Origin: Acidobacteriota bacterium
Lineage (GTDB): Bacteria; Acidobacteriota; Terriglobia; Terriglobales; Acidobacteriaceae
Assembly (NCBI GenBank): GCA_013285705.1
Contig: JABDHA010000046.1
Coordinates: forward strand, 1-33,892
DNA length: 33,892 bases
Reading direction: 5' to 3'
Shown: positions 1 to 33,892 of the stretch, piece after piece
Numbering within the stretch: position 1 is the stretch's first letter
How the letters are laid out: every line of letters begins with the position of its first letter
Notes under the pieces: generated by a model
What the model was told of the DNA's origin: nothing
The model's input: only the letters and a program-made list of their open reading frames with translations
Databases searched by the model: none
Made by a program: the position numbers and the translations under genes

Positions 1-828
1 TCTTTTATTGCTCAGATGACACAGGCAGGAAAAGTCTGCGTCTGGGTCGATGTATCGAATGTATTGCATCCCGAATCCGCGGCAGCCTCAGGCGTGGATC
101 TGTCGCGTCTTCTATGGGTGCGTTGCGGAGTGCAAACGGCGCTCCATGTGCAGCTCTCGCAACCTGCTTTCTCTCTTCCCAAGAAATACCTGGTTCCTCC
201 ACCAATCAAGAAGGGGTTGCATGGTGGTGGCTTCGGCCCGCATCCACGCAACGAAGTTAAAGGATTCTCGGATGCAGTCAGCGGCTTGCTAAAGCACGAA
301 ACATTCTCACCGCGATGTGCAGAACTGCAGCACAAGGAACGACCAGAAAAAGAAGCTTTTGAATCGAACTCGCAAAAGCGACCAGCACGGCTAAGCGGAA
401 GACCAGCTCCAATTGTCAAACCACTGTCACGCATGGATCAGGCGCTTCGTGTCACAGATCTTCTTTTGCAGGCTGGAGGATTCAGCGCAATCGTTCTGGA
501 CATGGGCAGCATCGCGTCTGAATACGCCTCGCGTGTACCCCTGGCAACATGGTTCCGTTACCGCTCTGCTGCGGAGAAGACACAGGCGAGCATAGTGCTC
601 CTGACGCAACATTCCTGCGCGAAGAGCAGTGGGGAGTTGCTGCTGCGATTCAAGCCGGGTAGGGCACGCTGTGACGAAACCACTGTATTCACCGGAATCG
701 AGCATGGTCTGGAAGTCGTACGGCGACGTTTCACGCAAGCGCCGACAAATGTAGTTCCGTTGCGTAAACCACAGGGCACAAACACAGCGAGTTGGCGAAG
801 CAGGACTAGCTGGGCAGGTGCTGAATGA
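1..828 (+). CDS. imuA: ImuA-like RecA-fold protein of the SOS mutasome (5' end outside the window)
   Basis: ImuA proteins are RecA-like accessory factors that work with ImuB and DnaE2 in damage-induced translesion synthesis. The frame is open to base 1. The first ATG (16) sits just before a segment (CVWVDVSNVLHPESAAASGV, then DLSRLLWVRC) that in ImuA/RecA-like proteins follows the Walker A region, so the true start and the P-loop most likely lie left of the window and the ATG at 16 is internal. A Walker-B-like strand (SAIVLDMGSI) follows about 150 residues later, then a conserved FRYRSAAEKTQ stretch. The stop overlaps the imuB start (ATGA), indicating one transcript. The call rests on these motifs plus the imuB-dnaE2 context. 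In the family this operon is usually LexA-controlled; the promoter is not visible here. Confidence 0.85.
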   Translation, partial: SFIAQMTQAGKVCVWVDVSNVLHPESAAASGVDLSRLLWVRCGVQTALHVQLSQPAFSLPKKYLVPPPIKKGLHGGGFGPHPRNEVKGFSDAVSGLLKHETFSPRCAELQHKERPEKEAFESNSQKRPARLSGRPAPIVKPLSRMDQALRVTDLLLQAGGFSAIVLDMGSIASEYASRVPLATWFRYRSAAEKTQASIVLLTQHSCAKSSGELLLRFKPGRARCDETTVFTGIEHGLEVVRRRFTQAPTNVVPLRKPQGTNTASWRSRTSWAGAE

Positions 829-2339
829 CGAAGCCTGCAGAGTTATATGCCTGCCTCTATGCCAGAGAATTTCCCGCACAGGTATTGCTGCGTCTGCGAC
901 CGGACCTGCACGACAAGGCGTGTGTCGTAATGGCGGGCAAGCCGCCGTTGCAGCAGGTCTGCTCGCTGAATAAGAAGGCTCGCATTCTCGGCATCGTTCA
1001 CGGCATGACGCAGGTAGAGGTCGACACGTTCCCATCAGCCATTGTGTTGGCACGCTCGGAAAGGGAAGAGGCGGGAGCGAAATCGATCCTGCTTGAATGC
1101 GCGGGAGGATTTTCGCCGCGCGTGGAGGATCGGAGCGAAGACGGTACTTTCCTATGTGTCATCGACATCGCTGGAACCACGAGTCTCTTCGGGCCGCCTG
1201 ATGCTCTGGCGCAGAGCCTCCTCACTCGCGTCAGAACGCTTGGAGTAACAGCGTGCATCTCCGTTAGCACGAACTTTCATGCGGCGGTCTCACTTGCCAA
1301 GGGACTGTCACCACAACAAATAGTGAGAGTTATTCCTCCAGGGGAAGAAAGGGCATCACTCGCCTCACTACCGCTTGCCGTCCTCGATCTCACCGAAAAG
1401 CAGGCGGAAACCTTCTCCTGGTGGGGGATTCACACTTTGGGAATGCTGGCTGCTCTGCCGGAAAAAGAGCTGATTGCGCGCATGGGACAATCCGGCAAAC
1501 GCCTTCGCCAGTTAGCACGCGGAGAGGTGCCGCACTTGTTTCAACCTGTAGAGCCCGCCTTCACGCTCGAAGAACGCATGGAGTTGGATACGCCCGTTGA
1601 ATTACTCGATGCGCTGCTCTTCGTCGTAAACGTGATGCTAGAGCAGCTTATCTTCCGCGCCGCAGCTCGCGTTCTGGCGCTCGCCTCCGTGACGATTACG
1701 TTGACGCTGGAAAGGGGTGCGACGCACTCACGCACCGTCAGGCCTGCGCTGCCGACCAATGATAAGCAGCTCTGGATCAAGCTGCTCCACTTAGATCTCG
1801 AAGCTCATCCACCGCAGGCGGCAATTCTCGCGCTGACGCTCGCGGCAGAGCCGGGCAGCACCGGCAAGGTGCAACTCGGTTTGTTTTCCCCACAGTTGCC
1901 GGAACCGTCACGTCTCGATATAACGGTGGCGCGCATCCGCGCCACCGTCGGTGAAGAAAATGTTGGTCGCGCTGTACTGAATGACACGCATCGACCAGAT
2001 GGATTTCATCTCGAGCCATTTGCTGTTCCATCCGCGCAGTCATCGGAGATCACTCCAATTTTGTTGCCGTCTGCCATCCGACAGCTCCGTCCACCGGAGA
2101 CGGTTTCAGTCACCTCGCAGGGGGGCCGTCCGAAGGCATTCGTCTTTTGGGAACGGAGCTATAAGGTGGAGCGCGCCTATGGTCCGTGGCTGACGGTTGG
2201 TGAGTGGTGGAATTCGACTCTCTGGGAATGCGAGCAGTGGGACCTGATTGCGCGCGCCCAGGATGGGTCAACTCTTTGCTGCTGTCTCATGCGTGACCTG
2301 ATGCAGGAACAGTGGCAGATGGTGGCTCTCTATGACTAG
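825..2339 (+). CDS. imuB: ImuB, Y-family polymerase-like protein without a complete active site
   Basis: 504 residues, the usual ImuB length. ImuB is a non-catalytic Y-family homologue that brings ImuA and DnaE2 to the beta clamp. The N-terminal palm/finger region aligns with Pol IV, but the first metal-binding Asp position reads as part of LYACLYARE with no Asp. In the second motif (CVIDIAGTTSLFG) Asp114 is kept while the following Glu is Ile115, as expected for catalytically dead ImuB. A QxxLF-type clamp-binding motif, QLGLF, is at residues 350-354. The C-terminal tail (YGPWLTVGEWW and following) is typical of the family. It starts inside the imuA stop (4-nt overlap) and overlaps dnaE2 by 8 nt, which suggests tight translational coupling and balanced expression. 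Confidence 0.95.
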   Translation: MTKPAELYACLYAREFPAQVLLRLRPDLHDKACVVMAGKPPLQQVCSLNKKARILGIVHGMTQVEVDTFPSAIVLARSEREEAGAKSILLECAGGFSPRVEDRSEDGTFLCVIDIAGTTSLFGPPDALAQSLLTRVRTLGVTACISVSTNFHAAVSLAKGLSPQQIVRVIPPGEERASLASLPLAVLDLTEKQAETFSWWGIHTLGMLAALPEKELIARMGQSGKRLRQLARGEVPHLFQPVEPAFTLEERMELDTPVELLDALLFVVNVMLEQLIFRAAARVLALASVTITLTLERGATHSRTVRPALPTNDKQLWIKLLHLDLEAHPPQAAILALTLAAEPGSTGKVQLGLFSPQLPEPSRLDITVARIRATVGEENVGRAVLNDTHRPDGFHLEPFAVPSAQSSEITPILLPSAIRQLRPPETVSVTSQGGRPKAFVFWERSYKVERAYGPWLTVGEWWNSTLWECEQWDLIARAQDGSTLCCCLMRDLMQEQWQMVALYD

Positions 2340-5300
2340 TCAATATGTTGAGCTCCATGCGGCGAGCGCTTTCAGTTTCCTTCAGGCTGCCTCGCCTCCA
2401 GAGAGCTTAGTCGAGCGTGCTCATGCTCTGGACATGCCGGCGATGGCGCTGCTCGATCACAACGGCGTCTACGGCTCGGCCCGCTTTCATACCAGCGCTA
2501 AGCTCAATGGCATTCAGGCGCATGTTGGTGCAGAAGTTGCTGTTGCAAGTTTCGGGTCACGTCTCACCCCGCCCGCCTGGTTGCCGCATCAGCGTAAAGA
2601 CGAGCCGGCACGTCTGCCGTTGCTCTGCGAGTCGCGTGAAGGATATCAGAATCTCTGCCAGCTAATCACGCAATTCAAGATGCGTGAAACCACCAAGAAC
2701 GACGGTGCCGCGACTTGCGACGACCTGAAGCAGTATGCAGCCGGTCTGGTCTGCCTTACAGGTGGCGATGAAGGTCCACTGGCCGCGGCACTGACGCGCG
2801 GCGAAGCAGCCGGACGTGAAACAGTTGAAACTCTCACCCGCATCTTTGGCCGCGAGAACGTCTACGTTGAGCTGCAGCGTCACCAGGAGCGTACAGAGGA
2901 ATGGCGAAACCAGGCTGCGATCCGCATCGCACGTTCGCTGAACCTGCCGGTAATTGCCACTAACGGCGTTAAGTATGCAACACAATACGACCACGAGATT
3001 CAGGACCTCTTTACGTCCATCCGCTATCATGTCGAACTCGATCAGGCGGGGCGTCTTCTCGCCGTCAATGGTCAGCGTTATCTTCGAACAGCGCGCGAGA
3101 TGGCGGCGCTGTTTCGTGACATCCCAGAAGCTGTCGAGCGAACGGTAGATCTTTCGTCTCGCCTGAAATTCGAGTTAAACGACCTTGGGTACGAGTTTCC
3201 ACGCTATCCAGTACCCGATGGAGAGGCGATGGACAGCTTTCTGCGCAAGCGTGTCGCAGAAGGCGTTGAACGGCGCTATGGAACGAAGAACAGTCGAGCA
3301 CTTCTGGAGCGTGCAAAGAAGCAGGTTGAGCATGAGCTGACGCTCATTGCAAAGCTCGGGTTTGCTGGGTACTTCCTCATCGTCTGGGATATCGTCGACT
3401 ACTGCAAACGCAATGGCATCCTGATCCAGGGCCGTGGCAGTGCTGCCAACTCTGCCGTCTGCTACGCACTCGAGATTACGGCCGTCGATCCGGTCGGCAT
3501 GGACCTGCTCTTTGAACGCTTCTTAAGTGAAAACCGCGGCGAATGGCCCGACATCGATCTTGATCTGCCTTCGGGTGAGAAACGCGAGCGGGCGATTCAA
3601 TACGTTTATCAGCGTTACGGCGAACTTGGTGCCGCGATGACGGCCAATGTTAGCACCTATCGCGAGAAATCTGCTGCACGTGAGGTGGGAAAAGCTCTCG
3701 GCTTCGATGAGGAATCGTTAGGACGCTTATCGAAGCTTGCTGGTCAATGGGCGTGGCGCGGCAAGACAGACACAATGGCGCATTCGTTCCGGGATGCCGG
3801 CTTCGATATTCGGCATCCGCGCATTGCCAAATATCTCGAGCTGTCGATGCGGATTCAGGACTTGCCGCGGAACCTCAGCCAGCACTCCGGCGGCATGGTG
3901 ATCTGCCAGGGACAGCTGAACCGTGTTGTGCCACTCGAGCGCGCTGCGATGCCAGGGCGCACAGTCATTCAATGGGACAAGGAGGACTGCGCATCTCTAG
4001 GACTCATCAAGGTCGATCTGCTTGGCCTTGGCATGATGACGGTTCTCAAGGACTGCCTTGAATTAATCCCGCGGTACTATGGTGTCCCAGTAGACTTGGC
4101 GCAGTTGCCCGAAGACGAAGAGGTCTACCGCGTTTTGCAGCAGGCAGACACCATTGGCATGTTTCAGGTGGAAAGCCGCGCACAGATGGCGTCGCTGCCG
4201 CTCAACTACCCGAAAGAGTTCTATGATCTGGTTGTGCAGGTTGCCATCATTCGTCCTGGCCCTATTGTTGGCGAGATGATGCACCCCTACATGCGACGAC
4301 GACAAGGTCGAGAAGAGATTACCTATCCACACCCTTTGCTGGAATCGGCCCTCAGGAGAACTCTGGGCGTGCCTCTGTTCCAGGAGCAGTTGCTCAGGAT
4401 GGCCATGACGGTTGCCAATTTTTCTGGAGCAAAGGCCGAAGAATTACGCCGCGCTGTTGGTATGCGTCGGTCGTGGGAACGAATGAAAAGCCTCGAGGTC
4501 GATCTTCGTGCCGGCATGACGGCAAACAAAATCGATGCTGCCACGCAGGATCAGATCGTGCAGAACATCAGTTCTTTCGCTCTGTATGGATTTCCGGAGA
4601 GCCATGCGGCTTCATTCGCGCTGATTGCGTATGCATCGGCTTACTTTAAAGTGAAATACCTCGCAGCGTTCACCTGCGCTATTCTCAACAACCAGCCGAT
4701 GGGGTTCTATTCACCTGCGGTGTTGGTCAAAGATGCACAGCGACACGATTTGAGAATCAAGTGCATCGATGTTCATACTTCGGACTGGCCATGCACAGTC
4801 GAGCGAGAGCAGGATGGCACACTGTCTTTGCGCATGGGACTCGGCTATGTGACAGGACTGCGAAAGCTGTCGGCGGAAGCCCTTGTCCAATCACGTATCG
4901 GGGAAGGTCTGTACCGCTCAGTGGAAGATCTTTGCAAACGCGTCCCGCCACTTACCGAGGAAGAACTGAAAATGCTTGCGAGTGTTGGTGCGCTCAATGA
5001 AATCGATGGGATCAAGCATCGTCGCGATGCTCTCTGGCAGGTGGAGCGAGCTGGAAAACTCGAAGGACCACTCTTTCGTCAACAAAGCGAATGGCTGCGC
5101 GAAGAATCCGATTTACATCCGCTCACTCAGATGACCACCGAGGAACGCCTGGTCGCTGACTATGCAGGCACCGGTCTCACGATCGGCAAGCACCCGATGT
5201 CTTATCGCCGGGCTGAACTCCGCGAGCAAGGAGTTTTGTCTGCCGAGGAGTTGGGAAGGCGCAAAGATGGGGAATTCGTGCACATGGCTGGTTGCGTGAT

Positions 5301-5547
5301 TGCTCGGCAGAGGCCAGGTACCGCTAAGGGCTTTATCTTTCTTTCCATGGAAGATGAGACAGGCATCGCCAACGTCATCATCACACCAGCCCTCTATGAC
5401 CGCGACCGCCTGTTGGTTACTCGTAGCAAATTTCTATTGGTCAAAGGCGTTCTGCAGAATCGGGACAATGTCGTCCATGTAAAGGCTACACGTCTCATGG
5501 CTCTTTCCGGCAGCGCATTGGCGTTAAGCTCTCATGACTTCCATTGA
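2332..5547 (+). CDS. dnaE2: DnaE2 (ImuC) error-prone DNA polymerase III alpha subunit
   Basis: 1071 residues, a normal DnaE2 length and shorter than replicative DnaE. It is the polymerase of the ImuA-ImuB-DnaE2 mutasome, extending past lesions. Order: N-terminal PHP domain (opening ELHAASAFSFL, with LLDHNGVYG after it), C-family palm, thumb and fingers, and a C-terminal OB-fold segment (GFIFLSMEDETGIANVII). The acidic active-site residues are visible as PDIDLDLPSG (D407 and D409) and KVDLLGLG (D562), equivalent to the E. coli DnaE triad. The PHP histidine set looks reduced compared with replicative DnaE, as is common in this family. The ATG at 2332 lies inside the end of imuB, so the two are translationally coupled. 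A strong hairpin follows at 5676-5702. Confidence 0.96.
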   Translation: MTSQYVELHAASAFSFLQAASPPESLVERAHALDMPAMALLDHNGVYGSARFHTSAKLNGIQAHVGAEVAVASFGSRLTPPAWLPHQRKDEPARLPLLCESREGYQNLCQLITQFKMRETTKNDGAATCDDLKQYAAGLVCLTGGDEGPLAAALTRGEAAGRETVETLTRIFGRENVYVELQRHQERTEEWRNQAAIRIARSLNLPVIATNGVKYATQYDHEIQDLFTSIRYHVELDQAGRLLAVNGQRYLRTAREMAALFRDIPEAVERTVDLSSRLKFELNDLGYEFPRYPVPDGEAMDSFLRKRVAEGVERRYGTKNSRALLERAKKQVEHELTLIAKLGFAGYFLIVWDIVDYCKRNGILIQGRGSAANSAVCYALEITAVDPVGMDLLFERFLSENRGEWPDIDLDLPSGEKRERAIQYVYQRYGELGAAMTANVSTYREKSAAREVGKALGFDEESLGRLSKLAGQWAWRGKTDTMAHSFRDAGFDIRHPRIAKYLELSMRIQDLPRNLSQHSGGMVICQGQLNRVVPLERAAMPGRTVIQWDKEDCASLGLIKVDLLGLGMMTVLKDCLELIPRYYGVPVDLAQLPEDEEVYRVLQQADTIGMFQVESRAQMASLPLNYPKEFYDLVVQVAIIRPGPIVGEMMHPYMRRRQGREEITYPHPLLESALRRTLGVPLFQEQLLRMAMTVANFSGAKAEELRRAVGMRRSWERMKSLEVDLRAGMTANKIDAATQDQIVQNISSFALYGFPESHAASFALIAYASAYFKVKYLAAFTCAILNNQPMGFYSPAVLVKDAQRHDLRIKCIDVHTSDWPCTVEREQDGTLSLRMGLGYVTGLRKLSAEALVQSRIGEGLYRSVEDLCKRVPPLTEEELKMLASVGALNEIDGIKHRRDALWQVERAGKLEGPLFRQQSEWLREESDLHPLTQMTTEERLVADYAGTGLTIGKHPMSYRRAELREQGVLSAEELGRRKDGEFVHMAGCVIARQRPGTAKGFIFLSMEDETGIANVIITPALYDRDRLLVTRSKFLLVKGVLQNRDNVVHVKATRLMALSGSALALSSHDFH

Positions 5548-5675
5548 GTAACGCATCCGGCCACATCAGTAGCGATCAGCCCTGTATTTGACCGTTGACG
5601 GGTTTTTGCGCGCCATTCTGGAAAAATTTCCACTAGCTGTTCGAGTGGTGTAGTATCCATCGGCGCGAAGTAAAG

Positions 5676-5702
5676 CCTGCTATGAGCGATTCATAGCAGG
5701 CC
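5676..5702. terminator. Bidirectional rho-independent terminator between dnaE2 and the receptor gene
   Basis: A perfect 11-bp stem (GCCTGCTATGA at 5676-5686 with TCATAGCAGGC at 5692-5702) with a 5-nt loop. It is followed on the + strand by CTTTTGTTG and on the - strand by TTTAC. It lies between two convergent genes, dnaE2 (stop at 5547) and the TonB-dependent receptor (stop at 5728), so it can end both transcripts. The T-runs are short, so termination may be partial. Confidence 0.75.
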
Positions 5703-5727
5703 TTTTGTTGTGCGTTGAAAGGTAGGT

Positions 5728-8700
5728 TTAGAAGGTGAGATGCGCGTTCAACTGCATGGTGCGTCCGCCAACTGTTACCTGTGAAATGCTGGTTCCTGTT
5801 TGCGAGAAGGTTGTGATTCCGCCAGGGCCAGGGGTGCTATCGGGAACCAAGGACTGGTTCGGCGGACCGAAGCTCGGATGATTGAAGGCATTCGTGCTGT
5901 CGGCGCGGATTTGAAGTTGGACGCCCTCGTGCACGGTGAATGTCTTGCCTGCCGAGAGATTGACAACGCTCAGGCCCGGACCCACGAGGCTGTTTCTGCG
6001 CATGTCGCCAAAAGTGCCGTTGGCGGGAAGTGCGAATGCAGCCGGGTTGTACCAGTTCTGAATGGTGCGGTGTTGAGGCAGGGGATTGCCGATTACGTTC
6101 GGATACCAATTTCCGGCTTGGGAGTAGGAATTGTTGGAGCCGCTGATATAGGGCGTATACGGATTGCCCGAGTTAAAGATCATGGTGGAGGAGACCTGCC
6201 ATCCACCGACGACCGCATCAAGCAGACTGCTGTTATTCAGGAACGTCTTGCCTTTGCCGACCGGCAGTTGGTAGACGATGTTGCCCTTTAGAGCATTGCG
6301 GGCGTCGAAGTTTGATGCACCGTAATTGTCGGAAGGCCTAAAGGAGTTTTGGTAAATCTGCGTTCCACCGATTCCGCCTTCTGCCGCCGAATCCTGATCG
6401 TCAAGGAAGTGCGACCAGACATAGTTGAAGTTAAAGCTGAGGCCCGCGGTCAGGCGCCGGGTGATCGATGCCTGCAGCGAATTGTAGTTGGAGACGGCGT
6501 TATGCGTATCGCCGGAAATGCTCTGGTACACCGGGTACGGACGCGAGTTCGGACTGTCATTGGGACCCAGCAGATTCTCGGGGACCTGGTTGATGTCCAC
6601 GGGGAAGCTGAGGTTGAAGCCGTGGCTGCCAACGTATGCCATTTCAGCCACCATGTTCGTGCCCAGAGTGCGTTGCACTGCGACGTTCCACTGGTAAATC
6701 TTCGGAACCGGGGTGTGGTACTGGGTGTAGGTTACGCTCTGTCCATTAAGCGCGGTAGGGTCGGTTGTGGGCGCGACATACGGAAGGTTCGCGCCGCTGC
6801 CGGAAAGGGTGACAACCGGCGTGATGCCATTCGTCTGATCGGTTGCGCTGCCCTGGGTGATGAGGGCATTGCCAAGACCGCCGCCGTATACGTTGGTGCT
6901 CCAATCATAGGAGTAAACGCCGAACCCGCCACGGATTGTGGTTGTCGGATCGGGCGCCCAGTTGAAGCCGACACGGGGCAGCACTGTGCCGTAGACATCG
7001 GCCTGGAGCGAAGTGCGACCGTGGGCGGCCGTAGAGGCATACCAGATGGCGCCGTTCGTGCCAGACGCGGCGTTGTAGACTTCGGGATCGAAGGCGGCAA
7101 TGTTGTTCTTGACTTCATTCCAGCCGTGGAAAATCTGGTAGCGGACGCCGACGTTGAGGGTGAAGTTCGGACGCAGCTTGATGTCGTCCTGGATGAATGC
7201 CTGCGGCATCTTCATGCGCGCGCCAGACTCAGGCTGCACGCTCGCACTCCAGGAGTTTACCTGTCCGAGCATAAAGTCCGCATAGGCTAAACCTGTCGTG
7301 CTGTCGCCGACGGTCGATTGGGTGTATCCGCCGCTGAAGTTAAAAGAGCCCGGATTGAATTCACTGCCGTTTGCCTGATTGGCCTGCCACATCAGGAATT
7401 CTCCACCGAAGTGGATGATGTGCTTGCCGCGAATCATGGTGACGACGTCGGATGGATCGTAGACGAATTCCTTCTGGAAGACCTGGAAGCCGGAGTTCAA
7501 TCCGTAGCAGCAGGCGCCGGAGATGCTGAGGGTGGGGAAAAGGTCGGCCTTGGCATACTGCCAACCGATCTGCTGGGGAATGCCTTTGTTCAGAGACTCA
7601 GGGACATAGTAGTTCAGCTCAGAGGTGAAGCCCATGCGCGCTTCATTGATCGTCGTCGGGGTGATGTTCCAGACGTCGGAGATCTGGGCAGCGTTGCTGT
7701 CTACGTCACCGTCCACGCAATCCATGGGGCAGAAGGCCGTGCCAATTCCTGCGTTATAGGTGGGGTTGTCACGCTGCGTGTCGGTCATCGTCAGTCGATT
7801 GCTGGGCGTGATGTCGTAGTCGAGCCGACCAAAGTACTTTGTGTAAGGGAGCTTGACCGGAGCTGTGTAGTAGTAATTCGAGTTCGGCACTCCCTGACTA
7901 AAGCTCTGGGGCGTGGCATTCGGCAGCGGATAGTAGGCTATGAGGGCCTTGGCCACTGGGTCCATCAGGCTGGAGGGGATCTTGTTGCCATAACCCTCCT
8001 GCTCAAAAGACTTACGGGTGACGACACCGTTGACCACTGTCTGGCTGGTGGGGTCGTAGATGGTTGGCAAGCCGGTGAAGTCGCCGTTGCGCATCGCCTG
8101 TGTGGGAACGGTGATGAAGCCGTTATAGGTGGTGTTGTTGTTGGTCTTGTCGAAGTCGAAGTAGAAGAACATCTTCTTCTTAAGAATGGGACCGCCGATC
8201 GATCCGCCGAAGTTGTTGTAGCGGATGGGAGTGACGGCGATCGGGGTGCCGAAGCCGTAATTGGCGGCGTTCAGCGCATCATTCTGGAAGTATTCATAGG
8301 CCGAACCGTGGAACCGGTTGGTACCGCCTTTGCTGATCTGGTTGAAGACGATGCCGCCGATTCCGTATTGCGCGGAGAAGTTGGAGGTAATGACCTGCAG
8401 TTCGGAAACTGTCTCAAAGATGGAGACATCGGCGTTTCCACTCGAAGGCAAGGTGGTCACGGCGCCGTCGGCAAGGATGGCGCTATACGGAAGGCTTCCG
8501 TTGGCTGAGACAAACTGCTGAGGATTGTTGCTGCCTTGCCAGCCGTTGGAAAGGGAAGTTCCCTGGGTATTGCCCTGGGCTCCGGGGAGCAGAATCGAAA
8601 ACGTTTCCCAGTCAGTGCCGACGTTCGGCAGCTGCGACATCGAGACGGAATCGAGAGTCGTCGACTGTTCACTGGATTCGGTGTTCAGAAGTGGAACGTC

Positions 8701-9081
8701 GTTCGTGTTGACGACCACCTGCTGCGTGGCTGTACCGATGCTCAAGTCCGCGTTGATCGTGGTTATGCCGACTTGCAAGGTGATGGGGCCGCGGACGATC
8801 TTGTTGAATCCATCTTTAGAAACGGTGATGGTATAGGCTCCGGTCACGATCGAGGAGGTGTCATAGAGTCCTGCCTGATCGGTGAGGTAATCCTTGGAGA
8901 CGCCTGTGTTCGTGTTCAGAACTGTGACTGTGGCGCCGGGAATCACTGCGCCGGACGAGTCAGTTACCGTTCCGCGAATATCACCGGAGTTTGTACTTTG
9001 TGAGTAGGTGCTCTCCGCAGGGAAGAGGGCCAGCAATAAAGCCAATGCAACCGTAAATCTACATAACGTCAGTTTTCTCAT
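5728..9081 (-). CDS. TonB-dependent receptor, Oar-like, with carboxypeptidase-regulatory-like N-terminal domain
   Basis: 1117 residues. Residues 1-27 are a signal peptide (MRKLTLCRF, a hydrophobic core, then STYSQS). Residues about 34-112 form a CarboxypepD_reg-like beta-sandwich (GDIRGTVTDSSGAVIPGATV). A plug domain with SELQVITSNFSAQYG follows, then a long beta-barrel rich in Tyr/Asn and ending in Phe (QLNAHLTF), the usual outer-membrane assembly signal. Such receptors in Acidobacteria are thought to import large ligands such as oligosaccharides across the outer membrane using TonB energy. No SusD-like partner is adjacent and nothing in the sequence names the ligand. The start codon is preceded by a GAGG element. 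The leader upstream is AT-rich with two dyads (9126-9160), unlike its neighbours. Confidence 0.9.
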   Translation of the reverse strand: MRKLTLCRFTVALALLLALFPAESTYSQSTNSGDIRGTVTDSSGAVIPGATVTVLNTNTGVSKDYLTDQAGLYDTSSIVTGAYTITVSKDGFNKIVRGPITLQVGITTINADLSIGTATQQVVVNTNDVPLLNTESSEQSTTLDSVSMSQLPNVGTDWETFSILLPGAQGNTQGTSLSNGWQGSNNPQQFVSANGSLPYSAILADGAVTTLPSSGNADVSIFETVSELQVITSNFSAQYGIGGIVFNQISKGGTNRFHGSAYEYFQNDALNAANYGFGTPIAVTPIRYNNFGGSIGGPILKKKMFFYFDFDKTNNNTTYNGFITVPTQAMRNGDFTGLPTIYDPTSQTVVNGVVTRKSFEQEGYGNKIPSSLMDPVAKALIAYYPLPNATPQSFSQGVPNSNYYYTAPVKLPYTKYFGRLDYDITPSNRLTMTDTQRDNPTYNAGIGTAFCPMDCVDGDVDSNAAQISDVWNITPTTINEARMGFTSELNYYVPESLNKGIPQQIGWQYAKADLFPTLSISGACCYGLNSGFQVFQKEFVYDPSDVVTMIRGKHIIHFGGEFLMWQANQANGSEFNPGSFNFSGGYTQSTVGDSTTGLAYADFMLGQVNSWSASVQPESGARMKMPQAFIQDDIKLRPNFTLNVGVRYQIFHGWNEVKNNIAAFDPEVYNAASGTNGAIWYASTAAHGRTSLQADVYGTVLPRVGFNWAPDPTTTIRGGFGVYSYDWSTNVYGGGLGNALITQGSATDQTNGITPVVTLSGSGANLPYVAPTTDPTALNGQSVTYTQYHTPVPKIYQWNVAVQRTLGTNMVAEMAYVGSHGFNLSFPVDINQVPENLLGPNDSPNSRPYPVYQSISGDTHNAVSNYNSLQASITRRLTAGLSFNFNYVWSHFLDDQDSAAEGGIGGTQIYQNSFRPSDNYGASNFDARNALKGNIVYQLPVGKGKTFLNNSSLLDAVVGGWQVSSTMIFNSGNPYTPYISGSNNSYSQAGNWYPNVIGNPLPQHRTIQNWYNPAAFALPANGTFGDMRRNSLVGPGLSVVNLSAGKTFTVHEGVQLQIRADSTNAFNHPSFGPPNQSLVPDSTPGPGGITTFSQTGTSISQVTVGGRTMQLNAHLTF

Positions 9082-9125
9082 TTAGGACCTCACTTGAACT
9101 GCAATAACGGAGCAAATATTAAAGA

Positions 9126-9160
9126 ATTAGTACACTTACTTACTAATATTTAATAAATAT
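9126..9160. promoter_or_regulatory. AT-rich leader with two inverted repeats upstream of the TonB-dependent receptor
   Basis: Two perfect dyads lie side by side and overlap by 2 nt: ATTAGTA / TACTAAT (9126-9132 and 9141-9147, 8-nt spacer) and ATATTT / AAATAT (9146-9151 and 9155-9160, 3-nt spacer). They sit 45-80 bp upstream of the receptor start at 9081, where an operator or -10/-35 region would be expected. The stretch is far richer in A+T than the flanking genes. Short AT-only dyads arise by chance easily, so this is a candidate only. Confidence 0.35.
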
Positions 9161-9242
9161 GTACCCGAACTGTAAGAATACGCAATCATTTTTTTAAGGA
9201 ATGTTTACTTTTGGGAATCGATAAAAGTCTAAGTAATAAAAA

Positions 9243-9280
9243 GCCCTCATACGCTGTATAAACCAGGCGCGTATGAGGGC
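9243..9280 (-). terminator. Rho-independent terminator of the VOC-protein gene
   Basis: A perfect 12-bp stem (GCCCTCATACGC at 9243-9254 with GCGTATGAGGGC at 9269-9280) and a 14-nt loop. Read on the - strand it is followed by TTTTTATT, a good U-tract. It lies just downstream of the VOC gene that ends at 9313, and it shields the receptor gene from read-through. Confidence 0.88.
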
Positions 9281-9312
9281 AGGTGCTCGGGTGCTACAAG
9301 GTTAGGTTGGCA

Positions 9313-10293
9313 TCAGTAGGCGTGGATTAACTCAATGCTTACACCGCCGATTTTGTCCGTGTCCATATAGTGGTACTGTCCGGAATTGGACTTTCCGATA
9401 TCGCCCCATGCTCCGGCCTGCCATACGGGAAAGCCGAGCTTTTCGTAGGCGGCGGTAGCTTGGGAAAGGTCGTCTACAGGCATTCCAATGTGCTGGATGC
9501 CTTCGCCATGGCGTTTCAGGAAGTCCTCATAAATATTGGCTGGAGTGGATGGCGGCTGGATCCACTCATAGCTGATGGAGCCGATCCGCTGGAAGCCCAC
9601 TTCAAACGCCAGCGAAAGCGGCTGACCGCGATAGCGCGAATCGTCGCGTGGCGTAGCATGCTCCAGTTCAAAGCCGGGGAAGCCGAGCTTCTGCCAGTAG
9701 GCGCGAGCCGCTGCAATATCGCGAGCGACGGGAGCGATGTGGGAGACGGTTTTCTGCTCCAGCGGCTTGGGCGCTCCGCCGGGCCAGTAGACGAGGCCAA
9801 GAACGTATTTGCCCTGTGGCTCTGTGTCGAAGTAGGTGTATGTCACCGGCGCGTGGTCGATTTCAAACGTGACCTGTTGCAGCACACCTACCCCGAGGCC
9901 GGCCATGCGCTGAATCTCCTTGTCCATGGCCTCTCTGGTCGGAACCTCATGGACGACAGAGAAAATACCGTCCTTATGCTTTTCCAGAAAATCGTTGTAG
10001 GCGTTCAACTGGCCTTCGGCTGGCTGAAGAAAGTTGACGGTTAGATTGCCGAGGCGTCCGGTGACCTGCCAGGTGTATATGGTCGCGGGCTTGCCATGAT
10101 CCGTTCCAACGACTTTGACGTTTGCGTACTTGTGGATGTCGGTCATTCCGAGCGCAATCCACGAGGGCAGAATCGCGTCGATGTTCTGCGAGAGCCACGT
10201 GACCCGGTTGATGGTTTGATAGTATTCCGGCAACTGGGCGCGGCAGGTTCCCAGCAGAAAGCACATGACAGCAAGACAGCGCAGAAGCTTCAT
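9313..10293 (-). CDS. Exported two-domain VOC (glyoxalase/bleomycin-resistance-like) protein
   Basis: 326 residues with a signal peptide at 1-19 (MKLLRCLAVMCFLLGTCRAQ, cleavage near Ala19). Two vicinal-oxygen-chelate repeats follow: about 28-170 and about 184-324. The second repeat keeps a plausible metal site: H185 (SHIAPVARD), E243 (YEWIQP), H268 (QHIGMPVDD) and E321 (SIELIHAY). The first repeat starts NRVTW and lacks the matching first His, so it is probably structural. VOC enzymes include glyoxalases, epimerases and dioxygenases; the reaction cannot be assigned here. An exported VOC protein is less usual than a cytoplasmic one. It is divergent from the exported ThuA-like gene at 10568, which suggests a shared function or shared control of extracytoplasmic small-molecule turnover. 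Confidence 0.85.
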   Translation of the reverse strand: MKLLRCLAVMCFLLGTCRAQLPEYYQTINRVTWLSQNIDAILPSWIALGMTDIHKYANVKVVGTDHGKPATIYTWQVTGRLGNLTVNFLQPAEGQLNAYNDFLEKHKDGIFSVVHEVPTREAMDKEIQRMAGLGVGVLQQVTFEIDHAPVTYTYFDTEPQGKYVLGLVYWPGGAPKPLEQKTVSHIAPVARDIAAARAYWQKLGFPGFELEHATPRDDSRYRGQPLSLAFEVGFQRIGSISYEWIQPPSTPANIYEDFLKRHGEGIQHIGMPVDDLSQATAAYEKLGFPVWQAGAWGDIGKSNSGQYHYMDTDKIGGVSIELIHAY

Positions 10294-10567
10294 TGGCTTC
10301 TCCGTTCGTAGAAATTTCCACGCAAACCAGTCACAAAATGAAAAGTTGCGCCGGAGACAAATTCCATAGATACTTTAAAACCAACATAGTAAACAAGCGT
10401 TAGGAAGTAATCAAGGCAGATGGAAAGAATAAAGGCCGGCGGTACAGCGATGCGGTCTACGTCGCCAATAGCAACAGCGATGATGGAATGGTAATTGCGG
10501 CGATGCGATTCATCCATGAACTGCTGTCAGCTAACGAAAATGTTTCTCAGTCGAGGTTTATCGTAAA

Positions 10568-11353
10568 GTGAAATCCAGGAAGATTTTTAGTATTTTCCTC
10601 TGCCTGCTGTTTTGTGCGGGTATCGCTTCTGCTCAGGGCACTGCGCTAAAGCACGATGTAAAGTTTCGCGTGGTTGCGATTGCGGAGATCGGCAATAAAG
10701 ATCATCAAGGATTTGTGGATGCGGCAAAGGTCTATCTGAACAAGCTGGCCGCAGAAAATAACTTCGCCATCGACTACATCGGCAACACGGAACCGATCAA
10801 CGACGCTTTTCTGGCAAAGTACAAACTGTTCATCCAGTTGAACTATCCACCCTATATGTGGACGCCGACCGCGCAGCAGGCTATCGAAAGCTACCTGACC
10901 GAGGGCAAGGGCGGATGGATCGGCTTCCATCACGCGGCGCTGCTGGGTGATTTCGACGGTTATTCCATGTCGCCCTGGTTCTCAAAGTTTATGGGAGATA
11001 TCCGCTACACCAGCTACATCCCTGACTTTGCGACAGCGACTGTGCGGGTGGAAGACTCGACGCATCCCGTGATGAAAGGCGTGACGTCGTCTTTCGTTGT
11101 GCATCATGAGGAGTGGTACACATGGAATCAGTCGCCGCGTCCGAATGTGCGCGTGCTGGCCAGCGTCGATGAATCCACCTATCAGCCCGACAGCCTTATC
11201 AAGATGGGAGGCGACCATCCGGTCATCTGGTCAAACGAGCACTATAAGGCCCGCAACGTTTACATCTTCACGGGGCATCATGCCGATCTCTTCGAGAACC
11301 CCACTTTCGTGCAGATCTTTCACAACGCTATATTCTGGGCAGCGGGACAATGA
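10568..11353 (+). CDS. Exported ThuA-like domain protein
   Basis: 261 residues. Residues 1-21 form a signal peptide ending GIASAQ. The rest matches the ThuA-like fold (class I glutamine amidotransferase-like): an N-terminal strand RVVAIAEIG, the GGWIGFHHAALLG segment, HPVMKGVTSSFVVHHEEWYTW, and a C-terminal GGDHPVIWSNEHYKARNVY with GHHADLF. ThuA-like proteins are linked to sugar metabolism (named from trehalose utilisation), but the catalytic role is poorly defined. The start is a GTG at 10568, with GAGG at 10553-10556, 11 nt upstream. The 274-nt gap to the divergent VOC gene must hold both promoters; no clear operator was seen in it. Confidence 0.88.
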   Translation: MKSRKIFSIFLCLLFCAGIASAQGTALKHDVKFRVVAIAEIGNKDHQGFVDAAKVYLNKLAAENNFAIDYIGNTEPINDAFLAKYKLFIQLNYPPYMWTPTAQQAIESYLTEGKGGWIGFHHAALLGDFDGYSMSPWFSKFMGDIRYTSYIPDFATATVRVEDSTHPVMKGVTSSFVVHHEEWYTWNQSPRPNVRVLASVDESTYQPDSLIKMGGDHPVIWSNEHYKARNVYIFTGHHADLFENPTFVQIFHNAIFWAAGQ

Positions 11354-11758
11354 GGGCACCTTCTTGCGTTGCCAGTTCTCTCCGCGAGTAGTAGCTGTCT
11401 AGGGCTGCCTTCGGACAGTTGACTGCAGCCAGCCTTCGGCTCAGAATCAAGTCATGACGATACGTGGAGATTCCAAACGAATTGCGAAGACGCTGAACGA
11501 ACGTAAGGCGGTCAAGTTGCGGGCGCTCGCTATGTGGTCAGACTCCGGCAAACGTCTTCCCTACAATCCCCAGTGGGCGATCGAGCCTTCGGATAACAGC
11601 CACAACGCGACAAGCCCGGTGCCGAGCTTCGCGCATCACAGCCCGTTGGGATCAGGCGAATGGATCGCTCCGTGGAATGTTCGCTGGAGTGTACCGACGA
11701 AGTAACTTGACGGTTTCCGCGACGCCTACCGCGTCCGCTGCTCTCGTTGACATTTTCT
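11354..11758. other. 405-nt stretch without a convincing gene
   Basis: It lies between the convergent ThuA-like and STAS-like genes. The only + strand reading frame of any length (11454-11705, 83 codons) has no good ribosome-binding site and a composition (many Pro, Trp, Ser) that I cannot place in a family, so it is not called. Short GC-rich repeats occur at 11403-11430 (GGCTGC and GCAGCC as a 6-bp stem) without a T-run. It may be gene debris. Confidence 0.4.
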
Positions 11759-12247
11759 CTAACCGGGCGTCACAGTCTCGAGCCATTCCCTCGCTTCATG
11801 CAACTGCTCGAAGGAGCGGCACTCAATGCCGGCGGGAGCCGCCGACTGGATGTGGCTGACGGCAAGCTGGCCAAAATGGGAGGCAGGCCTTTTACTGGCG
11901 GCAAAGCGCAGGCCGCATTCCACGGCCCGCGGAAACCACTCGTCGATAATCCAGAATCGGTCTTCCGAAGGGATGGCAGGCAGAGCTGTGTCGTCGCCAA
12001 GAATTTTGTAGACGCGGTGCTTGCAAATCAGCGTGAGCAGACTCTCATGGATATACCGGAGCTGGATCTGGGTCGCGTATTGCTTCCAAACCACGATAAT
12101 GCAGTGAGTGGCTTCATCGTGGAGGATGGAACAGATCGGGTTGTCCCAAAAATTCTCCAGCAGGTGAAAGCTATCGCGGGAGTCCTGTCGCAATTTTTCG
12201 CGTAGCTGGCGCAGATGGTCACTATTCTCGGGTGGATGACTGAACAC
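11759..12247 (-). CDS. STAS/SpoIIAA-like small cytoplasmic protein
   Basis: 162 residues, no signal peptide or membrane segment. From about residue 35 it follows the pattern of small SpoIIAA/STAS-SEC14-like proteins common in Bacteroidetes and Acidobacteria: a strand pair CIIVVWKQYAT, a helix, then KILGDDTALP, WIIDEWFPRAVECGLRF, FGQLAVSHI and a closing EQLHEAREWLE helix. Members are stand-alone and mostly unstudied; they lack the phosphorylatable Ser motif of classical anti-sigma antagonists, so a partner-switching role is only a guess. The start is GTG at 12247, chosen because AAGGAGG (12252-12258) lies 4 nt upstream. It follows the MDR oxidoreductase gene on the same strand at a 117-nt distance. 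Confidence 0.7.
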   Translation of the reverse strand: MFSHPPENSDHLRQLREKLRQDSRDSFHLLENFWDNPICSILHDEATHCIIVVWKQYATQIQLRYIHESLLTLICKHRVYKILGDDTALPAIPSEDRFWIIDEWFPRAVECGLRFAASKRPASHFGQLAVSHIQSAAPAGIECRSFEQLHEAREWLETVTPG

Positions 12248-12251
12248 GCCC

Positions 12252-12258
12252 CCTCCTT
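12252..12258 (-). promoter_or_regulatory. Strong Shine-Dalgarno that decides the GTG start of the STAS-like gene
   Basis: On the - strand the sequence reads AAGGAGG, then GGGC, then GTG at 12247-12245. The exact anti-SD match is the main reason for choosing this non-ATG start. Confidence 0.7.
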
Positions 12259-12364
12259 ATCATCGTGAGAGATCCGGGCAGATTGGGGAAAGAACGGAAT
12301 CGACAGCCTGTTTACCAGAGAATAGCGGATATGAATTTCCGGTGCCAGCGGGTAAGAGATTGCT

Positions 12365-13339
12365 CTACGCAACCACGATTGTGACCTTGCCTCGCGCGTG
12401 GCAGGATTCCACGTAGCGGAGAGCCTCCGCAACATCGCATAGGGGGTAACTCCGATCGAGCGCCGGTTCGATCTTTCCGCATTGCAATAGGTCGCCGAGA
12501 ACATTCAGGTCAGCCGGGTTGATTTTCGCGAACACCCCGGTAAGCTTTTGGCTCGTAAATGGCGACACCACGACGCGCTCCACCATCATGGACAGAAGCT
12601 CACTCGCAGGCTTGTCGGGCCCGCCGCCTCCGCATCCCACAAATGTTCCTTTCGAGTGCAGAACACGCCGTATTGCCTTGAGTGGATGGTTGCCAACGAG
12701 ATCGAAGATCACGTCGTACTGATCGCCGCTGCGCGTGAAATCCTGAAGGGTGTAATCGATGGCGCGATCCGCGCCGATGGATTGTACAAATGCCACATTA
12801 CGCGTGCTGCAGACGCCGGTGATATGTGCGCCGAGCCATTTACCAATCTGCACGGCAAACGTGCCGACGCCACCCGCCGCCCCGATGATGAGCACGCGTT
12901 GCCCGGGCTGCACGCGGCCACAGTCCCGAAGTCCCTGCAGAGCCGTGATGCCCGCGATCGGCACCGAAGCTGCCTGTTCAAAGCTCATCCGCTCCGGCTT
13001 GGGAGCCAACTGGGTTTCCTTGCCGCAGGCGAACTCGGCAAATGCTCCCTTACAAACGCCGAACACCGCATCGCCAGGCTTGAAACGCGTGACTCCTGGG
13101 CCAACTGCTACGACCACGCCTGCCACATCTGCGCCGAGGCGCGGCGATTTTGGCCGGAGGAGCCCGGTGAACAGACGGATGAAAGACGGCGTCCCGCGCA
13201 GAAAATGCCAGTCGTATGGATTGACCGAAGCCGCACGAACCTGAATCAGGACCTCGCCCTGCGCAGGAATCGGCTTATCTGATTCCTCGTATTCGAGAAC
13301 ATCGGGTGGACCGTAGCGGCGATAGACGAATGCCTGCAT
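12365..13339 (-). CDS. Zinc-free MDR-family NAD(P)H oxidoreductase (quinone reductase-like)
   Basis: 324 residues, normal length for the quinone-oxidoreductase/RTN4IP1-like branch of the medium-chain dehydrogenase/reductase superfamily. N-terminal GroES-like domain (about 1-125; VRAASVNPYDWHFLRG, GADVAGVVVAVGPGV) and a Rossmann nucleotide-binding domain with GAAGGVG at residues 153-159. The catalytic- and structural-zinc Cys clusters of alcohol dehydrogenases are absent. It most likely reduces a quinone, enone or aldehyde with NAD(P)H in the cytoplasm; the substrate is unknown. The ATG at 13339 gives the canonical MQAFVYRRYGPPDVLE opening. Upstream lies the TGACAC-repeat region (13397-13495), which may control this gene, the divergent HD gene, or both. 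Confidence 0.9.
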   Translation of the reverse strand: MQAFVYRRYGPPDVLEYEESDKPIPAQGEVLIQVRAASVNPYDWHFLRGTPSFIRLFTGLLRPKSPRLGADVAGVVVAVGPGVTRFKPGDAVFGVCKGAFAEFACGKETQLAPKPERMSFEQAASVPIAGITALQGLRDCGRVQPGQRVLIIGAAGGVGTFAVQIGKWLGAHITGVCSTRNVAFVQSIGADRAIDYTLQDFTRSGDQYDVIFDLVGNHPLKAIRRVLHSKGTFVGCGGGGPDKPASELLSMMVERVVVSPFTSQKLTGVFAKINPADLNVLGDLLQCGKIEPALDRSYPLCDVAEALRYVESCHARGKVTIVVA

Positions 13340-13396
13340 CGGCTGCCTTTCGAGACACCAAGTATACGCAACCTGGCCGAATCGAAAGACTTATCT

Positions 13397-13454
13397 AAAT
13401 GACACCAGAACTAATTGATTCGTTGGGCCATTGGGTGACTGCGAAATGACACCA
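13397..13454. repeat. Direct repeat AAATGACACCA, two copies 47 bp apart
   Basis: An identical 11-mer occurs at 13397-13407 and 13444-13454. Each contains TGACACC. A third TGACAC and its mirror GTGTCA form the dyad just downstream (13476-13495). The 42-47 bp spacing is about four to four and a half helical turns. Confidence 0.6.
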
Positions 13455-13475
13455 TGTGACCGCGGAAGTACACGA

Positions 13476-13495
13476 AGTGTCAGCCGAGTGACACT
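13476..13495. promoter_or_regulatory. Candidate operator: AGTGTCA-N6-TGACACT dyad
   Basis: A perfect 7-bp inverted repeat (13476-13482 and 13489-13495) with a 6-nt spacer, in the divergent region between the MDR and HD genes. Two additional half-sites (TGACACC at 13400 and 13447) lie in the same region. This is the layout expected for a dimeric DNA-binding regulator with auxiliary sites. The regulator is not in the window as far as I can tell. Confidence 0.45.
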
Positions 13496-13678
13496 CGATG
13501 CACTGGTTTACTACCCCGCTCTCATTTTGCACGGTATTCCGCCTGTGTGCACTATGGCAAACCGAATGCTCCACAAGAAGCAGTGGTCCCTCCGGTTCAT
13601 GCCCCATGTCTGGCTTAGCACGCGAGTCTTCATGCCGCCCGGCATCAATGCTTACTAAAAAAGTTTGGAGGATATCTT

Positions 13679-14350
13679 ATGCAAAGCATGGAAGTTACCA
13701 AGACAAATACGCACAAATCGATCGGTGGTGTGAGTGTTCCCGATTCCAAACTTGCGCAAGAGATTAAAGACTTTGTCCTGGACACGGACACTGAGCTGCT
13801 TTTCAACCATTCGAGCCGTGTCTACTATTTCGCCGCAATCGCAGGTAAACGGCGCGGGCTTCAATTCGACGCGGAACTTCTGTACGCCGGCGCCATGTTT
13901 CACGACGTTGGGCTCATGTCTTCTCACAGCAGCGCGGCCGACCGCTTCGAAGTGGACGGCGCGAATGCTGCGCGCAAGTTCCTGAGCGCGCGCGGCATCT
14001 CCCCCGAGGACATCTATACCGTTTGGACCGCCATCGCGCTGCATACTACCCCGGGCATTCCGGAGTACATGCACCCAGTGGTCGCGCTCCTAACTGCAGG
14101 CGTAGAAATGGATGTCCTGGGTATCAAGTATTTCGATTATCCCGACGAGGTCCGCGACGCAGTTGTCGCTGAATACCCACGTTCCCCGCATTTTAAAGAA
14201 GACATCATTCAGGCGTTCTACAACGGCATTCACAAGAAACCGGACACGACTTTCGGCAACGTAAAAGCAGATGTGCTCGCGGATAAAGACCCAAAATTTG
14301 TTCGCGGAAACTTCTGCCAGGTGATCCGCAACTCCGCCTGGAGCGGCTGA
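13679..14350 (+). CDS. HD-domain metal-dependent hydrolase, cyanamide-hydratase-like
   Basis: 223 residues, soluble. HD ligands are in place: H44 (FNHSSRVYYF), H75-D76 (MFHDVGLM), a further His at 122 (IALHTTPGIP) and H132 with a downstream Asp. The HSxRVYY opening and the AIALHTTPG segment resemble the HD proteins related to fungal cyanamide hydratase, not the GGDEF-linked or (p)ppGpp types. A hydrolase or hydratase acting on a small molecule is likely; the substrate is unknown. The start is firm: GGAGG at 13667-13671, 7 nt before the ATG. Its stop overlaps the start of a 37-codon ORF (TGATG at 14348-14352), and catalase follows 220 nt later. Confidence 0.82.
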   Translation: MQSMEVTKTNTHKSIGGVSVPDSKLAQEIKDFVLDTDTELLFNHSSRVYYFAAIAGKRRGLQFDAELLYAGAMFHDVGLMSSHSSAADRFEVDGANAARKFLSARGISPEDIYTVWTAIALHTTPGIPEYMHPVVALLTAGVEMDVLGIKYFDYPDEVRDAVVAEYPRSPHFKEDIIQAFYNGIHKKPDTTFGNVKADVLADKDPKFVRGNFCQVIRNSAWSG

Positions 14351-14463
14351 TGATTACGCACGCTAAGACGACACTCGTCGTTGCTAGCGCTCACGGCTAT
14401 CTCTTCTGCACCGTCGTTCCGGCGGAGGCTCAATCAAGTCCCATTGCTCATGTGGCTGACTAG
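14350..14463 (+). CDS. Small ORF (37 residues) coupled to the HD gene; signal-peptide-like, possibly a gene remnant
   Basis: The ATG overlaps the HD stop (TGATG), and GGAG at 14340-14343 lies 6 nt upstream, a good arrangement for coupled translation. The peptide opens MITHAKTTLVVASAHGYL and has a hydrophobic core and an AEAQS cleavage-like site near residue 27, then only about 10 residues before TAG. After the stop, a different frame reads ASIDFYVT. Together with SPIAHVAD before it, this resembles the opening of a VOC-domain protein, so the ORF may be the leftover 5' end of an exported VOC gene damaged by a frameshift and deletion. Alternatively it is a real secreted micropeptide. Confidence 0.35.
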   Translation: MITHAKTTLVVASAHGYLFCTVVPAEAQSSPIAHVAD

Positions 14464-14570
14464 CCTCTATCGATTTCTACGTGACATAAACCAAGCGGCC
14501 TCAATTCCTGATGCGTGAGTACTCAGCTTGAGGCTGAACCGCTCTGTGAAACACGCTCTAAGGAGATACC

Positions 14571-16022
14571 ATGCCTGATAAGACATTCACGAATGCGACT
14601 GGTGCACCGGTCGCCGACAACACCAACATTCTCACAGCCGGTCCCCGCGGCCCGGCTCTCCTGCAGGACATCTGGCTGATCGAGAAGATAGCGCAATTCG
14701 ATCGAGAGGTCATTCCTGAGCGCCGGATGCACGCCAAGGGATGGGGCGCCTACGGGACCTTCACCACAACGCACGATATCACCCGCTACACCAAGGCCAA
14801 GATATTCTCTGAGGTCGGCAAGCAAACGCCAATGTTTGCGCGGTTCTCGTCGGTGGCCGGTGAGCGTGGCGCTGCGGATGCAGAACGCGACATTCACGGG
14901 TTCGCCGTGAAGTTTTACACCGAAGAGGGCAACTGGGACATTGTTGGCAATAATACGCCCGTCTTTTTCTTCCGCGACCCTCTGCGCTTCTCCGATCTCA
15001 ACCATGCCATCAAGCGCGATCCCCGCACCGGCATACGCAGCGCGCAGAACAACTGGGACTTTTGGACGATGCTTCCGGAAGCGCTGCATCAGGTCACCAT
15101 CGTGATGTCAGACCGCGGCATTCCGAAGGGCTTCCGCCATATGCATGGTTTCGGCAGCCATACTTTCTCGATGCTCAATGCCGCCAATGAGCGCGTTTGG
15201 GTAAAGTTCCATTTCTACTCGCAGCAGGGCATCGAGAACCTGACCGATGCCGAGGCGGCCGCTGTCGTAGCAACCGATCGTGAAAGCTACGGTCGCGATC
15301 TGCTCGAATCCATCGAGCGGGGCGAATTCCCTCGCTGGACGCTCTCCATCCAGGTCATGACGGATGAGCAGGCGAAGAGGCACAAGCATAATCCCTTCGA
15401 TCTGACCAAGGTATGGCCGAAGGCGGATTATCCACTGATAGAGGTGGGCGTGATGGAGTTGGACCGGTATCCCGATAACTACTTTGCCGAAGTGGAGCAG
15501 GCTGCCTTCTCGCCGGCGAATGTGGTGCCTGGCATTAGCTTTTCACCAGACCGTATGTTGCAGGCCCGCCTTTTCTCCTACGGCGATACACAGCGCTATC
15601 GCCTCGGGGTGAACTTTAACCATATTCCGGTGAATGCGCCGAAGTGTCCTTTCCACTCGTATCATCGTGATGGCGCAATGCGCACGGACGACAATCTGGG
15701 AGGGACGATCAGCTACAACCCTAACTCGAAAGGCCTCTGGAACAACCAGCCAGAATATGCAGAGCCACCTCTGGAACTGGAGGGTTCCGCGGACCACTAC
15801 AACCACTATTTGGAAGATGACCACTACGAGCAGCCGGGTATTCTCTTCCGCAAGATGACCCCTGCACAGCAGCAGGTGCTTTTTGAGAACACGGCTCGTG
15901 CGATAAAAGGAGCCTCGGAAGAGGTGTTACGCCGGCACGTCGAGAATTGCAAGCGTGCCGATCCAGCTTACGGTGAAGGTGTCGCACGGGCTCTCGGGAT
16001 TGAAATCGAGGCCCGCGTGTAG
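14571..16022 (+). CDS. katA: Monofunctional haem catalase, small-subunit (clade 3) type
   Basis: 483 residues, the length of small-subunit catalases; there is no C-terminal flavodoxin-like domain as in KatE-type large catalases. It decomposes hydrogen peroxide to water and oxygen. Active-site residues are clear: distal His54 ([12 protein letters not shown]), Asn127 ([10 protein letters not shown]) and proximal haem-ligand Tyr337 ([16 protein letters not shown]). The family signature [15 protein letters not shown] is at 89-103. No signal peptide, so cytoplasmic. AAGGAGAT (14560-14567) fixes the start. A long hairpin follows at 16038-16072. The symbol katA is used for the class; no strain-specific name is implied. 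No clear OxyR or PerR box was seen upstream. Confidence 0.96.
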
Positions 16023-16037
16023 CGTCTGTAAATCACG

Positions 16038-16072
16038 AGTCAGTGCCTTTCCAGGTTGGAAGGGCACTGACT
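16038..16072 (+). terminator. Hairpin downstream of catalase, probable terminator
   Basis: 15-nt arms (16038-16052 and 16058-16072) pair along their whole length apart from one T-G wobble, around a 5-nt loop, 16 nt after the catalase stop. The following bases (GCAGTGATTTC) give no proper U-run, so it may act as a weak or factor-assisted terminator or as an mRNA 3' end stabiliser. Confidence 0.5.
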
Positions 16073-16157
16073 GCAGTGATTTCTATCGCTTTGCTCCGGA
16101 TTCGTACGAAGCGGTTGCCGGGTTGACAAGAAAGCGTCTCGCATCCAGACTCTCGTT

Positions 16158-16739
16158 ATGCGATTGCCCGTCCTCTGTCTCGCACTAATGAGTGCAATGT
16201 TGTGCCCGCCGTCGCGGGCGCAGGTGCCTGTCTTCCAGGTCACTCCCATCCAAAGCTCAATCCGCTTCAATACGGCATCATCGAGGCCCCTGGCGGGCAA
16301 TTTTGACAAATGGAAGGCAACTCTGACCTTCGCGTCACGCGACCCTACGTCAGCCGTACTCCAAGTCGAAATCCAGACAGCGAGCGTGCATTGCCCGGAC
16401 AGCAAAAACGATGACGAAATGAAGAGCACGAGCTTGCTGAACGTCGCGCAGGACACGGTCATTTCATTCAAATCCAACAGAGTTGTCCAGACGGGGAAGA
16501 CCACCTACGACCTTGTCGGCACCTTCACGATGCGCGGCGTTTCCAAGCCGGCCACGCTGAAGTTAGTCATCGCCGACCAGGGTGGGGGCTCAGGATACAT
16601 CCAGGGAATCGTACCCTTCAACCTTAAGGATTACGGGATGACCAGCACCAAGAAGATCGATGAGCACGGTGAGGTCGATCTCAACCTCAAGGCTGAGCAG
16701 GTGAGTGGACCCGAATTAATTCGCAAGAGGTTTCAGTAA
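16158..16739 (+). CDS. Exported YceI-family lipocalin-like protein
   Basis: 193 residues with a signal peptide (MRLPVLCLALMSAML, cleavage near SRAQ at 19-22). The mature part has the YceI pattern: an opening FQVTPIQSSIRFNT strand, a GNFDKWKATLTF segment, VLQVEIQTASV, LVGTFTMRGVSKPATL and a closing DYGMTSTKKIDEHGEVDLNL. YceI proteins are beta-barrels that bind long isoprenoid or similar lipids in the periplasm. A Cys at about residue 76 (VHCPDS) replaces the usual run of this motif but is seen in relatives. No good ribosome-binding site precedes the ATG. It follows catalase, but the hairpin between them argues against strict co-transcription. Confidence 0.87.
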   Translation: MRLPVLCLALMSAMLCPPSRAQVPVFQVTPIQSSIRFNTASSRPLAGNFDKWKATLTFASRDPTSAVLQVEIQTASVHCPDSKNDDEMKSTSLLNVAQDTVISFKSNRVVQTGKTTYDLVGTFTMRGVSKPATLKLVIADQGGGSGYIQGIVPFNLKDYGMTSTKKIDEHGEVDLNLKAEQVSGPELIRKRFQ

Positions 16740-16773
16740 TGCCGTGTCCGACTGTTTCTAATGATGGGAGTAT

Positions 16774-17895
16774 TTGAAATTACAAAACACATCCGCACCA
16801 GGCTCTCTTATGACGAATCCAGACACAACTCCGAGCATCGATGAATACCTCCATCAGCGATTAATGCCAGTGGAGGGAGCGATTCCTCAAATTCCCGGCA
16901 TCGAAATGTTCGGGAATTCGATTCCTGCCGGAACTGTCGGTGGAGACCTCTTCGAGTACATCAATTTTCAGCAGCGTTATGACATTGACGCGCGCATTCA
17001 GCAGGCTCAACGGCTGTCGAAAGAGTTTCTTGAACCGCTTCCTCCTGGAGCTCTACTACGGAATTCAGTCGACGATCAGATGCAGTGGCTGAAAACAACG
17101 CCCGGCTACAGGCCCGAGATGGAAGCAGAATACCGATTCGCGAGGAGTTCGGAACAAGTGCGCGTCGTAGAAGAGTTGCGGGATCTTTATTCGACGGCGG
17201 GTGTTCTGGTGGTAGATGCGCAGGGGCACGGAATCATCTCAGCCAAGATTGCCTCTACGGTGCATGACACGTTCCACGCTTTAATGCTTACCGACCTGGA
17301 CCGATACGGCAGAGCAACACCCATGTTGCTTAACAACCTCAATCTGCGGCTGGCGCAATCGGTGACCGCCCGCAACGCATTAGGGATCATTGAGAAGGAA
17401 GGCGCACGCGAAATCGCAACAATGATATACGGCGAACTCCGCCCTGGCGGTTATTTTCGCTTCGCGAATTTCGGACATCCTCCACCGCTGGTGTTCTCGG
17501 CGGAGTATCAGAAGTTCATGAACATCAATGAAAGCCGTATGGTGCAATTTTTTGCGCTCGGTTTGCAGATCCCTGCAGATCACCCGGATCGTAAGAAGTA
17601 CTACTCCATGGATTTCCGGCAAACGGAGTTAGAGGCTTCGGATCTAGGTGAGATCACACTTATGAGTCCGGGAGATATTCTTGTTCTCTATACCGATGGA
17701 GTGTACGACGGCAGTGACAAGCAAGACCGCGAGCTACTGGAAGTGATTATGCGCGAACACTACAGACAGCCGGCCAGGGACATCTGCAATGCGTTGCTGG
17801 ATCACGCGATCAAGCAAGATGAGCTGCTCCGTCAAAAGGGCGAAGCGGACATGATCGACGACAAGACGGTGTTTGTCATCAAGCGATTGAACTAG
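16774..17895 (+). CDS. PP2C/SpoIIE-type serine/threonine phosphatase with an internal insertion
   Basis: 373 residues, no membrane segment or obvious sensor domain. It has the metal-binding motifs of RsbU/SpoIIE phosphatases: GGDLFEYI (D58), DAQGHGIISAKI (D148), FANFGHPPP, LYTDGVYDG and DDKTVF. In ordinary members the first two motifs are about 20 residues apart; here they are about 90 apart because of a mostly helical, charged insertion at about 66-138. This probably acts as a built-in regulatory element. The likely role is dephosphorylating an anti-sigma antagonist or another phosphoprotein. The partner is not adjacent. The start is uncertain: TTG at 16774 (GGGAG only 3 nt upstream) or ATG at 16810, which would shorten the protein by 12 residues. 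Confidence 0.82.
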   Translation: MKLQNTSAPGSLMTNPDTTPSIDEYLHQRLMPVEGAIPQIPGIEMFGNSIPAGTVGGDLFEYINFQQRYDIDARIQQAQRLSKEFLEPLPPGALLRNSVDDQMQWLKTTPGYRPEMEAEYRFARSSEQVRVVEELRDLYSTAGVLVVDAQGHGIISAKIASTVHDTFHALMLTDLDRYGRATPMLLNNLNLRLAQSVTARNALGIIEKEGAREIATMIYGELRPGGYFRFANFGHPPPLVFSAEYQKFMNINESRMVQFFALGLQIPADHPDRKKYYSMDFRQTELEASDLGEITLMSPGDILVLYTDGVYDGSDKQDRELLEVIMREHYRQPARDICNALLDHAIKQDELLRQKGEADMIDDKTVFVIKRLN

Positions 17896-17995
17896 CCCGC
17901 TGTACCGAAACCTGAATCCAAGAGGCAATTCCACTGGACGTGAAACCGGTTGTCCGGAGACCTTTCGGCGGGGTGCTTGATATGAAGGGAAGGCA

Positions 17996-19360
17996 ATGCA
18001 CTGGACCAGACGAGAGTTCTTGAGCCGGACGGCCGGGGTCGCGGCCTCTGTTGCACTCGAGTCGCCGACAAAAAACGCGCTCGCTTACGGCACGAACAAA
18101 TTGACGCTGCAGAGCCGATTTCTGACTCATGTCTCGGTGGTGCGCGTCAACCAGATCGAGGTGACTCCCACCCGTTCGATCGGCGAAGACGAGTCCGCGG
18201 ACAATAGCACGGACTATATCCGCTCCCGGCGGGAAGCCTTTGCGCGCGGTTGTCCGGACGGCAAAATGACCTGGGCGATCAGCTGGCTTGCGCTGAACGA
18301 CAACCGGCAGCAGTACAAAGATGCGCGGCGTTTGCTCGCTTCCTATCACGACAAATACGGCGATGAGATCACGTTCATTCCCGGCGGCTATTTCGCGCCC
18401 ATGTTCGACACTCGGGAGCACAACCGAGTTACGATTCACAAGGCACTGCAATTGATCTCAGAAATGGTGGGCAACGGATATCGTCCGGAATGTCTGGTCG
18501 CGGGGTTTATGGATGCGGGAAACCAGCGCTTTCTAGCCGCTGAGGAAGGCATTCATGTTTGCCAGGGTCAAATCTGGAGCCAGCACGGCATCGACAACGG
18601 CGATGGCGATGGCGGCATATGCTATCCCTATTACCCCAGTCGGGAACACTACCTGAAGCCGGCTCAGGGACCGGCGGATTTTATCGACTGCGTCTGCCTC
18701 GACGGGTGGACGTGTGATTTTTTAGCGGCCCGTCGCAACGGGTTTGAGGGCGGGTTCAATAGCCGGATGGGTGTGGGCCCTATCGAGACGGTTGGAAATT
18801 TGGGTGAAAGTGTGGGCCGCAAAGAGATGATGGACACGACCGCCATGCACTTTGACCAGGGCCATGCTCTGAATGGATTTGGCTGGGTGACAGCAATCTG
18901 GGAGGTATCGATTGGCCATGATAAGGACCTCACCTGGTGGCTTCAGTCCGTTAAGGACCGTTGGCCGGACACACAAGTGCTGACCGAAGGAGCATTTGGT
19001 ATGAAGTGGCGGAAGCATACCCCCAACAACGCGCTGCTCAACTACCGGTTCGATGCGAAAGGAACCGGTGCGCCCGGCTCCGAGAAGGAACTCGAAATCC
19101 GGTGGTTCATGAACCAGGAGTTTCGCCTGGCGCTGCTGAATAACTGGACTACGAACAGCCCCGTTATGGTGATCGACTTTACCCGGTACGACTTGCCTGC
19201 GCATGAACCCCAGGGGCTGCAGAGGGAATGGAGCCTGATGAACGTGCTGAACCAGAAGGGCACGCGCCCTCAGGACAAACCGATCCGGCTGGGACAACTA
19301 ACTTCCGACGATCAACGGCGTATCTATGCGCGGTACCCGGAGCTGAAGAAGCTGGCGTAG
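17996..19360 (+). CDS. Tat-exported conserved protein of unknown function
   Basis: 454 residues. A twin-arginine signal is clear (TRREFLSRTAGVAASVAL), so it is probably exported folded. The mature part has regular features of a (beta/alpha) barrel-like or deacetylase-like enzyme: MTWAISWLALND, EITFIPGGYFAPMFDTREHN, VCQGQIWSQHGIDNGDGDGG, DFIDCVCLDGWTCDF, and a region rich in Trp and His (AMHFDQGHALNGFGWVTAIW). It reminds me of a family of exported DUF3863-type proteins in Bacteroidetes and Acidobacteria, sometimes grouped with polysaccharide-deacetylase-like enzymes; that link is from memory and moderate at best. GGAAGG lies just before the ATG. It stands alone, 100 nt after the phosphatase gene and on the same strand. 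Confidence 0.7.
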   Translation: MHWTRREFLSRTAGVAASVALESPTKNALAYGTNKLTLQSRFLTHVSVVRVNQIEVTPTRSIGEDESADNSTDYIRSRREAFARGCPDGKMTWAISWLALNDNRQQYKDARRLLASYHDKYGDEITFIPGGYFAPMFDTREHNRVTIHKALQLISEMVGNGYRPECLVAGFMDAGNQRFLAAEEGIHVCQGQIWSQHGIDNGDGDGGICYPYYPSREHYLKPAQGPADFIDCVCLDGWTCDFLAARRNGFEGGFNSRMGVGPIETVGNLGESVGRKEMMDTTAMHFDQGHALNGFGWVTAIWEVSIGHDKDLTWWLQSVKDRWPDTQVLTEGAFGMKWRKHTPNNALLNYRFDAKGTGAPGSEKELEIRWFMNQEFRLALLNNWTTNSPVMVIDFTRYDLPAHEPQGLQREWSLMNVLNQKGTRPQDKPIRLGQLTSDDQRRIYARYPELKKLA

Positions 19361-19625
19361 GTGCTTAGCAGAGTGCAAGTTACTGCGATGGGTTGGCGAC
19401 GTCGCTCCGTCGTCGCTGACTGACCCGCGTCTCAATCGGAGTTCGCTCCACTGTGGGGCTGCGCTCGCGCAAGACGCTTCTGAACAAGACCCAGAACATT
19501 TCCCCCTTCTCTTGAGTCCGTAAGAAGGTATACGCATCTATAAGTAAGCAAAGGGCTGAACCCAAATGAGATAATCAAAAGAGATACTCCGGTACCCAAG
19601 GCCCTCTACAAAACACTAGGGAAAC

Positions 19626-22600
19626 ATGACGACAAACCGCCCACATCCTCTGCAGAAGATTCTTGAGAGTCGTATTGCCATCATCGACGGAGCGATGGGA
19701 ACGACGATCCGTACCTATGGGATGACGGAGGCGGACATCCGCGCCGAGCGGTTCAAGAATTCGACGAAAGATCTGCTAAATAACGGCGATCTCTTTTCGC
19801 TGACACAGCCAAAGATGATCGGGGACATCCATCGCCGGTTCCTCGAGGGCGGCGCCGACATCATCGAGACAAACACCTTCGGCGCGACCAGCATCTCGCA
19901 GAGCGAGTTTTTCGTGGACGATCCTCGCGAGTTCGGCGGCAGGAAGGATCCAGATTTTTACCAGAAGATCATCGACGACACCTTCCTCCGCGATCTTGCC
20001 TGGGAGATCAATGAACAGTCCGCGAGACAGTGCAGGGAATGGGCTGACCGCATTGCAAATGACACGGGACGTCAGCGATTCGTGGCAGGGGCGATCGGGC
20101 CGTTGACAGTCTCCCTTTCGAACTCGCCCGATGCCGACGATCCCGGCTTTCGTGTCATTACCTTCGATCAGGTCAAGGCTGCCTACGCACAGCAGGTGCG
20201 CGCCCTCATCGCAGGCGGATCAGACCTGCTTCTGGTCGAAACGATCTTCGACTCTCTCAACGCAAAGGCTGCGCTCGTTGCCATCCGCGAGGTCTTCGAT
20301 CAGGACAGCCTCACCGCAAACAATCGGGAGCTGCCGGTGATGATCTCAGCGGCGGTCGGACGTGGTGGCGAGACGATGATCTCAGCGCAGACGGTCGAAG
20401 CATTCTGGAATGCGGTCGAGCACGTCCATCCTCTCTCTGTCGGTCTCAACTGCTCTCTTGGCCCCGACCTGATGTATCCGTTTCTCGAAGAACTGGCAAC
20501 GAAGTCGAACGCGGCAATCTCGTGCTACCCGAACGCCGGTCTTCCCAATCCTCTCTCGCCAACGGGTTTTGATCTGGAACCCGCCGACATGGCGCGTTAT
20601 CTCCGACAGTTTGCGCAGGGCGGATTAATCAACATCGCCGGCGGCTGCTGCGGTAACACTCCGGAACATATTGCGGCGATCGCCAAGGCGCTCGAAGGCC
20701 AGCCCTCGCGGGAACGGAGAGCGACGTCCATTGGCAAGTCCCAGGCGCTCGAGGCTCCCGATACGGTGGCATTCGAGACCACTGAGTTCAAGCCTTTGCG
20801 TCTGTCCGGATCGCAGCCCTTTGCTCAGCAGTCTGGCGTCTACATCATGATCGGCGAACGCACCAACGTAGCCGGTTCACCGAAGTTCGCGAAGCTCATC
20901 AAGGAAGGCAAATACGAGGAGGCGGTCAGCGTCGCCCGGCAGCAGGTCGAGAACGGGGCCAATGTCATCGACATCTGCATGGACGAGGGGATGATCGACG
21001 GCGTCACTGCGATGAGCCGCTTCCTCCAACTGCTGGCGAGCGAGCCTGAGGTCGCAAAAGTTCCGTTTATGATCGACTCCTCGAAATGGGAGGTCATCGA
21101 AGCGGGACTGAGATGTTTGCAAGGCAAAGGTATTGTGAATTCGATTTCGCTCAAAGAGGGTGAAGAAAAATTCCGGCACAACGCCGCTACAGTACTCAAA
21201 TTCGGTGCTGCTGCGGTCGTGATGGCCTTCGACGAACAGGGACAGGCCGCGACCTACGAGGATAAGATCCGCATCTGCGAGCGAGCCTACAGGATTCTGG
21301 TCGACGAGGTCGGGTTCGAGCCCGAGGACATCATCTTCGATCCCAATATCCTCACGGTTGCGACCGGCATGGAGGAGCACAATAACTATGCTGTCGACTT
21401 CATCAACGCTACCCGCTGGATCAAGGCCAACCTTCCGCATGCGAAGGTCTCGGGCGGCGTTTCGAACATCTCCTTCAGCTTCCGCGGCAACAACAAAGTG
21501 CGTGAAGCAATGCACTCGGCGTTTCTCTATCACGCCATCGGGGCAGGCATGGATATGGGCATCGTCAACGCCGGGATGCTCGAAGTGTATGAGGAGATCG
21601 AGCCTGAGTTGAAGGTGCTGGTCGAGGACGTGCTGCTCAACCGGCGTCCGGATGCGACCGAGCGCCTGGTCGACTTTGGCGAAGAGCTGAAGGCTGCGGG
21701 CGCGGGCTCGGTAGCCAGCGAGAAGAAGGCCGAAGAATGGCGCCATGGCACAGTCGAAGAGCGTCTCTCGCATGCGCTGGTGAAGGGCATTGACACCTAC
21801 ATCGATATCGACACCGAAGAGGCCCGGGCGAAGCTGGGCCGACCTTTGCTGGTGATCGAAGGGCCCTTGATGGACGGGATGGGCGTCGTGGGCGATCTCT
21901 TCGGTGCCGGCAAGATGTTTCTACCCCAAGTGGTCAAGTCGGCCCGCGTAATGAAGAAGGCCGTCGCCTATCTGACACCGTTCATGGAGGACGAGAAGGC
22001 GGCCATGGTTGCCGCTGGCCAGGAGGTCAGGACCCAAGGCAAGATCGTGCTCGCGACGGTCAAAGGCGATGTCCATGACATTGGCAAGAATATCGTCGGG
22101 GTCGTGCTCGCATGCAATAACTACGAGGTCATCGACATGGGGGTGATGGTACCCGCGGAGAAGATTCTCGAGCGGGCCAAGGCGGAGAAGGCGGATGTGA
22201 TCGGCCTCAGCGGCCTGATCACGCCATCACTCGATGAAATGGTGCATGTCGCCCGCGAGATGGAGCGCCAGGGCTTCAAATTACCACTCCTCATCGGCGG
22301 GGCGACGACGAGCAGAGCACACACGGCAATCAAGATTGCGCCTCATTACAGCGAACCTGTCGTCCATGTACTCGACGCCAGCCGTGCGGTCCCGGTGACG
22401 ACCAGCCTGTTGAGCGAAGACGGCAAGACGGTCTTCGTGGAGCAACACCGCGCTGAGTACGAGGCAGTCCGCAACGCATATGGTTCACCGCGTCAGAGTG
22501 TCATCTCCATCGAATCGGCTCGCGCCCGGCGAACTCCGATCGAATGGCGAGCGGAAGATATTCCTGCGCCTGCGTTTACCGGCGCGCGCGTGCTCGAAAA

Positions 22601-23516
22601 TTTTCCCCTGGCAACATTGCGCGAGTTTATCGACTGGTCTCCGTTCTTCCATACCTGGGGTCTCAAAGGCATCTATCCTCGCATCCTCGATGACAAGAGA
22701 CAGGGGGAGCAGGCGCGCCAGATCTTCGCAGAAGCTAACGTTCTCCTTGACAGGATCATTGAGCAGAACCTGATCAAAGCCCGTGGCGTCTACGGCCTGT
22801 TTCCAGCAAATGCAGTCGGCGACGATGTCGAGTTGTACACGGACGGCACACGGGGCGAGGTGCTCGATCGGCTCTACTTTCTCCGCCAGCAAGCGAATCG
22901 GGAAGGCAACGAACCATGCCGCTCGCTCGGCGATTTTATTGCGCCCAGGGAAACAAGTTTACCCGATCATATCGGCGCCTTCGCCGTGACCAGCGGAATC
23001 GGCCTGAAGGAACTCTGCGACCGGTTCCGGGCTGAGAATGACGACTATAACGCGATCATGGCCGAGGCCATCGCCGACCGCCTGGCGGAAGCCTTTGCCG
23101 AATGCCTGCATAAGAGGGTTCGCGAGGAGTGGGGTTACGGTTGTAAAGAAAACCTGAGCAGCGAGGACCTGATCCAGGAAAAGTATCGTGGGATCAGACC
23201 GGCACCGGGCTACCCGGCATGTCCTGACCACACGGAGAAAGGCACGATCTGGCGTCTGCTCGATGTGCAGGCGAATACGGGAATTGTGATCACCGAGTCC
23301 TTCGCTATGTGGCCTGGCTCGAGCGTGAGCGGACTCTACTTCGCCCATCCAAAGTCACGCTATTTCTCGCTTGGCAAGATCGATCGAGATCAGGTCGCCG
23401 ACTATCAGCAACGCAAGGGGATGACCTTGACGGAGATTGAGCGGTGGCTCGGCCCGAATCTCAACTACGACCCTGAGGGTAGTTCTTTACGCGAGCAGAT
23501 CAGCGTTTCCGTTTAA
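19626..23516 (+). CDS. metH: Cobalamin-dependent methionine synthase
   Basis: 1296 residues, full length for MetH. It transfers the methyl group of 5-methyltetrahydrofolate to homocysteine through cobalamin. Domains in order: homocysteine-binding barrel with zinc ligands C276 (NCSLGPD) and C341/C342 (GGCCGN); pterin-binding barrel (about 380-645; [15 protein letters not shown]); cobalamin cap and binding domain with the axial His817 in DVHDIGKN; and C-terminal reactivation domain with the AdoMet-contact motif [12 protein letters not shown] (R1191 onward) and [15 protein letters not shown]. So it is a single-chain enzyme with its own AdoMet-dependent repair. AGGGAA precedes the ATG. I found neither a cobalamin nor a SAM riboswitch in the 265-nt leader. 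It ends 32 nt from the convergent permease gene, with no terminator seen. Confidence 0.97.
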
Positions 23517-23548
23517 GAAGAGGGCAACGTATGTCTTGGACTTGCATG

Positions 23549-26098
23549 CTAGTCCGCGCGCAGAGCGGTTACCGGTTCGACGCTCGCTGCGCGCTGTGCC
23601 GGAATAAAGCTCGCAATCAACCCACTCAGGAGCAGACTGGCTGTTGCAATACCCAGCGCCGCCAGATCGACTTCTCCCACTGCATACAGGCTTGAATGCA
23701 GCATGCGACCGGCAACAAAGGACAGCGTAAGCCCCAATGCCAGCCCCATTGTCACCTGCGTGAAAGCAGAGCGCAGCACCAGGAAGATCACGTTGAGCCG
23801 CGTTGCTCCTACGGCCATACGCACACCGATCTCGACCGTGCGCCGTGCGACCGCAAAGGCCATCACGCCATAGAGACCAATCGACGCCAGCAGGATGGCA
23901 AGGACGCCAAAGAGCGTGCTCAGCTCGGCCACTGTTCGCTGCTGGTCATAGTGCACATCGATCTGCTGCTGTAGCGGATGCATATCGATGATGGCGAAGT
24001 TGGGATCGACCTCGGCGAAGGTCTGCCGGATTAGCGGCTCCAGCCGGCTCATGTCGCCATCGATCCACAGCTGCGCGCCGTTGATGAAGTGTGCCCACTT
24101 CTCGTTTTCCTTGAGCGCACTATCCGTGTAATCAATGCTCTGTGAGAGCGCGCCGAAGACCATGGGCTCGGCCGGCAGTGCGGGGTCGGCGTATTTCGCA
24201 TCGCGCGCCACACCCACAATCGCAAAACTGTCGCTGTAAGCCGGCAGGCTGAACCCGAAGTGGCGACCGATGGCATCTCCGTTCGGGAAAAACCTGCGCA
24301 CGAAGGCCTGGTTCACCACGGCAACATGGCGCGTGTCTTCACGGTCAGAGAGCAGGATGCCGCGGCCCTCCACAAGCGGCTGACCAATGGTTGCAAAGTA
24401 ATCGGGTCCCACGCGGTCGTATTCCACGCGGTGCGCGCTATCGCTCGGTGGCACGCCTTCGCCTGGTTCCGCTACGTATTCGAACCAGTGACCGCTCATA
24501 GGGCTGTCGAGGGCCACGCTCGCACTGCGGACACCGGGCAGAGCCTCCAGCCGAATCTTCAATTCTCGATAAAGCCTATCAAGATCGGCAACCGTGTACT
24601 TCGCCAGAGGCGGCTCAATGGTTACGATCTCGCGATTCTCCGCGTGAAAGCCGAAGTTCTGGTTGCGCAGGTTATAGATACTGTGCGTGAGCATGCCCGC
24701 CATGGCCACCAGCACGAGCGAAATCGCCGTCTGCACGACTACCAGCGTCTTCTGCGGCAGGCCTGCGCCGCCGCTCATGGTGCGGCTGGCTCCGCGCATC
24801 GAAACCATCGGGTCAGTGCGTGAAGCGAGCCATGCCGGCACCATCCCTGCGATCAGGCCGGTGACAATCGATAACACCAGGCAGAAGCCCAGCACCGGAA
24901 GCGATGGCGACACATGCACCGGAACGACCACGGCATGACGAAATGCCAACCGCACAATAAGCCCCGCTCCTGCCCATGCGATCGCTACACCTAGCACGCC
25001 GCCTATTACTGCGAGCAACAGGCTTTCAGTAAATGATTGCCGCAGAATCCGCTCCGTAGAGGCTCCCAGCGCACGTTGCAATGCCGTCTGCGGACGCCGC
25101 ACCATACCCCGCGCCAGCAGTAGATTTGCCACATTTGCGCAGCCGACGAGCAGCACCGCTGCGCAGATGCCCAGCAGGATATGCAGGCTGCCGCGATAGG
25201 AATCGCGCATCTCGCCGATGCCCTGTCCGCCAGGGCCAAGACGAATGGCCTGCTGCGAAAGTTGGTCCTTAAGCTGCGACTGGAACTGCGGCGCGAGCGC
25301 GCCTTCGCTCGTGAGCCAGTGCTGCAGGTCAGCGGTCAGGCGCTCAGCCACGCCTGCCGTTGTCGCGCCAGGCTTCAACCGGCCGATCATGCGTAGCCAA
25401 GCCATCGACGGCACATCGTTGTATGGAGCCTCGGCATCGGTCAGGTATTCGGTCGAGAGCGGTACCCACAGGTCCATGGGATTGCTGGTGAGCGTGTCGC
25501 CGAAGAATCCGGGCGGCGCCACGCCGACAATCGTGAAGGGGAAGGTCTCAATCTGGAAGGTCGCACCGATAATCTTCGGATCGCCGCCATAATTCTGCTG
25601 CCAGGTGCGATAGCTCATCACAGCCACTGCCGGAGCACCTCGCCTGTCGTCTTCAGAGGTAAACATGCGTCCAGCGACCGCGTTCACGCCGAGCGTCTGA
25701 AAGTAGTTGCCGCTCACATACTCGCCCATCAGAGCGCGCGCCTGTGCTCGGTCTGTACCGTAGCGTACGCTCAGCACGCCCGGCTGTGCCTGGAAGGACG
25801 CAACCTGATCAAACTCCGGCTGCGCGGCCGCCGCCAGTTGCCTGTAAAGCTGGTACGAGTAGAGGTCCCAGTCTCCCTGCATGCCATTTGTCAGGCAGCA
25901 CGGCTTGCCGATGCCGATCTGGTAGAGGCGCGAAGGATCAGTCACCGGCAACGACTTCATCATGACCGCGTCAATCAGCGAGAAAATGGCCGTACATGCA
26001 CCAATGCCGAGCGCAAGCGTGAGCACCACCGTAGCCGTAAACATAGGGGCAAGCTTCAACTGCCGCAGGGCATGACGAAGATCGACCAAAAATATCAT
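23549..26098 (-). CDS. ABC transporter permease, ADOP/MacB-FtsX type
   Basis: 849 residues. It has two MacB-like periplasmic plus FtsX repeats: an N-terminal helix (about 19-41; VVLTLALGIGACTAIFSLID), a periplasmic domain, a membrane cluster (about 300-470, including ILLGICAAVLLVGCANVANLLLARG), a second periplasmic domain with the PMSGHWFEY and GRHFGFSLP segments, and a C-terminal membrane cluster. This 'duplicated orphan permease' layout is abundant in Acidobacteria. The matching ATPase is not encoded next to it. Substrates of the class are mostly unknown (macrolide-, lipid- or peptide-related export is suggested for MacB kin). It lies 88 nt downstream of the sensor kinase on the same strand with no terminator between, so the kinase operon may include it. 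AAAGG precedes the ATG. Confidence 0.9.
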   Translation of the reverse strand: MIFLVDLRHALRQLKLAPMFTATVVLTLALGIGACTAIFSLIDAVMMKSLPVTDPSRLYQIGIGKPCCLTNGMQGDWDLYSYQLYRQLAAAAQPEFDQVASFQAQPGVLSVRYGTDRAQARALMGEYVSGNYFQTLGVNAVAGRMFTSEDDRRGAPAVAVMSYRTWQQNYGGDPKIIGATFQIETFPFTIVGVAPPGFFGDTLTSNPMDLWVPLSTEYLTDAEAPYNDVPSMAWLRMIGRLKPGATTAGVAERLTADLQHWLTSEGALAPQFQSQLKDQLSQQAIRLGPGGQGIGEMRDSYRGSLHILLGICAAVLLVGCANVANLLLARGMVRRPQTALQRALGASTERILRQSFTESLLLAVIGGVLGVAIAWAGAGLIVRLAFRHAVVVPVHVSPSLPVLGFCLVLSIVTGLIAGMVPAWLASRTDPMVSMRGASRTMSGGAGLPQKTLVVVQTAISLVLVAMAGMLTHSIYNLRNQNFGFHAENREIVTIEPPLAKYTVADLDRLYRELKIRLEALPGVRSASVALDSPMSGHWFEYVAEPGEGVPPSDSAHRVEYDRVGPDYFATIGQPLVEGRGILLSDREDTRHVAVVNQAFVRRFFPNGDAIGRHFGFSLPAYSDSFAIVGVARDAKYADPALPAEPMVFGALSQSIDYTDSALKENEKWAHFINGAQLWIDGDMSRLEPLIRQTFAEVDPNFAIIDMHPLQQQIDVHYDQQRTVAELSTLFGVLAILLASIGLYGVMAFAVARRTVEIGVRMAVGATRLNVIFLVLRSAFTQVTMGLALGLTLSFVAGRMLHSSLYAVGEVDLAALGIATASLLLSGLIASFIPAQRAASVEPVTALRAD

Positions 26099-26186
26099 CT
26101 GAAGAACCTTTCAGGTATGACAGGATCGATTCTTTATATCGTCATCGTGCCAGAGAAACAAACGGAATCATAGGTACTGAAAATCT

Positions 26187-27752
26187 CTAACAAGTCTCCT
26201 GCGGAAAAAACAGGATGAAGACGGTTCCATGGTTATTGGAGTTCATTGAGCTTCGAATTCTCATTGATCCACCGTTCTTTTGAACGAGATCGCGAGTGAC
26301 CCACAGTCCCAGTCCGGTGCCGCCAATGCCTTTGGTCGTAAAGAACGGCTCGAACATCCGTGCTACCGTTGCCTGGTCCATCCCGGTCCCACTATCCGCG
26401 ATGATCAGCCGAACGCCGTCTATACCAGTCTTCGAATGCTTAGTCCGTCGGCAACGAAAGTAAAGGACTCCTCCCAGCTTCATTGCATCGATAGAGTTGG
26501 AAGCAATATTTAGAACAATCTGACGGATTTCGCCTTCATGGCAATGCAGACGCTCGGCACATGTTCCGATCTTTGCGGTAATCAATGAATTTCGCAGTCG
26601 TGCTCGATAGAGAGCAACCACCGATTCAAAAAGATCCCTTAGATTCAGGGCAGTGGGTTTACTGCTTTGCCGATGGAATCGCAACGTATGTGTGGTGATC
26701 TGTGAGACGCGGGACAACTCATCCTGGGCGGTTTCCACGAGTTGTTTCAGCTCTGGAGTGCTCGCTTGCAGATTGATCAGGTAGAGAAGGTTTGTTACTG
26801 CGGCCAAAGGGTTATTGATTTCATGCGCAATCGAACTCGCCAGACGCCCCACCGACGCCAGTTTTTCGCTTTGCAACAACGCACGTTCGGCAATTTTTTG
26901 CTTTGAGATATTACGTACGATCGCGGAAAAAGCAACGAGAGTCCCTGGCGCTTCCATATGCGGAGTCAACTTGATGGAAATCTCGATTTCTGAACCGTTT
27001 CTATGCCGGCTGATGGTCTCCCATGAAAACTCACGCCCCGTCATGAGAGTACTGATGGCGGCTTCAAATATTTCAGCTTCTCTTTCGGAGGAAATAAGTG
27101 TCCAGAGCGGGACGCCTACGGCCTCGGGAGAAGAGTATCCAAACATGTCAGACGCGCCCGGGTTCCAGCTCCTCACGCTTCCGTCCACTTGAACCGTGAT
27201 GATGGCGTCCGATGAGTGAAGGATGACCTCTGCAAGCTGTTCCGCTTCTTTCCGCGAACGCAATAATTCCTTCTCAAAGAGACGGCGCTCAGTCGCGTTG
27301 AACAAAACGACTCGGATGTGAATTGGGTTGCCGGATTGATACTCTAAGGAAAAATTAGCCAGGACGGGAATGCGGCGGCTATCGACCCGCAAGTCTAAAG
27401 CGATTTCGCCTCGCGTACCACTCAAGAGAAGCGGCGGCAACACCTGGCTGTCATAGAAGATCGCGCCCGCAGAAGACAGAAGCTTCCGAAAGTTGAGACC
27501 GGCCTCCTGGCCCTTCGAAAGCCCAGCGAGATGCAGAAAGCCGGCGTTTGCGCTAAGGATAGATCCATCCATGTCCAGCACAAGATAACCGCAGGGTGCG
27601 TTTTCGAAGAGGTCTCTATAGTGCGCCAGGTCAGACGATGCCGACTGACCTAGATGAAGCTTCGAATCGCGTCCCTGACCAGCCCCGGCGAGCTCAGGTG
27701 AGGACAATGACCCGTCGCATCCATCACTACCAGTTGGCTTTTCGGAAGGCAT
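26187..27752 (-). CDS. PAS-PAS sensor histidine kinase, overlapping the RsbQ-like gene
   Basis: About 521 residues, soluble, no membrane helix. PAS 1 begins at YRDLFENAPCGYLVLD. PAS 2 (about 165-285) has ILHSSDAIITVQVDGSV and EISIKLTPHMEAPG. The HisKA helix carries the phospho-acceptor H310 in SSIAHEINNPLAAVTNL, and the HATPase_c domain has the N box NIASNSIDAMKL, DSGTGMD and TKGIGGTGLGLWV. No receiver domain and no response-regulator gene are adjacent. The start is uncertain: 27803, 27752 (used here) or a TTG at 27707. All three lie inside the 3' end of the hydrolase gene, giving 58-154 nt of overlap in another frame. The overlap and the RsbQ context suggest PAS 1 senses a product or ligand of the hydrolase. 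Confidence 0.88.
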   Translation of the reverse strand: MPSEKPTGSDGCDGSLSSPELAGAGQGRDSKLHLGQSASSDLAHYRDLFENAPCGYLVLDMDGSILSANAGFLHLAGLSKGQEAGLNFRKLLSSAGAIFYDSQVLPPLLLSGTRGEIALDLRVDSRRIPVLANFSLEYQSGNPIHIRVVLFNATERRLFEKELLRSRKEAEQLAEVILHSSDAIITVQVDGSVRSWNPGASDMFGYSSPEAVGVPLWTLISSEREAEIFEAAISTLMTGREFSWETISRHRNGSEIEISIKLTPHMEAPGTLVAFSAIVRNISKQKIAERALLQSEKLASVGRLASSIAHEINNPLAAVTNLLYLINLQASTPELKQLVETAQDELSRVSQITTHTLRFHRQSSKPTALNLRDLFESVVALYRARLRNSLITAKIGTCAERLHCHEGEIRQIVLNIASNSIDAMKLGGVLYFRCRRTKHSKTGIDGVRLIIADSGTGMDQATVARMFEPFFTTKGIGGTGLGLWVTRDLVQKNGGSMRIRSSMNSNNHGTVFILFFPQETC

Positions 27753-28438
27753 TGATGAACATATTGTCCCACGGTAGCAGGAGCAATCGCATCCTCGGCG
27801 CACTGCAGGATAAGCGTGCGCGTGTTCAACTTCGCAAGGTCAGCACGATTGTCCGAAAGGAACGTGACACGGGCAAAGTGCTGGGCGAAAATCGGATCGG
27901 TTTTGCAGAAGCTGGCTTCCAGTTCCGCCGCCAATTCGGGCCGGTCGGCGTTTCCCATGATGATTGGCGCCATCATCGCCGACCATCCAGAGTGATTGTT
28001 ATCTAGCATTTCCAGTAGATCTTCGATGTCGGAGCGCTCAAAACCTCCCACATACTGGCCGTCATTGATGTAGCTGGGCGACGGCCCAATCATGACTATG
28101 CTTTCAAACAGCTCCGGTCGCTCAATGGCCGCCAGGGCCCCGATCATTGAACTCACTGAGTGTCCAACGAAGATTACGTGTTCGAGCTTCAACTCATCAA
28201 TGATTTCGATGACGTCTGTTGCATACCCGCTCAGGGTGCTGTACCGGGTTCGACTGAATGCGGACGGGTCCGAGAGTCCTGAACCCACGTAGTCGAACAA
28301 CACGACCTTATGGTCGCCCTCAAAACTGGGGACGACAGCGCGCCACATGTTCTGATCGCATCCGTATCCGTGCGCGAACATCAGCGTCTTGGGGCCGTTT
28401 CCACTGATCTTGACGTTGTTGCGTAGGACGGATGACAT
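27650..28438 (-). CDS. rsbQ: RsbQ-like alpha/beta hydrolase
   Basis: 262 residues, close in length to Bacillus RsbQ (269). Many segments match it: MFAHGYGCDQNMWRAV, VVLFDYVGSGLSD, FVGHSVSSMIGALAAIERPE, MIGPSPSYIND, LILQCAEDAIAPATVGQYVH and ATGHCPHLS. The catalytic triad is S94, D216 and H244. RsbQ is needed with the PAS phosphatase RsbP for energy-stress signalling and is a relative of the plant D14/KAI2 receptors; it is thought to act on a hydrophobic small molecule. Here its gene directly precedes and overlaps a PAS histidine kinase, which would replace RsbP as the partner. AAGG lies before the ATG. A 15-bp dyad about 65 bp upstream (28503-28517) may control the pair. The symbol reflects similarity, not proven function. 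Confidence 0.87.
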   Translation of the reverse strand: MSSVLRNNVKISGNGPKTLMFAHGYGCDQNMWRAVVPSFEGDHKVVLFDYVGSGLSDPSAFSRTRYSTLSGYATDVIEIIDELKLEHVIFVGHSVSSMIGALAAIERPELFESIVMIGPSPSYINDGQYVGGFERSDIEDLLEMLDNNHSGWSAMMAPIIMGNADRPELAAELEASFCKTDPIFAQHFARVTFLSDNRADLAKLNTRTLILQCAEDAIAPATVGQYVHQCLPKSQLVVMDATGHCPHLSSPGLVRDAIRSFI

Positions 28439-28502
28439 AGAACCTTTCGAGCGTTTGCGAATTGGTTGATCTACAGAGGTAGTAGACGCTTTTCTGAGCT
28501 TA

Positions 28503-28517
28503 TTGCATCAGATGCAA
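28503..28517. promoter_or_regulatory. Perfect 15-bp dyad TTGCATCAGATGCAA upstream of rsbQ
   Basis: TTGCATC and GATGCAA are exact inverse copies around a central A. The site lies about 65 bp upstream of the rsbQ start, in the 177-nt gap after the SDR gene, so it fits an operator or promoter element of the rsbQ-kinase unit. Its size is what MarR- or HxlR-type dimers usually bind, but no such regulator is seen nearby. Confidence 0.5.
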
Positions 28518-28615
28518 ATTCGCCGTGAAGCGGAAGGTGATACCACGCAATCAGGCATTCCTTCCTCATATGAGAGGCTCGTTCGAACTCTTCCTTGGTG
28601 CGCACGCATCATCAC

Positions 28616-29527
28616 TTACTTGTCCAGCCACTCCAACCGTCGCGGGTTCCAGCCAAGAACTCGCTTTGCCTTCGCATTCGAGGCGCCACTCAGCTTCGTC
28701 GCGTAATACACTACATCTTCCCCGGCAATTGCTGACACCTCCGCCTCGCTCATGTGCGGGGGCTTTGGAGCACCGACAAACTTCGCAAACGCCGGCAGCC
28801 ACACGGCCTGTGGCGAAGGGTCGTCATCGACCATGTTGTAGACGCCGGGCTCAGCCGCTAGCGATGCCACCGTTGCAATCGCCGCATCGTTGATATGCAC
28901 AAACGATGACACTCCCTCGCCCTTACCTACTACCGGATTCTGTTGCCGCATTACCATTTTCGCTGCAGCCTCGCCGGGATAGTACCAGGTCTTCGGCCCA
29001 TAGAAGAATCCATATCGCAGTGCCACACCCTCAATTGCATTGGAGCTGAACAGGCGCGCCTCCAGTTCCGTATACGTTTGCGCACTCGCCGCCACACTTG
29101 GGCTTGCATTCACGTCCAATGGAGACGATTCGTCTGCCAGCGCCCCTTTCGCTGCCTTCAAAAAGAATCCGCTCGACTGCTGTAGATACCGTCGCACACC
29201 ACTTGCAATCGCCGCACGAAACAAATTGCCTCCGCCCTCGATCCTCAGCTTCCTATCGCCCGCCGCATATTTTGGCATGTCACTCTGCTCCTTCGGCAGC
29301 GACGTCAATTCATCGATGACTACTTCCGCCTTCGATCGCCGCAGTGCAGCCCCTACCGCTGCCGCATCGAATGCGTCCACGATCGCTGCCTCGGCCCTCT
29401 GGCCCTCCAGATTCTTCGCGCGCTCCGCGCTCGTTGTCATTCCCACCACAGAGTGCCCCTGCTTCAACAACTCCGCAATCAACGGTTCGCCAATTGCTCC
29501 GCTCGCCCCAGCTACAAAAACACGCAT
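28616..29527 (-). CDS. Atypical extended SDR (NAD-dependent epimerase-like) oxidoreductase
   Basis: 303 residues from the ATG at 29527; a TTG immediately before it is less likely, and GAGAGGAG sits about 7 nt upstream. The N-terminal Rossmann motif GASGAIG (residues 7-13) binds NAD(P). LRYGFFYGPKTWYY matches the extended-SDR substrate region. The catalytic YxxxK is altered: at TYTELEARL, Tyr152 is followed by Glu156 where Lys is expected. Such proteins are usually called atypical SDRs and may bind, rather than oxidise or reduce, their ligand. Cytoplasmic. It lies 177 nt upstream of rsbQ on the same strand. Confidence 0.83.
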   Translation of the reverse strand: MRVFVAGASGAIGEPLIAELLKQGHSVVGMTTSAERAKNLEGQRAEAAIVDAFDAAAVGAALRRSKAEVVIDELTSLPKEQSDMPKYAAGDRKLRIEGGGNLFRAAIASGVRRYLQQSSGFFLKAAKGALADESSPLDVNASPSVAASAQTYTELEARLFSSNAIEGVALRYGFFYGPKTWYYPGEAAAKMVMRQQNPVVGKGEGVSSFVHINDAAIATVASLAAEPGVYNMVDDDPSPQAVWLPAFAKFVGAPKPPHMSEAEVSAIAGEDVVYYATKLSGASNAKAKRVLGWNPRRLEWLDK

Positions 29528-29597
29528 CAACCGCTCCTCTCAACTCCATCGCTCAACAACCCAACAGGACAACACATTCATTGAGATGCCTGATCTG

Positions 29598-30503
29598 CTA
29601 TGGCCCTTTGCCCTGGAACAGCCTGGTGGCGTAGTTCAAGTTGTTGATGTTGGACTTAGTTTTGAAGTCCATATTGCCGATTGCGGTCATGTTGTGCGCG
29701 AACTGCGCTATCTCTGTGTTGAATTGAACCCCGATGTCTTCCAGATTGCGTGCTTCTGAATAGACGTCCTGCGGCCCGTGTACGTGCTCATGCACCTCAT
29801 TGACCGCGATCTTCTGCAGGTCATTGTGGTCGAGAATTGGGTCGTGCATGTCAAACCAGCGCACGTCGGCGCGAGCGAGCTTCACTTTCTCTTCCGGCAG
29901 CATAGCGGCGAACTTTGTGGGAAATTCTCGAACGTAGGTGGAACGACTGGCCTCGGTGCTCGGAGGAAGTCCGGCCGTCTTAGCTACCCAATCGTCGTCG
30001 GCGAAGAGGCCATTTATCTGAATGCGCGTGACGACAAGGCCGCCACTCTGCGCGATGGGAGGATTATGGCGACGAACCATATCGACCCACCAACGTGTCG
30101 CCGGATCGGTCTGTGCGCGGTCGTTCCAGGCGGCCCAAAGTCTCATGGATATTTCAGTGCGCTCTGCGAGAGAACCATGACGCATGAACTCGGCCAGCTG
30201 GTGGGTGGCAGATCTGGTCTTGGTGAAATTCGCAGCGTTCTTCTGGAACTGGTTGAGAATGTTTTGACGAGCCGCCTGCTGCTCTTCCGGCGAAAGCGGA
30301 GTGTCTAGCACGCTGGCATCAAGGACGCGCAGATCTTCAAGGTCCTCAGTTGTGAGCACATTGTCACCCGCGCTGCTGACAACGTTTGGCGGCTGGTTTG
30401 TTGCGTTGGTTCCCTGAGCCAAGATCGGAACGCCCAGAGGTGCCATGAGCAGGAGCATAGGTAACCAGTTCCGTGAGCGGCTTCGGCTGTGAGAGCTGTT
30501 CAT
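29598..30503 (-). CDS. Exported hypothetical protein
   Basis: 301 residues with a signal peptide (a basic start rich in Ser/Arg, then WLPMLLLMAPLGVPILAQ, cleavage near residue 30). The mature protein is mostly helical and charged, with a middle WWVDMVRRHNPPIA segment, a KFAAMLPEEKVKLARADVRWFDMHDP stretch broken into short acidic blocks, and HEHVHGPQDVY near the end. The HEHVHG cluster looks as if it could bind a metal, but it does not fit a known HExxH pattern. I do not recognise the family. GGGGAGG lies just before the ATG. It is followed by the SDR gene after 70 nt on the same strand, perhaps in one transcript. Confidence 0.72.
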   Translation of the reverse strand: MNSSHSRSRSRNWLPMLLLMAPLGVPILAQGTNATNQPPNVVSSAGDNVLTTEDLEDLRVLDASVLDTPLSPEEQQAARQNILNQFQKNAANFTKTRSATHQLAEFMRHGSLAERTEISMRLWAAWNDRAQTDPATRWWVDMVRRHNPPIAQSGGLVVTRIQINGLFADDDWVAKTAGLPPSTEASRSTYVREFPTKFAAMLPEEKVKLARADVRWFDMHDPILDHNDLQKIAVNEVHEHVHGPQDVYSEARNLEDIGVQFNTEIAQFAHNMTAIGNMDFKTKSNINNLNYATRLFQGKGP

Positions 30504-30839
30504 GCGTCCTCCCCATAAGACAAATATCAGTATTTAGCTCGAGCGTGGTTGAATTTTCAGACGGGGTCTGTTGCGCAGTTGCAGCCAATCTTTGGCGGAT
30601 TGATCAACGCGATCAGTGAAGGAAAATCGTTCGGGGAAATAAGTTCTCTTTTTTCAGTAATTACCTGAACCGGCTGCACCTTTTTAGGGCAATCGCCCTT
30701 TGAAAGAGAAAAGGCACTATGAAGAATATAAGGCGAAAGTACTCGCCACGCCATGTGCTTCCGCATGACTGCTAACCTGAAGATAGGTGTTGACCCACTT
30801 CGGCACCAGAACAACCGTATGAACTGGCGATTTGCCGGA
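30504..30839. other. 336-nt stretch without a convincing gene
   Basis: It lies between the exported hypothetical protein and the M24-like gene, both on the - strand, so it should hold the former's promoter and the latter's 3' end. The only sizeable frame (- strand, 30557-30814) has no family match or good ribosome-binding site. A small AGGGC-aatc-GCCCT hairpin occurs near 30690, without a T-run on the - strand. Confidence 0.4.
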
Positions 30840-31553
30840 TTAATCGACAGTCAACAATTCTTCAAAGAAGCCACCCATACGTCGTTCACGATCTATGAAG
30901 TGAATCTCCAGAATCCAGTGGCGCAAATGTCCTTTTTCGTCCGTCGAACGCATCCGCAGATTGCTCTTCGGGTGAACGTAGAGCGTCACCTTATCCTCTG
31001 CGATTCTCTCGTGTGGAAATTGACCGATCAGATGTCCGGCAATCGGTCCGCCAAACTCCCAACCATATTTTTCTGCAAGAGACACCGCATAGGCATAAAA
31101 CTGGTTCGCTGTGATATCCGGATTTTCATGGAAGTAGCGTTTCCCATCAACGAAAGCTTTACCCACGTCGTCGCGTATCTTCAGTTTTGCCGGATCTGAT
31201 CCGATCACAAAAGTACGACCGAAGTCTGCCTCATACTCTTCAAACACCGGACCAAGATCGAGGAACAGGATGTCATCCTCGCCGATCGTATGATCGGGAG
31301 GATTCTCAGCGTATGGTAGCAATGTGTTAGCACCGGCGCGGACAATTCGTTTGTGCCAATACCTGTAGATTCCAAACATCTCCTTTGCCAGATCGTAGAT
31401 CTCCTGGTTGAGATGGCTCTCGGTGATACCGGCGCGAACTAATCCCCGCGCTTCAACCTCATGAAAGAGTTGTTCAGCTTTGCCTTGAGCAATGCGGAGT
31501 TCTGCAACCCTCTTCTCTTCAAGTGCGTCTATCGACGTTGTCTCGTCTGCCAC
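30840..31553 (-). CDS. M24-family (pita-bread fold) metallopeptidase-like protein
   Basis: 237 residues, so only the catalytic domain of Xaa-Pro-type or methionine aminopeptidases. The five metal ligands are recognisable: D99 (LFLDLGPVFEEY), D110 (EADFGRTF), H174 (IAGHLIGQFPHE), E216 (WILEIHFID) and E231 (FFEELLTVD). It therefore looks active and probably removes N-terminal residues from small peptides, or acts on a creatinase-like substrate. No signal peptide. The start is GTG at 31553 with GAGGTA about 10 nt upstream. It is divergent from the GAF-domain gene. Confidence 0.87.
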   Translation of the reverse strand: MADETTSIDALEEKRVAELRIAQGKAEQLFHEVEARGLVRAGITESHLNQEIYDLAKEMFGIYRYWHKRIVRAGANTLLPYAENPPDHTIGEDDILFLDLGPVFEEYEADFGRTFVIGSDPAKLKIRDDVGKAFVDGKRYFHENPDITANQFYAYAVSLAEKYGWEFGGPIAGHLIGQFPHERIAEDKVTLYVHPKSNLRMRSTDEKGHLRHWILEIHFIDRERRMGGFFEELLTVD

Positions 31554-31703
31554 GTGGCTTGTACCTCACTGTACTTAATGTGCCCGATGGAGGAGCTAGC
31601 ACCGGATGCCAGCTGCTTCTTGTTTGAAAAGTTGAGTTTCTCGATGCTGGCGTGCAGGCATTTTCGTTCACCTTTGGATAGCTAGAATTTTTGGGAGGGC
31701 ATC

Positions 31704-31865
31704 ATGTTCAAAGACCAGACAACAATAGTTCGTGAATTTCGCATGGCGGCTCAGAAGGTGCAAAATAAAAGCATGTCCGAGAAAGTCTTCGCTCAAGTCC
31801 TTTCCGAGGTAAGCGGCTTCGCGAGACCACAAATGACCTTGCAGATCTCCAGAATTTCATCGTAG
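31704..31865 (+). pseudogene. 5' fragment of the GAF-domain gene (frameshifted)
   Basis: ATG 31704 is preceded by GGGAGG at proper spacing, so this is the real start of the gene. It encodes 53 residues (opening MFKDQTTIVREFRMAAQKVQ) and ends in TAG inside the region where the next frame already reads ETTNDLADLQNFIVEIIPRR, the natural lead-in to the GAF domain. A one-base loss within 31769-31862 would explain the break; near 31817 one extra base restores a sensible join (EVSGF to RETTNDL). Confidence 0.6.
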
Positions 31866-31882
31866 AGATCATTCCGAGGCGT

Positions 31883-32269
31883 TTGCCTTATTACAACTGG
31901 ACGGGATTCTACATGCTCGACCCCGATGATTCACAGACGCTTGTTCTCGGCCCGTTCCGTGGAGCGCCGACTGATCATGTCCGCATCCCCGTGAACCAGG
32001 GAATCTGCGGAGCCGCTGTCGCACAGAACAGCACGGTAATTGTGGATGATGTCCACTCGGATCCGCGTTATCTCGCCTGTTCGCTGGAAGCCAGATCCGA
32101 GATCGTCGTTCCGATTCGAGCCAATGGTGCGGTAGCAGGTGAGATCGACATCGACAGCCACGACCTGGCGGCCTTCTCGCCGCAGGACAGGGAATTCCTC
32201 GAAAAGTGCGCCATCATCGTGGGCGGCTTCATGGAACGCACTCAAACTGTGTCTTCAGGGGCAAAGTAG
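31883..32269 (+). CDS. GAF-domain protein (3' part of the frameshifted gene)
   Basis: From the TTG at 31883 this frame gives 128 residues, but it is open back to 31769 and the homologous part begins earlier (LADLQNFIVEIIPRRLPYYNWTGFYML). The remaining sequence is a standard small GAF domain: LVLGPFRGAPTDHVRIPVNQ, GICGAAVAQNSTVIVDDVHS, DPRYLACSLEARSEIVVPI, GEIDIDSHDLAAFS. The Cys/Asp pattern resembles the free methionine-(R)-sulfoxide reductase (fRMsr)/GAF group, where paired Cys are catalytic; GICGAA and YLAC keep Cys in the expected places. Starting at TTG 31883 would cut into the fold, so the gene is likely broken or mis-sequenced. Its 3' end overlaps the convergent CHY gene by 28 nt. Confidence 0.75.
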   Translation: MPYYNWTGFYMLDPDDSQTLVLGPFRGAPTDHVRIPVNQGICGAAVAQNSTVIVDDVHSDPRYLACSLEARSEIVVPIRANGAVAGEIDIDSHDLAAFSPQDREFLEKCAIIVGGFMERTQTVSSGAK

Positions 32270-32583
32270 AAGTGGTAGTGGTTTCTGCAGCCGGGATTGA
32301 AGGCGGCCTTGCAACGCGGACACAGGTAGCCGCTCTGCATGTATTCGCGGATCGTTAGTTCATAGCCGCAAGCTCCGCAAAGAATCGCGCGAACGTTCCA
32401 TTCTGAGTGCGGCCACACCTGGATGGGGTGGTCTGCAAGAGATTCGTGACAATCCTTGCAGGCGTAATACGCTTCGCAGCAAGCCATCTTGATGGCGATG
32501 ATATCGAGCGCTGAGTGATAGTGGACGCAACGTGTCTCCGCGTCCACCTCCACTCCTCGAACTTCCTGCTGCGTTGGCCTCAT
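32242..32583 (-). CDS. CHY zinc-finger protein (Hot13-like)
   Basis: 113 residues, nearly all taken up by a CHY zinc finger. The Cys/His set is complete: C19, H21, H23, C35, C36, C42, C45, H46, H52, then C69, C72, C88, C91, C99, H102 and H104 (CVHYHSALDIIAIKMACC, YACKDCHESLADHP, CGACGYELTIREYMQSGY). The family is shared with yeast Hot13, which helps metal handling in mitochondrial protein import; bacterial members are small stand-alone zinc-binding proteins of unclear function. Cytoplasmic. The ATG is at 32583. Its last 28 nt overlap the end of the GAF gene on the other strand. Confidence 0.9.
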   Translation of the reverse strand: MRPTQQEVRGVEVDAETRCVHYHSALDIIAIKMACCEAYYACKDCHESLADHPIQVWPHSEWNVRAILCGACGYELTIREYMQSGYLCPRCKAAFNPGCRNHYHFYFAPEDTV

Positions 32584-32733
32584 ATTCCTATTAAAGAGTT
32601 TAAGCGACGAACTTGCGACCGTGTTGTTACCCTCAGGGCTTTGACAGCCGTGTCAAATCGCCGATGATATTCCAACTCGTCATCCGTATACTGGCTTGGC
32701 CAACCAAACATGTCCTTGTCAGGAGATTGGACG

Positions 32734-33624
32734 ATGCCTATTTCGAATGCCCGACGTCTCACCATCTGCGTTGCTCTGTTCGTGAGCTTTGCACAAGCCG
32801 CGTCTGCCGGTGAGATTTTGATTGCCGATGCGAAATCACAGCCGGAAAGTTTGACAGTGGCGCCGGGCGGCGTACTCATCGTTGGCAGTGCCAGCTCACC
32901 ATTCGTCTATAAGGTGCGCTCGGGTTCATCCACTGCCGAGAAATTTATCGACGCCAGTGCCGAAGGCCCCGGGACCTTTTTCTTCGGCATGCTGGCGGAT
33001 GCAGCCACTAATACGTTGTGGACATGTCAGCTGACCCCAGTTCCGGACACCACACCGGTGCGGCGACACACCGCGCTGAGAGGCTTTGATCTTTCAACCA
33101 GCGCGCAGAAGATCCGCTGGAACCTGCCGGGAGACAACAGTACGTGTAACGATTTTGCGATCGGCCCGGATAAAGCGCTCTATATCACCGACACGGCCAA
33201 TGGCAGAATCTATAAGCTGCCTGCCGGCGCCTCCACGGCGGAACTATTCCTCGAGCATCGGACACTGACGGGCGTCGATGGCATTACCTTCCTGAATGGC
33301 ATGCTCTACGTGAACAATGTGATCTTCAACAAGCTCTACCGCATCCCGGTAGACGCCGCCGGTAAGGCCGGTGAGCCAGTCGATATCTGGATGGACCAGC
33401 CGGTCAAGGGGCCTGATGGCATGCGTGCAGCGAATGGTAAGCTCATCGTTGCCGAGAATAGCAGCGGCAGAATTTCCGTCATCACCGTCGATGGAGACAA
33501 GGCGAGCGTCACCGTGATCAAGGAAGGACTTAAGACACCAACCGCAGTCGAACCTGCAGGGGACACTCTTTGGATCGCCGAGCGCGGCGCTGGCAAGGCA
33601 GTGCCTATCCCCATGCCCAAATAG
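32734..33624 (+). CDS. Exported beta-propeller (SMP-30/NHL-like) protein
   Basis: 296 residues from the ATG at 32734, chosen because AGGAG lies about 9 nt upstream and because it places the signal peptide (MPISNARRLTICVALFVSFA, ending ASAG) directly at the start; an ATG at 32710 would add eight residues. The mature part shows repeated propeller blades: PESLTVAPGGVLIVGSASSP, DFAIGPDKALYITDTANGRI, GVDGITFLNGMLYVNNV, GPDGMRAANGKLIVAENSSG and a last PAGDTLWIAERGAG. This is the pattern of SMP-30/gluconolactonase- and NHL-like proteins, but no certain catalytic residues can be set, so it may be a binding protein. Periplasmic or secreted. Confidence 0.85.
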   Translation: MPISNARRLTICVALFVSFAQAASAGEILIADAKSQPESLTVAPGGVLIVGSASSPFVYKVRSGSSTAEKFIDASAEGPGTFFFGMLADAATNTLWTCQLTPVPDTTPVRRHTALRGFDLSTSAQKIRWNLPGDNSTCNDFAIGPDKALYITDTANGRIYKLPAGASTAELFLEHRTLTGVDGITFLNGMLYVNNVIFNKLYRIPVDAAGKAGEPVDIWMDQPVKGPDGMRAANGKLIVAENSSGRISVITVDGDKASVTVIKEGLKTPTAVEPAGDTLWIAERGAGKAVPIPMPK

Positions 33625-33748
33625 CTCGCAGAGGTAGGAGATTTGTGTGCGCAAGAACGCGCAAATCGTGGCCTAGTGACGCGTAATGCCAAAGTTGAAT
33701 TGCGTACCTGCGATTGTCTACTTGAGGCGGTCGTCACTAAGGCGAACT

Positions 33749-33892
33749 CTATTTTGCCTGGTTCAGGCTCGTTTTAACGATCGATGCCTTGTGCTCCTTC
33801 TGATCGTCGTCGAGGATGTAGAGCCGGCGGCCTTCGACCGTATATTTCACATCCGCACCCACCGTTACATTCGCGGGCTTCGACCACGGAAA
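33749..33892 (-). CDS. 3' end of an unidentified gene cut by the right window edge
   Basis: The last 144 nt of the window, read on the - strand, are open with no stop except TAG at 33751-33749. They encode 47 C-terminal residues beginning FPWSKPANVTVGADVKY, then EGRRLYILDDDQKEHKAS and ending SLNQAK. It reads like a small strand-rich tail with a basic end. I do not recognise the family. The even codon use and the position after a 124-nt gap support a real gene whose start lies right of the window. Confidence 0.6.
   Translation of the reverse strand, partial: FPWSKPANVTVGADVKYTVEGRRLYILDDDQKEHKASIVKTSLNQAK

Follow-up and report, generated by a model that had tools for sequence, protein, structure and literature searches.

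We found that the window, a stretch of 33,892 nt from a member of the Acidobacteriaceae, encodes on its minus strand an RsbQ-family hydrolase whose gene is directly followed, and overlapped, by that of a PAS histidine kinase. With a probability of roughly 0.8, we read the two genes as one RsbQ-PAS sensing module with a kinase output, in which the kinase is translated from a start inside the hydrolase gene. The gene identities, the class-defining PAS residues, the conserved adjacency, and the conservation of the internal start together with synonymous constraint are established by the comparisons presented below. The really unusual feature of the pair is the long conserved overlap, which the preliminary description of this DNA had given as a nucleotide range only.

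The hydrolase, the kinase and their surroundings

The upstream gene (27650-28438, minus strand) is an open reading frame of 262 aa. When its product was compared with the PDB using phmmer, the best match was RsbQ (1wom, E=1.5e-95, 323 bits); an RsbQ-like protein (268 bits) and the plant proteins KAI2 (about 211 bits) and D14 (about 190 bits) ranked lower, and generic esterases trailed at about 50 bits (51). Alignment to RsbQ placed the catalytic triad at S94 (GHS), D216 (AEDAIAP) and H244 (GHCPH). Both the RsbQ-like character and the Ser-Asp-His triad claimed in the preliminary description were thus borne out, and a check for grouping with generic hydrolases returned the RsbQ/KAI2 grouping instead. 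These matches support placing this alpha/beta hydrolase in the RsbQ/KAI2 group and not among generic hydrolases. Pfam and NCBIfam give the hydrolase and the kinase generic names only, with every equivalog score far under its cut-off. That the protein is a metabolic esterase adjoining the kinase by chance is very improbable: its generic fold (Pfam Abhydrolase) would suit such an enzyme, but it matches the signalling hydrolases RsbQ, KAI2 and D14 best, with a wide score gap down to enzymes, and the pairing persists in different phyla and with different output types.

The downstream gene (26187-27752, minus strand) encodes a protein of 521 aa from an ATG at 27752, a start assigned by comparison with relatives; the mechanical open reading frame spans 26187-27803 on the same strand and begins at a GTG at 27803. 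A domain search returned the architecture PAS-PAS-HisKA-HATPase_c, which confirms the PAS-PAS histidine kinase of the preliminary description and sets the output class. In the AlphaFold model, residues 1-38 are disordered and are followed by PAS1, a 27-residue linking helix (153-179) and PAS2; in a fold search, the modelled PAS1-helix-PAS2 segment resembled tandem-PAS sensors, FixL and DosP among them. No response regulator lies next to the window's kinase, as had been claimed, and the kinase is an orphan. The absence of an adjacent regulator is common among relatives; at least one Edaphobacter-type locus (L119) does have a receiver-only regulator after the kinase.

PAS1 (approximate bounds 27290-27596, minus strand) is the putative docking domain for the hydrolase. 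RsbP-type PAS domains are distinguished by nine residues (C10, L13, L48, Q53, F55, C56, Y59, E72 and P86) and by the lack of a DIT motif, and the substitution F55A abolishes RsbQ binding (Nadezhdin 2011, PMC3183031). Counting positions gap-free from the hPCG motif and in an alignment of 94 partners, we found the signature residues C10, G11, L13, L48, F55, P62, E72 and P86 in PAS1. It departs from the signature at Q53 (Ala) and Y59 (Gln), both clade-wide and shared by 27/37 and 26/37 acidobacterial relatives, respectively; the C56 position holds a Tyr, which is common in the class. Of the four null-phenotype residues, all but Y59 are retained. A DIT motif was sought at the end of PAS1 and was absent, the domain closing with ...FNATERR. 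The presence of most class-marking residues and the lack of DIT support the assignment of PAS1 as an RsbP-type PAS domain. Heme binding through the position used by FixL and Dos is unlikely, because the residue matching their heme-binding His is a Tyr in PAS1. A search for a solved structure of an RsbP-type PAS domain found none.

In the published definition, an RsbQ-PAS module consists of a hydrolase encoded directly upstream of a protein in which an RsbP-type PAS domain is the most N-terminal, with a PP2C (PPM) phosphatase, a histidine kinase (in Gram-negatives) or a GGDEF domain as output; 5 of the 45 published proteins carry extra PAS domains (PMC3183031). In the window the hydrolase gene is immediately upstream, the PAS domain is the most N-terminal and the output class is a known one, and by these sequence features the pair is a known RsbQ-PAS module with a published output class. 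The preliminary description was right that hydrolase-PAS pairs with varied outputs are known, three output classes having been published, but its view of the kinase-output pair as distinct fails, as both the kinase output and the extra PAS domain are already in that paper. Its proposal of a small-molecule sensing unit is supported by analogy with RsbQ-RsbP. The same paper mentions neither Acidobacteria nor an overlap, and a search for RsbQ together with Acidobacteria found no paper with both terms in the literature collection covered.

An ADOP-family permease gene lies 88 nt downstream of the kinase on the same strand (26098 versus 26187), where the preliminary description had placed an ABC permease; its location stands, its membership of the unit does not. 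A three-gene operon of hydrolase, kinase and ADOP permease that senses and exports a small molecule would fit the shared strand and the short gap. We consider it highly improbable, as the window's permease, epimerase (upstream), M24 peptidase and metH genes are found near the pair in 0/20 relatives, and genomes of the genus encode 10-19 ADOP proteins each at the threshold used, an abundance from which such adjacency is expected. Because of this lack of synteny and the number of paralogs, the permease is, judged from these comparisons, an incidental neighbour outside the module. Elsewhere in the window, the product of 29598-30503 (minus strand) is a protein of 301 aa whose N-terminus is signal-like and which matches nothing in Pfam.

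The perfect 15-bp dyad noted earlier upstream of the hydrolase gene is present and partly conserved. It lies at 28503-28517 (minus strand, TTGCATCTGATGCAA), 64 nt upstream of the hydrolase start, and comprises 7-bp arms around one centre base (TTGCATCAGATGCAA). About 0.1 such short-spacer dyads are expected by chance in the 177-nt intergenic region (a hand estimate), so that by its size alone it exceeds chance only mildly, although its partial conservation strengthens the case somewhat. Two Granulicella copies (L003 and L004) have the related dyads GTGCATCTTATGCAC and CTGCATCACATGCAC at -75/-76, in one of which the outer pair switches from T-A to G-C, and TTGCATC half-sites occur in three further loci (L086, L087 and L090); neither dyad nor half-site was found in the closest relative (L083). 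We regard the dyad as a candidate local operator. A regulon-wide operator was set aside: in the 4.47-Mb assembly, which is incomplete (59%), the dyad has a single copy, with no others at up to one mismatch or as TTGCATNNNATGCAA.

The start of the kinase gene

Within the hydrolase gene, the kinase frame contains three candidate starts, a GTG at -154, an ATG at -103 and a TTG at -58 relative to the end of the hydrolase gene. These match the overlap of 58-154 nt given in the preliminary description, a range that comparison with relatives resolves to the ATG at 27752, 103 nt inside the hydrolase gene. The overlap (27650-27752, minus strand) covers hydrolase codons 229.3-262 plus the stop and kinase codons 1-34, and contains the codon of the catalytic His244. 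In an alignment of about 110 hydrolases, the ATG (27750-27752, minus strand) straddles codons 229 and 230 (CAA TGC), taking its A from the end of the former and its TG from the beginning of the latter; it is out of frame in the hydrolase and so forces Cys230.

At the homologous hydrolase codon, 17 distinct sequences from the acidobacterial clade have an ATG or GTG, and their kinase frame stays open as far as the hydrolase stop; every open-frame relative in the clade carries one at this site, and the overlaps of the relatives measure 103-133 nt. Residue 230 is Cys in these 17 sequences, with Trp only in L100. At loci that lack the overlap it is H (28), N (24), S (9), A (8), Q (7), E (4), V (2), R (1) or C (2), the two Cys cases being a single locus fetched twice (L005/L085), from a relative in which the kinase frame is closed and the start is now at -4. 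In two other relatives with a closed frame (L088 and L101), Cys230 has also been lost. Three distinct sequences (L007/L092, L008/L109 and L111) offer no alternative ATG, GTG or TTG before PAS1, and 7/17 overlap sequences have no start upstream of the conserved NTG. The 34 kinase residues encoded by the overlap are predicted by AlphaFold to be disordered (pLDDT <50 for residues 1-38).

In some members, the window included, a GTG or ATG at -154 or the TTG at -58 could still serve as a start. As a common start, GTG -154 was rejected on the seven sequences just mentioned (L086, L087, L089, L090, L091, L108 and L111), in which, upstream of -103, either the frame is closed or a start is lacking; the -154 site follows from the conserved Q-C of RsbQ proteins. 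TTG -58 was rejected as well, being produced by CAY-TGY in the GHC motif and absent wherever CAC encodes the His. A programmed frameshift that would fuse hydrolase and kinase was likewise discarded, the conserved element being a start codon; inspection of the aligned codons revealed no conserved slippery heptamer. The hydrolase had earlier been described as fused by overlap to the kinase, a wording that does not hold for two separate reading frames.

Synonymous sites in the same region are constrained. Fourfold-site identity within the clade is about 0.3 over codons 1-205 and 0.72 over codons 221-230. Synonymous sites are frozen at GTGGGACAATAT (hydrolase codons 223-226; 27761-27772, minus strand), the probable kinase initiation region: G224 is GGA in 17/17 sequences and V223 is GTG in 16/17, and codons elsewhere in these genes are mixed. 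On Fitch counts, which remove shared ancestry from the estimate by counting on the tree, the synonymous rate over codons 220-262 is 0.69 of that of the gene body (p=3.4e-5, from a test on few sites (24) whose p-values treat sites as independent), and the constraint is significant separately for codons 220-230, 231-250 and 251-262. The relative synonymous rate is 1.16, 1.13 and 1.03 in the control clades Microvirga, Actinoplanes and Pontibacter, where the partner gene either begins close to the hydrolase stop or encodes a different protein. The constraint is thus restricted to the overlap clade; it sets in just upstream of the kinase start and is strongest in the frozen stretch GTGGGANAATAT.

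This stretch could include a -10-like sequence, and the peak of constraint within it would also fit a promoter or RNA element for the kinase in place of a translation start region. We consider such an element quite unlikely, as the constraint runs on through codons 231-250, consistent with coding, and the NTG is retained even when the hydrolase residue turns from Cys to Trp. Scans for sigma-70 promoters and terminators found nothing beyond shuffled background. Conserved GTGGGANAATAT is, from its position and conservation, probably part of the kinase initiation region. The GGA core of GTGGGACAATAT sits 14 nt before the kinase start, a long spacing (13-14 nt). The anti-SD duplex reaches -7.3 kcal/mol in 8/17 sequences, in which GGAG is present, and is weak in the remaining ones (-3.9 to -4.2 kcal/mol); the window has GGA only, and its value of -3.9 kcal/mol is near background.

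Individual long or nested same-strand overlaps exist, for example comS in srfA and Thermus rpmH/rnpA. A survey of 338 genomes judged all 715 co-directional overlaps of >60 nt to be misannotations, the longest accepted real one being the 56 nt of holD-rimI (Palleja 2008, PMC2478687); later work repeats this view and finds phase 2, the phase of the window's overlap, rarer among long overlaps (PMC10666635, PMC3887535). This record would favour an artefact of start prediction, in which the true start is downstream, for example at TTG -58 or at some non-canonical codon, with a frame left open by codon composition. Synonymous codon shuffling indeed leaves the frame open in 43% of trials on average, and starts at -4, -1 or slightly downstream are seen in homologues from outside the clade. 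We nonetheless hold an artefact to be unlikely, in view of the NTG kept at a single site with a forced Cys or Trp, the three sequences without another possible start before PAS1, and the synonymous constraint that begins just upstream of the start in the overlap clade only. Together, these sequence comparisons support a real long co-directional overlap of hydrolase and kinase genes, whose start codon is kept at a cost to the hydrolase sequence.

Distribution and history of the pair

A hydrolase of this kind is encoded in 26/398 genomes of the family and, phylum-wide, in 15/396, and it is missing from the three other examined members of the genus; its distribution is therefore patchy. When the same 398 family genomes were searched with PAS1, 26 of the 28 matches lay directly behind an RsbQ-like hydrolase, so that the co-occurrence expected in related genomes was indeed found. 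One of the two exceptions (G270) has no hydrolase upstream in the stretch read. The other (G399) has undergone a natural deletion of the 5' two thirds of the hydrolase gene and keeps the 3' fragment with its GTG start and the kinase, as would be expected if the retained DNA is the 5' end of the kinase gene. Broken hydrolase genes were seen in two genomes (L162/L173 in G399:C16 and L113/L174 in G329:C5), with breakpoints at a shared SFCRMDP motif at about residue 180; one keeps the 3' part and the kinase, the other the 5' part and no kinase.

At 80 loci from many phyla, the partner is usually a PAS histidine kinase or a PAS-GAF-SpoIIE phosphatase, and the family survey also finds PAS-GGDEF partners. 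In three Acidobacteriales MAGs (L011, L012 and L015), the partners are PAS-PAS-HisKA proteins that end before any HATPase_c; they may be truncated kinases, phosphotransfer-only proteins or assembly frameshifts. Two RsbQ-like hydrolases of the same family (L104 and L105) have no adjacent PAS partner, their next genes encoding a DUF4440 protein and a nucleoside hydrolase. Ten loci from the Hymenobacteraceae genera Pontibacter, Rufibacter, Adhaeribacter and Sabulibacter (L039:5871-6320, L048, L055, L058, L060:5850-6272, L062, L065, L066, L067 and L072) encode a conserved 113-150-aa protein 21-84 nt downstream of an RsbQ-like hydrolase on the same strand. This protein has no Pfam match and no similarity to PAS domains, and its AlphaFold model (pLDDT 88) matches SpoIIAA/RsbS-type STAS proteins (1h4y, E=8e-5). 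The model suggests a fourth, PAS-free type of partner, an anti-anti-sigma-like protein that may be paired directly with the hydrolase.

The members with the overlap form one clade (FastTree support 0.88), within which L085, L088 and L101 have lost the overlap: their frame is closed, and their kinases start at -4 or +22. L105, on a long branch and with no kinase, also falls inside this clade. Homologues outside it start at -4, -1 or slightly downstream. Because two other Acidobacteriota (L176 and L177) have partners that begin immediately at the hydrolase stop, in a phase identical to that of the overlap, the simplest history is probably that of a 1- or 4-nt overlap from which the start shifted upstream in frame. 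Granulicella mallensis X5P3 carries two close copies of the pair (L003/L084 and L004/L108), both of which have the internal start and some form of the upstream dyad, and is a handy system for testing paralogues.

A proposed mechanism and its relation to known systems

Ligand sensing, contact between the hydrolase and PAS1, control of the kinase and translational coupling are the parts of the module that we infer. A small molecule would enter the hydrolase pocket and be bound or turned over there. Two models have been published for RsbQ, with the hydrolase as supplier of a product (model 1) or as a receptor itself (model 2), and, by analogy with the genetics of B. subtilis, the hydrolase would then touch the F-alpha helix of PAS1 (PMC3183031). 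The signal may run from PAS1 along the linking helix and via PAS2 into the HisKA/HATPase core; this core would phosphorylate a response regulator encoded elsewhere, unlinked to the pair. The kinase would be translated from the out-of-frame ATG or GTG 103-133 nt before the hydrolase stop, such that the 3' end of the hydrolase gene would double as code for the disordered N-terminal tail of the kinase and the overlap would tie kinase synthesis to the hydrolase message. It is likely that this overlap of >100 nt dates back far enough to span the family, that it fixes the Cys or Trp of the hydrolase, and that it links the amounts of receptor and kinase or their co-translational assembly. Genes paired by a short overlap frequently code for subunits of the same complex (PMC10666635), a tendency that, by analogy, fits a receptor-kinase pair.

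The overlap offers a test case for ribosome initiation inside a gene that is being translated in another frame, and ligand and output can be tested in culturable strains of Granulicella and Edaphobacter that carry one or two copies. The module is a bacterial cousin of the plant karrikin and strigolactone receptors, whose natural ligands are largely unknown. Like KAI2 and D14 (190-211 bits), the hydrolase belongs to a set of homologous receptor hydrolases that signal via protein partners; the plant partners are F-box and repressor proteins, whereas that in the window is a PAS kinase. The pair resembles RsbQ-RsbP of Bacillus subtilis in having the hydrolase first and then an RsbP-type PAS domain as the first domain of its partner, with F55 and no DIT (PMC3183031), and differs from it in its output, a histidine kinase in place of PP2C, in a second PAS domain before the output and in the Gln at Y59. 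With the Gram-negative RsbQ-PAS-histidine kinase modules (PMC3183031, Fig. 2) it shares partner order and output class, but, unlike those modules as published, it has its kinase start within the hydrolase gene, 103 nt from the end. The closest parallel for the overlap is holD-rimI of Enterobacteria (PMC2478687), a co-directional overlap that is likewise conserved and supported by comparison of orthologues. That overlap spans 32-56 nt, whereas the one described here spans 103-133 nt and has a start codon that constrains the receptor protein; of single origin, clade-wide and measurably costly to the upstream protein, it is a supported counter-example to the rule that co-directional overlaps of >60 nt are misannotations.
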